A stretch of 52,200 nt of DNA from Candidatus Yonathbacteria bacterium RIFCSPLOWO2_01_FULL_47_33b (GTDB lineage Bacteria > Patescibacteriota > Minisyncoccia > Phycocordibacterales > UBA1550): positions 1-52,200 of the forward strand of contig MHUW01000019.1 in assembly GCA_001823575.1 (NCBI GenBank), read 5' to 3'. Position 1 is the first letter of the stretch. Each line of letters opens with the position of its first letter. Below the pieces are notes generated by a model. The model was not told where the DNA came from and did not search any database. It saw only the letters and a program-made list of their open reading frames with translations. This document shows positions 1-52,200 of this stretch, piece by piece. The translations under genes were made by a program, and so were the position numbers.

Positions 1-911
1 CTTCCCGTAGCTGGGTCCTTCAAATAGCACGAACCCTGGTTTTTCCCAAAGCCAGACTCTTGCATAAAAATAGCAAGGAGGAACGCTGGCCGAACGCCCG
101 TCTTTTGGGAAACAGTTTTTGCATAATCATACGCCTGACCAAAGGGGATTTCGCCAGAATCACGGAGTGCAAAGAGTGCGGCACGAATTTTTGCGGCAGC
201 AGCCTGTTTTTCTTGAAGCACTTTTTTATAGGCTGCCTCCTGCCCTTTGGTTACCTTCAACACCCGCGCCTTTTCAGCTTCCTTCGAATCGAGGAACTTT
301 TTTTCAAGCTCCTTCTGGTAGCGCATATCCGTTTCTTTGTCCTTTTTTTCCTCAAGCGCCGTCTTTGCCTCTTCGGTTATTTTTTTAGCGGTATCAACCT
401 CCTCGATTGATTTACCTATAGCTTCCTCAACAGACTGAAACGCGTCGACATCAACAAAAAACTCCGAAAGGGGTTTATCAGAAAGGGCTACCTCGGCAAG
501 AGAATACGAGTCAAGCTCGTCGGTGCGACGAAGGAGCGCTGCAAGAGAATCTCGCTCACGGTCAATTTTTGCCGAATATTTGGTGATGGTTTGTTTTTTT
601 ACACCAATGTCTTCAGTGAGTCCTGAGATGGCAATATTGCGGGCTTTAATAGAGAGTTTTGCTTTTTGAATTTGCGCATTCAAAATATCTACGTCACGCT
701 TAAGTGTCGCGCCTTCACTTTGTTTGCTTTTAACGAGCGCGTCTTGAATTTTTATTTCTTTTTCAGTCTGCGCTAATTCTGCTTCAAGCTTTGTACGGCA
801 CGCAGCGTCGCACGGCGCGGTCTGCGCAATGGCGACCGAAAATAAACCCCCAAAGGCGGCTACGAGCAATAGAAAAAACACGGTGAGCTTGGTAGGCAAA
901 CTTTTTTGCAT
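1..911 (-). CDS. Secreted coiled-coil protein with C-terminal lytic-transglycosylase-like segment (partial, runs off window start)
   Basis: Reverse-strand reading from ATG at 909-911: MQKSLPTKLTVFFLLLVAAFGGLFSVAIAQTAPCDAACRTKLEAELAQ... (signal peptide then coiled coil), ending ...PAFLLAIFMQESGFGKNQGSCYLKDPATG at the edge. Absent from ORF track because it is truncated. Confidence 0.75.
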   Translation of the reverse strand, partial: MQKSLPTKLTVFFLLLVAAFGGLFSVAIAQTAPCDAACRTKLEAELAQTEKEIKIQDALVKSKQSEGATLKRDVDILNAQIQKAKLSIKARNIAISGLTEDIGVKKQTITKYSAKIDRERDSLAALLRRTDELDSYSLAEVALSDKPLSEFFVDVDAFQSVEEAIGKSIEEVDTAKKITEEAKTALEEKKDKETDMRYQKELEKKFLDSKEAEKARVLKVTKGQEAAYKKVLQEKQAAAAKIRAALFALRDSGEIPFGQAYDYAKTVSQKTGVRPAFLLAIFMQESGFGKNQGSCYLKDPATG

Positions 912-927
912 GTATATTTCATTATAA

Positions 928-966
928 CAAAAAAACCGCCCCGAGAGTATCCCGTGGCGGTTTTTG
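928..966. terminator. Intrinsic terminator hairpin
   Basis: aaaaaccgcc...ggcggttttt inverted repeat between rplY and the next gene. Confidence 0.75.
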
Positions 967-981
967 CTCAGCGTGCGGTCT

Positions 982-1617
982 TTATTCCGCAGCCTCCTCT
1001 TCTTCCTTCTTGCCCTTCTTTTCAACTTCGATTGATGCGAGGTCCATAACAACAGGAGTTTCTGCCTCCTCTTTGGCTACCGCGATTGCGGCAACAACCT
1101 CGTTTGCGTGGGTTACCAATGTTACGCCCTTTGGAAGGACAATGTCACCTGCGGCAATCTGGCCGTCGAGAGTAGCGAGGGCTGAAACATCAACCGTTAC
1201 GCCGTGAGGAAGGTTCTCTGGGAGTGCCTTCACTTCGATCTCGTGGAGTGCCTTAACAAGTGTAGCGCCGAGGTCTTTCACAGCAGGGGCAACACCGATG
1301 AATTCAACAGGTACGTGAACCGTAACTTCATGGCCTTTTTCGATAACATAAAAGTCAGCGTGAATAGGCTCGCCTTTTACAGGGTCAATCTGAACCTCCG
1401 TAATGAGCGCGTTTACCTTACCCTTAGGCATTTCAAGGACTACCACCGTTGATTCGCCTGCGGCCTTCCATACTTTCTTGAATTCATTCAAGGGGAAAAC
1501 ACAGGGTGTTGCCTCTTGTTTGTGACCGTAATAAACTGCGGGAATAAAACCCTGGGCGCGCACTTCTGCGAGCTTTGCCTTTCCTTCACGAATTTCTCCT
1601 TTGAGTGTGATTGTCAT
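982..1617 (-). CDS. rplY: 50S ribosomal protein L25 (general stress protein Ctc type)
   Basis: 211 aa; two-domain L25/Ctc-like sequence with acidic C-terminal tail. Confidence 0.9.
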   Translation of the reverse strand: MTITLKGEIREGKAKLAEVRAQGFIPAVYYGHKQEATPCVFPLNEFKKVWKAAGESTVVVLEMPKGKVNALITEVQIDPVKGEPIHADFYVIEKGHEVTVHVPVEFIGVAPAVKDLGATLVKALHEIEVKALPENLPHGVTVDVSALATLDGQIAAGDIVLPKGVTLVTHANEVVAAIAVAKEEAETPVVMDLASIEVEKKGKKEEEEAAE

Positions 1618-1644
1618 ATTGGGCTATTATACGGGTTTTTGTAA

Positions 1645-1690
1645 AAAAGGCAAGAGGTGGCGCGCTTTCGCGGCCACCTCTTGCCTTTTG
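1645..1690 (-). terminator. Intrinsic terminator downstream of fba
   Basis: aaaaaggcaagaggtggc...gccacctcttgcctttt strong hairpin. Confidence 0.75.
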
Positions 1691-1699
1691 GGGGTACTT

Positions 1700-2566
1700 T
1701 TAGAGAAAATTAAAGAGTCTCATCCTCTTTTCCACCACGGCCGCCACCGCATCAACGGCTGGCTTCATAAATTTGTAGGGTGCTGTTTCGTCAGGATTCT
1801 CGTTCAAGTATGCCTTGACCGCATCGTGGTACGCCACACGAATCTCAGTGTTGATGTGAATAATACCAATCCCCGCCTTGATAGCAGCCTGGAAATCCTC
1901 ATCGCTTGTTCCTGATCCGCCGTGAAGCACGAGAGGTACCCCTGCCGCCTGGCGCACTTCTTTAATACGCTCAATATTGAGGCGTGGCTCGGGAGCGTTG
2001 CGGAGCATGCCGTGAATGTTCCCTACTGACGGTGCAAAAAGGTCGATGCCCGTTTCTTTTACAAAACGCGCCGACTCCTCGCCGGTCGTGAGATTTTCAA
2101 GCGATACACCTTCAGGAACCTCGTCAAGAACCTTTGAGCCCGACCCAATATAGCCGAGCTCTGCCTCCACAATAATTTCAGGGTTCACGCTGCGCGCATA
2201 TTCCACACACTGCTTGGTAATGCGCGCATTTTCCTCAAACGAAAGCTTCGCCCCGTCAAAAATAACCGCATCAAACCCTGCATCAATAGCCTCCTTTACC
2301 CGCTCAAAGGAATACGAGTGGTCGGCGTTGAGATATATTGGGTATCCCTCGTCACGCACCGTCTTTACAAGAGCAACCGCCTGCGGAATACCTACAAAAT
2401 CGCGCTCCCCTTCTGATACGCCGATAATGACGGGTACACCCGCTGCCTTGGCCCCTTTGATGACCCCCCAGAAGCCCTCCATGTCTGAAATATTAAAATG
2501 TCCGACGGCAACCCCCTTTTCTTCTGCCATCCGAATTGTCTCGCGTAATGTTGGTACTGTGTTCAT
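1700..2566 (-). CDS. fba: Class II fructose-bisphosphate aldolase
   Basis: 288 aa; GHFNISDMEG, NADHS, EAELGYIGS, LHGGSGTSDED, NTEIR motifs. Confidence 0.9.
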   Translation of the reverse strand: MNTVPTLRETIRMAEEKGVAVGHFNISDMEGFWGVIKGAKAAGVPVIIGVSEGERDFVGIPQAVALVKTVRDEGYPIYLNADHSYSFERVKEAIDAGFDAVIFDGAKLSFEENARITKQCVEYARSVNPEIIVEAELGYIGSGSKVLDEVPEGVSLENLTTGEESARFVKETGIDLFAPSVGNIHGMLRNAPEPRLNIERIKEVRQAAGVPLVLHGGSGTSDEDFQAAIKAGIGIIHINTEIRVAYHDAVKAYLNENPDETAPYKFMKPAVDAVAAVVEKRMRLFNFL

Positions 2567-2650
2567 ATATATGTAGTTATGTTTTCTAGTATACCATAAT
2601 GAAATAATGGTGGTATACTAGAGGGAATTAATCAGTAATAGAAATCATAT

Positions 2651-3655
2651 ATGGAGAATCAGTTAGACTTTGTAGGAATCGGTGATACCGTTGTCGATGC
2701 ATTTATCCGCCTCAAAGAGGACCAGGCGCATACCACGTGCCGTATTGATACGGGCGCATGCGAGATTTGTATGCCATTTGGCGCAAAAGTTCCTTTTGAT
2801 TTTGTGACGGTATGTTACGCCGTGGGCAACAGTGCCAACGCCTGTGTTTCTGCTTCACGCCTTGGTCTCAAGAGCGCCCTCATCACCAATCTCGGCAACG
2901 ACGAGGATGGCAAAAAATGTCTCGCATCGCTCAAGAACGACGGCGTCGGTACGCAGTATATAAAAGAGTACGATGGCATCAAAACCAACTACCACTATGT
3001 GCTCTGGTACGACAGCGAGCGTACGATTCTCATCAAGCACGAAGATTTCCCTTACACGCTTCCCCTTGGCGATGTCGGACCACGCTGGCTCTACCTCTCA
3101 TCGCTCAACGAAAAGTCACTTGCCTATCATCACGAAATCGCCGCATATCTTGCAAAGCACCCTGAGACAAAACTTTCATTTCAGCCGGGCGGTTTTCAGA
3201 TTAAACTTGGTGTCGAAGCACTCAAAGATCTCTACGCACACACCGAAGTTTTCTTTTGTAATGTCGAGGAAGCACGTCTCATTTTAAAAACAGAGGAGCT
3301 CGAACCAAAGAACCTTGTAAAAATGATGGCGACACTTGGGCCAAAAATTGTCGTTATTACCGACGGTCCCAAGGGAGCGTACGTGTACGACGGTGTAGAT
3401 GCGTGGTTTATGCCCATCTACCCCGACCCTGTTCCTCCGTACGAGCGTACGGGAGCCGGCGATTCATTTGCCTCAGCATTTATTTCAGCACTCGCCCTCG
3501 GAAAAACCCCGAGCGAAGCGATTGCCTGGGCACCTATCAACTCGATGTCCGTCGTTCAAAAAGTAGGCGCACAAGAAGGCCTCCTCACCCGTGAAGCCCT
3601 CGAGAAATTCCTCGCCGAAGCCCCCGCCGACTACAAAGCGGTTAAGCTCGATTAA
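2651..3655 (+). CDS. PfkB-family carbohydrate kinase
   Basis: 334 aa; GDTVVDAF N-terminus and ERTGAGDSFASAFISAL C-terminal PfkB signature. Confidence 0.85.
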   Translation: MENQLDFVGIGDTVVDAFIRLKEDQAHTTCRIDTGACEICMPFGAKVPFDFVTVCYAVGNSANACVSASRLGLKSALITNLGNDEDGKKCLASLKNDGVGTQYIKEYDGIKTNYHYVLWYDSERTILIKHEDFPYTLPLGDVGPRWLYLSSLNEKSLAYHHEIAAYLAKHPETKLSFQPGGFQIKLGVEALKDLYAHTEVFFCNVEEARLILKTEELEPKNLVKMMATLGPKIVVITDGPKGAYVYDGVDAWFMPIYPDPVPPYERTGAGDSFASAFISALALGKTPSEAIAWAPINSMSVVQKVGAQEGLLTREALEKFLAEAPADYKAVKLD

Positions 3656-3663
3656 CAAAACTT

Positions 3664-3700
3664 AAAAAAACCGCCTTCGTTCAGAAGGCGGTTTTTTATT
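3664..3700. terminator. Intrinsic terminator
   Basis: aaaaaaccgccttcgttcagaaggcggtttttt. Confidence 0.75.
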
Positions 3701-3768
3701 AAAACAAAAACACCCCGCGAAAACTTGCGGGGTGTGAAATGATACAGAGTGATACACGTTATCGAACT

Positions 3769-5097
3769 TTAGAAGGTTCTGTAACTGAAGGTCGGTGGAG
3801 ACGACGAGAGTGGTGTACCGAAGGTGTTGTGCACAGAAAAAGAATATCCTCCATACACTGGGTCATGTACTGCAGTTACGCCGGCAACGGGAATAATAAT
3901 CTGATAATTCAGGATACCACCCGAAGAGAGAATGGGGATTGTGTATTTGCTCACAATATTTCCCGCCTTGATCTCCAATACTGCGGTGCTCGGCCCTTGT
4001 CCGCGAGCATATACGACCCCAATCGTATATGAGTCGGTGAGTTCTGAACAAGAGGCGACATATCGCTCTGGCCCATAACCCGCGGAATCTATAAGATCGA
4101 ACTTGCCTGCGGTACCAACAGGTGACAAAGATGTTGCTTGTGCGCCGTTATGCTCGTACACATGAAGATCCATATCTTGCCCTGCTCCAGGCGTAAGAGT
4201 AACAGAGATGGCGGTTTCATTGGAATACACCGGCGGGTGAACGCGGCTGTGCATCATCGTCACAATGTTTTGCGTGATGATATCCACCGTATTGCTTCCC
4301 GGTGCCAAATACTCTCCGACAAAACTATGTTTCAATATGTCGTGAGATATCCACGTACTCACTTCGTTGGTTGCATTTGGTTCCAAGGGAAGATTGACTA
4401 CCAAATCAAAGTCTATCAGACCAAAGCCTTGAATGGCTTGCTGGATGGCCTTGATTACCAGATCTTCCTCAAGGGTTGTGTACGGCCCGTCCCCGCCAAC
4501 AAAACTTGTTGGGTTGGCGACGGAAACAATACCAAACCCTTGCATTTGCGCAGAACTCAGCTCACTGAAAAGGATGTTCCATTCCGCGTTCGCAAAAAAG
4601 TTCCCTTGAGAGTGAGCAATGGTAACAACATTCTTTCCTTCCTTGATACTTTTATTATAAAGATCAAGATGTTCATTGAGGTCAGCACTTCCCACAATGC
4701 TCGAAAAGTCGAATGCTCCGGCAAGCCGAAGCATTTCATTCTGAAAGAAGTCAGGCATCATATCTATCCCGCCAAGCCACCGCCAAAAAGAGACAGCGAC
4801 ATTGTCAGACAAAGCTTTTTGCTTCGCGGATTCATACAGGTCATTCAAGAGTCCGTACGTTTTATTTTCCGCAAGGTCAAAGTCGAGTAAAGCAAATTCC
4901 TCCGGAGGTAATGTTGCGTGGAGCAACATCTCGATTTTTTCTCGAGATTTTACAGCATCATCATGATCATTCATAACGCCGTTACCGAATACCACGACTG
5001 TTCTTGGGCTGGGGGTGCCAACACAGAATGGTTCACTCGCAGTCGCTTCCGTAAAAGATACGAGAAGCATGAGAGCCGCACAGAGAATGTGTTTCAT
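3769..5097 (-). CDS. Secreted hypothetical protein with AHSQG nucleophile-elbow-like motif
   Basis: 442 aa; signal peptide MKHILCAALMLLVSFTEATA; VVTIAHSQGNFFANAEW; later GQDMDLHVYEHNG segment. Confidence 0.6.
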   Translation of the reverse strand: MKHILCAALMLLVSFTEATASEPFCVGTPSPRTVVVFGNGVMNDHDDAVKSREKIEMLLHATLPPEEFALLDFDLAENKTYGLLNDLYESAKQKALSDNVAVSFWRWLGGIDMMPDFFQNEMLRLAGAFDFSSIVGSADLNEHLDLYNKSIKEGKNVVTIAHSQGNFFANAEWNILFSELSSAQMQGFGIVSVANPTSFVGGDGPYTTLEEDLVIKAIQQAIQGFGLIDFDLVVNLPLEPNATNEVSTWISHDILKHSFVGEYLAPGSNTVDIITQNIVTMMHSRVHPPVYSNETAISVTLTPGAGQDMDLHVYEHNGAQATSLSPVGTAGKFDLIDSAGYGPERYVASCSELTDSYTIGVVYARGQGPSTAVLEIKAGNIVSKYTIPILSSGGILNYQIIIPVAGVTAVHDPVYGGYSFSVHNTFGTPLSSSPPTFSYRTF

Positions 5098-5117
5098 TGT
5101 TCACCTCCTTGAGATGA

Positions 5118-5687
5118 TTAGTTGGGGAGTGTTGAGGGATTAACCGCACACGTTGATGCACGCTGGTCATAAGGGGTTCCGTGGAACACCTCGCCACCGA
5201 GCTTATCATTGTAGGCGAAATACGCCTTTATGCGCTCGTCGGTGTTGAGGATTACAGATTTCAGCTCCACTTGCGGTTTATCCATGGCTTCAACGGATCC
5301 AAAAGTGTACACAAGGCACGTGATTGCCAAATCAGCTTCACGCCCATGTTGTACGGACTTCACCTTGTCCTGAGCATCAACAAGTGCTGCTTCCACAACT
5401 TTCGCATACTGAAAGAGTGCCGCGCGTTCCTTTGCCGAGTTGGGGTGTGTCGCCTCAATGTATTGTCGTACATGCAGTGGCAACCCAACACCATTGGTGT
5501 CCGTTGGCGTTATGTCGGGGATTACTGGCGCAGGCTTGGGCGTTGGTACAGGCGTCGTAGACGACACTTCACCACTACTGCTACCTCCCCCGCCACCGCA
5601 TCCGCTGATCGAACATACCCCCGCAAGAGCGAGGACGCCGAGGATGATGCCGAGTGCGTACTTGAAGATTGATTTCTTTGGTTCCAT
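5118..5687 (-). CDS. Putative lipoprotein, unknown function
   Basis: 189 aa; hydrophobic N-terminus and CSISGCGGGGGSSS lipobox-like segment. Confidence 0.6.
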   Translation of the reverse strand: MEPKKSIFKYALGIILGVLALAGVCSISGCGGGGGSSSGEVSSTTPVPTPKPAPVIPDITPTDTNGVGLPLHVRQYIEATHPNSAKERAALFQYAKVVEAALVDAQDKVKSVQHGREADLAITCLVYTFGSVEAMDKPQVELKSVILNTDERIKAYFAYNDKLGGEVFHGTPYDQRASTCAVNPSTLPN

Positions 5688-5788
5688 AATGTTGCTCCTT
5701 ATTGAGAGGTTACGATATATAGTGTATCACAAAGAACTAACACACTGCGAGTGACTTTACCACAAATATGTACCTCTGACAACCATCG

Positions 5789-7021
5789 CTAAAATCTTAG
5801 GGGCGCTCTCTTTATTTCAACGGTATCTTGTGTGGTTAGAGTTTTTAAATATTCGCTATCGAGACCTTGAATTTCCCAAATTTTTAAACTGAGTTCAGAA
5901 CCTACAAGAAACACCAACGCATCAGCATCTACAACAATAGAAACTCCTACCAACCCAGGAACGCCGCCGTCATTAATAGGGGTAGCTTGCGTTATATTGA
6001 GATTAGCAGGAAGCGACTGTATAAATTGTTTTTGCAACTCAACATTAGACGTTTGATGCTCAGTATCATAAAGCGCTACAACAACTTTCATTGTTCCTTT
6101 GTTTTCCAAATATCTAAACATTTTTTCAATATGCGGTGTCATTTTATTAATGCATACGCTTCCTGGATCCTGCACAACATCCAAAAGTGTTGTTGAGAGC
6201 AGACCTTTTGAATCTTCTAATACAGCCATCAAATACCGGCTGCCTCCTATCTGAGCAGCTCCATACGGTTCAACCTTATATATTTCCTTCACCGTAAATT
6301 GAGTCGCCGCAGGAATATAAGAAAGATTTTTGGTATTATTTTTATAAAAATGAAATCCTAAAGAATCAAGATCTTCAATACACTCCAAGTCACGATTTAT
6401 CTCAAGGTCCCTATCTGACCCACCACACCCCTCACAGTCACGACTATACGCAAGAGGTAAGTTAAATGAAAACTTAGTACCCAAGAGAGGGTTCTCAGGT
6501 TGTGGAACAGACCTACGCCCTGAATGTACAACAAAAGATATTGGTTTCCAAAGGGAAACAACTATTGTAATGATAATGACAATTACAAGAGCGATGAGAT
6601 AGTAAGTTTTCTTACCACTTTCTTCTTTTAATTCTGCTGTTGCCTTATCTTCACCATCTCCTATAAAGCCCCTGAGGTATCCGTAGACCAGAAATAATGG
6701 GCCGACAGCAGGCGCAAAGTATAACAGGAGTCCGATAGGAAACCCAATTACAAACATAAGAAGACCGAACCACACAATAGTGCGAGACTTCCCTGCCTTT
6801 ACCCAAAATAAATACAAAATAAAAAAATAGGTCAAAAAACCAAGAATAGAGAGTGCCCATGATGGGAAAGTATCATTGAGGAGAGATTTTAAAGCTCCCG
6901 TAGTTCCAATCGTTCCAAACGAAACAACAAGAAACTTCTCCACTAATTCTAAAAATTTTTTCATTGATTTGATACCTACTATTATACCCTGCTTATTAAT
7001 ATTTTGCATCAAATTTTCCAA
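5789..7021 (-). CDS. Hypothetical multi-TM membrane protein
   Basis: 410 aa; several hydrophobic segments in N-terminal half, soluble C-terminus. Confidence 0.55.
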   Translation of the reverse strand: MENLMQNINKQGIIVGIKSMKKFLELVEKFLVVSFGTIGTTGALKSLLNDTFPSWALSILGFLTYFFILYLFWVKAGKSRTIVWFGLLMFVIGFPIGLLLYFAPAVGPLFLVYGYLRGFIGDGEDKATAELKEESGKKTYYLIALVIVIIITIVVSLWKPISFVVHSGRRSVPQPENPLLGTKFSFNLPLAYSRDCEGCGGSDRDLEINRDLECIEDLDSLGFHFYKNNTKNLSYIPAATQFTVKEIYKVEPYGAAQIGGSRYLMAVLEDSKGLLSTTLLDVVQDPGSVCINKMTPHIEKMFRYLENKGTMKVVVALYDTEHQTSNVELQKQFIQSLPANLNITQATPINDGGVPGLVGVSIVVDADALVFLVGSELSLKIWEIQGLDSEYLKTLTTQDTVEIKRAPLRF

Positions 7022-7041
7022 GGACTCCCCTTGGATTCCTC

Positions 7042-7512
7042 TTACATATCAACTTGTTTGCACACCTCCAAGGGAAATTCTTTGCCTTCAACCCAATCGC
7101 GCAAAAGCTCGTAGGCGCGTAGAGAAATAAATTCTTCAGGGAGCATTTTCGATAATTCTTCTTTGGTAAACCAGCGTACTTCGAGAACAGATTCACCATG
7201 CAGCTCCTGCTCTACGGCGGAGGCAGGCCTTGCGCCCGCACCGTCTGCGTGGGCAAGAAAATTGAATTGAACTCTTCTTTTGTCGGCTTCTTCTGAAACA
7301 TACACACCGAGAGAATGTATAAGTGTCACATCCAAAGAAGCTTCTTCTTTACATTCTCGTATTGCAGTGGTAAATATTGTCTCCCCGCTATCGTGTGATC
7401 CTTTGACGATGTTCCAAAGCGGCGTCGGATTCTTTGCGAGTTTCTCCTTGATGAGCAAAGCTCTCCCGTCTTCGTCAACAATAATGACACCAACTTTTAT
7501 TTTTGTGTCCAT
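7042..7512 (-). CDS. NUDIX hydrolase
   Basis: 156 aa; Nudix-box-like GETIFTTAIRECKEEAS. Confidence 0.85.
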   Translation of the reverse strand: MDTKIKVGVIIVDEDGRALLIKEKLAKNPTPLWNIVKGSHDSGETIFTTAIRECKEEASLDVTLIHSLGVYVSEEADKRRVQFNFLAHADGAGARPASAVEQELHGESVLEVRWFTKEELSKMLPEEFISLRAYELLRDWVEGKEFPLEVCKQVDM

Positions 7513-7527
7513 AGTAAATAATCAGAA

Positions 7528-9339
7528 TTACACCAACCCAATGTGCAGCTCGTAGCTGTGGCGGTAGATGCCGTTTTTGATCTTCATCAGCTCGTCGTGG
7601 TTTCCCTCTTCCGCAATCTTTCCTTTTTCGATTACAAAGATGCGGTCTGCTTTTCGCACGGTACTCAGGCGATGCGCGATGATGAACGTCGTGCGCCCTT
7701 TCATAAGCTTTTCCAAAGCCTCACTCACTTTACGCTCGGTCTCGCTATCGAGCGCGCTCGTTGGCTCATCGAGAATCAAAATCTTTGGGTCACGCAATAT
7801 CGCACGGGCAATAGCCACGCGTTGTTTCTGTCCCACCGAAAGCTTCACTCCGCGTTCTCCCACCACCGTATCGTACCCCAAAGGCATCGCGGCGATAAAC
7901 TCATCTGCGTGCGCTTCGTGCGTAGCGCGAATAATATCTTCGTCAGATGCACTCGGTGATCCGTATCGTATATTTTCTTTTATTGTATTGTTGAAAAGTG
8001 CTACCTCCTGAGGCACCATGGCAATATTCTTTCGTAAATTAGTGAGGTGAAGCTTGCGCGTATCGACACCATCAACGAGTACGCGCCCTTTCGAGGGGAA
8101 ATAATACCCAGAGATAAGAGAAATGGCAGTACTCTTTCCCACGCCAGACTCGCCAACAAATGCCACGACCTCTCCGGCACGCACTTTAAAATCAACCCCC
8201 GAGAGCACATCTGGCTGACCTTCGCCATACGTAAAAGAAACATTTTCGAAAACAATTTCTCCGGAAAAATGCTCGGGGGTTATGGCCCCTTTAGGCTCAT
8301 ACACCTCTTCTTGCGCATCAAAAATCTCCTCTGCTTGCGCCGCTATGGTAAGCCCGTTTTGAATCGTCTGCCAACTATGCCCGAGCGATACAAAGGGGCC
8401 AAAAAACATCATTGCATAACCATTGAGTGCAACAAGCTCCCCTACGGTGATAGTGCCGTTTGAAACAAACTGTACGGAAAAAATAAATATTGCGAGTTGC
8501 GTCGCAAGTACAATCATGCGCTGGAAGAAACCTATGTTACTCCAAGTACGGTCAATCTGCTCCCACAAGCGTGCAGTCCTCACCATGAGTGCGTTACTCA
8601 CCGCATGACTCTCATAGTCCTCAGTGGCTGCCTGTTTTACACTCTCGATTTGCATTACCGCTTGAGCAGCATCATCCCATCCTTCATTCCACGACTTATG
8701 CGCTGCAATATCAACCGCTACAATAGGGAGAAGTATTCTCGACAAAAGTGCTGCATATAAAACAACCCCCGCTACCAAAATACTTGCAAGAAACGTATTG
8801 ATACTTGCTGCAAGCGTGATACCAATAATGATGCTAAGAAATTGCGGAGCAACCTCGGCGACCGTTCTCACAATAGCTGAAACTCGCCAGCTTGTGGCCC
8901 CTATTTTTTGCATCACGCCGTTTATATGTACACTTTTGTGGTACACAAGAGGCGCACGCAGTAAATGTATAAATCCGTTTGTCTGAATATTTAATGACAC
9001 CCCTGTATCTACACGCCGACGCAGACGATCCATAACCCAGTCAATGTTGTTCGCCACTAGCTGCACAAACACCCACGCACCAAGCAAAACTCCCCAGAGC
9101 GGGAGTGTGCTCGTCACCAACGTGTGCTCCCCTTGAGAGAGTTCAATAAGCGTGTCAAAGAAACGTCCCGTCACGTACGGGACAAACCCGTTCGCCAGTG
9201 CTGAAATAACACCCAAAAACACCAGGACAGTAAGTTCCTTTTTAAATGGCCACACATGTCGCCATATAGCCCGCAACCCCTTTTTCATCTCCTCTTTTTC
9301 GGTGTGTGGGCTTTTTTCTGTTTGCTTTTCCTCAGACAT
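7528..9339 (-). CDS. ABC transporter, fused permease/ATPase (exporter type)
   Basis: 603 aa; Walker A GESGVGKST, signature LSVGQKQR, Walker B ILILDEPTSALD. Confidence 0.9.
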   Translation of the reverse strand: MSEEKQTEKSPHTEKEEMKKGLRAIWRHVWPFKKELTVLVFLGVISALANGFVPYVTGRFFDTLIELSQGEHTLVTSTLPLWGVLLGAWVFVQLVANNIDWVMDRLRRRVDTGVSLNIQTNGFIHLLRAPLVYHKSVHINGVMQKIGATSWRVSAIVRTVAEVAPQFLSIIIGITLAASINTFLASILVAGVVLYAALLSRILLPIVAVDIAAHKSWNEGWDDAAQAVMQIESVKQAATEDYESHAVSNALMVRTARLWEQIDRTWSNIGFFQRMIVLATQLAIFIFSVQFVSNGTITVGELVALNGYAMMFFGPFVSLGHSWQTIQNGLTIAAQAEEIFDAQEEVYEPKGAITPEHFSGEIVFENVSFTYGEGQPDVLSGVDFKVRAGEVVAFVGESGVGKSTAISLISGYYFPSKGRVLVDGVDTRKLHLTNLRKNIAMVPQEVALFNNTIKENIRYGSPSASDEDIIRATHEAHADEFIAAMPLGYDTVVGERGVKLSVGQKQRVAIARAILRDPKILILDEPTSALDSETERKVSEALEKLMKGRTTFIIAHRLSTVRKADRIFVIEKGKIAEEGNHDELMKIKNGIYRHSYELHIGLV

Positions 9340-9381
9340 ATAGGCCGTATTGTAGCACAGGGTATGATTTAGGACTTATTC

Positions 9382-9879
9382 TTACTTTAGATTAACTTTT
9401 AATTCTCGCGCTCTTTCCATAATCCTATCGCCAATACTTCCCCAGTCAAAATATTGTTTATATTCATCGGGGTCGATAAGTTTTATTTCTGCTACCGTGT
9501 CAGCGGGGTCACATACAAATGGCCCGTATGGTTGCACCGAGCACACATAGCGAAGCTGGTAGTAAAAACTATCGTCACGCGTATCAATAACCTTCTGAAC
9601 TCCAACCGGCAGAAACGACATCACTTCCATATTTGCTTCTTCTTGTATTTCTCGCACCAATGTTTGCTCTAGTGTCTCTCCTTTTTCAATAGTCCCCCCA
9701 ATAAGTCCCCAATTTTTCTTTTTACCATTGTACCCTATTACTATTTTATCACCATAAAAACAAACACCGTATGTCTGAGTACACTTACTCATATCTAAAT
9801 CATCAAAAGAATCCGCATCCGAATATTCAAAAATATATTCCACCCCCGCGAGCCCTTTGTAATTGTTCGTGAGATTCAT
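9382..9879 (-). CDS. NUDIX hydrolase
   Basis: 165 aa; GGTIEKGETLEQTLVREIQEEANM Nudix box. Confidence 0.85.
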   Translation of the reverse strand: MNLTNNYKGLAGVEYIFEYSDADSFDDLDMSKCTQTYGVCFYGDKIVIGYNGKKKNWGLIGGTIEKGETLEQTLVREIQEEANMEVMSFLPVGVQKVIDTRDDSFYYQLRYVCSVQPYGPFVCDPADTVAEIKLIDPDEYKQYFDWGSIGDRIMERARELKVNLK

Positions 9880-9899
9880 AATCTAATCATTATACCCCC

Positions 9900-10694
9900 C
9901 TACCCGCCAAAGGTCATGAAGTTTGAGCTTTCGTAGCGGTGGACGGCGCGGTTGAATATGTTGATGGCAAATATAAACCAAGCAACCGCAAAACCAGCTA
10001 CTATTGCGACCTTGCCCAGCGACAAATCTTTTACTATTTCCACAGGAATCGTACCGATGAGGAGTGCAGGAATGACAAACATAAAGACTGCTCTCATCGC
10101 TCCTTGAAATGCACCCCCGTGGAAGAGTGCTGGGGTGAGGAACATTTCAAAGAGACCATTCACGACTGAACTTGCATCGGTAAACAAAAAACTGACTGAA
10201 TAAATAACTATGGTAACCGAAAAAAATAAAACCGTACTCAGTATCACCAGCAAGAATATCAGCAAAGCCTGCGCGATACTTGCATGTATCAGGATTCCGT
10301 AAATCCCCAGACAAATCACTCCAAACACAATATCCCCTACCGCTGATGCACTAAATGATGAAGTCACAATTCTCAAAAGTAAATTTTTAGGCGACAACAT
10401 AAAGCGGTCAAAGGCTCCCGTTGCGACATAATCGGGCAGTCTTTGAATGCCTGCACCAAAAGAAAATGTGAGCCCGTAGCAGAGTGCGGTAAAACCTTGC
10501 AACCCTACGATATCCGCAGCGGTCCATCCGCCAATGACGCCGACTGACTTCACAAAAAATACCCACAGAATAATAAAAGCGGTGTTGTTGATGGTCATTC
10601 CAACCACATTCATCAAAAAGCTCGCCCGCAGTTCGGCACTACTTTGAATATTCTTTTTGAGCGCATAGAGCGCGAAGTGTAGTTCTTGCATCAT
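9900..10694 (-). CDS. ABC-2 type permease (COG3694/COG4587-like)
   Basis: 264 aa, six hydrophobic stretches; next to a second permease and an ATPase. Confidence 0.75.
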   Translation of the reverse strand: MMQELHFALYALKKNIQSSAELRASFLMNVVGMTINNTAFIILWVFFVKSVGVIGGWTAADIVGLQGFTALCYGLTFSFGAGIQRLPDYVATGAFDRFMLSPKNLLLRIVTSSFSASAVGDIVFGVICLGIYGILIHASIAQALLIFLLVILSTVLFFSVTIVIYSVSFLFTDASSVVNGLFEMFLTPALFHGGAFQGAMRAVFMFVIPALLIGTIPVEIVKDLSLGKVAIVAGFAVAWFIFAINIFNRAVHRYESSNFMTFGG

Positions 10695-10698
10695 AGTG

Positions 10699-11499
10699 CT
10701 ATCCTCCGTTCACGGAGACTTTTTTTACTGCATGTTTAAACATACTATACGCGACCAATCCCAATACAAGAATCCAAAACATTTGTATACCAATCAATTT
10801 TAACCAAACCGTTGCCCATGATTCATACACCGTATGACTAACAAAAACCGATGCACCAAACGGGCTGTAAAGTGCAATCTTGTACATAAGGTCGGGGAAA
10901 AGTGCAACGGGCAAATACGAGCCGCCGAGAATCATCACCGCCTTGTCGACGACCCAAAACACTGGGACAATGTCCTCTATCCAAAAAGCGAGGAGTCCCA
11001 CAACCCCATAAACAAGAAGCGTGAGCACTATCGCACCAAGAAAAGTAAGGAGTAGTGTTGGGAGGAACAGCGCGGCGGTCATTGTTTGTGGAATCCCCAC
11101 CGTAAATACTAGCACCAGCACCCCTATCGTCGTCGTTACCAAAAACGGATAAACTCCTGCCCCTATCTGCCACCATGCGCGATACGCCAAATACGTAACG
11201 GGCTTACTCAACCAAACTTCAATGTATCCGGAAGTGACATCCTTCATGATAGATCGTGCAATACCTCGAAGCCCCAATACCGAAAAAGAAAAGTAAAAAA
11301 ACATACTCCACGCCACCACCGCAAAAGTCGCACCGTTTACCACGCCGTTGTTCAGCTTGAATACATACGAGTACAGAAGGAGTAAGATACCGCACCGCGC
11401 AGCGATGGAAGCAGTGTCAGCAAAAAGACGTCCCGGGTATTGGATTCGGTCTTTTACCAGCGTTGTTATTATTTTCTTAGCGAGTCGAATCTCTTTCAT
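10699..11499 (-). CDS. ABC-2 type permease (COG4587/COG3694-like)
   Basis: Start reassigned to MKEIRLAKKIITT (ATG at 11497-11499); upstream part of ORF overlaps ATPase gene. Confidence 0.75.
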   Translation of the reverse strand: MKEIRLAKKIITTLVKDRIQYPGRLFADTASIAARCGILLLLYSYVFKLNNGVVNGATFAVVAWSMFFYFSFSVLGLRGIARSIMKDVTSGYIEVWLSKPVTYLAYRAWWQIGAGVYPFLVTTTIGVLVLVFTVGIPQTMTAALFLPTLLLTFLGAIVLTLLVYGVVGLLAFWIEDIVPVFWVVDKAVMILGGSYLPVALFPDLMYKIALYSPFGASVFVSHTVYESWATVWLKLIGIQMFWILVLGLVAYSMFKHAVKKVSVNGG

Positions 11500-12520
11500 A
11501 TATGTGCCTAATAGTGGTCTCGAGCTCGGTATTGTACACATCAACATCCTCGACTTCAAAAAGGTTGAGGAGTTTTTTGAGTGAAGCCTGCACACTCAGC
11601 TTGTTGATATCCACCGTAACCGTTATCTTGTCTTTGCTCTGCAGAAAATATGTTGCGCCTTTGGGGAGTGCGGGAAAATCCTCGAAGCTTGTTTTAGGAA
11701 TGAGGTCAATATGCTTTTCATACGCAAAAGCTTTCGAGAGCTCCTTGGTGGGGAGGTCGTTAATAACCGTGCCATGATTGATGACAATAGTCCTCTCGCA
11801 CAATGACTCTATGTCCCCCACATCGTGTGAGGTGAGAAAGATGGTTACGTTTTCCTCTTTGTTGATGGTAATCAAAAGATCACGCAACGTTTTCTTTGCG
11901 ACCACATCAAGCCCAATCGTCGGCTCATCGAGAAAAATAATCTCGGGGCGGTGAATGAGCGCAGCGGCAACCTCGGCACGCATACGCTGTCCAAGCGAAA
12001 GCTTGCGCACTGGCTGATCAATAAACGACGTGAGGTCAAAGAGTTTTGTGAGCTCCTCAATGCGAGCACTGATACCCGTATCAGTCATCCCATACATCAC
12101 CCCAAAAAATTCTAGGGAGTCAGTGAGCGGCAAGTTTGGCAAAAGTTGTGAACGCTGACCAAAGACGGTGCCAATGCGGTAGGCAAGTTTCTTTCTATCC
12201 GTCGTGGGGTCAAGGCCGAGGACGCTAACTGTTCCCGAGGTAGGAAAAAGAATCCCCGTGAGCATTTTAATAGTGGTGGACTTTCCTGCGCCGTTGGGAC
12301 CAATGAACGCAATGCGCTCCCCCGCCACGACCGAAAAAGACACCTTGTCGACAGCGGTAATTTCCCGCATCTCTGGTGAAAACAAATTCTTCACCCACCC
12401 CGCTTTCGCATTCTTTACGGGAAACGAAAAAGTCTTGGATAAATTGGTAACGACAATAGAATTTCTCTTCATATTCCTTATCATAGCAGGAAAGATGTGA
12501 GTGCAGAAATACGTATACAA
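11477..12520 (-). CDS. ABC transporter ATP-binding protein (COG4586-like)
   Basis: 347 aa; GPNGAGKSTTIKMLTGIL, LSLGQRMRAEVAAAL, IIFLDEPTIGLD. Confidence 0.85.
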   Translation of the reverse strand: MYTYFCTHIFPAMIRNMKRNSIVVTNLSKTFSFPVKNAKAGWVKNLFSPEMREITAVDKVSFSVVAGERIAFIGPNGAGKSTTIKMLTGILFPTSGTVSVLGLDPTTDRKKLAYRIGTVFGQRSQLLPNLPLTDSLEFFGVMYGMTDTGISARIEELTKLFDLTSFIDQPVRKLSLGQRMRAEVAAALIHRPEIIFLDEPTIGLDVVAKKTLRDLLITINKEENVTIFLTSHDVGDIESLCERTIVINHGTVINDLPTKELSKAFAYEKHIDLIPKTSFEDFPALPKGATYFLQSKDKITVTVDINKLSVQASLKKLLNLFEVEDVDVYNTELETTIRHIYERDSTR

Positions 12521-12521
12521 A

Positions 12522-12550
12522 AAGGACAGTCATGAAATGACTGTCCTTAG
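12522..12550 (-). terminator. Hairpin/terminator
   Basis: aaggacagtcat gaa atgactgtcctt, perfect 12-bp stem. Confidence 0.7.
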
Positions 12551-12575
12551 TTTAATTACTAGATGATGGCGATTT

Positions 12576-12848
12576 TTATGCTCGAGCAAACCCTGCCAAC
12601 GCCTTTTTGTTGTGGCTGCTTGCGGCAATGCACGCCCACACAACACAGATAGGCCAAGTAACAAACAGGCCGAAACCGAGCGTGAACAGGCCGACGAAGA
12701 GCGAGACCACCAACATGATGATACCGCCCGACACCGTAGAATACATCATCCCCAGCGGACCAAAGATAAAGGCCAAGAGAAACGCTACCCCGACGCTCTT
12801 ACTCCCGCCGTCCACAACAACAACCTTTTGCACGTTATTTTCACTCAT
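12576..12848 (-). CDS. Small hydrophobic membrane protein
   Basis: 90 aa; two TM-like stretches. Confidence 0.55.
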   Translation of the reverse strand: MSENNVQKVVVVDGGSKSVGVAFLLAFIFGPLGMMYSTVSGGIIMLVVSLFVGLFTLGFGLFVTWPICVVWACIAASSHNKKALAGFARA

Positions 12849-13048
12849 CTCTGCAAATCTCCATAGAATTTTAATTGAAGGAACATTTCCTTTTTAACCA
12901 TGTAATGATTAAAAAGGAATCGACCCCAAAAGTCGACTTTTATAGAGTACATTATTTTTGCGTTAATGTCAAACTTTCGTAATGGTTCCAAGTTATTGAA
13001 CCATTACACTACATTGAATAACCGTGGAAGATATAGTACTATTTACCT

Positions 13049-13291
13049 ATGAAGAAAAATCTTACAAAAGTCTACGAATTCCCCGTCGTTATTGAACAAG
13101 ACGAGGCAGGATACTATGTGGCATATGCACCATCTCTCCAGGGGTGCTATACGCAAGGAAAATCTCTCGATGAAGCGCTCAGAAATATACATGAGGTAAT
13201 AGAGCTACACATCGAGGACCGTCGCGCAATCCGCGAGACCATCCCCCAACACAAAACAATCTCGTTCTCTTCGGTACGAGTTGCCGCATAG
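13049..13291 (+). CDS. hicB: HicB-family antitoxin
   Basis: 80 aa; FPVVIEQDEAGYYVAYAPSLQGCYTQGKSLDEALRNIHEVIELHIED is the typical HicB N-terminal fold. Confidence 0.85.
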   Translation: MKKNLTKVYEFPVVIEQDEAGYYVAYAPSLQGCYTQGKSLDEALRNIHEVIELHIEDRRAIRETIPQHKTISFSSVRVAA

Positions 13292-13301
13292 CCATACAAA
13301 T

Positions 13302-13379
13302 ATGCCAAAACTTCCTAAGACAAGAGAGATGGTCGTCGTCTTAGAAAAACTTGGGTTTTCTTTTTCTCGTCAATATTGA
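13302..13379 (+). pseudogene. hicA: Truncated HicA toxin remnant (25 codons)
   Basis: MPKLPKTREMVVVLEKLGFSFSRQY* matches the HicA N-terminus, stopping where the RQxGSH motif is expected. Confidence 0.75.
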
Positions 13380-13418
13380 CCGCGCAAAGTTTTGGAGAGT
13401 AAAATAATTAATACATCT

Positions 13419-14024
13419 ATGTCATTGAGAAACAAACGTGTGCTTGTCCACCTGAATTTTCCTAAGAAAATGCAAGGCGGGTTTACGTTGATTGAACTTC
13501 TTGTGGTGATTTCGATTGTTTCGCTGTTGTCGTCGGTGGTGTTGGCGGCACTCAACGGCGCACGGACCAAGGCGGATGATACGCAGAGGAATCAGATTGT
13601 GGGTGAATATGTAAAGGCACTTGCACTTGCGTATGACGCTGCGGGGACGGGGTCGTATCCTGATACGGGGAACAACACTACTATGTACTGTCTCGGGGAT
13701 TACCCGACACTTGGGAATTATACTAGCGGCACTTGTCGATATGGACTTGTTGGTACTACTAAAAACGAAAACGCAACGGTACTTGAGGGACCAACGGGAA
13801 TCACAGGTGTTAAGCAATTTCTCCCATCTCTCCCAACATTAAAGATTGTTATTGAAAGCGCGACTAGGGCATATCAAGGACCTTTTTATCAATGCACTAG
13901 CGCAACAGGATGCTCAACGGCACAAATCGAATGGTATCTGCAACAGACCAATCAAAAATGTATAAAGGGGGCTACTTATACCCCTTATTCATGGGGCACA
14001 AAATGTGTCCTTCCTCTCAACTAG
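13419..14024 (+). CDS. Type IV pilin-like / pseudopilin precursor
   Basis: Prepilin cleavage motif KKMQGG|FTLIELLVVISIVSLLSSVVLAALNGAR; start at ATG 13419 (ORF track begins at TTG 13392). Confidence 0.85.
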   Translation: MSLRNKRVLVHLNFPKKMQGGFTLIELLVVISIVSLLSSVVLAALNGARTKADDTQRNQIVGEYVKALALAYDAAGTGSYPDTGNNTTMYCLGDYPTLGNYTSGTCRYGLVGTTKNENATVLEGPTGITGVKQFLPSLPTLKIVIESATRAYQGPFYQCTSATGCSTAQIEWYLQQTNQKCIKGATYTPYSWGTKCVLPLN

Positions 14025-14100
14025 TCGCCCTCACGCCAGCTATTGACAAAATCACCATAGTGCTCTATACTTGATGTAGTAGCAGTTCCCTGAAAACTTC

Positions 14101-14814
14101 TTGCAACCAACCCAACGGAGGTACAAAATGAAACAACTTGTCGCAATACTCTTTGTATTTATGGCACTTGTTGCCATTGTTGCACCTGCCCGTGCCGCAC
14201 TCGTCTATGACGGCTACGCTACGGGCCCTGGAGGTTTGTCTACTCCCTACCCTGCGGGCGACAATCCGCAAGTGTATGCGGGATTGATTGAGTTCTCTAG
14301 TGGAATCCTCGCCATGTCGAGCGATCGCAATGCGCCATCGCATACTGGTGAATCGTGGACAATGACCAACTACTCCTACGCCGAAGTACAAGCAGGAGCA
14401 CCAGTACGGTTTACGTCGGAACAGTATGCACGAGCAGGATGGGTTCTTGATAGCTACCTTGGTCCTCAAAATCTTTCTCAATTGTATCCCTCCTTAAGGG
14501 TGCTGGCGGAAGCGAACGGCAATGATACGCTTGCTTCGTTAAACACGCAAGTGTGGGATATTATGTCCTCAACTTCGTGTCCTAGCAACTGGTCTTGCTC
14601 TAGCATCGTCGACACCTTCAACTGGTCTACCCTGATGGCGGTCGCCTCTGGTGGTCCGGGTCGTGACGAGTATCTCGTTCCTCTCGCCAGCCAAGGTCTC
14701 ACCCTCGCATCTGGCACGGTAAGTATCGCTCCGTCGGTCCCCCTCCCGCCATCAGTTTGGCTCTTGGGAAGTGGTCTCCTCGGCCTCGTCGGTGTCGCGC
14801 GTCGCAAGAAGTAA
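14101..14814 (+). CDS. Secreted protein with VPxP/PEP-CTERM-like sorting signal
   Basis: Signal peptide MKQLVAILFVFMALVAIVAPARA; C-terminus VPLPPSVWLLGSGLLGLVGVARRKK (VPLP motif, TM helix, RRKK). Confidence 0.8.
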   Translation: MQPTQRRYKMKQLVAILFVFMALVAIVAPARAALVYDGYATGPGGLSTPYPAGDNPQVYAGLIEFSSGILAMSSDRNAPSHTGESWTMTNYSYAEVQAGAPVRFTSEQYARAGWVLDSYLGPQNLSQLYPSLRVLAEANGNDTLASLNTQVWDIMSSTSCPSNWSCSSIVDTFNWSTLMAVASGGPGRDEYLVPLASQGLTLASGTVSIAPSVPLPPSVWLLGSGLLGLVGVARRKK

Positions 14815-14839
14815 GCAGTAAGTTTTCAAGTAGCACCAA

Positions 14840-14876
14840 TCGGGTGGAGAATTACATTCTCCACCCGATTTTTTGT
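14840..14876 (+). terminator. Intrinsic terminator after VPxP-CTERM gene
   Basis: aatcgggtggagaattacattctccacccgatttttt. Confidence 0.8.
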
Positions 14877-14887
14877 TTCTGGGGAAA

Positions 14888-15700
14888 CTATATCTTTCTC
14901 TTTTTCGAAGAAAAACCGAATATAGTTTTATATGTATTCTTCCCAAAAAGAATCGGGTGAAAGGATTTTTTAGCAAAAATTTTTTCCTTGGTCTTTTGGT
15001 TGTATCCGACCACACTCCCCTTTTCAAGAAGGGCAAAATTTTTGATACTCGACATTACCTTAAACCCCTCTGGCTTTATCACCAGAGCATCGACTTCATA
15101 AAAATCAATGGTATTTTTATTTTGTTTTTGAGAAGAAGGTTTTATCATTTTATAATATTCAAGCAGGCGTGTTACTCCTCGAATGGTATCATGGTACGTT
15201 TTTGTGCTTTTATCTTTCCCATACTCAAAACCAACTCCTAACTTTGCAGAGGACATCAGTGCATTCGACTTTGTTGCCTTCATATAAATAACCCTCTTGG
15301 GTGAAATTGCCTTCAATAAGGGTTTCATTGCGGGGGTATAATTTGTGATTATGAGCGAAGAAGCAACCCCTGACTCGGTAGAATGAATATCTACAACAAC
15401 ATCAAATGCATCAATAAAAGGCTTCATCCTGTACGCAAGTTCTTCCTCCCGGCTTCCATTTTTCCTACCGGGAAAAACTCTGTTGAGATCATCATCAAGG
15501 AAGCGCTTTTTTGCTTTAACTGCTTGTTCATTTGCGACATTAATGACAAAAGTTCCACACAGCGGTTGTGTCTTGCTAAAATACTTAGCGACCTTAAGCC
15601 CGACTCGCTCATTACCGTGTGTACAAACATTCAATAAAATCTTTGGCGACGGTGAGCAGTCTATTTTTTGAATATTCTTTTTTGAATATTTATGATTCAT
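14888..15700 (-). CDS. Succinylglutamate desuccinylase/aspartoacylase-like (M14-type) hydrolase
   Basis: 270 aa; CTHGNERVGLKVA zinc-binding motif, DLNRVFPG, VVDIHST. Confidence 0.75.
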   Translation of the reverse strand: MNHKYSKKNIQKIDCSPSPKILLNVCTHGNERVGLKVAKYFSKTQPLCGTFVINVANEQAVKAKKRFLDDDLNRVFPGRKNGSREEELAYRMKPFIDAFDVVVDIHSTESGVASSLIITNYTPAMKPLLKAISPKRVIYMKATKSNALMSSAKLGVGFEYGKDKSTKTYHDTIRGVTRLLEYYKMIKPSSQKQNKNTIDFYEVDALVIKPEGFKVMSSIKNFALLEKGSVVGYNQKTKEKIFAKKSFHPILFGKNTYKTIFGFSSKKRKI

Positions 15701-15739
15701 ATTATTTTAATATTGTTAATTATAAAACAAAAGAGACAT

Positions 15740-15768
15740 GCAGCAAAATGCAGCATGTCTCACAAAAA
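15740..15768 (-). terminator. Terminator downstream of T-box-associated gene
   Basis: gagacatgc...gcatgtctc followed on minus strand by TTTTGTTTT. Confidence 0.6.
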
Positions 15769-15787
15769 CTCCATAAGAAGGTTTGTT

Positions 15788-16438
15788 TTAACGAAGCGGA
15801 ACGACAACAAAAAATCCATCGTTCTCGTTGAGACTGTTTGCAAAAAATTTCTCAACAAGAGGGTCTTTGGCTTTTTTGAAATCCGCATCTTTGCGGATCG
15901 TGTTATAGATATCATGAACAATCATTGTGTCCAGATCGATACTCGGAACCTTGCAGAGCGCTGAAACGATTCCCCTCACAGCTTCGGGCGGGTTAGCGCC
16001 CATTGACGGATACGCAACACCAAAAGAAGAGAGTGAGCGCAAAGTTTCATATACTCGAGGATTTTGCGTCATTGCGGCAACAAAATCTTGCTCCTCAACA
16101 GAAATACTGTTGAGGAGCAGAATCTTATAAAGTCCGCAAGACCTGTCTCGAACAATGGTACCTCCGCGAAACATTACACGGTGTCCATTGATCTGTTCGG
16201 TATAATAAACACTAAAACCACGGCATTCGCCTGATTCAACGTGAGTAAGAATATCGATGTGCGCCTCTGCATGCTGGCAAAGACGTGCATGAATATCATC
16301 GTCCGTTGAGTCTGGAGCGAACCACAAGTACATCGCCTTTATCTGTTCAGCAACCTTCCCAAGTTCACTCTCAGACAAACCATCTGTCCGTAGAGTTTCA
16401 AGCTTGTATTGACCATCAAGTACATGCTTGGTATTCAT
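15788..16438 (-). CDS. Hypothetical protein, possible GNAT-fold acyltransferase
   Basis: Start reassigned to MNTKHVLDGQYKLETL (RBS AAAGGAG upstream); GFSVYYTEQINGHRVMFRGGTIVRDRSCGLYKILL resembles a GNAT core. Confidence 0.45.
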   Translation of the reverse strand: MNTKHVLDGQYKLETLRTDGLSESELGKVAEQIKAMYLWFAPDSTDDDIHARLCQHAEAHIDILTHVESGECRGFSVYYTEQINGHRVMFRGGTIVRDRSCGLYKILLLNSISVEEQDFVAAMTQNPRVYETLRSLSSFGVAYPSMGANPPEAVRGIVSALCKVPSIDLDTMIVHDIYNTIRKDADFKKAKDPLVEKFFANSLNENDGFFVVVPLR

Positions 16439-16497
16439 GACATACTCCTTTCGTAATATTAAAAGAACAATGACACAGAAACCCTGAGAAGCTTTAA

Positions 16498-16765
16498 CAA
16501 AAAACTCCTCGTCTCCATACACAAAAAGCTTGTGTAAAGGGACGAAGAGTCTTGTCTACGTGTTACCACCCTTTTTTGGAAGCAAAGCTTCCCTTATTGA
16601 CTCAGACACCTTGCGGCCGACATCAATTATCCCATGATTACGGAGGAATCCGGGTCTCCACTAATGCAGAGACCACCTTGCTCATTTTGGCGAGCGATAT
16701 AGGCCCAACCCCCTAGTTTTCCTAGGGGACCTATATCAAAGGATTTACTACTATCGAAGAACTAA
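16498..16765 (-). promoter_or_regulatory. T-box-like leader with intrinsic terminator
   Basis: Minus strand: AAAAAAGGGTGGTAACACG (16559-16577), then ACTCTTCGTC...GACGAGGAGT-TTTTTG terminator (stem 16504-16513/16541-16550) just upstream of 16438. Confidence 0.7.
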
Positions 16766-16769
16766 ATAA

Positions 16770-16797
16770 AGAGTAGCACAGCAAAAAATTCTGTCAA
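16770..16797 (-). promoter_or_regulatory. Promoter of the T-box-like transcript
   Basis: Minus strand TTGACA (16792-16797), 16 nt, TACTCT (16770-16775). Confidence 0.6.
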
Positions 16798-16805
16798 GCA
16801 AAATA

Positions 16806-16840
16806 AAAAAGAGACCCTCAAAATCAAGGGTCTCTTAGGT
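16806..16840 (-). terminator. Terminator of trpS
   Basis: Minus strand AAGAGACCCTTGATTTTGAGGGTCTCTTTTTT. Confidence 0.75.
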
Positions 16841-16867
16841 AACCGAACGAGGTATAACCGCTACGGG

Positions 16868-17860
16868 TCACTTCATCGAGCTTCGCACAAGGTCAAGTGT
16901 TGATTCTGCATTCGCTAAAGCCACGGAAGCCCCTTCTTTGAGAATACTATCTATGTATGAAGGGTCCTTCACAATTTCAGCTCGACGCGTCTGGAACTGA
17001 CGTAAAAAATCAACTACAATTGTAGCTAATAAATCCTTGAACACCCCCATTACTTGCTTACCCTCTAAATGTTCACTGATAATTGAGTCTATGTTCAAAT
17101 GAACTGCCGGATCACCACACAACTCTTTCGCAAGAGTTATATGGCTCTGTAGGCTATCAGTCATTACACCCTCAGTCGCAGTTTCTGCTGACTTTATCTT
17201 TTTTGCAACCTTAGCAAGGTCATCAGTAAGAAAAATGGCCCCACCTGGAACTGATTTGCTCATTTTCCCAGTCCCTTTCAATGAAAGGATGCGCAACGAC
17301 TTAACTTGCTGTACTGCAGGAATAGGAAATACATCCCCATATCTAGCGTTAAAATCACGAGCAAGTCGACGAACAACCTCCATGTGTGCAAGTTGATCTT
17401 CTCCAACGGGGACACTTTTAGCACGCTGAAGTAAAATATCAGCCGCCATCATTACTGGATAAAGAAACAAAAGAGCATTTGCTGTTTCAGGGTGTTCAGT
17501 ATTCTTTAATTTATCCTTGAGTGTCGGCACTCGCAATAATTCCGAAACCGAAGTGTGCCGCGCCAACAGCATTGTCATATAACTCACTTGATAAGCGATT
17601 GATGATTGTATGTAGATATTTGTCTTATTGGGATCTAACCCCAAGGCCAAATAGTCGGCAACGACCTCGCGGCAAAATTTATTTGCCACCGCAGGTTCAT
17701 TGTCCGTCAAAGAATGCATATCTGCCACAAACACCAGCGATTTGGCGCCTTGTTTCTGGAGCTCCACAAGAGGCTTCACCGCACCAATGTAGTTTGCTAT
17801 TGTAAGATCCCCCGTCGGACGGATACCTGTGTATAATTCAACTTTGTATTCTGCTTTCAT
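16868..17860 (-). CDS. trpS: Tryptophanyl-tRNA synthetase
   Basis: 330 aa; YTGIRPTGDLTIANYIGAV (class I signature), PVGEDQLAHMEVVRRLARDFN, GTGKMSKS; RBS AAGGAG. Confidence 0.9.
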   Translation of the reverse strand: MKAEYKVELYTGIRPTGDLTIANYIGAVKPLVELQKQGAKSLVFVADMHSLTDNEPAVANKFCREVVADYLALGLDPNKTNIYIQSSIAYQVSYMTMLLARHTSVSELLRVPTLKDKLKNTEHPETANALLFLYPVMMAADILLQRAKSVPVGEDQLAHMEVVRRLARDFNARYGDVFPIPAVQQVKSLRILSLKGTGKMSKSVPGGAIFLTDDLAKVAKKIKSAETATEGVMTDSLQSHITLAKELCGDPAVHLNIDSIISEHLEGKQVMGVFKDLLATIVVDFLRQFQTRRAEIVKDPSYIDSILKEGASVALANAESTLDLVRSSMK

Positions 17861-18017
17861 GATTGCACTCCTTTCTAAATTTGATAAGAACCTCTATCGC
17901 AAAACTAACATGTATTCCATATAATGTCAAACCTCAAATCTAACAGTACAAAATAATATATCTTGAGTCTAAGACTAGATTAAAAAAGACAAAAAGTAAA
18001 GTGTAGTGGCACAAAAT

Positions 18018-18052
18018 AAAAAGCCCGCGATTTCTAGTGCGGGCTTTAGGTA
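18018..18052 (-). terminator. Terminator of the peptide-containing operon
   Basis: Minus strand TAAAGCCCGCACTAGAAATCGCGGGCTTTTTATTTT immediately after the 31-aa ORF. Confidence 0.75.
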
Positions 18053-18062
18053 GCATGGCCAC

Positions 18063-18158
18063 CTATTTCTTCAACGGCTTGGGCTTGAATGGTGAAAGAT
18101 CATTGGGATCACCCCATCCGCCCTGCGAAGTGCTTGTCTTGCGAACTTCTTTTTTCAT
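18063..18158 (-). CDS. Candidate RiPP precursor peptide (31 aa)
   Basis: MKKEVRKTSTSQGGWGDPNDLSPFKPKPLKK*; RBS AAGGAG 6 nt before ATG; last ORF before the operon terminator. Below ORF-track length cutoff. Confidence 0.6.
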   Translation of the reverse strand: MKKEVRKTSTSQGGWGDPNDLSPFKPKPLKK

Positions 18159-18234
18159 TTCAATCTCCTTATTAAGATTACGGGCTAGAGGCGTCCACTT
18201 ACATTCGTCAACGCAAACACCCACAATAATACTA

Positions 18235-18747
18235 CTATGTTTTACACATTAACGCAAGCTCACTTCTAAGTGCCCCGTAGACTGCAATATCGTGTAGAGC
18301 CTCTCTAATAATGCCAGCTTGCCGCATTACTCCTTCGAGGTGGAAACCAAGCCTCTCTAGGATTATGCGTTCTGCAGTATTATCATAAGACACATATGCC
18401 GTAAGTCTATGTGTCTTATGGTTTTCAAGAGTCCACGCAATCAACACCTGATGAGCGAAGGAGCCTAGTCCGATACGTCGCATGCTTGGCATTACGGTCA
18501 CACCAATTTCAAAGTGATTGAATGCTCGCGACAGATAGGAATAAGCATAGCCAACGTACAACCCATTATATACAATGATGAATACATATTTGAACATTTC
18601 ATCTTGTAATCGAAGGCTTTCAGCGATTCTTTCATAACTGATAGTCTTAGTGGGCTGGAAATTTCCTTGGACAGCCTCTGAGCAATAACATCCATAAAGA
18701 AAATCAATATGTTTTTTAGACACAACAGCTGGTTCTAGTTCTATCAT
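18235..18747 (-). CDS. GNAT family N-acetyltransferase
   Basis: MIELEPAVVSKK...; FEIGVTVMPSMRRIGLGSFAHQVLIAWTLENHKTHRLTAYVSYDNTAERIILERLGFHLEG. ATGA overlap with upstream rSAM stop. Confidence 0.85.
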   Translation of the reverse strand: MIELEPAVVSKKHIDFLYGCYCSEAVQGNFQPTKTISYERIAESLRLQDEMFKYVFIIVYNGLYVGYAYSYLSRAFNHFEIGVTVMPSMRRIGLGSFAHQVLIAWTLENHKTHRLTAYVSYDNTAERIILERLGFHLEGVMRQAGIIREALHDIAVYGALRSELALMCKT

Positions 18748-20111
18748 TTTACCCTCCATAACTGAATCGGCTTACCAATCCGTTCAAAGAACTGTAACTT
18801 TGCAAGAGCAAGATTTTTCGAATGATTATCACAGCCCTGAAAACGAACCGCGTCTGTATATTGCCCGGGGCATCCACCTTGACAGACTTGAAACAAGTTA
18901 CATTCTTTGCAGCTTGTATTATCAGAGATAGTACGTGATAACCGCACGCGAGCAATTGTGTTCCATATCTCCACGAATTGATCCGTGTGCAAGTGGCCAA
19001 GATGGGACATATTCTCACCAAATTGTTTCTGAAACAAAGTACAATAAGAAACGCCTTCAGGGCCAAAGGTAATTAGCCCTAAATCATGAGAACATGCTGG
19101 GTCTTGCAATGTCTTATGTTCTCGATCTAGTAACATAGGCCAGTCAAACACTTGTGTTAGGGAAAATTTTTTAATGGAGTGATTTCCTTTTTCCAGAAAC
19201 AGCAACAGCTTGTATGCTAAATCAGCAATATCTTGCACTCTTTTGGTCCCATCATCTATACACTTTCCTGTTACAGAAGGAACTTCTATAACCCAGTCTT
19301 TCACCCCTAAGTCTGAGGCCAATTTACACACCTCCTTAAGACTTTCTTTGTTCATCCAATCATCAGTAAGCATGCTTATAACCCGCACATGAATCCCTGC
19401 ATCTAAATACCTCGCGATGTTCAAGACAATTTCCTTGTGACTTTGAACCCCACGCAAAGTATTATGGGAAACCATTGTTCCGTCTAAACTAACCTGAACC
19501 CCTCGGACGAACGGATTATTTTGAAGTGCTTTTACTACAAAATCTTGACGTCTCCAACCATTAGTATTCAAGACTATGGGAATACAGTATTTTCGGGTAA
19601 GGACATCAACGGTCATTTCAAACTGAGACTGATTAATGCTTGCTTCCCCTCCAGAAAGCCTAACACTTTCAACGCCAAGTAATGACAGATTGCGTGCAGT
19701 AGTTAGTATCTCCTCGTTAGAGAACATTTGTTTCTTGGGCTCTCCATCATCAAAGAGGTAGTAGCAATGGCTGCATTTCATGTTGCACTTTCTTGTTAAA
19801 TGCCATATGGCATGTCTACATGGTGCAACCAAGTCATATGTTTCAACCAATTGATTCTGCCTACCACCATTTGGTTTTTCATTTAATTCAATGACTTCGA
19901 AACAAGCAGGGATTTCTTTGATCAAACTATCGAGCCCTGGAATTTCACAAATGGGCGTCAGTCCATCACACAATGATAGTGCTCGGAACAATTCTGGTGT
20001 TAACAGATAGGTTTCGCCATACAGAGTAACCGCAACACGGTCAGCATCACTTGGGTACTCACAATTGTGACGTCCTCGTAATATTGCTCCATCAAGTAAC
20101 TTAGGATACAT
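18744..20111 (-). CDS. Radical SAM/SPASM peptide maturase-like protein with N-terminal PqqD-like region
   Basis: Start at MYPKLLDG (RBS GGAGG); CNMKCSHC radical SAM motif; C-terminal SPASM-type CKECNLFQVCQGGCPGQ. Confidence 0.85.
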   Translation of the reverse strand: MYPKLLDGAILRGRHNCEYPSDADRVAVTLYGETYLLTPELFRALSLCDGLTPICEIPGLDSLIKEIPACFEVIELNEKPNGGRQNQLVETYDLVAPCRHAIWHLTRKCNMKCSHCYYLFDDGEPKKQMFSNEEILTTARNLSLLGVESVRLSGGEASINQSQFEMTVDVLTRKYCIPIVLNTNGWRRQDFVVKALQNNPFVRGVQVSLDGTMVSHNTLRGVQSHKEIVLNIARYLDAGIHVRVISMLTDDWMNKESLKEVCKLASDLGVKDWVIEVPSVTGKCIDDGTKRVQDIADLAYKLLLFLEKGNHSIKKFSLTQVFDWPMLLDREHKTLQDPACSHDLGLITFGPEGVSYCTLFQKQFGENMSHLGHLHTDQFVEIWNTIARVRLSRTISDNTSCKECNLFQVCQGGCPGQYTDAVRFQGCDNHSKNLALAKLQFFERIGKPIQLWRVK

Positions 20112-20130
20112 AATAACCTCCTTTTCTGAG

Positions 20131-20370
20131 TTAAGATTGAACAACAAGTGCATCTTCTGTAACCACTTTATTACAGTGATCACAGAATACACCAGAAACA
20201 CGAATGGTTCCTGTTGTAAATTTGAAGCAATGATTACAACGCAACAGTGGGGACGTACATTTCATACACCATCGATGGTCTTGGGACTTATCTTTGAGTA
20301 CAATGCCGGACGTCGTCCACCCGCATTTCACACAAAAGTATTTGCGTGACTGATCATGACTAATTAACAT
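20131..20370 (-). CDS. Small zinc-ribbon-like protein with four CxxC motifs
   Basis: 79 aa; CVKC, CMKC, CNHC, CDHC; RBS CTAAGGAG. Confidence 0.6.
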   Translation of the reverse strand: MLISHDQSRKYFCVKCGWTTSGIVLKDKSQDHRWCMKCTSPLLRCNHCFKFTTGTIRVSGVFCDHCNKVVTEDALVVQS

Positions 20371-20432
20371 GTTAATCTCCTTAGAACAGAGGTTGTATGT
20401 TGTTGAAAACTTTTCAATGTACTACTATCATA

Positions 20433-20458
20433 CTCAAAAAATAATAGCATTTTTTGAG
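20433..20458. repeat. Perfect inverted repeat upstream of the RiPP-like operon
   Basis: ctcaaaaaat aatagc attttttgag (10-bp arms). Confidence 0.6.
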
Positions 20459-20726
20459 CAAAAAGTCAAACTTTTCTGGCGGTACACTCAACCTTGAAGT
20501 GCAACACCTTCAACTGGTCTGCGCACATACTCGTCGCTCATTCAGCAGAATGACCTACTGGGTGGGCGGTCTTGATGAGTATCTGATACCCATCAACGTC
20601 GCCCAGTCCGGCATTTCAGACACAGGCTTGGCAACCTTTACCCCTTCGGTTCCCGCCCCGCCAGCAGTATGGCTCTTTGGCTCCGGCCTCATTGCCCTCG
20701 TCGGCATCTCGCGTCGCAAGAAGTAA
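20454..20726 (+). pseudogene. Degenerate VPxP/PEP-CTERM gene fragment (paralogue of 14101-14814)
   Basis: C-terminus VPAPPAVWLFGSGLIALVGISRRKK. The NTFNWS segment matching DTFNWS of the intact gene is in a different frame (20500, ends at TGA). Confidence 0.7.
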
Positions 20727-20741
20727 GTTTCAAATAGCACC

Positions 20742-20780
20742 CCAATCGGGTGGAGAATTCATTCTCCACCCGATTTTTTA
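20742..20780 (+). terminator. Terminator, near-identical to 14840-14876
   Basis: caatcgggtggagaattcattctccacccgatttttt. Confidence 0.8.
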
Positions 20781-20821
20781 TTATTATTGCGCTGAATTTC
20801 GCCATATGCTAGCATATACAT

Positions 20822-21016
20822 ATGAAAATATCTGATGAAAAAATGCAGAAACAGGTACGCATTGCCTCCAAAAAACTCGGTGTGACAGAAAACGAGATTG
20901 TTAAACGTGCTATTTCAAGCTACCTTGGAAACTTTGAAGACCTTGTAAATCTACAAAAGGAGCTTCACACTTGGGATATTTTATCAGCCAAGTCTATGCG
21001 TAAGTATAATTTCTAG
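20822..21016 (+). CDS. Putative antitoxin (ribbon-helix-helix-like)
   Basis: 64 aa, directly upstream of MazF-like toxin. Confidence 0.6.
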   Translation: MKISDEKMQKQVRIASKKLGVTENEIVKRAISSYLGNFEDLVNLQKELHTWDILSAKSMRKYNF

Positions 21017-21021
21017 CCGAC

Positions 21022-21345
21022 ATGAAGCCTGGTGATATTTGGATTGTTCATATACCAGAGCTTGGCACCCATGAGCAAAGTGGCGTTCGTCCGGCTGTCA
21101 TCGTGGCGTCGGTAACAAAAACGATAGTAACCATCATCCCCTGCACGAGCAACAAAGCGGCCCTGAGGTTTCCTTTTACCTTGTCTATCACACCAACTGA
21201 AAAAAATGGTTTAACTTCAACCTCTATAGCCCTCATTTTCCACATTCGTGCGATTGATACTAGTTTGCTCAAGAAAAAAGCAGGCGAGCTCAGTAAAAAA
21301 GATTTTGCGTCAATCAAGAAAGAAGCACGAAAACTTATTGGGTAA
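21022..21345 (+). CDS. MazF/PemK-family toxin
   Basis: MKPGDIWIVHIPELGTHEQSGVRPAVIVAS... typical PemK N-terminus. Confidence 0.85.
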   Translation: MKPGDIWIVHIPELGTHEQSGVRPAVIVASVTKTIVTIIPCTSNKAALRFPFTLSITPTEKNGLTSTSIALIFHIRAIDTSLLKKKAGELSKKDFASIKKEARKLIG

Positions 21346-21349
21346 ATAC

Positions 21350-21695
21350 CTACTCCCCTTTCTCGTATATTTGATGAGCGACGAGGTCTTGATAGTGCGG
21401 CGAGTTGGTCATCAGCTCGTCGTGGGACCCTTCGGCAACAATTTTGCCCTTTTCCATAACAATTATTTTATCTGCATTACGAACCGTAGAAAGGCGATGC
21501 GCGACAATGATGGTTGTCTTGCCTTTTGAAACTTCGTTAATCGCATCCATAACATATTTTTCATTCACGGTGTCGAGGCTTGCGGTAGCTTCATCAAAAA
21601 GAAGTATCTGTGGGTCTTTGACGATAGCGCGAGCAATACCAATACGCTGACACTCGAGAGCTTGATCCCCCGCTCCCCCACCAGCGTATCCTGTT
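21350..21695 (-). pseudogene. C-terminal ABC-transporter ATPase remnant with internal frameshift
   Basis: [15 protein letters not shown] in one frame, [26 protein letters not shown]...[25 protein letters not shown] in another; no N-terminal part. Confidence 0.8.
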
Positions 21696-21711
21696 TTTAG
21701 GGTTGCTCCAA

Positions 21712-22248
21712 TTATTCTACAATATTTAGCAAATCACTTACTTCTTTAATGCTTTGCAAATCATGAGGCATTATTTCAGGTATTTTCGAAACTTCGTTTT
21801 CAATAAAAAAGGAATCAATGCCGACATCCTTGGCTGCTAAATAATCATAGTGATAACTATCGCCAACCATTAATGCGTCCTCTTTACTTAGGTTTAGTGT
21901 TTTTATAATCTCTAACATAATTCCAGCTTTCCCTTGGGGATCACTGCCTAGAGAAGAGCGGTATGAGTGAAATAAGTTAACGAGGCCAAAATATTCGAGC
22001 CTTTCCTTAATCTCTCTAACGGCAATCTCTTCGGCATATGGGTTTGCTGAAATTACAACAAGATAAACCCCCTTATCGCTAAGTATCTCAAGCGTCTCCT
22101 TAATTCTTGGCGTAAGCTCTAAGTGTTCTAAGTAGTTATCTTTTGTTAAGGGGTCATTGTATATCCAGTGAGGTTTCTGGGTTCGTTTAGTTGCTTTTGG
22201 GTACCAAAGGGTTCCATCTCCGTCAAGGAAAATTATTTTCTTTTTCAT
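21712..22248 (-). CDS. HAD-family hydrolase
   Basis: FLDGDGTLW motif [19 protein letters not shown] motif IV. Confidence 0.85.
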
Positions 22249-22273
22249 ATTTTTATTCTTTTATGCTATGACC

Positions 22274-22612
22274 CTAATCAAACACCTCAATTCGAAATCC
22301 GACTACTCCATTTTTTTGTTCCTCTTCGTCTGAATAAAACTGTTTGATTTCATTATGTAAAAACTCCTTGCTCTCTCCGCCAAAAAGAGTAGGCTCGTGG
22401 TCTGCAAAAAGTTCCTTAAACGACGGGTACCGAAGGATGTCCGTTACTCGCGCCCTGACGTTGTTCTCTGGGTGATCATTCTCACTAAACTCAATTTCAT
22501 CGCCGATGGCAATCTGCTGTCGTTTTTCGTCATAAAGACGCGATTCAATCACTTTTTCTTTACGAACAATTTTTTCAAATGGCTCGGTAGCTACTTTCAT
22601 TTGATGTTGCAT
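22274..22612 (-). CDS. ASCH-domain protein
   Basis: EPFEKIVRKEKVIESRLYDEKRQQIAIGDEIEF; start likely MQHQMKVATEP. Confidence 0.7.
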   Translation of the reverse strand: MQHQMKVATEPFEKIVRKEKVIESRLYDEKRQQIAIGDEIEFSENDHPENNVRARVTDILRYPSFKELFADHEPTLFGGESKEFLHNEIKQFYSDEEEQKNGVVGFRIEVFD

Positions 22613-22706
22613 AGTTATTTTATGATTTGCAAATAAGAGGGGCAATAAAAACTCAAACAATGCCTCGGGTTTTATCCCAATTACTTTTTAGCTTTTTCTT
22701 CTAAAT

Positions 22707-22991
22707 TTATCCCAGCTGAACTTTTTTTCCTAGGGCGTGCGCGACACGATTGAGTGTATCCAACGAGATACTATATCTCCCACTCTCAATACGAGCAACG
22801 ACTGACTGTGGCATATGTGCTTTCTTGGCAAAAGTTTCCTGGGTTAATTTTTTTTGAAGACGGAGACTCTTGATTTCAGCTGCCATTTTAAGCCTAAAAA
22901 TTTCTTCGTTGTAGGCTTCTTTAAATTCCGGAGATTTAAGTGCTTTATCAAGAACTTGCCTAAGTGTTTTTGTTTTCGTTGTTGTTTTCAT
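22707..22991 (-). CDS. XRE-family HTH antitoxin (HigA-like)
   Basis: LTQETFAKKAHMPQSVVARIESGRYSISLDTLNRVAHALG. Confidence 0.8.
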   Translation of the reverse strand: MKTTTKTKTLRQVLDKALKSPEFKEAYNEEIFRLKMAAEIKSLRLQKKLTQETFAKKAHMPQSVVARIESGRYSISLDTLNRVAHALGKKVQLG

Positions 22992-22995
22992 ATTT

Positions 22996-23298
22996 TTATT
23001 GCATCATTTTGTAGATATCCTCTGCTTTATGTATCTCTTGTATCGGTGTTTTTTGACTCTTTTTGATAAATCCTCGTACAAAATAGATGGTGTTTTTCTT
23101 TATAAAAAAGAGCAGCCTGTATTTTTTGACGACCAACTCTCTGATGGGACTCTTGAGCAGTTTTGTGTAAACGGTATCAAAATCTGTCTCCATAGTTTTG
23201 ATATGAGCTAAAATCTTAGCTTTATCTGCTTCAGAGAGTTGATAAATGAAATCTAATGCTTCATCAAAGAAACGAATTTCAAAATTTTTTATGGACAT
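22996..23298 (-). CDS. RelE/HigB-like toxin
   Basis: 100 aa; IRELVVKKYRLLFFIKKNTIYFVRGFIKKSQKTP. Confidence 0.8.
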   Translation of the reverse strand: MSIKNFEIRFFDEALDFIYQLSEADKAKILAHIKTMETDFDTVYTKLLKSPIRELVVKKYRLLFFIKKNTIYFVRGFIKKSQKTPIQEIHKAEDIYKMMQ

Positions 23299-23402
23299 AT
23301 AGATAACCTACTCAATAATATTCGACCATTTCTAACATACTGAGATTATAGCAAAAATGCTATAATTGTGTCAATGGCTTACTGCTCTATATTTTAGAGC
23401 TC

Positions 23403-24755
23403 TTATTTCACCACCGGGAATGAAATCACAAAGTCGGTGCCTTTGCCTTTTATGGACTCGACGGAGATTTTGCCGCCCATATTGTTGACGACTTGTGCAG
23501 CTATCCAGAGGCCGAGGCCGGTACCACGAATATCCTCGGTGTCCTTTGAACGCACGCGGAAAAACTTACTGAAAAGACTCTTTTGGTCCTCGGCGGAGAT
23601 GCCGATGCCAGTATCACGCACGCGGATTGAAAGGATGCTGTGCTCTGTTTCTGCAAAAACCTTTACTGAACCGCTCGGCGTATATTTAATAGAGTTACCA
23701 ATAATGTTCACGAGAATCTGGCGGAGCTTCTCGGGGTCCACATTGATATTGGGCAAGTCCTTTTTCTCGTAGGATATTTCGAGGCCTTTTTCGCGTGCTA
23801 CATACTGGAACGATTCGATGACTTTTTCTATGATAGGCGTTGCATTTATTGATGCCATATTAAACGTCATTCTTCCCTGCCCAAGGCGAATAACATCGAG
23901 GACGTCAGTAATGAGCGCATTCAACTGATCCACCGACGCCATAATGCGCGTGGTATTTTCTCGGTCATCGTCTTTGAGGTTTTGTGACTCTGAAAGCATA
24001 TCGGCATAGCCCTTTACTACCGTGAGTGGGGTGCGGAGCTCGTGTGCCGCCATTGAGATGAAGTCGTCTTTCATCTGGTCGATATCCTGAAGTTTTTTGT
24101 AGAGGACGGTGTAGTCGATAATCTTTGCCTGACGCAAAAGGAGTATAGAAATAGCAAGAACAATAAAAAAGAGGAAGTAATATGCACTACGAATATTTTG
24201 CATCGCTATCGCATCGACTGATGCCATCGACACACTAATGAGCAAAATTCCTGAGAGTACCCCGGTCTCACGATCAACGATTCCCCGTACCACGTTCCAA
24301 TGTCGCTCACCGTTTACCGGCACCGTGAAGAGTTTTGAACTATCGCCTTTGACCCCCACCTCGTTGTAAATGAAATCGTTGTTTTCGTCAGCGGTCCCAA
24401 CCTCCTCTTTGTTAAGCGATGCAATGACGGTACGTTTGCCGCCGTCGAGCGAGAGGACTTTGAATTCGCTGATAGACTGTTCATTTTGCGCCTTAATACG
24501 CTCGATACTTTCCTGCAGAAACGCTGGCTCGTTCATACGAGAAGAAGCGAGCTCAACAAAAATATCCTGCATAACTCCTACGCGCTCTTTTTCTAGGCGC
24601 TCCTGGTTACTCTTTGCGACCGAAAGGAACTTCTGTCCGCTCGCCAGGAATGCCAAAGGAATGACGATAATGAGAAAAATCGTATAGATAATCTGCGGAT
24701 TGTTCCTGGCAAAAAGAAATCCTTGAGAAAAATAGCTGGGGATACGTTTGAACAT
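23403..24755 (-). CDS. Membrane sensor histidine kinase
   Basis: HELRTPLTVVKGYADML (H-box), N-box NIIGNSIKYTP, GTGLGLWIA. Confidence 0.9.
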   Translation of the reverse strand: MFKRIPSYFSQGFLFARNNPQIIYTIFLIIVIPLAFLASGQKFLSVAKSNQERLEKERVGVMQDIFVELASSRMNEPAFLQESIERIKAQNEQSISEFKVLSLDGGKRTVIASLNKEEVGTADENNDFIYNEVGVKGDSSKLFTVPVNGERHWNVVRGIVDRETGVLSGILLISVSMASVDAIAMQNIRSAYYFLFFIVLAISILLLRQAKIIDYTVLYKKLQDIDQMKDDFISMAAHELRTPLTVVKGYADMLSESQNLKDDDRENTTRIMASVDQLNALITDVLDVIRLGQGRMTFNMASINATPIIEKVIESFQYVAREKGLEISYEKKDLPNINVDPEKLRQILVNIIGNSIKYTPSGSVKVFAETEHSILSIRVRDTGIGISAEDQKSLFSKFFRVRSKDTEDIRGTGLGLWIAAQVVNNMGGKISVESIKGKGTDFVISFPVVK

Positions 24756-24764
24756 TTTTATGGA

Positions 24765-26306
24765 CTATTCAGTGGTCTTGCTCATCCTGACACCGAGGAA
24801 TAGAAAGACTGAAATGAGGACGAGGATGATGACCGTAACGATCCCATAGAAATAATTATTTTGAACAAAACTAGGGGCGGCTTGTGCCTGTGGTATCGCG
24901 AGGGCCTCCTCCACCGTAATAGCGCTTGCGGTCTTTACGAATGGGAGAGGATTACTCTTTACGACGACTTTGCCTTTTACATCGGTAATACCGACATACA
25001 CCTGGTGGTTACCGTCCTCAAGCTCCTTGTCGAGGGTGTAGTTCCAGTTACCTTCGCTGTCGGTCTTGACCGTGACGACGATAGGGAGACTAAAGATATA
25101 CACGGTTACGAAACTATTGGGAAGTGCTTTACCACGGAAGGTTAACTTGCTGGCGGTCTGCGTGCCATCTGGTTTGGTGATTACTTCTGCCACCTGCACC
25201 GCTTCAACCTTGAAGGTTGTCTCGTCCACAACGCCACGCTCTTGCTCGGTGAGCACCTGCTCAAGCTTGAGGACGCTGTCTTCAACTTTTTGTGTTAGGG
25301 GATCTACCGCTCCTGCAACTGGTGCTTCTCCCCCGCGAGCGGTGCGCACAATCTCCGCGATGACCTCTTGTCTTTTTGCGGTGTCGCCTTTTTCGAGGGC
25401 GTCTTTAAGCTCTTGTGACTTTTCGTTGATTACTTTTTCATAGTCGACAGGGGTTGTTAATTTTGAGGGGCGAGCAGTGGTACCAATTATCCCTGTCTTT
25501 GAAATAACCCTCTGCTCTACCGCAGGCTGTGCACTTATTTCTGCTACAGACTTTTCCACCTGTAGCGAAAGTGCTTGCTGTGCCTGTTCCAACCTCCTTT
25601 GTTTTTCAGCTTCAATCCTCCTCAAATATTCTTGATTAGAAAGCGTGCTCGTAACGGCAGGTGCTGTTCTGGTTGATGTATTGCTGGTCACCGCCTCCTC
25701 ACTCTTTTCGTTCTTTACGGTGACCTGTATTGCACTACTGCGCGTCACTACACCATTAAAATCCTCTACTCTTGCAAACAAAAGATACGAGCCATTCTGC
25801 GTACGAGAAAGAGAGTCCCATGCATATACCCATTGTGCGCTTGCCGGATCAAACGTTGCCTGCCCAAGGTGCATCACAACTGACGATCCCGCAGGGGTAA
25901 TACCCACCCCCACAGACTGAGCCTTGCGACTTACCTTTACCACCACACGCTCTGTTCCTGAGATAGTTGTATCACCACCTTGTAATACTACATAGGCCTT
26001 AATAGGCGCGAGGGTTTGCGTCGAGGTGATTTGGGTTGTGGGTGCCGTGGCGGTATTAACTGTAGATGTGGTAATGGTGTCGGTGGTAGGCGTTGCGGTG
26101 ACTTGCGTGTCTGCTGTTTTAACGGTCGTGTCTGTCGTATCGCTAGTTGACGTTGTAGTCATTGTATCGGTAGACCCCGTCGTGGTATTGGTTAGGCTTG
26201 TTGTGGTATTTTGCAAAAAATCTGCCGCCAACGCAGTGTACGCCATAGCACTTAAAAAACTTACTCCCATCACAACGCCTATTATTTTTTTCATATTATT
26301 TTTCAT
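24765..26306 (-). CDS. Secreted/anchored protein with Thr-rich low-complexity N-terminus and Ig-like segment
   Basis: 513 aa; signal peptide, TTSLTNTTTGSTDTMTTT... tract, C-terminal TM. Confidence 0.6.
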   Translation of the reverse strand: MKNNMKKIIGVVMGVSFLSAMAYTALAADFLQNTTTSLTNTTTGSTDTMTTTSTSDTTDTTVKTADTQVTATPTTDTITTSTVNTATAPTTQITSTQTLAPIKAYVVLQGGDTTISGTERVVVKVSRKAQSVGVGITPAGSSVVMHLGQATFDPASAQWVYAWDSLSRTQNGSYLLFARVEDFNGVVTRSSAIQVTVKNEKSEEAVTSNTSTRTAPAVTSTLSNQEYLRRIEAEKQRRLEQAQQALSLQVEKSVAEISAQPAVEQRVISKTGIIGTTARPSKLTTPVDYEKVINEKSQELKDALEKGDTAKRQEVIAEIVRTARGGEAPVAGAVDPLTQKVEDSVLKLEQVLTEQERGVVDETTFKVEAVQVAEVITKPDGTQTASKLTFRGKALPNSFVTVYIFSLPIVVTVKTDSEGNWNYTLDKELEDGNHQVYVGITDVKGKVVVKSNPLPFVKTASAITVEEALAIPQAQAAPSFVQNNYFYGIVTVIILVLISVFLFLGVRMSKTTE

Positions 26307-26316
26307 ATTATTAAAA

Positions 26317-27288
26317 TTATATCAAACTTTTTACTGCCTCCTTGATTGAATCCTTGCCCATACCATAATGCTCGATGAGCTCAAGCGGGGTACCCGACTG
26401 ACCAAACTCATCCTGCACGCCAACAAACTTCATCCGTGTGGGATGTTCTACGGCAAGTATCTCGGCAACCGCAGAGCCCATACCGCCAGCTACCTGGTGC
26501 TCCTCTACGGTCACGATAGCACCACACTCTTTTGCGAGAGCAATCACCGCCTCGCGGTCCATCGGCTTCACGGTGCCGATATTCATTACCACTGCACCAA
26601 TCCCCTCACCCGCGAGCTCGTGCGCTGCCATAATAGCGTTGTACACGAGCGACCCACAGGCAATAATGCCTACTGAAACCTTCACGCCCTCGGGGCGATA
26701 AAAAATCTGTGCTTTGCCGATTTCAAACGGTGTGTCTACGGTCGTGATGATGGGTGTCTTTTCGCGAGCAAGACGAATGTATGTTGGCGAGCTTGTCTTT
26801 GCCATCGCGAGCGTTGCTTTTTTTGCCTCGATACTATCGCACGGGGTAATGACCACCATACGCGGGATCACGCGCGTCAGCGCGATATCCTCCACCGCTT
26901 GATGCGTACCGCCGTCGGGGCCTACGGACACACCCGCGTGTGAGCCGACAATTTTTACGGGGCGGTCATTGTAGCAAATCGTCGTGCGTATTTGCTCCCA
27001 GTTGCGACCGGGACTAAACATTGCATACGAAGAAACAAAAGGAATCTTGCCCATCGCCGCCATACCGCTTGCCACCGATGCTGCTGATTGCTCCATGATA
27101 CCCATTTCAAAAAAACGCTGAGGGAACTCCTTGGCAAACGCATCCATCTTGGTCGACTCGGTAAGGTCGCAACACATCGCCACCACACGCTCATCCGCAC
27201 GCCCTGCCTCAAGCAAGCCCTCGCCGAATCCTTGGCGAATCGGCGCCTGTTCTACATCTGCATCAAAAAGTTTTGGATTGAGGTTCAT
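26317..27288 (-). CDS. Transketolase, C-terminal subunit
   Basis: 323 aa; pyrimidine-binding/C-terminal transketolase domains (DLTESTKMDAFAKEFPQRFFEMGIMEQ). Confidence 0.9.
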   Translation of the reverse strand: MNLNPKLFDADVEQAPIRQGFGEGLLEAGRADERVVAMCCDLTESTKMDAFAKEFPQRFFEMGIMEQSAASVASGMAAMGKIPFVSSYAMFSPGRNWEQIRTTICYNDRPVKIVGSHAGVSVGPDGGTHQAVEDIALTRVIPRMVVITPCDSIEAKKATLAMAKTSSPTYIRLAREKTPIITTVDTPFEIGKAQIFYRPEGVKVSVGIIACGSLVYNAIMAAHELAGEGIGAVVMNIGTVKPMDREAVIALAKECGAIVTVEEHQVAGGMGSAVAEILAVEHPTRMKFVGVQDEFGQSGTPLELIEHYGMGKDSIKEAVKSLI

Positions 27289-27292
27289 ATGC

Positions 27293-27565
27293 TTATTTTA
27301 CCATCAAGCGAAGCCCAAGACCAGCAGTAACTTTTTGGATGAACGAAAGCGTCGGATTACTGCGCCCTGATTCAAACCGAGCAAGAGCAGATTGGGTCAC
27401 ACCGATTTCCGTCGCGAGCTCTTTTTGTGTAAGCTTTTTCTGGCCCCGCTTCTTAATAATAGCTTCAATGAGATCAAATTCTAAATCGGCCTCAGTCATC
27501 GCCTTGCGTACACCAGGGCGCTTCATAGAAGCTTTTTTAAATTGTGCAAATGTTTTCATTTTCAT
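27293..27565 (-). CDS. XRE-family HTH antitoxin
   Basis: KLTQKELATEIGVTQSALARFESGRSNPTLSFIQKVTAGLG. Confidence 0.8.
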   Translation of the reverse strand: MKMKTFAQFKKASMKRPGVRKAMTEADLEFDLIEAIIKKRGQKKLTQKELATEIGVTQSALARFESGRSNPTLSFIQKVTAGLGLRLMVK

Positions 27566-27592
27566 AATGTTTAATATACCATATATGTTATA

Positions 27593-27901
27593 TTAGTACA
27601 ACTTGTTTTTCAAACTAATCACATAGTCAAGGTCTTTGTGTGTGAGTTTTTGTGTCTTTTTTATAATTGCATGCAAGATAATCGCTTCTTCATTTTTAAA
27701 AATAAAGAATATTCTTATATTATTTACCCCAATTACCCGTAATTCAAATATACCAGCAGAAATATTTTTTGTATGCGGGTAGCGAATCGTGTGACCATAT
27801 TTTTCCAAAAGACCGATTGATTTATTGATTTTCCCTACAGAAATATCATCAAGACTAAAAAGAAAATCGTACATCTCCGAGAAAAGGAAATTAATCTTCA
27901 T
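27593..27901 (-). CDS. RelE/HigB-like toxin
   Basis: 102 aa; FELRVIGVNNIRIFFIFKNEEAIILHAIIKKTQKL. Confidence 0.8.
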   Translation of the reverse strand: MKINFLFSEMYDFLFSLDDISVGKINKSIGLLEKYGHTIRYPHTKNISAGIFELRVIGVNNIRIFFIFKNEEAIILHAIIKKTQKLTHKDLDYVISLKNKLY

Positions 27902-28464
27902 ATCTGTGAGCTCACCATGCGCTGTTTTGAACGATTTGACAAGAATTTGTAAGTGAGAGAAATAAGATTTGCTATGAATAAAAACCCCGTTACGTACAAA
28001 CTAAACACTATATATCCTAACCCTCCAAGAAGTATCCCTAAACCGCCAACCCCCTCCACCACACCAGCCAATCCTACTAATAAAAGGAACACTAAAAAAA
28101 TAACTACCAATACTGCTCCTATTTTTTTAAAAAGAAGGGCAACCCTTTTAAGATAATCCTCATAAGATAGAGCCTCTTTAATTTTTTGTTTTACAATAAC
28201 TTCTTGCATTTGATTTAATTCCTCTGCTGAAATATATCGGGGTGATATTTTCTTAACTAACAAAAAACAGAGTAAAAATACTAATGAAAAAATTATTGAG
28301 ATGACGCCAGGAACGGCAAATAAAACAAAAATGTCATTGTTTAATAACCAAAAAATAATGGCTGCTACCAGTGAAAGAACCCCTACTACAATAAAAAATA
28401 CTGATAAAAATTTCAGAAAGGATTGCACGTAGTATGCTATTTTCTTCCCTATCATATTATTCAT
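27898..28464 (-). CDS. Hypothetical integral membrane protein
   Basis: 188 aa, four hydrophobic stretches; overlaps both neighbouring genes. Confidence 0.6.
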   Translation of the reverse strand: MNNMIGKKIAYYVQSFLKFLSVFFIVVGVLSLVAAIIFWLLNNDIFVLFAVPGVISIIFSLVFLLCFLLVKKISPRYISAEELNQMQEVIVKQKIKEALSYEDYLKRVALLFKKIGAVLVVIFLVFLLLVGLAGVVEGVGGLGILLGGLGYIVFSLYVTGFLFIANLISLTYKFLSNRSKQRMVSSQI

Positions 28465-29326
28465 GCTCGCTCATGATTTGTCCGCCCAGGGTGCGGAGCT
28501 CGACCATGGCGTTTGCGCCTTGTTCTTTATTGGGTGGGTTGCCGTGCCATTTGTAGTCACGCTGGAACATCTCGACCCCCTTGCCCGGAATCGTGTGCGC
28601 GATGATGACTGAGGGCTTTTCAAAAATTGCGCGGGCTTGGTCAACAGCATCAACGATTGATTCCATGTTGTGGCCATCTATCTCGAGCACGTGCCAGCCG
28701 AAAGCAGCCAACTTGAGGGCGAGGGGCTCGAGGGGCATTATGTTTTCCGTAAAGCCGTCAATCTGAATATTGTTGCGGTCGACGATAGCGACAAGGTTGT
28801 GGAGTTTTTCTTTTCCGGCAAGCATTGCTGCCTCCCACACCTGCCCCTCGTTGAGCTCACCATCACCAAGGAAACAATACACCGTTCTATTTGAGTTGTG
28901 CCCGCGGTCGAGGCGGTCAACGAGTGCCATACCGACTGCTTGCGAAAGTCCTTGTCCGAGGGGTCCTGAACTTGTTTCGAGCATAGGTAACCATTCACGA
29001 TGTGGATGACCCTGCAAACGCGAGCCAAACTTACGAAGTGTTTTTAATTCTTCGACGGGGAAATACCCGGCATGTGCCATCACCGCGTAGAGCACGGGGC
29101 AAATGTGGCCATTAGAAAGTACTACACGGTCGCGCTCCTCCCAGGTGGGATTCTTAGGGTCTTGTTTGAGAATATGAAAATAGAAAGCAGTAAAAATATC
29201 TGCCATGCCGAGCGGCCCCGCCGTGTGCCCGCTCTTTGCCTCGACCAGCGACTCGACAATCGACGTGCGAATCTCGAGCGCCTTTTCTTCAAGGAATTTT
29301 GTTTTATCGTCGTGAAGGTGTGCCAT
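28457..29326 (-). CDS. Transketolase, N-terminal subunit
   Basis: GDGELNEGQVWEAAMLAGKEKLHNLVAIVDRNNIQIDG ThPP-binding motif. Confidence 0.9.
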   Translation of the reverse strand: MAHLHDDKTKFLEEKALEIRTSIVESLVEAKSGHTAGPLGMADIFTAFYFHILKQDPKNPTWEERDRVVLSNGHICPVLYAVMAHAGYFPVEELKTLRKFGSRLQGHPHREWLPMLETSSGPLGQGLSQAVGMALVDRLDRGHNSNRTVYCFLGDGELNEGQVWEAAMLAGKEKLHNLVAIVDRNNIQIDGFTENIMPLEPLALKLAAFGWHVLEIDGHNMESIVDAVDQARAIFEKPSVIIAHTIPGKGVEMFQRDYKWHGNPPNKEQGANAMVELRTLGGQIMSEHE

Positions 29327-29342
29327 CGGGTTAGTTGTTTAG

Positions 29343-29370
29343 TTGTTAGCCACTAGCGGCTAGTGGCTAA
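29343..29370 (-). terminator. Hairpin between rpe and transketolase genes
   Basis: ttagccactag cgg ctagtggctaa, perfect 11-bp stem. Confidence 0.5.
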
Positions 29371-29379
29371 TCATTGTTC

Positions 29380-30063
29380 CTATTGTACCAAATCTTTTAA
29401 CTTCATGACAGCCTCGCGCACGTCCCCACTCTCGAGTATTGCCGAGCCGGAAACCAGACGTGTCGCACCAGCCTCGACAAGGCGCTTTGCGGTCTCGAAA
29501 TTGACCGCACCATCAACGCTGATAGAAAGTTTTGGGCGCAATGCGCGAATAGCACGAATGTGCTCAAGGACACGTTCGTCAAAAGCTTCCCCCTGAAAAC
29601 CAATACGCGCGATACCCATACACTGAATGAACTCCACGCGGTCGAGATATGGCTCGATGGCAGATATCGGCGTCGTGGTGTTGATGGCAAGGCCAAGCGA
29701 GACCAAACTCGGTACCGCAGAGCGAATGATCTCAAACTCCTGCATAGACTCCACATGCACAATAATGCGCCGTGCGCCTGCCGCAACCCACTTGGCAACC
29801 CATGCCTCAGGGTCCCCTATCATGAGGTCGACTTCAAAATCAAGATCCTCCCAATGAGGCATACCCTGCTCCTCCTTAACGATTGCATCAAAAAAAGAAT
29901 CGTGAGGGTACGGCCAGGTGCGACTCGGCACAAATTTGCCGTCCATGATGTCGAGCTGTACCAAGGGTACGACACCAACAAAGAGACCCATCGTCCCCGA
30001 AAGGTCGTTGTAGTCGCGTGGCATAATAGCAGGAATAATTTCAATCATAAGATTAAGCGTCAA
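29380..30063 (-). CDS. rpe: Ribulose-phosphate 3-epimerase
   Basis: LDIMDGKFVPSRTW, DGAVNFETAKRLVEAGATRLVSGSAI. Confidence 0.85.
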   Translation of the reverse strand: MTLNLMIEIIPAIMPRDYNDLSGTMGLFVGVVPLVQLDIMDGKFVPSRTWPYPHDSFFDAIVKEEQGMPHWEDLDFEVDLMIGDPEAWVAKWVAAGARRIIVHVESMQEFEIIRSAVPSLVSLGLAINTTTPISAIEPYLDRVEFIQCMGIARIGFQGEAFDERVLEHIRAIRALRPKLSISVDGAVNFETAKRLVEAGATRLVSGSAILESGDVREAVMKLKDLVQ

Positions 30064-30493
30064 TTTCCCCTATACGTCGAGCATGTTTTTCATCGCTACT
30101 AAAAGGTGTTTCGAGCCATAGACGTACTGCTTCTCGTGCTTCATCCTCATCAACAAAGCGTGCGCCGAGAGAGAGAATGTTTGCATCGTTATGCTCACGC
30201 GAGAGAACAACGATATCAAAAGGTCCGCCGTAGTACACTGCTGCGCGCACCCCAGGAACACGGTTGGCACACATCGCCTCTCCTTGCCCTGACCCACCAA
30301 GAATGATACCGCGCGACTCTGGGTTCAGTGCAACCGCCTCGGCAACTGGCCGAATAAAATCTGGATAATCATCGAGCGCCTCGAACGAACGCGCGCCCAT
30401 ATCCTCCACTTCATGCCCAAGCTCTTTCAAAAACGGCACGAGTGCCTCTTTGAGCTCAAACCCTGCGTGATCGGTGCCGATATAGATTTTCAT
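30053..30493 (-). CDS. rpiB: Ribose-5-phosphate isomerase B (RpiB/LacAB family)
   Basis: IGTDHAGFELKEAL, GGSGQGEAMCANRVPGVRAAVY. Confidence 0.9.
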   Translation of the reverse strand: MKIYIGTDHAGFELKEALVPFLKELGHEVEDMGARSFEALDDYPDFIRPVAEAVALNPESRGIILGGSGQGEAMCANRVPGVRAAVYYGGPFDIVVLSREHNDANILSLGARFVDEDEAREAVRLWLETPFSSDEKHARRIGEIDA

Positions 30494-30496
30494 TGT

Positions 30497-31543
30497 TTAT
30501 TCAAGGAACCCTGCAACACGAACAACGTGCTGTACGAGGGTATTCGTGTAGCCCATTTCGTTATCGTACCATGACATTACTTTCACGAGATTGCCATCTA
30601 CAACGCGTGTTAGTTCAAGGTCTGCAATGGCGCCATAAAGTTGTCCGATAACATCAGACGATACAATAGGCTCATCTGTCACCGTAAAAATACCTTCCCA
30701 TCGTGGATCCTTTGCAGCATCACGGAGAATCTGATTTACTTCCTCTACTGAAGTGTTTCGCTTTGCAATAAAAGTAATGTCGGCAACAGAGCCCGCAACT
30801 ACCGGTACGCGCACCGCAATACCGTCAAACTTTCCTACAAGACTTGGCACTGCCTCGGTCACGGCAATGGCCGCACCCGTTGAACCGGGAACCATATTTT
30901 GCGCTGCGGCGCGTCCTCCACGAAAATCCTTACCGCCAGGGCCATCAACGATTTTTTGCGTACCTGTGTATGCATGTGTCGTATTCAAAATCGCCTTCTC
31001 AATACCAATCGTCTCATTTAAAATGCAGATAAGTGGTGATGCAGCGTTCGTGGTACATGAAGCATTCGAGGAAATCTGAGCAGTAGCGAGCTTTTCGTCA
31101 TTGATACCCATAAGCACCGTGACGCCCGTGATACCTGGCGCATCCTCTCCTTTCACTGGTGCAGTAATGACCACGCGCTTTGCACCAGCATCCAGATGTA
31201 CTTTTGATTTTTCGTAGCTTGTATAAAAACCAGTAGACTCAACAACTACATCGATATCATACTTGCCCCAAGGGAGCTTGGTTGCATCTTTTTCCTGTAC
31301 GAGGATTACCTTTTCTCCGTCAACGATAAAGCCTGGCTCCACACCATCAGATGCCGGCACGACCGTCACATCAAAATCAGCCTTGCCGTACGCGGTATCG
31401 TACTTGAGGAGGTACGCCATGTTCTCAGGATCACCAAGGTCATTCACCGCCACAATCTCAAGTTCGGGTCGCGTGCGTGCGAGTTTATAAAACGCGCGTC
31501 CAATGCGCCCAAATCCGTTAATAGCTACGCGTACTTTTTTCAT
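30497..31543 (-). CDS. gap: Glyceraldehyde-3-phosphate dehydrogenase
   Basis: MKKVRVAINGFGRIGRAFYK; SSNASCTTNAASPL; WYDNEMGYTNTLVQ. Confidence 0.95.
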   Translation of the reverse strand: MKKVRVAINGFGRIGRAFYKLARTRPELEIVAVNDLGDPENMAYLLKYDTAYGKADFDVTVVPASDGVEPGFIVDGEKVILVQEKDATKLPWGKYDIDVVVESTGFYTSYEKSKVHLDAGAKRVVITAPVKGEDAPGITGVTVLMGINDEKLATAQISSNASCTTNAASPLICILNETIGIEKAILNTTHAYTGTQKIVDGPGGKDFRGGRAAAQNMVPGSTGAAIAVTEAVPSLVGKFDGIAVRVPVVAGSVADITFIAKRNTSVEEVNQILRDAAKDPRWEGIFTVTDEPIVSSDVIGQLYGAIADLELTRVVDGNLVKVMSWYDNEMGYTNTLVQHVVRVAGFLE

Positions 31544-31628
31544 AATGCTTTCCGTGGTTATCAATTAGTAAATGTGCGTATATTTTATCACAATTTAGTA
31601 AAAAACACGCAATTGCGTGTTTTTATCC

Positions 31629-31889
31629 CTATGAATATAGTTCGCTATGGCTGCCAATATCAACAAACTCGATATGCTCACTATCTATTTCTTCGAAAAC
31701 CGCGCGAATGTCGCCGGTAACATTGATACTTCTGCACCCGACCCATTTACCACCGAGTGCATGATTATTAAGCAATGAGTAATGTGGGTCTTTTATAAAC
31801 AAAGTAAGCCTTTCATAAAATTTTTCTTTTATCACTTCTGACTGTTTACGAAGCATCTTTTTAAACACACGACTGTAGGTAATGACCAT
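31629..31889 (-). CDS. RelE/YafQ-family toxin
   Basis: 86 aa; HALGGKWVGCRSINVTGDIRAVFEEI...VDIGSHSELY. Confidence 0.85.
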   Translation of the reverse strand: MVITYSRVFKKMLRKQSEVIKEKFYERLTLFIKDPHYSLLNNHALGGKWVGCRSINVTGDIRAVFEEIDSEHIEFVDIGSHSELYS

Positions 31890-31904
31890 AATTAAATGGG
31901 CAAA

Positions 31905-32183
31905 CTAGGAGCGAAGAGACTTTATCATGCTTTCAGCGTTATGGAATGGCCCAACAGACTTTCCTTGCGCACGTTCACAACGAGCAGACTCGATAGATTT
32001 CTTGAGTCTTGCTGACGGCTCCAAAACCGAAAACGAAACTGTTTTGCTTCGAGCTAAATTCTTTAGTGACGCATTGATAATCGCAGACAAAGAAAACCCA
32101 AGCTCATCAGCAACCTTTTGCGCCTCCTTTTTTACCTTAGGGTCTATTTTGATGTTAAGTACCGCTGTTTTCATATATGACAA
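31905..32183 (-). CDS. RelB/DinJ-family antitoxin
   Basis: 92 aa; TAVLNIKIDPKVKKEAQKVADELGFSLSAIINASLK. Confidence 0.85.
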   Translation of the reverse strand: MSYMKTAVLNIKIDPKVKKEAQKVADELGFSLSAIINASLKNLARSKTVSFSVLEPSARLKKSIESARCERAQGKSVGPFHNAESMIKSLRS

Positions 32184-32224
32184 AGTATATACTTTGTCAT
32201 TATTACTGTCAATCGCAATTACCT

Positions 32225-33637
32225 CTACCTTAACGCCTCTTCAAAGAGTGTTTTGAGGGTTGCGGGGTTTCCGGAACCTTTTGATGCTTTCATTCCCTGC
32301 CCTACAAAAAATTGCAGGAGTGCGACTTTGCCCGCCTTGTAGTCAGTAGCAACCGTAGGGTTCGCAGAAATTACCTCAGCGACGATAGCTTTCAGCGCAT
32401 CAACATCATTTTTCTGGATGAAGCCATTTTTTTCGGCAATGGTACGAGGTGCGCCACCTTCGGCATACATAATAGCAAGCGTGTCCTTTGCCCCACGCGA
32501 AGAGAGGTCGCCGAGTTTAATCATGGTTATGAGGTCCGCAAGGGTAAGGCCTGTTATTCCTCCGATGGTGCCGGTGTTTTTCATAAGCCCCACCAAATCA
32601 GAGGTGATGTAGTTTTCAATAAGTGCACTTGAAGGGCGGTCGCCACCTATCGCATTTACCGCATCTTCAAAAAGACCACCGATAAGTGCATCGGCAACAA
32701 ATGCCTCTGCATTCTCAGGCTTCACCCCAAACTCGCGCACCAACCGATGACGTTTTTCCCAAGGAAGCTCAGGCATCGTTGCCAATAGTGCTTCGTGTGA
32801 AAATTCAGGAATTTCGCTGATTTTTAATTTTGGTAAATCAGGGTCAGGGAAATAGCGATAATCGTGTGCACTTTCTTTTTTACGCTGTGAGAAGGTAACC
32901 TGTTTGGTTTCATCCCATCCGCGCGTTTCCTGTACAATCTCACCCGGACCGCCGTCGAGAATCTTTGTCATACGCTCTACCTCAAACGCAATGGCGCGTT
33001 CAACGGAACGGAATGAGTTCAAGTTTTTCACCTCAACTTTCGTGCCGAGGTCATCGGTCTTTGATATTGAAATATTCGCCTCGACACGCATCTCGCCTTT
33101 TTCCATATTCGCATCAGATACACCGAGCGTGCGAAGCAAGAGTTGCAACTCCCTTGCAAACGCACTCGCCTCTTCGGCGGTCTTGATGGTTGGTGTCGTC
33201 ACGAGCTCCATCAAGGGCACACCCGCGCGATTGTAGTCGACAAGACTTCCTGCGCTCCCCTCATGTGAAGAGCTTGCGGTATCCTCCTCAAGATGCACAC
33301 GCTCAAGAGCGATGCCATTTAAAACACCACCCGAAACAAGCGGGTATTTGTACTGACTGATCTGGTACCCCTTTGGGATGTCGGGGTAAAAATAATTCTT
33401 GCGATCAAACTCCGTAAAATCCGCGAGCTTGCTCCCGAGCGCTGTACCAACACGCAAAACATGCTTCACCGCCTCGCGGTTGATAACCGGCAATGTACCC
33501 GGGTGCGCCATACACACAGGACAAATATTCACATTCGGCTCTGCGTTAAAAGGGTCGTTCGCAGAATTGCAGAACATTTTTGTCTTTGTTTTCAGCTCGG
33601 CATGAACCTCCAGCCCAACCGTCAGTTTGTAACTCAT
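32225..33637 (-). CDS. gatB: Asp-tRNA(Asn)/Glu-tRNA(Gln) amidotransferase subunit B
   Basis: MSYKLTVGLEVHAELKTKTKMFC; FDRKNYFYPDIPKGYQISQ. Confidence 0.95.
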   Translation of the reverse strand: MSYKLTVGLEVHAELKTKTKMFCNSANDPFNAEPNVNICPVCMAHPGTLPVINREAVKHVLRVGTALGSKLADFTEFDRKNYFYPDIPKGYQISQYKYPLVSGGVLNGIALERVHLEEDTASSSHEGSAGSLVDYNRAGVPLMELVTTPTIKTAEEASAFARELQLLLRTLGVSDANMEKGEMRVEANISISKTDDLGTKVEVKNLNSFRSVERAIAFEVERMTKILDGGPGEIVQETRGWDETKQVTFSQRKKESAHDYRYFPDPDLPKLKISEIPEFSHEALLATMPELPWEKRHRLVREFGVKPENAEAFVADALIGGLFEDAVNAIGGDRPSSALIENYITSDLVGLMKNTGTIGGITGLTLADLITMIKLGDLSSRGAKDTLAIMYAEGGAPRTIAEKNGFIQKNDVDALKAIVAEVISANPTVATDYKAGKVALLQFFVGQGMKASKGSGNPATLKTLFEEALR

Positions 33638-33748
33638 ATAAAGGGGAGTATAGCACAGAAATATGAAGGTTTCAGCCCTCAAAAGAGCACTAAATAGCTA
33701 ACATTACAACACATCTGCCATCCGCGAAGGACGGTCCTTCGCAAGTTT

Positions 33749-34318
33749 CTATGCAGACAATTCAGAAAGGTACACGAAAAAATAACCGCCAATCCATAAC
33801 AGGGCAATAATGAGAGTGATCCACAACATAACCTGTTTAAGAGAAGGCTCGTTACTACCCTTCCATTTTAGGAACATTTTTGCTGTAAAATAATACGCTC
33901 CCATATAGACAAGCAGCCAGGTAGGTTGCTCGAAGAAATAATCTTTGCCGCTTACTTCGTAACGCGTGGTTGCGTCTTCAAAGTATCCAAAATAGGGTGA
34001 GTACGATATCCATACCTGCAATAAGGTAAAGTATATAAGACTCATAATTACCACTCTGTTCGGATTCTCTGCAGAAAGAATTTTCTTCCTCAATATCATT
34101 GATGATACGAGCATAGCAAAAAATCCAGCCACCGCAATAAGCCTTAATCCTTGCCAAAAATCAGCGAAGAAAAAGCCAAAAAAATTTCCAAAAGGAAGTC
34201 CTAGGAGTTGCAGAACCAGTGAAAAAACTAGAAAACTCACTATAAACAAGAAAAAGTGCTGGAACCCTACCCACACAGGAGAATCTTTACCTACTATCTC
34301 AGTATTTAATATTGCCAT
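33749..34318 (-). CDS. Hypothetical integral membrane protein
   Basis: 189 aa with multiple TM-like stretches. Confidence 0.55.
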   Translation of the reverse strand: MAILNTEIVGKDSPVWVGFQHFFLFIVSFLVFSLVLQLLGLPFGNFFGFFFADFWQGLRLIAVAGFFAMLVSSMILRKKILSAENPNRVVIMSLIYFTLLQVWISYSPYFGYFEDATTRYEVSGKDYFFEQPTWLLVYMGAYYFTAKMFLKWKGSNEPSLKQVMLWITLIIALLWIGGYFFVYLSELSA

Positions 34319-34414
34319 ATGTTAATTATACATCTTTGCGATCAAACCCCAAGGTCTGGTCTCACCTTGATTAAGCAAAACAATTTCATATGGGGATACC
34401 CTATATGAAAACCC

Positions 34415-35398
34415 TTAGGCTGCTGCTTTGAGAAGCTTCAGAAGTTCATCTTGGAATGACTTCATGACCTCGTCGTCAATAATCGAAATGGCAAACAATT
34501 GAGCAGTGTTGGGGTGTGCTTTTTTCATTGCCGCAGAAACTTCCTGCACGCGTTCGGGAGTTACCATATCGGTCTTGCTGAGAATAATGATTTCCTGTTT
34601 TTCTGCAAGCTCCTTGTCGTAGGCGGCGAGTTCTTTGCGTACCGTCTCATACACCGCGAGAGGATCTTCGTTTTCGAGGGACACTAAGTGCGCGAGCATC
34701 TTGGTGCGCTTCACATGACGGAGGAACTTATGACCGAGACCGCGACCTTCTGATGCACCTTCAATGAGCCCTGGAATGTCCGCAATAATAAAACCGAAAC
34801 ATTCACCGAGGTTTGGCTCGAGGGTGGTAAAGGCATAGTCGGCAGTCTTTGCGCTGGCGCGCGTGAGGGTGTTAAGCAAGCTTGATTTGCCAGCGTTGGG
34901 CAAACCAACGAGCCCGAGGTCAGCAACAATCTGAAGTTCGATTTCAAACTCTGCTTCAAAACCTTTCGTGCCAGGAATATGCTCCTTGGGCGAGCGGTTG
35001 ATTGAGGTTTTGAAATGCTCGTTGCCGTAGCCACCGCGACCACCCTTGAGGACCATTACTTTCTCCCCTTCTTTCAAAAGCGAAACTTCTTCGCCCGTAC
35101 GCATGTTGCGCACAATAGAACCGATAGGAAGATCGAGAATAAAATCATCACCGTTCTTGCCGTGAAGACTGTCGCTACCGCCGTCACCGCCACGCTCTGC
35201 GAAGAATTCTTTCTGATGGCGATATTTAATGAGAATATGCACGTCGCGAATAGCACGTACGTACACGTCTCCACCGTGACCACCGTCACCGCCCGAAGGA
35301 CCGGCAAATTCCTTGCCTTTTTCGTGCTTCCAACGCTCAACGCCGTTTCCGCCGTCGCCCGCTTTCATATAAATACTGAGTTCGTCGATAAATGCCAT
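34415..35398 (-). CDS. obgE: GTPase Obg/CgtA
   Basis: Gly-rich OBG fold; GLVGLPNAGKSSLLN; DIPGLIEGASEGRGLGHKFLRHVKRT. Confidence 0.95.
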   Translation of the reverse strand: MAFIDELSIYMKAGDGGNGVERWKHEKGKEFAGPSGGDGGHGGDVYVRAIRDVHILIKYRHQKEFFAERGGDGGSDSLHGKNGDDFILDLPIGSIVRNMRTGEEVSLLKEGEKVMVLKGGRGGYGNEHFKTSINRSPKEHIPGTKGFEAEFEIELQIVADLGLVGLPNAGKSSLLNTLTRASAKTADYAFTTLEPNLGECFGFIIADIPGLIEGASEGRGLGHKFLRHVKRTKMLAHLVSLENEDPLAVYETVRKELAAYDKELAEKQEIIILSKTDMVTPERVQEVSAAMKKAHPNTAQLFAISIIDDEVMKSFQDELLKLLKAAA

Positions 35399-35564
35399 AA
35401 AATAGTTAAAAGTCTTAAAGTCGAAAGTCTATAAAGTCACTCAAATTCATGAGCTTCCTGACTTAATTGAATAGAAATATAAAATAACACAAAAAACACT
35501 TCTTCGCAATCCCTGGATGGATTCAATGCACTTATTCCTGTATTCACTTTCGACTTTGCGGACT

Positions 35565-36470
35565 TTATAGACTTTCGACTGCGAGCTTCGCGAGCATTAA
35601 CGCTCCTTCTCTGGATCCAGCAACCGCAATGAAGCGCTTGTTGTGACAAAAGATTGCGTCGGGTACGCCTGAAGCGTCTGCGAGCTCTTGATCGCGCTTG
35701 CCTGCCCACGACACGGGGAGGTCTTTTCTATTTTTAAATGCATGCACATCACTGCGCACCGTCTCAACCTTCCACTTGCCGGTATTACCTCGGTCGGGTT
35801 TTACCACATAGAGTGGCTCTGATTTTGAACCAAGTGCCTCGTACCATGGATAGTGATCCTCGAGGACGATAATGCGTTTGTCTTCCGCTTTTTCGTATGC
35901 CTCTTCCGCACGGTGTTTCCCCTCTTCTTCGGCACATGCACGGACAATCTCGCGCGCAAGCATTTTCTTTGCCATTTCAAATGCCTCAAAAAAACCTTCG
36001 TCCTCGGTGCGGTCCTCGTTCCATGCAGGACGAAACGCACTAATCGCATCATGAATCAAAAGTGGCGCTACGGCACCAATAATCGAAAATGTTTCGATAC
36101 CATTGTCCCCCGCATCAATAGGCTGCACCAAGCGCTCGTCGAGCATGCGTGCGGCATATGCCGAGTGGGTCAAGCTTTCTCCGTATTCTTTCCACACGAG
36201 CCCAATTGATGAGTACGGAATGCCATTCTCGCGCACTCCGGCTCCGCCCATTTGATGATGGTCAAAACGCCCTATCTTTGGGTCGTATATACCTCCCACG
36301 TCCACCACATAGTCGCCCGTCGCCCAGACCTCGGGGTCGCGACTGCGTGCTATCTCTACGGCGCCGTCGTTCAAAAGAGCGAGTGTCGCGCACGCAAAAA
36401 CCTCATCAGTGTGGAAATTACCGCTGTGGGTTACTATCTTTTTCAAGTTTTTGGTGTTCTCGTCGTTCAT
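35565..36470 (-). CDS. MYG1-family (UPF0160) metal-dependent protein
   Basis: THSGNFHTDEVFACATLALL; GRFDHHQMGG; IDAGDNGIE. Confidence 0.85.
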   Translation of the reverse strand: MNDENTKNLKKIVTHSGNFHTDEVFACATLALLNDGAVEIARSRDPEVWATGDYVVDVGGIYDPKIGRFDHHQMGGAGVRENGIPYSSIGLVWKEYGESLTHSAYAARMLDERLVQPIDAGDNGIETFSIIGAVAPLLIHDAISAFRPAWNEDRTEDEGFFEAFEMAKKMLAREIVRACAEEEGKHRAEEAYEKAEDKRIIVLEDHYPWYEALGSKSEPLYVVKPDRGNTGKWKVETVRSDVHAFKNRKDLPVSWAGKRDQELADASGVPDAIFCHNKRFIAVAGSREGALMLAKLAVESL

Positions 36471-37043
36471 AATAAAGAGTCAAGAGCTTCTGAAGTAAAA
36501 TGAATGCTACCACGAAAACGACAATCAACAAAGCGAACCGCGATGCATTACGCGTAATATGAACCGCGGCATAACCAAAAAAGTGTCCCACGGCGAGGTA
36601 CAATGACACCCAAAGAATCGACGCAAAAAACTCTGCGCGCAAGAAAAGTTCAAACTTCACCTTGAGCACCCCCGACATAATAACCGTTGCGCGGTTTGCT
36701 CCATAAATGAATTTTGAAAAGAATATGGACTTGAACGGCCGTTCTCGAAAACGCGGCAAGAAATACGTAATGGCTCTCTCTGCCCAAGAAATCGTTCTCT
36801 GAGCAAAGGCTTTGTCTTTAAGTATCGAGCCGAGGTAGTACCACAGCACATTTCCCAGGACGACACCCAGGAGCGATATCCAAAATACGTCACCGACTCA
36901 AACGCCTCGAGGTTGGCGAGCATCCCCGCAATAATCAGAAAAATCTCCCCTTCAAGCAACATTGCCAAAAACAAAATAAAATACCCCGTGTAGCGGTGTA
37001 TTTCAACAAAAGAAATAATATGTTCGATGGTGAGGTTTTCCAT
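36418..37043 (-). pseudogene. DedA-family membrane protein, frameshifted
   Basis: N-terminus MENLTIEHIISFVEIHRYTGYFILFLAMLLEGEIFLIIAG in one frame; WISLLGVVLGNVLWYYLGSILKDKAF...KFIYGANRATVIMSGV in another; switch at T-run near 36882-36885. Confidence 0.8.
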
Positions 37044-37070
37044 AAAAAACACTGATGCGCACAAATGAAG

Positions 37071-37421
37071 CTATTCGTCGTCGCGGTCTTTCAAAAGGAA
37101 ACCGACAAGGACGCTCACTACGGACATTGCGAGGGCGCCCAAAAATGCTGCGGTAAAGTTTGCGACTTCAAATCCTTCCACAAAATTTCCGATACCCCAA
37201 AAGAGGAGGGCGTTCACCACGAACGAAAAAAGTCCAAGCGTGAGAATCGTTATAGGAAGAAGCACCATAAGGATGATTGGTCGCACGATGAGGTTCGCCA
37301 ACCCCCAAAAGAATGCAACGAGAAGCGCCGTACTAAACGAAGCGATAGCGATGCCCGGAATAAAGCTCGGGAGGGCAAGGAGGGCAAGGGCGACGATAAT
37401 CCATTTAGCAATGAGGCGCAT
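37071..37421 (-). CDS. Phage holin family 4-like membrane protein
   Basis: 116 aa; four hydrophobic helices, ANLIVRPIILMVLLPITILTLGLFSFVVNALLFW. Confidence 0.7.
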   Translation of the reverse strand: MRLIAKWIIVALALLALPSFIPGIAIASFSTALLVAFFWGLANLIVRPIILMVLLPITILTLGLFSFVVNALLFWGIGNFVEGFEVANFTAAFLGALAMSVVSVLVGFLLKDRDDE

Positions 37422-37433
37422 AGTTAGTATGTT

Positions 37434-38444
37434 TTATTTCTGAGGGACAAGATTTTTTACTTCGCCTTTGCTAAACGCTGCGATGTTTTCCGTCGTGGTG
37501 TCGAGAATGCGCTTGATTGCCTCATCGGTGTTGAACGCGTTGTGTGGCGCAATGATAGCGCGTGGGTGCTCGATGAGGTAGTGGTTGGCAAGGGTGGTTT
37601 TGAGCGCTTGTTCATTTGGGTGTGCATCAAAAATAAGCTTGGTTTCATCTTCGATGAACGCTTCTTCTTCGAGAACATCGAGTCCTACCCCCAGGAGAAT
37701 CTCTTCACGCAGGCCCTTTACCAATGCTTCTGTCTCTACAAGTGCGCCACGGGCGGTATTGATGAGCACACTCCCCTTTTTCATTTTACTGATGTTGTCG
37801 ACATTCAAAATATGGTGCGTCTCCTTCATATACGGCAAGTGAACACTTACGACATCCGACTGCGCCAGGAGCTCGTCGAACGATACATACGTGAAACCCA
37901 TCTCCTGCGCCATGCTTTCTTTAGGGAACGCGTCAAAGGCGATGACGTTCATCTCAAAACCTTTTGCTATGCGAATCATATGCGCACCAATGCGCCCAGT
38001 GCCGAGAATACCGATGGTGCGACCCTTGAGGTCAAAACCGCGGAGCCCTGCCTGAGAAAAGAGTCCTTCGTCTTGCACCTTTTTTACACACTCATACATT
38101 TTGCGCGAAACCGTAAGGAGGAGCGCCATCGCAAACTCTGCGACGGTATTCTCGCCATACGCAGGAACGTACGAGACCGTAATACCGCGTGTTTTTGCTT
38201 CTGCGGTATCGATATGGTCAAACCCCGTCGAGCGCGCAGCGATGTGTTTTAGGTTTGGAAAACGATTGAGTACATCTTTGTTGACGGGTGAGTTCACAAA
38301 CACTGAAAGAACTTCTGCTCCCTCATCGCGAAAATCCGCATGGTCTGTTGTTGTGCCTTTGAGAAATACTATCTCATGACCAGGAAGCCTCTCTGCGATA
38401 TATCCTTGCTCCCAATCTTCGTTGTAAAAATGTATAATCTTCAT
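37434..38444 (-). CDS. D-2-hydroxyacid (D-lactate-type) dehydrogenase
   Basis: 336 aa; GRTIGILGTGRIGAHMIRIAKGF; STGFDHID. Confidence 0.85.
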   Translation of the reverse strand: MKIIHFYNEDWEQGYIAERLPGHEIVFLKGTTTDHADFRDEGAEVLSVFVNSPVNKDVLNRFPNLKHIAARSTGFDHIDTAEAKTRGITVSYVPAYGENTVAEFAMALLLTVSRKMYECVKKVQDEGLFSQAGLRGFDLKGRTIGILGTGRIGAHMIRIAKGFEMNVIAFDAFPKESMAQEMGFTYVSFDELLAQSDVVSVHLPYMKETHHILNVDNISKMKKGSVLINTARGALVETEALVKGLREEILLGVGLDVLEEEAFIEDETKLIFDAHPNEQALKTTLANHYLIEHPRAIIAPHNAFNTDEAIKRILDTTTENIAAFSKGEVKNLVPQK

Positions 38445-38450
38445 AATTTC

Positions 38451-39674
38451 CTATTGTAACACGTTAGCGTACTCAGCTTCAATCTGAACCAATCGTTCGT
38501 ACTTTACCGCACGCACCTGTTGCGAGGGTGCGCCTGCCTTTAGGCCATATGCACCAACCCCCACCGCAAGGTCTGCAATGAATGAATCATCGGTTTCGCC
38601 AGAGCGATGAGAGACGACGGTCTTCCATCCCGCCTGATGCGCAAGGCGTATCGTGTCATATACCTCAGAGAGCGACCCGACTTGGTTGGGCTTGATAATA
38701 AGTGCGTTGCCTGCGTGCAGTACAATCATCTCGGCAATGACTTTTGGGTTGGTAACGGTGAGGTCGTCCCCTACCACGAGCGTCCCCTCAGGGGCATCTG
38801 CTAAAAGTTTCGCAAATGCTTGTGGATCATCCTCAGCAAAAGGGTCCTCTATGCTCCGCAATGGGAAACGGCTCATGAGGTCACCGTACACTTCGTTCAA
38901 AGCCTCCCGCGGATAGTTTGTACCAATGAGACGATATCCCTCCTTGTTCAAAAACTCCGTGGCTGCAGCATCAATACCGAGGAAAAAAGTAGGTTCGCTG
39001 TCGATAAGATCTGCGAGTATCTCAAACGGCCTATCAAGGGTGGCGAGCTTTGGCGCATAGCCACCCTCATCACCAAAAGGCACTTCCTCCACCGTCTCTT
39101 CACGGACAATCTCGCCAAGTTTGCTAAAAAGTTTTTTCGCACGAGCGTAAGTCTCTCTTACTGAATCAAGACCTCCTGCCACAACAATGTACTCCTGAAA
39201 CGGCAACTTGAAATCAGCATGGGCGCCACCATTGAGTACGTTCATATAGAGGCGTGGAAATCCCGCAGTAAATCCTTCACTCTTTGCGATGAATTTCCAG
39301 ACGGGTAGCTTATTCTTCGCCGCAGACAATTTTGCAAAGGCGATACTTACCGCGAGGATACCATTTGCACCGAGGCGTGATTTGTTGGGCGTACCGTCAA
39401 GCTCTATCAAAAAGTCATCAAGTGCGCGCTGGTTTTCAAATGTTCTCGCGAGAAGCTGCGGGAATACTTCTTCGCGCAAAAGATGGAGTACGTCCTCCAC
39501 GCCCCTCCCGTCCTTGTCTCTTTTTTCGAGAGCTTCTTTTGACCCCGTACTTTTACCCGAAGGGACGCTCGCCTGCACCATGTGCTCGCCGGACACAAGC
39601 ATAACCTCTATCGTTGGTCGCCCACGAGAATCAAAAACCTCTTTCGTCTCTGCCCTGTCTATTGTTATCATCAT
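38451..39674 (-). CDS. eno: Enolase
   Basis: 407 aa; DSRGRPTIEV, GDDLTVTNP, IKPNQVGSLSE, VSHRSGETDDSFIADLAVG. Confidence 0.95.
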   Translation of the reverse strand: MMITIDRAETKEVFDSRGRPTIEVMLVSGEHMVQASVPSGKSTGSKEALEKRDKDGRGVEDVLHLLREEVFPQLLARTFENQRALDDFLIELDGTPNKSRLGANGILAVSIAFAKLSAAKNKLPVWKFIAKSEGFTAGFPRLYMNVLNGGAHADFKLPFQEYIVVAGGLDSVRETYARAKKLFSKLGEIVREETVEEVPFGDEGGYAPKLATLDRPFEILADLIDSEPTFFLGIDAAATEFLNKEGYRLIGTNYPREALNEVYGDLMSRFPLRSIEDPFAEDDPQAFAKLLADAPEGTLVVGDDLTVTNPKVIAEMIVLHAGNALIIKPNQVGSLSEVYDTIRLAHQAGWKTVVSHRSGETDDSFIADLAVGVGAYGLKAGAPSQQVRAVKYERLVQIEAEYANVLQ

Positions 39675-39677
39675 AAT

Positions 39678-40964
39678 TTATTCTGTGAGTGTTAAATACC
39701 AATCCGAAACATTTGCCCCTGTGCGCCCGGTGTCGATATGCGAGCCAACTTTTTCAAAAAACGCATATGCCTGATTTTCTTCAAGCGCGACCAAGGGGTC
39801 CATGCCAAGCTCTTTTGCATGTGCGAGTGTCGCCTCATCAGCGATTGCTCCCGCAAATGGTGTGTTGTCCCAACCGTCTGACGTGGCACCAATAAACACT
39901 TGCCCCTTTTTAACGTGCGGCAGTGCTCCAAGTACGGCCACCTGACAGCGACCACCCTTGCCCGGCTTCTTCACGGTGACCGTTGTCTCGCCGCCAAACA
40001 GACGGCAGGTTTTTGGCTCGGTCGCCTCCAAAACCAACTGCTTGCCAATATCTTGCGCCTCTCCCTGAAGCTCCGCATTTTCGATACGCGCCGCATAGCC
40101 AAGTTGCGCAGCCGCACTTTTCATCGCTTCAAGCGCCTTCACGTTGGTGACAAATAAGAGATTATGAACACGCTCGAAATACATACTTTCTTTAGGGGTC
40201 TCAATGATTTCGCAACGAGGAATCCCGCACTTCTCGGCGATATTGTATTTACTCAAAATAGCATGGGCATCCTCCGCAGTTGTGGGGTCCATAACCGTGG
40301 GGCCCGATGCAATCATACTCATATCGTTCCCCGGAACATCCGAAAAAATGAGCGACACAACGGTTGCGGGGTATGCCATTCTTGCAAACTGCCCCCCTTG
40401 GATTCGCGAGGTGTGCTTGCGCACCGTGTTAACCTCGGCGATAGTTGCACTCTGCTCCATGAGGGACTTGGTGATTGCGGTCAGGGTGTCGCAAGAAATA
40501 TCATTCGGTAGGCACAAAAGAGAGGATCCGCCTCCAGAAATGACCGTAATCAAAAGGTCACGATCGGTGAGCCCCTCCGCAAGATCAGCAATGGACTTCG
40601 TGATTGCAATGTTCGTCTCCGAGGGAAATGGGTGGGTGCCGACTTGCGAGCGGAGTTTGCGCAGTGTTGCTCCACGTACGTCCAAAATGATTCCGTCCGT
40701 AAGGAACGCCCCGAGTTTTTCTTCAAATGCCTCGCCGGCATCAAGGGCGCATTTTCCAATCCCCACAAAAAAGATGCGCTCGTACGCGTTGAGGTGAAAT
40801 AACTGCCCACCGACCTTGAGCACCTTGCCGTCAATCTCCACTTCCGAGCGCACGACTTCTTTGGTAAGAATCGCACGATACCCCGCCTCAAGTATCTCGA
40901 GTGCGTGTTCGCGAAGCGTCGTCGTCGCAAGCTCGGCACCATTTTTGATGATTGAAAAACCCAT
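39678..40964 (-). CDS. Glycerate 2-kinase (DUF4147/MOFRL)
   Basis: ITVISGGGSSLLCLP; FGGETTVTVKKPGKGGRCQ; GATSDGWDNTPFAGAIAD. Confidence 0.85.
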   Translation of the reverse strand: MGFSIIKNGAELATTTLREHALEILEAGYRAILTKEVVRSEVEIDGKVLKVGGQLFHLNAYERIFFVGIGKCALDAGEAFEEKLGAFLTDGIILDVRGATLRKLRSQVGTHPFPSETNIAITKSIADLAEGLTDRDLLITVISGGGSSLLCLPNDISCDTLTAITKSLMEQSATIAEVNTVRKHTSRIQGGQFARMAYPATVVSLIFSDVPGNDMSMIASGPTVMDPTTAEDAHAILSKYNIAEKCGIPRCEIIETPKESMYFERVHNLLFVTNVKALEAMKSAAAQLGYAARIENAELQGEAQDIGKQLVLEATEPKTCRLFGGETTVTVKKPGKGGRCQVAVLGALPHVKKGQVFIGATSDGWDNTPFAGAIADEATLAHAKELGMDPLVALEENQAYAFFEKVGSHIDTGRTGANVSDWYLTLTE

Positions 40965-41029
40965 ACAGATATAATATCACACGCTTCCCTTTTGCTTAAT
41001 ACGCTATTTGCGAGAATTTTTAAAAAATG

Positions 41030-41036
41030 GTATAAT
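41030..41036 (+). promoter_or_regulatory. Probable -10 element of GT2 operon, followed by gcccggcaaacgggctctttc hairpin
   Basis: tataatg about 45 nt upstream of ATG 41078, with GCCCG-gcaaa-CGGGC hairpin in the 5' leader. Confidence 0.4.
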
Positions 41037-41077
41037 GTACATATGTTCAGGCCCGGCAAACGGGCTCTTTCATTGCT

Positions 41078-42319
41078 ATGATCGAAGCATTTTTCAACGG
41101 CATCTTATATGTATTCCTTTTTGTAACCCTCTACCTCGAGGTGTTCTTTCTCATTACCTTTTTCGAGGAGCGTGGCAACCTTACAGAAAAATCTAAGAAC
41201 AAGAAGCTTTCCTACTACCCCTCGACCACCATCATTGTTCCCTGCTGGAATGAAGAAAAGACGGTTGCGGGGACCATTCATTCGCTCTTGCGTTTAAATT
41301 ACCCCAAAAATAAACTGAACATTTTCATCGTCGACGACGGTTCGACCGACAATACGTGGGAGGTTATCCAGAAATTTGCCAACAATCCTCAAATCACGCT
41401 CATCAAAAAAGAAAATGGCGGCAAGCACACCGCCGTGAACCTCGGCATCAAGGAATCAAACTCTGAGCTTATTGGCTGCCTTGACGCAGACTCGTTTGTT
41501 GAAAAGGACGCCCTCCTCGAAATTGCCCGCGCATTTAACGAGGACAAGCTCATGATGGCCGCGACACCAATGCTTGTCGTTCACGAGCCACAGACCATGC
41601 TCCAAAAAATGCAGAAGACCGAGTACCACACGGGTGCCTTTTTGAAGCGCATGCTCTCACCACTCGACGCCATCAACGTAACCCCGGGGCCTTTTTCTAT
41701 CTTTCGTAAAGAAGTATACGAAAAGATTGGTCTCTACAAAAAAGCGCACAACACCGAAGATATGGAGTTCGCCCTCCGTATGCAGGCACACCACATGCGT
41801 ATTCGTAACGTACACACGGCGCAGGTGCACACCAAAACCCCCGACACACTCTACAAACTTTATCGTCAACGTCTTCGTTGGGCATACGGCACGATGAAGA
41901 ATACGCTCGATTATCGTTTTATGATTTTCCGTCGTGAATATGGCATCCTTGGTATGATTACCCTCCCTCTCTCGTTCTTTGGTGTCTTTATTTTCCTTTA
42001 CAATTTCGGCTTCATTGCTTTTCACTCAATACAAAGATTGCTCGAGAAAGCGATTCAAATCAGTACGACAGGTTTTTCGTTTGCTATACCACAATTTGAT
42101 TCTTTCTTTTTCAACACCGACTTTATGGCACTTCTATCATATGTCTTTCTCGGGCTTGGGCTCTTTATTATCTGGAATGGAGTGCGGCTCGCCGAGGGTC
42201 GTTTCCGTCCGACCACTGGTATCTTTTATTTCATTGTACTCTATGGTATTGTGGCACCACTCTGGTTCACTCGTGCAGTATGGAATGTACTCTTCTCAAA
42301 GGGAACTAACTGGCGATAA
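41078..42319 (+). CDS. Processive family-2 glycosyltransferase, membrane-bound
   Basis: IIVPCWNEEKTVAGTIHSLL, DDGSTD, DADS, QRLRWAYG (QxxRW). Confidence 0.85.
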   Translation: MIEAFFNGILYVFLFVTLYLEVFFLITFFEERGNLTEKSKNKKLSYYPSTTIIVPCWNEEKTVAGTIHSLLRLNYPKNKLNIFIVDDGSTDNTWEVIQKFANNPQITLIKKENGGKHTAVNLGIKESNSELIGCLDADSFVEKDALLEIARAFNEDKLMMAATPMLVVHEPQTMLQKMQKTEYHTGAFLKRMLSPLDAINVTPGPFSIFRKEVYEKIGLYKKAHNTEDMEFALRMQAHHMRIRNVHTAQVHTKTPDTLYKLYRQRLRWAYGTMKNTLDYRFMIFRREYGILGMITLPLSFFGVFIFLYNFGFIAFHSIQRLLEKAIQISTTGFSFAIPQFDSFFFNTDFMALLSYVFLGLGLFIIWNGVRLAEGRFRPTTGIFYFIVLYGIVAPLWFTRAVWNVLFSKGTNWR

Positions 42320-42334
42320 ACCCATATAAACATT

Positions 42335-43042
42335 ATGCGCGCAAAAATTGAAACAAAAAAATACATACTCACCTTTGTTATCACAGCCATGGTATTTTTC
42401 GGTGCTCTTTTGGCGAGCAACCGCTTTGCTGAACGCCGATTGAGCGAAGTAAAGTCAATTGAAGACAAGATCTCCCTTGACCTCCTCTCGTCCGAGACAC
42501 AGTTCGCACTTCTTAAAGAATCGTCGTGTAAAGCAATCGACCACTCGACCGCATTCTCCGAGGAACTCAACTCGCTCACGCAAAAGCTTTCGTACATGGA
42601 GGACAACCTCGGCGGAGAAAACCCCGAAGTGCTTTCCCTCAAAAAATATTACTCGCTCCTCCAGATTAAAGACTCGCTCCTTGTGAAGCAGGTCAACGAA
42701 AAGTGTGGCGTAAAGCCCATCACCATCATCTACTTCTACTCCAACAAAGGCGACTGTGATGAGTGCAAGCGCGAAGGCTACGTACTCACTAAACTCCGCG
42801 AAGAATACCCTGAGCTCCGTATCTATTCGTTTGATTACAACCTCGACCTGTCGGCAGTCAAAACCCTCAAGTCAATTTATGGCGTAAAGAACACTCTTCC
42901 TGCGCTCATCATCTGGGATGAAAATTATTATGGATTCAAGAGCGCTACGGATATCGAAAAAATCGTCCCCCAATTAAAACGCCTTCGTGAAGCACGCGAA
43001 AAGGCAGCACAAACAAAGACCGCAACGAGTACGAAAAAATAA
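42335..43042 (+). CDS. Membrane-anchored thioredoxin-like hypothetical protein
   Basis: N-terminal TM; IIYFYSNKGDCDECKREGYVL with CxxC. Confidence 0.5.
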   Translation: MRAKIETKKYILTFVITAMVFFGALLASNRFAERRLSEVKSIEDKISLDLLSSETQFALLKESSCKAIDHSTAFSEELNSLTQKLSYMEDNLGGENPEVLSLKKYYSLLQIKDSLLVKQVNEKCGVKPITIIYFYSNKGDCDECKREGYVLTKLREEYPELRIYSFDYNLDLSAVKTLKSIYGVKNTLPALIIWDENYYGFKSATDIEKIVPQLKRLREAREKAAQTKTATSTKK

Positions 43043-43047
43043 ATTAA

Positions 43048-43085
43048 AGAACCGCCGCGAGTCATAGAGACTCACGGCGGTTTAA
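43048..43085. terminator. Intrinsic terminator
   Basis: aaccgccgcgagtcatagagactcacggcggtt. Confidence 0.7.
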
Positions 43086-43089
43086 TTAT

Positions 43090-43542
43090 TTACCCCGGAA
43101 CAGAGGTTTTAGAACAAAACACGTTGCTATCATACGTGATGTCCGGAAGGAAATCCTCGGGTAATGCATATGCGTGACTGACAACCCATGCTATTCGTGA
43201 TAACATTGGGTGCTCACTCGTAGCAGTGACCCAGCCACACCAAGGACATCTGACCTTAGATGTTTCAATCAGACGCTCCTTGTCATTTTCACAAAAGAAT
43301 TTCCACTCTGCAATCGAGCTTGTTTTTCTACACTGGTCACGTTCACACGTAACACCCTGAAGCAACAGAGTTTTATCCCATTCGATCCTCAAGCGATAGA
43401 GATGTCGGTCTGCACAAACCATCAGGCCATCATGCCCCCTAGCGAGATGGTGGTCACGGTCATTAAGCTGTTCCACCATCTGATGGGCGATTTCAGCGAG
43501 TTTCATGTCTACTTCTTTGCTGCTGAGCACCTCAGACATCAT
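43090..43542 (-). CDS. Hypothetical protein with CxxC pair
   Basis: 150 aa; CPWCGW; RBS AAAGGAG. Confidence 0.55.
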   Translation of the reverse strand: MMSEVLSSKEVDMKLAEIAHQMVEQLNDRDHHLARGHDGLMVCADRHLYRLRIEWDKTLLLQGVTCERDQCRKTSSIAEWKFFCENDKERLIETSKVRCPWCGWVTATSEHPMLSRIAWVVSHAYALPEDFLPDITYDSNVFCSKTSVPG

Positions 43543-43601
43543 ATCTCTCCTTTTAAAAGTCCAAAAACCCTGACAGGAATAATATCACGCACTCCTGGAA
43601 A

Positions 43602-43641
43602 TGCAATACCGCCACGAATTGTTCAACTCGTGGCGGTATTG
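43602..43641. terminator. Strong hairpin terminator
   Basis: gcaataccgccacga...tcgtggcggtattgc, perfect 15-bp stem. Confidence 0.75.
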
Positions 43642-43661
43642 CATTTTCCCCTATTTAAATC

Positions 43662-44207
43662 TTACGCCCTGTCTTTGTTAACTTCAGTTTTCTCAATGAG
43701 TTCCATAAACTCAAGCACCTCGCCAGTATATGTTGGAACAACTGAGCCGTTGTAGTGGTGGAGCTTTTCCTCGGTGGTTGTGCCGTTGTAGTAGCGTGAG
43801 GTGACAGGATTATTCCCGCCCAAGTTATGCGCCACCGTTTCAATAGCCGCGTCCCATGATTTGAACTTTACGATCTTACATGAGCCCCATCCGAATGGAT
43901 TGTACCCGCAGGCAAACTTACCACCAGTAGATTCCTTAATCGCAATCGCGGGCAAAAGGCGCCAGTCGAGACCATTCTTCTCTGCCTCAGCAACGAACTT
44001 CGCTCCGTGCCCCTCAAGAGGCATACCACGCTTAGCAAAGTAAGCATCAATCTTGCCAGCACGTTCTTCTGCAAGCGATACCGACTCCTCTACTACGGCG
44101 TAGTTCGAAAAGAGGTTCATCTCATATAACATCGCGAATGGTGAGCTGGCGGTAAAAAAAGGAAGCAGCACGAGCCCACGAGCGAATTGTATTGTTTGTT
44201 TTTTCAT
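43662..44207 (-). CDS. Glucosaminidase/lysozyme-like secreted protein
   Basis: 181 aa; LDWRLLPAIAIKESTGGKFACGYNPFGWGSCKIVKFKSWDAAIETVAHNLGGNNP. Confidence 0.65.
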   Translation of the reverse strand: MKKQTIQFARGLVLLPFFTASSPFAMLYEMNLFSNYAVVEESVSLAEERAGKIDAYFAKRGMPLEGHGAKFVAEAEKNGLDWRLLPAIAIKESTGGKFACGYNPFGWGSCKIVKFKSWDAAIETVAHNLGGNNPVTSRYYNGTTTEEKLHHYNGSVVPTYTGEVLEFMELIEKTEVNKDRA

Positions 44208-44465
44208 AGAATGGCAATGTGTGCTTTGCCGAACGCCGTGTTTGTATATCGCCCAAGAACTTCTTTAAAGAAAAAGGCACCTAACGAAAGGTGCACTTAC
44301 TCTTCATTGACGATAGGTCTATACTAGCATAGTCGAGCCAAAAAGTCAAGCATTTTGACCGGTTTTTAGAGGGTATTTTCTAAAAAATTGGTAAAATACC
44401 CTTGTTTAACAAGGGTATTTTAGGAGAGGCCTTTACAAGTACATTTTGGTGTTTTGTCGTCCAAA

Positions 44466-44687
44466 TCAGCCATTGACCCCTAAAAACTGAAACCTTGGTG
44501 TCTTTTTACCAGCCACCTCAACCTCCTCCAAAAACATAGCAAGAGGTCTAACCCAAAGCCCTTTTTCACCATAAAGTGCTTGGTAAACTACCATCTTTTC
44601 GAGCGTTTCGCTGTGCTCTGCCACACCCAACACCCGATATTGGTGCCCTTTATGGTGTTCGTAGATACCTGGCTGTATGGTTCTCAT
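44466..44687 (-). CDS. DUF1653-like protein
   Basis: PGIYEHHKGHQYRVLGVAEHSETLEKMVVYQALYGEKGLWVRPLAMFLE. Confidence 0.75.
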   Translation of the reverse strand: MRTIQPGIYEHHKGHQYRVLGVAEHSETLEKMVVYQALYGEKGLWVRPLAMFLEEVEVAGKKTPRFQFLGVNG

Positions 44688-44689
44688 AA

Positions 44690-44992
44690 TTATGATTCAT
44701 CTAAAATGATACGTTTTTCAAACCTCCCTCGCTCTTCTGCTTTCCTTTCTTGTTCGACCGCGAGTGCTTCTTTATTAAAACCCTTGTGTGTCATTATGGC
44801 GTCCAGTACCTCGGCGATGTCCGCAAGTTCCTCAATACTCTCTGCTTCCAAAAATTCCGCGACCTCTTCATTTAGCTTCTCTTTGAGCTTTGCCCAATAT
44901 TCCGCCTCGTCGGCAATATGAAAAACCGCCTTCTCCCCTTTCGCTTCGATGCGCTCAATTATTTTATCGCGTACGAGTTTATGGTAGTACAT
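44690..44992 (-). CDS. MazG/phosphoribosyl-ATP-pyrophosphohydrolase-like protein
   Basis: KLVRDKIIERIEAKG...LNEEVAEFLEAESIEELADIAEVLDAI. Confidence 0.8.
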   Translation of the reverse strand: MYYHKLVRDKIIERIEAKGEKAVFHIADEAEYWAKLKEKLNEEVAEFLEAESIEELADIAEVLDAIMTHKGFNKEALAVEQERKAEERGRFEKRIILDES

Positions 44993-45016
44993 ATTTTACC
45001 CTTATATTATAGTTCC

Positions 45017-45478
45017 TTACAAAGAGGACTGGTAGGACAGCTTGTTGTATTCGTCGGTAGGATATTCAATAATTCCTTCCTCGTGCCACAAAGCGAAGGT
45101 TGCAATACCGGCATCAAGCGCCAACCTGCTGCACACCGTGCAATATGGTTTGCCTGATTTCTTGATATTTCCATTTTCGTCAACCCTTACAAAATAGAGT
45201 CTTGATCCTTGTATCTTTTCAGGATTACTTTTTAACGCGCCCATGATTGCGCGCCATTCGGCATGTACACAACTGCTTGGTCCAGGTTCATTGCCACAGA
45301 TTCGTCCTTCTTTTTTATCCAAAGGGGGCGCATTGTACCCTTCTCCGATTATTTCACCGTCACAGACAATTACCGTTCCACATTTTGTCTCAAGACACAG
45401 GGCCTTTTCAGCAACGCGCGCTGCTCTCCTCATCCAACCTATCGCGTCCTTTTCCTGTTGCCCTGTTAGGTATTCCAT
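45017..45478 (-). CDS. CMP/dCMP deaminase-family protein
   Basis: CVHAEWRAIMGA and PYCTVCSR zinc motifs. Confidence 0.85.
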   Translation of the reverse strand: MEYLTGQQEKDAIGWMRRAARVAEKALCLETKCGTVIVCDGEIIGEGYNAPPLDKKEGRICGNEPGPSSCVHAEWRAIMGALKSNPEKIQGSRLYFVRVDENGNIKKSGKPYCTVCSRLALDAGIATFALWHEEGIIEYPTDEYNKLSYQSSL

Positions 45479-45485
45479 ATCCCTA

Positions 45486-47987
45486 TTACGCTCCGTGGCA
45501 GTGTTTGTATTTTTTGCCGCTACCGCAGGTGCAGGGGTCGTTGCGTCCTATTTTTTCTACATGGATAGGTTCTGCTGTAGGTTTCTCACTCTCTCCCCCG
45601 CCAATCTCGAGCGCTTGTTTGACAACCTTGCGTGCTTGTTCTTCCTCTTTTACAAAAGCGCCGGCACCAATAGTAGGAAGTATGCGAAGAATCTCGCCTT
45701 GTACCGACTCTTTCATTTCGCGGAACATACGGAGTCCCTCTTTTTTGTATTCAACGAGCGGTTCGCGCTGACCATAGGCACGAAGGTTGACCGAGGATTT
45801 CATGTACTCCATTGACTCGAGATGCTCCATCCACATCATATCAATGACCTGCAAAATGAGACGTTTGACTGCGCGATAAAATTCCTCTTCACCAATCGCG
45901 GCAATCTTTTGGTCAATATGCGCAAGTATTTCTGGATTACCCGCAACTATCTCGGCAAGGTATGCTTTCGCGCCTGATTCTGCAGAATCATGCCGCGCAG
46001 TGTCCGTTGAAGCGCGGGCCCCCTCGTTCATAAGCACCTCGCGACGAGCACCGTACACGTAGGCGCGCTGCTGGGTCATGACGTCATCGTACGAAAGCAC
46101 GTGCTTGCGGGCATCAAAATGGAAACCTTCTATTTTCTCCTGCGCGGTCTCAAGCGAACGAGAAATGAGTTTGTTTTGAATGGCTTCGTCCTCGGGGATA
46201 CCCAGTTTGCCCATCATGTTTTTAACGACATCAGACGCAAAAACCCGCATTAAGCTATCTTCCATTGAGACAAAGAATTGCGTCTCTCCTGGGTCACCCT
46301 GGCGGCCTGCACGGCCACGCAGCTGGTTGTCGATGCGTCGCGCCTCGTGACGCTCGGTACCAAGCACAAAAAGTCCGCCGAGGTCCTTGATCTCCTCTGC
46401 TTCTTCGCGCGAGCCCGGATTACCACCAAGCTTGATATCCACACCACGACCTGCCATGTTGGTTGCAATAACCACCCCACCCTTGCGGCCTGCTTGTGCG
46501 ATGATTTCACCTTCGCGTTCATGATTTTTTGCATTCAACACCTCGTGTCGCACCCCTTCACGCTTGAGGTATTCTGAAAGGAGTTCGTTCTTTTCAATAG
46601 AGACCGTACCAATGAGCACTGGCTGTCCTTTTGTATTAAGCTCCTTAACCTTGCGCGCAATAGCCTGGAACTTGCCTCGTTCTGTCTGAAAAATAAGATC
46701 ATCACGATCAATACGCGCTACCCCACGATTGGTAGGAACTTTGACCACCTCGAGTCCATACACTTTAAAAAATTCTTCACTCGAGGTCTCGGCCGTACCG
46801 GTCATACCCGCAAGCTTTTCATAGAGGCGGAAGTAGTTTTGGAAGGTAATAGACGCAAAAGTGCGTGACTCCTGCTGGATTTTAACCCCCTCTTTTGCTT
46901 CGACTGCTTGATGGAGTCCTTCTGACCAGCGGCGACCTGGCTGCATACGGCCCGTAAACTCATCAACAATCATTACCTCACCCTCGCGCACCACGTACTC
47001 TTTGTCACGATGGAAAAGTGCTTGCGCTCGTACCGCCGTCTCTAAATGATGCACATACTTTACGCCGCGTTCAGTATAAATATTATCAATGCCCAAAAGC
47101 TCCTCGGCTTTGTTGATGCCTTCATCGGTGAGCTGTACTGCTTTGAGTTTCTCGTCCACCGTATAGTGCTCCCCTTCTTTAAGCTTGGCGGCAATCCCGG
47201 CAAATACTTCATAAAGGTTTTCTGCATCACCTGATGGTGCTGAGATAATGAGCGGGGTGCGTGCCTCGTCGATTAAAATCGAGTCGATCTCGTCCACGAT
47301 TGCGTAGTGGTACTCACGCTGAGCAAGGTCCTCGGGAGCGTATGCAATATTGTCACGCAAATAATCAAAACCAAATTCATTGTTGGTGCCGTAGGTAATA
47401 TCCGCAGCATACGCCTCGCGCTTTGAACACGGGCGCATAAATTCGTGAATAACTTTAAACGAACCTACTTCATCACGCTCGGCATCCTTGTCTTTGTGCT
47501 CGGGGTCGTAGAGATATGATGAGTCGTGATTGAGCACCCCCGTTGAGAGACCGAGGAATGCATAGATCTGCCCCATCCATGTCGCATCACGACGTGAGAG
47601 ATAGTCGTTCACGGTGACGACATGCACTCCTTTCCCCGTGATTGCATTTACATACGCAGGGAGGGTTGCGACAAGGGTCTTTCCTTCGCCCGTCATCATC
47701 TCGGCAATCTTGCCCTCATGGAGTGCAAGCCCGCCCATGAGCTGCACATCGTAGTGGCGCTGACCAAGAGTTCTCTGTGATGCTTCACGAACTACGGCAA
47801 ACGCCTCGGGGAGAATATCGTCTATCTTTGCGCCCGCCTCAAGACGCTCCCTGAATTCTGACGTTTTCTGGCGGAGGGCTCCATCGGAAAGGGCCTGCAT
47901 TGACGGCTCGAAATTATTGATCTTTTGCACAATTGGAAGATAGCGCTTGGTTGTGTCGCCTCCAAATATAGATGTAAAAAATGACAT
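45486..47987 (-). CDS. secA: Preprotein translocase subunit SecA
   Basis: 833 aa; [37 protein letters not shown]-terminal [19 protein letters not shown]. Confidence 0.97.
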
Positions 47988-48020
47988 AGGGGTAGTTTAG
48001 CATAAAAAACGACCCCCGCC

Positions 48021-48076
48021 GAGCCTTACAAAGGACCGCCCTTCGTATCTACGAAGGGCGGTCCTTTGTAAGGCTC
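48021..48076. repeat. 56-nt perfect palindrome (27-bp arms, 2-nt centre)
   Basis: gagccttacaaaggaccgcccttcgta tc tacgaagggcggtcctttgtaaggctc. Confidence 0.9.
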
Positions 48077-48101
48077 TCAGCCCTCCCTAAAAAGCAAAAA
48101 C

Positions 48102-48136
48102 CCCATCCAACTAATATAGTCGGAGGGGTTTTTGCT
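48102..48136 (-). terminator. Terminator of histone-like gene
   Basis: aaaaaccccatccaactaatatagtcggaggggttttt. Confidence 0.7.
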
Positions 48137-48145
48137 AAAGCGATA

Positions 48146-48259
48146 TTATGCACGCTTCTTTGCAGTCTTCTTTGCTACCTTCTTTTTTGCTACTTTCTTT
48201 ACTGCCTTCTTTACAGCCTTCTTAGCTGTCTTCTTTGCTACCTTCTTTTTTGCTGCCAT
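48146..48259 (-). CDS. Histone H1-like Lys/Ala-repeat peptide (37 aa)
   Basis: MAAKKKVAKKTAKKAVKKAVKKVAKKKVAKKTAKKRA*; below ORF-track cutoff. Confidence 0.75.
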   Translation of the reverse strand: MAAKKKVAKKTAKKAVKKAVKKVAKKKVAKKTAKKRA

Positions 48260-48560
48260 GTTTTTGTGTTGCGCTTGATGATGCGGTGATGCGTCATCAA
48301 ACTTATATGCAAATTTATTATCTACAATAATCTTCGACCGATCAAATGAAGTAAACCGCGAAGTAAAACTTTATTCAATCATGTGCGACTATCGGATCAT
48401 TTATGTATGAAAATTTATTTCATACACTGTTGTACTGATCTACTAATATTATCGCGCATACAAAAAACAAACACAATACTTTTTTGAAATAAAACTGTGG
48501 ATAACTTTTTTTATTTTAATTTTGTAAAAAAAATTTTATTAACAAAAATTTTTTCTTTCA

Positions 48561-49583
48561 TCACACACGCATCATCACAACCTCTTCTTCAAGCGTCACA
48601 TTTGTTTTTTCTTTGATAATATTTTTCATTTCTTGCGCGAGTGACAAAATATTTTCTGCGGTTGCACCACCGTGATTCACAAGAATGAGCGCCTGATGTT
48701 CATACACACCAGCATCACCCTGGCGGTGCCCTCGAAAGCCACCAACCTTGTCTAAAAGCCATGCAGCAGAAAGCTTTACGGTATTATCCTCTTGTTTATA
48801 AGCCTTTATCCCAGGAAGCGCCCTTTCGAGCCGTGCAAACTCATCCGCTGAAACGACAGGGTTTTTAAAGAATGACCCCGCCGTACCAAGTCGCGATGAC
48901 GGCATTTTGGCGGTACGAATAGCAACGATTGCCTTGCGAATATCTACGAGCGCAGGCTCCTCAATTTTATTCTCCGCAAAAAAAGTTTTTACATCTTGGT
49001 ATTCAATGTGTGGTGTACCGTCATGACAAATACTGAATGCAGCGCGCACGACGATGAGGTTACTGTTTTTTTTAAAAATACTTTCACGATAACCAAATGC
49101 GCATTCGTCGCGTGAAATTTTTTTTATTTTCATTGTTTGCATATCAAATGCTTCTACCCATGCGAGCGCATCACATGCCTCCACGCCATACGCACCGAGG
49201 TTTTGCACGACGGCACCACCAATAGTTCCCGGTATGAGCGAAAGATTTTCTATCCCCCACAGCCCGCGCTTAACCGTATCGCGCACGACCTCATCCCACA
49301 CCTCCCCAGCGCCCGCGATAACGTGCGATGAAGAACCCTCCTCTTCATAGAAGATACCTTTGCATTCAATCTTCAAAACGAGCCCGGGAAACCCTTTGCT
49401 GGGTACGAGAATATTGGATCCGCCCCCCAACACAAAAATAGGCAGGTTTTGTGAGCGCGCAAACGCCACGCCACTACGTAAATCCGCAAGGCTTTTAACG
49501 CGTGCAAAAAAACGCGCGCTACCCCCGACCCGCATGGTGGTCATGGGTGCAAGAGGAATATGTTCTTTAATGCGTAGTGTCAT
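48561..49583 (-). CDS. murB: UDP-N-acetylenolpyruvoylglucosamine reductase
   Basis: Start at MTLRIKEHIPLAPMTTMRVGG; LGGGSNILV; IPGTIGGAVVQNLGAYG; GSFFKNPVV. Confidence 0.9.
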   Translation of the reverse strand: MTLRIKEHIPLAPMTTMRVGGSARFFARVKSLADLRSGVAFARSQNLPIFVLGGGSNILVPSKGFPGLVLKIECKGIFYEEEGSSSHVIAGAGEVWDEVVRDTVKRGLWGIENLSLIPGTIGGAVVQNLGAYGVEACDALAWVEAFDMQTMKIKKISRDECAFGYRESIFKKNSNLIVVRAAFSICHDGTPHIEYQDVKTFFAENKIEEPALVDIRKAIVAIRTAKMPSSRLGTAGSFFKNPVVSADEFARLERALPGIKAYKQEDNTVKLSAAWLLDKVGGFRGHRQGDAGVYEHQALILVNHGGATAENILSLAQEMKNIIKEKTNVTLEEEVVMMRV

Positions 49584-49591
49584 ATGGTGAT

Positions 49592-49711
49592 AAAAAGCTC
49601 CGAGTTGATACTCGGAGCAGGGCTTCTGCACTCTTTTGGCTAGCGGGTACGAGCTCCAACAAATGTCTAATAAGTGAGTGCAGCCGCTAGCCAGAGGAAC
49701 GCACGAGCTTC
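49592..49711 (-). ncRNA. Putative small structured RNA (RNA2) with H-type pseudoknot and own terminator
   Basis: Minus-strand promoter TTGGTG-17-TACAAT (49741-49746 / 49718-49723); stems 49626-49633/49676-49683 and 49638-49646/49684-49692; terminator hairpin 49597-49618 with T-run. Confidence 0.55.
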
Positions 49712-49757
49712 TTTTGTATTGTAGGCGATTTTAACAAAAACACCAAGTACGGACGGG

Positions 49758-49846
49758 AAAACATAAAGCCCCGCTTTCGCGGGGCTTTATGTAGACATTC
49801 GTTTGTTGAATCGCCCAAGGGTTGCCCCCTGCGCACTCACTTACTA
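49758..49846 (-). ncRNA. Putative small RNA (RNA1)
   Basis: Minus-strand promoter TTGACT-16-TATACT (49873-49878 / 49851-49856); terminator cataaagccccgcgaaagcggggctttatg. Confidence 0.5.
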
Positions 49847-49878
49847 ATCCAGTATAGCAGATTCTCAAAAAAAGTCAA

Positions 49879-50015
49879 CCCCCTACACCTACTTTTACAT
49901 TGTTGCCTCGTGTTTCAACCATTAGGTTTCCGAGAAACTGCCTTTAACAGAAAATTAGGTGCCATCCACCAATAAAATTTGCAACAAAAAACACGATGCA
50001 AAAGTAGGTGTGGGG
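49879..50015. mobile_element. MITE-like element with terminal inverted repeats
   Basis: ccccctacacctactttt(a)cat ... tg(c)aaaagtaggtgtggggg; flanking duplication tcaa (or gtcaa) at 49874-49878 and 50016-50020. Confidence 0.5.
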
Positions 50016-50032
50016 GTCAAGTTTTTGAAGAT

Positions 50033-52168
50033 TTAGGGCCTTCTTCCCGCTTTAATCTCCTTACTATAGAACTCTCCCTGGTCTTTGAACGCTGGGTCGA
50101 GCAGTATCGCACGCTCGATTTCCGCTATTGAGTCTGCCCGGCGGCCCATTTCAAAATAGAGTGCCGAGAGCTTCGTGTGTGGATCAGCCTCGTTGGGTGT
50201 GCGTGCCACGTGTGCCACAAGAACGCGCTCAATCTCTTTGTAGTTCTTATTGTCCATGAGTACGCGCACATAGAAATTCTCAGCGTCTTGATACGCAGGG
50301 GCGAGCTCGTATGCCTGCTTAAACATCTCTTCTGCTTTCACGGTATCCTTTTTATTGTAAGACAAGCTCCCAATCTCAAACATGACTGCCTGTTTTTTAG
50401 GTGAGAGTTCATGAGCCTTCTCTAGATACACAAGGGCCTCGTCATAGCTCGCAGGATTGTAGCGCGCAAGTTGACTCAAAAATGAACCAAGGAAAAGCTG
50501 GTACCGCGCATCCTGGGAATGCGTATCAACCTGCTTTTTTAATTCGCTTACGGTGAGTTCAACAAATGCTTGCTTGGTTGCATTGTCGATCTTTTCAGCG
50601 CCGAGGATTTGCATGGTAATCTGGCTCAATTGTTCGCGCCCTTCCGAACTTCCAAAAGAGTCGTAGGCAAACACTTTCTTGAAATTCTCAAGGTTCACCA
50701 TAGGGCCTCCCTGCTGAGGCTGCAATGCTTCAATGAGCATAAAATTGGTCGCTAAAGGTTTAGCATTAAAGAAGTATATAAGAGCGACAACAAGAATTGC
50801 TGCTGCTGGAGCAATTGAAATATCGAGAGACGTCGCCTCTTCATTTTTTTTCTTATCACTTTTCTTTAGGGCGACAACTTCTCCCCCTCTTGAGCTCTCG
50901 AGGTACGCAAGGACCGAGAAGAACATTACGTAGCTCATCAGATTGTCAAACACAAAGAGGTTCTGGAAGAAGTATCCGGCGAGGAGTCCGGTGAAAATAC
51001 TTTTTTCAACAACAGAGAACGCTGAACCCCTTCTCCATAGATACCAAATGGCGAGGACAAAGAGCGATAAGTACGCGAAGAGGCCCAAGATACCGCCCGC
51101 AATGAGCCAGTCAAAGAACGCATTGTGAGCACGATCAAACCATGGCTCCTGCCCATACATATTGGGGTCATAATATGTATTGAACACGAAATTGAAGTTC
51201 TCTTGACCCCACCCAAGCATTGGTCGCTCTTTAAACCCTTGGTATGCCATATTCCACACCATAAAGCGCGACTTGGTTGTCGTCTCGGTAAGAGATATTG
51301 ACGAAAAACGCCCAAGGACGGGGCTGTTCGTCACAAACTGTGTGTCCTTCATCACAAAGAATCCACCAATAAGGAGCACGATACCTGCAAGGATTCCTAG
51401 CGCAATTTTGCGCAGACCAGTGCGCTCTTTTTCAAAAATGGCAATCAAAAGCGATGTAAGAAGGAGTCCTCCAATGAGACCCAGGATGGCTCCGCGGGTT
51501 GCCGTGTGATAGAGGACAAACACATCAAGAAGTATGAGCGGTGTGTAGATCCACACCGAAGCTTTCTCCGCAATCATCCCTCCAATAGTATGCCCTTTTG
51601 CGCGAAGCATCATAAACAACGTAAGGAACACATGGAACAGCATATAGACCGCGAGATATGCTGCATTGCCAAAGGTTGCATCAACGCGAGCGCTTCCCTG
51701 ATTTATTTGTAGTACCCCACCAAACTGAAACAACGCGTAGATACCAATAATAAAACTGACGAGTATCGAAGTATTCCAAAATGCACCCCACTTCTTTCGT
51801 GCCCCCAAAACTGTTGTTGCTATTACAAAGTACGCGAAGAAATGAAGGAGGCTTAGTACGCCTTCCATACGCTCATAGTTTGACCAGAAGCTCTTGTACG
51901 GGTTTTCGCCCAGTGCCCCCGCGAGCGCGAGAATGCCCACAAACGAGGCTGCTGCAATAAGGAGAGGTGACTTGGTGGGACGATATGCCGAATCGCGGTA
52001 CGCGAGTACGATCCATACACCAAGGAGTATTTCTACAATGATCCTAAATGCAAAGTTCTTACCCGTAATAAATGGAAAGAACATTCCGTCCGAAACGAAA
52101 AGAGGTATGAAAAGGACCAAAAATAACCCCCCTATCAATATATTGCTCAGAATTTTGTTTGTGTTCAT
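50033..52168 (-). CDS. O-antigen ligase/polymerase-like membrane protein with C-terminal TPR repeats
   Basis: 711 aa; multi-TM, KSRFMVWNMAYQGFKERPMLGWGQENF Wzy_C/ligase-like loop, TPR-like C-terminus. Confidence 0.85.
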   Translation of the reverse strand: MNTNKILSNILIGGLFLVLFIPLFVSDGMFFPFITGKNFAFRIIVEILLGVWIVLAYRDSAYRPTKSPLLIAAASFVGILALAGALGENPYKSFWSNYERMEGVLSLLHFFAYFVIATTVLGARKKWGAFWNTSILVSFIIGIYALFQFGGVLQINQGSARVDATFGNAAYLAVYMLFHVFLTLFMMLRAKGHTIGGMIAEKASVWIYTPLILLDVFVLYHTATRGAILGLIGGLLLTSLLIAIFEKERTGLRKIALGILAGIVLLIGGFFVMKDTQFVTNSPVLGRFSSISLTETTTKSRFMVWNMAYQGFKERPMLGWGQENFNFVFNTYYDPNMYGQEPWFDRAHNAFFDWLIAGGILGLFAYLSLFVLAIWYLWRRGSAFSVVEKSIFTGLLAGYFFQNLFVFDNLMSYVMFFSVLAYLESSRGGEVVALKKSDKKKNEEATSLDISIAPAAAILVVALIYFFNAKPLATNFMLIEALQPQQGGPMVNLENFKKVFAYDSFGSSEGREQLSQITMQILGAEKIDNATKQAFVELTVSELKKQVDTHSQDARYQLFLGSFLSQLARYNPASYDEALVYLEKAHELSPKKQAVMFEIGSLSYNKKDTVKAEEMFKQAYELAPAYQDAENFYVRVLMDNKNYKEIERVLVAHVARTPNEADPHTKLSALYFEMGRRADSIAEIERAILLDPAFKDQGEFYSKEIKAGRRP

Positions 52169-52200
52169 TGCCCTCTACTATATCACAAAAAAACCAAAAA

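Follow-up and report, generated by a model that had tools for sequence, protein, structure and literature searches.

The closest described counterparts of the radical SAM/SPASM enzyme considered here (rSAM) are SkfB, SuiB and CteB, all of which contain an RRE. With these maturases rSAM shares its length, the CX3CX2C motif, the seven-cysteine SPASM set, a putative PqqD-like N-terminal region, an adjacent short candidate precursor and the fold, whereas identity in structural alignments amounts to about 15–21%, the peptide belongs to no known precursor family, the host is a member of the Patescibacteria and a GNAT is part of the unit. The triceptide enzymes XncB, OscB, MscB and YxdB are likewise SPASM rSAMs. 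One of them, OscB, makes Trp–Asp i/i+2 cross-links (PMC11002830), and the peptide described here has a matching pair of an aromatic residue and an Asp two positions further on (W-G-D). Unlike in triceptide precursors, this motif is single and forms no repeat, and homologous precursors were absent from the databases searched. From the streptide/WgkB type the locus differs in score (58 bits against 650 on the WgkB model) and in that the peptide reads W-G-D and not Trp-Gly-Lys. Further parallels concern the neighboring genes. An auxiliary TrpRS confers resistance to indolmycin (PMC6804068), and an additional AlaRS shields an ascamycin producer (PMC12945691); as in indolmycin producers, the genome studied here has a second, divergent tryptophanyl-tRNA synthetase (TrpRS2) beside a putative biosynthetic unit, whereas its zinc-ribbon partner and T-box-controlled neighbor set it apart and its resistance role is putative. 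GNATs of the RimL/MccE type render processed microcin C inactive (PMC4363471), and the combination of a peptide gene and a GNAT, with an aminoacyl-tRNA synthetase as possible target, recalls microcin C7 with its MccE/RimL-type GNAT immunity; in contrast to that system, no MccB adenylating enzyme was seen in the window, which has an rSAM instead, and the GNAT is only weakly similar.

The window, i.e., the whole stretch of 52,200 nucleotides analyzed, belongs to a genome of 719 kb in 22 contigs from a tiny, probably host-dependent bacterium, whose assignment to the Patescibacteria is suggested by its gene content and genome size together with those of its relatives. We tentatively interpret the locus, at a probability of about 0.45, as a RiPP cassette consisting of rSAM, GNAT and a 31-aa precursor that was swapped into a Trp/TrpRS island of a Patescibacterium, where the peptide would be matured and TrpRS2 would afford protection. 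Four minus-strand genes lie in series, each with a Shine–Dalgarno (SD) sequence, exactly where the original prediction had placed them: a zinc-ribbon protein with four CxxC pairs (ZnR; 20131–20370, 79 aa, SD AAGGAG), the rSAM/SPASM maturase (18744–20111, 455 aa, SD AAAGGAGG), the GNAT acetyltransferase (18235–18747, 170 aa, SD GGAGGG) and the candidate precursor peptide MKKEVRKTSTSQGGWGDPNDLSPFKPKPLKK (18063–18158, 31 aa, SD AAGGAG). The predicted ATGA overlap between the rSAM stop and the GNAT gene was likewise found (18744–18747), and folding confirmed an intrinsic terminator directly 3′ of the peptide ORF (18012–18046, minus strand) whose GC-rich stem of 9 bp closes a 10-nt loop and is followed by a run of U; a pattern scan had missed this terminator because its loop limit was 8 nt. 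Neither TrpRS2, the next gene on the strand, nor the T-box leader had been mentioned in that prediction. An exporter or dedicated protease is absent from the rSAM–GNAT–peptide operon, a point against the RiPP reading.

The radical SAM cluster motif CX3CX2C of the maturase is intact (C109/C113/C116), and Radical_SAM PF04055 matches with 54.5 bits (E = 2e-14, cut-off 29.5). The GGEP motif is replaced by GGEA. The seven SPASM cysteines are complete, comprising C340, C357, a CX2CX5CX3C stretch at 401–414 (C401/C404/C410/C414) and C427. The expected domain architecture was recovered in part: The radical SAM domain exceeds its cut-off, SPASM PF13186 reaches 16.6 bits with all seven cysteines present, which is below its cut-off of 21.5, and the PqqD-like N-terminus (about residues 1–95) is not recognized by Pfam. 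This N-terminal region aligns with that of the best full-length relative discussed below, and a low-confidence model (pLDDT about 30–60) shows strands followed by helices. The AlphaFold2 model, built on 47 remote sequences, is good for the core and poor for residues 1–95; its nine best structural matches in the PDB are SkfB, SuiB (one with the precursor bound) and CteB, all of them RiPP maturases, in agreement with the predicted RiPP-type rSAM/SPASM maturase adjoining a plausible short precursor. Among 82 NCBIfam families matching at E<1, the best 25, which include NirJ, AhbD, mycofactocin, ScmE, nif11 and WgkB, all fall far below cut-off, a difference from the triceptide enzymes as well; judged by these profiles, rSAM therefore probably represents an undescribed subfamily. 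A weak pVip match arises only through the shared rSAM core, and an identity as antiviral viperin was rejected. The highest NCBIfam scores, all far below cut-off, belong to the heme-pathway families NirJ and AhbD, and this remote similarity, together with that to anSME, would fit an enzyme of the sulfatase-maturase or heme type that matures a protein or a cofactor, with ZnR serving as scaffold. We consider such a role quite improbable, as no sulfatase or heme gene was seen near rSAM and ZnR associates with TrpRS elsewhere.

The search for relatives yielded remote similarity throughout. Exact octapeptides of rSAM had no match in GTDB or in IMG/VR viral contigs, relatives in 297 genomes of the order and 380 of the phylum show only 22–33% identity, plasmid relatives only 21–26% (e.g., GDL-motif, NirJ and mycofactocin maturases), and phages contained none. 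The degenerate motif CN[ML][KR]C[SVK]HC retrieved at least 80 remote relatives from GTDB, and the eight neighborhoods inspected among these held no operon of like composition. Since no relative above about 32–33% identity was found in GTDB, IMG/VR, the order and phylum genomes, the plasmids and the phages searched, the rSAM locus is an orphan there; moreover, the connection between rSAM and the peptide rests on one locus, because a homologous rSAM–peptide pair was found in none of the genomes, plasmids and viral contigs searched. The best full-length relative within the Patescibacteria (L014 of genome G506; 23% identity, PqqD-like N-terminus included) is encoded in a row of four genes (L206:4739-7468) for a 59-aa zinc-ribbon ORF, a 37-aa ORF, the PqqD-like rSAM/SPASM enzyme and a methyltransferase. 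The 37-aa ORF has an SD, lies just upstream of the rSAM gene and encodes a basic, lysine-rich, Cys-containing peptide that shares no sequence with the 31-aa peptide of the window, so that the likeness is one of layout only. By its composition, the unit in G506 is a candidate for another peptide-modification unit in Patescibacteria.

Only three ATG ORFs of 25–45 aa in the window have an SD, and among them the 31-aa ORF alone has positive codon log-odds; its codon usage ranks 9th among the 157 ATG ORFs of that length in the window, which speaks against a chance ORF. The encoded peptide has a basic N-terminal half (MKKEVRKTSTSQ) and a single Trp in the core W15-G16-D17 within GGWGDPND, which matches the triceptide precursor motif (aromatic-X-X with a polar Asp, Asn, Arg or Ser as third residue). 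The strong SD, the coding-like codon usage and the agreement of the Trp-Gly-Asp core with the i/i+2 Trp–Asp motif of triceptides make the ORF look genuine. A tblastn search of the peptide against plasmids gave no match, and the pattern GWGDPN(D/E) matched unrelated long proteins in viral contigs as well as a single phage-like ORF of 68 aa, hits that were discarded. With one Trp codon, a terminator directly behind it and trpS as the next gene, the ORF could in principle encode a leader peptide that attenuates trpS via ribosome stalling at the Trp codon. We rejected this very improbable explanation on the basis of the fold: The terminator stays intact when the RNA covered by a ribosome stalled at W15 is left out. 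Furthermore, the Trp codon is single, and the peptide ORF lies 200 nt from trpS at the end of another operon.

For the RiPP cassette we propose the following course of events. The PqqD/RRE-like N-terminus of rSAM would bind the basic N-terminal half of the peptide, whereupon radical chemistry would modify the single Trp of the core. The simplest product would be a C–C cross-link between W15 and D17, i.e., a three-residue cyclophane with a mass shift of −2 Da; we propose this linkage because SPASM enzymes are known to connect a Trp with the Asp two residues on. The GNAT, whose protein sequence scores above cut-off for PF13302/PF00583, carries an acyl-CoA motif and shows weak similarity to PPT/ArsN1, RimL and PseH models, may acetylate the peptide, before or after processing, either to mature it or to protect the producer, and might act as MccE/RimL does on processed microcin C. 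Finally, TrpRS2 together with ZnR would maintain the charging of Trp-tRNA when the housekeeping TrpRS comes under attack from the product or from a compound made by a competitor.

TrpRS2 (P0005; 16868–17860, minus strand) matches TIGR00233 with 238 bits (cut-off 177) and is 33–37% identical to the TrpRS enzymes of the genus; it has the KMSKS signature and reads TIAN where the HIGH-type signature is expected. A further TrpRS is encoded by a fragment at a contig end (C22:28-315), so that the genome has a second TrpRS besides a housekeeping copy, as is characteristic of an auxiliary TrpRS. In the TrpRS tree, TrpRS2 sits on a long, poorly supported branch, and orthology with the ZnR-linked TrpRS of the genomes G662, G082 and G023 is not supported. 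The extra TrpRS would probably serve self-protection, in which the GNAT perhaps also takes part. Two observations limit this assignment: TrpRS2 lies behind the peptide terminator, possibly with its own promoter, and co-expression with the peptide unit is therefore not given; and since ZnR–TrpRS occurs without rSAM or peptide in G662 and G082, TrpRS2 may be unrelated to the peptide.

The original prediction regarded the four-CxxC protein as a partner in the RiPP unit, an assignment that had to be revised: ZnR adjoins TrpRS in G662 and G082, is fused to it in G023 and, in G457, has tRNA-Trp and a TrpRS-like gene as neighbors. Judging from these contexts, ZnR is a TrpRS companion or TrpRS-associated domain, which is why it fits no RiPP class. 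Profile matches occurred in 4 of 397 order genomes and 2 of 380 phylum genomes, the window's own genome being included in both, and thus in four other Patescibacteria (E = 6e-7 in G023 and 5e-7 in G457). A TrpRS gene is near ZnR at all five loci, of which one has an rSAM. The eight ZnR cysteines are invariant in the four aligned sequences (window, G662, G082 and the TrpRS fusion of G023), and those of G457 were seen by eye. In G662, which belongs to the same genus, ZnR (51% identical) is followed by TrpRS and a chorismate mutase–methyltransferase fusion; in G082 it overlaps TrpRS, and the locus also contains such a fusion gene and tRNA-Trp. These fusions adjoin ZnR–TrpRS in two genomes (L094:7982-9142 and L104:3790-4977). 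ZnR of G023 forms the N-terminus of a single protein with TrpRS (L105:5854-7257), with a second TrpRS divergently next to it, and the locus also contains tRNA-Trp, a T-box, a phosphatase-like and a TrpD-like gene; the same contig carries two more TrpRS genes at distances of up to about 12 kb from the fusion. The genomes contain three TrpRS genes in G023 and two each in G662, G082 and the window's genome. In G457, tRNA-Trp directly precedes ZnR, a tyrosine-decarboxylase-like PLP enzyme lies behind it, and AstE and the TrpRS-like gene are located upstream. The ZnR–TrpRS(–tRNA-Trp) module may be new.

These contexts raise the question of whether Trp-tRNA itself is a substrate: TrpRS2 and ZnR could charge or present Trp for a Trp-derived compound made via Trp-tRNA, local tailoring enzymes (rSAM and GNAT in the window, chorismate mutase–methyltransferase in G662 and G082, the PLP decarboxylase-like enzyme in G457) could modify it, and the 31-aa peptide could be scaffold or acceptor. 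Such a pathway would account for the tailoring enzymes that differ from locus to locus, the ZnR–TrpRS fusion in G023, and the tRNA-Trp genes at three of the five ZnR loci (G082, G023 and G457); G023 and G457 have another tRNA-Trp elsewhere in the genome, and of the two copies in G023 only that of the locus has its CCA end encoded. We nevertheless judge it distinctly unlikely: The ORF-by-ORF reading of the window revealed no recognizable peptide aminoacyl-tRNA ligase or aaRS-like transferase, the cassette GNAT has an acyl-CoA motif, and, with five loci in total, those of the window and G662 lack a tRNA gene. Also rather improbable is the broader notion of a Trp-tRNA-linked modification island, in which ZnR/TrpRS, at some loci with tRNA-Trp, forms a fixed core and interchangeable enzymes work on a Trp unit that this core supplies or protects; rSAM plus peptide, chorismate mutase–methyltransferase and decarboxylase would then be alternative tailoring sets, and the window would be the version using a ribosomal peptide.

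Downstream of TrpRS2, a divergent T-box leader with a TGG (Trp) specifier (16535–16748, minus strand) has the elements of T-box riboswitches (RF00230), namely a specifier loop, the T-box GGGTGG and, according to the fold, a terminator stem that competes with the T-box in a mutually exclusive manner. It differs from the family in its short stem I, its score (43.2 bits, E 3e-7, below the gathering score of 93) and its position before a GNAT-fold gene in Patescibacteria. We read TGG as the specifier since the stem I internal loop carries TTGGG at the same point in the window's genome, G662, G023 and G031, the T-box of the last preceding trpB-trpA-trpS (genes named by eye). Of 61 related genomes, 19 have divergent T-box leaders (e.g., L094, L105, L106), all below the Rfam cut-off; these are of two types, one before an AspRS-like gene and the Trp type with TTGGG. 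As a T-box next to TrpRS in other genomes of the order usually leads into an AspRS-like gene, TrpRS being no more than a neighbor, only TTGGG-bearing T-boxes count as evidence. By its position, the leader in the window is predicted to control P0006 (15788–16438, minus strand, 216 aa), for which a model of low confidence gives a GNAT fold (Foldseek E of 1e-3 at best), and possibly also the AstE/AspA-like deacylase gene (14888–15700, minus strand), with a terminator-like stem between the two. In G027 (L097:3497-6792), an AstE/AspA-like deacylase, a P0006-like GNAT and an AspRS-like gene stand in a row; the AstE–GNAT pair thus also associates with an AspRS-like synthetase.

Homologues of P0006 (61% identical) and AstE (73%) occupy the same place in G662, which is syntenic with the window in having ZnR at one end and T-box–P0006–AstE at the other. 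Between these ends G662 has TrpRS and the chorismate mutase–methyltransferase fusion where the window has rSAM–GNAT–peptide and the divergent TrpRS; this gene order indicates two alternative fillings of one island. Compared with the window's other genes, ZnR, rSAM and GNAT have negative codon log-odds, an atypical usage in line with (recent) acquisition. The values of TrpRS2, P0006 and AstE are not negative, which for TrpRS2 and AstE says little because both were in the reference set. The shared part of the island, with its Trp-type T-box, a second TrpRS and the AstE-like deacylase, is present in G662 without an rSAM, and this, along with the heme-pathway families topping the NCBIfam scores, albeit far below cut-off, is compatible with a plain Trp-starvation and TrpRS-resistance island in which rSAM has a different substrate and the 31-aa ORF does not encode its precursor. 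This explanation is unlikely and is opposed by the GNAT–peptide order, the SD and the terminator, which put the ORF in the rSAM unit, by the structural matches of rSAM, which favor peptide maturases, and by the lack of any other rSAM partner in the locus.

Patescibacteria genomes are reduced, and there are hardly any known cases of such peptide modification in them. A survey of CPR genomes from mine sediments detected only a small number of regions related to RiPPs, most of them with YcaO proteins (PMC12153355). If the RiPP reading is true, the rSAM–GNAT–peptide unit beside a second TrpRS is a rare, testable case of Patescibacteria products, and the coupling to this synthetase suggests a possible target of the product. 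Moreover, with the Trp-type T-box the phylum, on which a partial literature search found no T-box paper, gains a class of regulatory RNA; our statements on novelty may hold as far as that search reaches.

Several features lie at the borders of the island. An 85-nt direct repeat (79%; window 14731–14815 and 20643–20727) brackets the whole Trp/peptide island and is possibly the scar of an insertion or recombination. Each copy covers the 3′ end of a PEP-CTERM-like ORF (VPxPPxVWLxGSGL..RRKK), and the hairpin terminators behind the two ORFs are nearly identical. The right-hand ORF (20454–20726) appears truncated. Just upstream of the operon (20822–21345) lie ORFs that we named by eye as an RHH-like antitoxin and a MazF/PemK-like toxin, and a MazF-like ORF, also named by eye, is found near the ZnR locus of G082 (L104:10424-10750). 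Positions 21350–21568 of the window encode a C-terminal fragment of an ABC transporter ATPase, which may be the remnant of a gene like the intact ABC transporter gene directly upstream of ZnR in G662 (L094:10657-12504).
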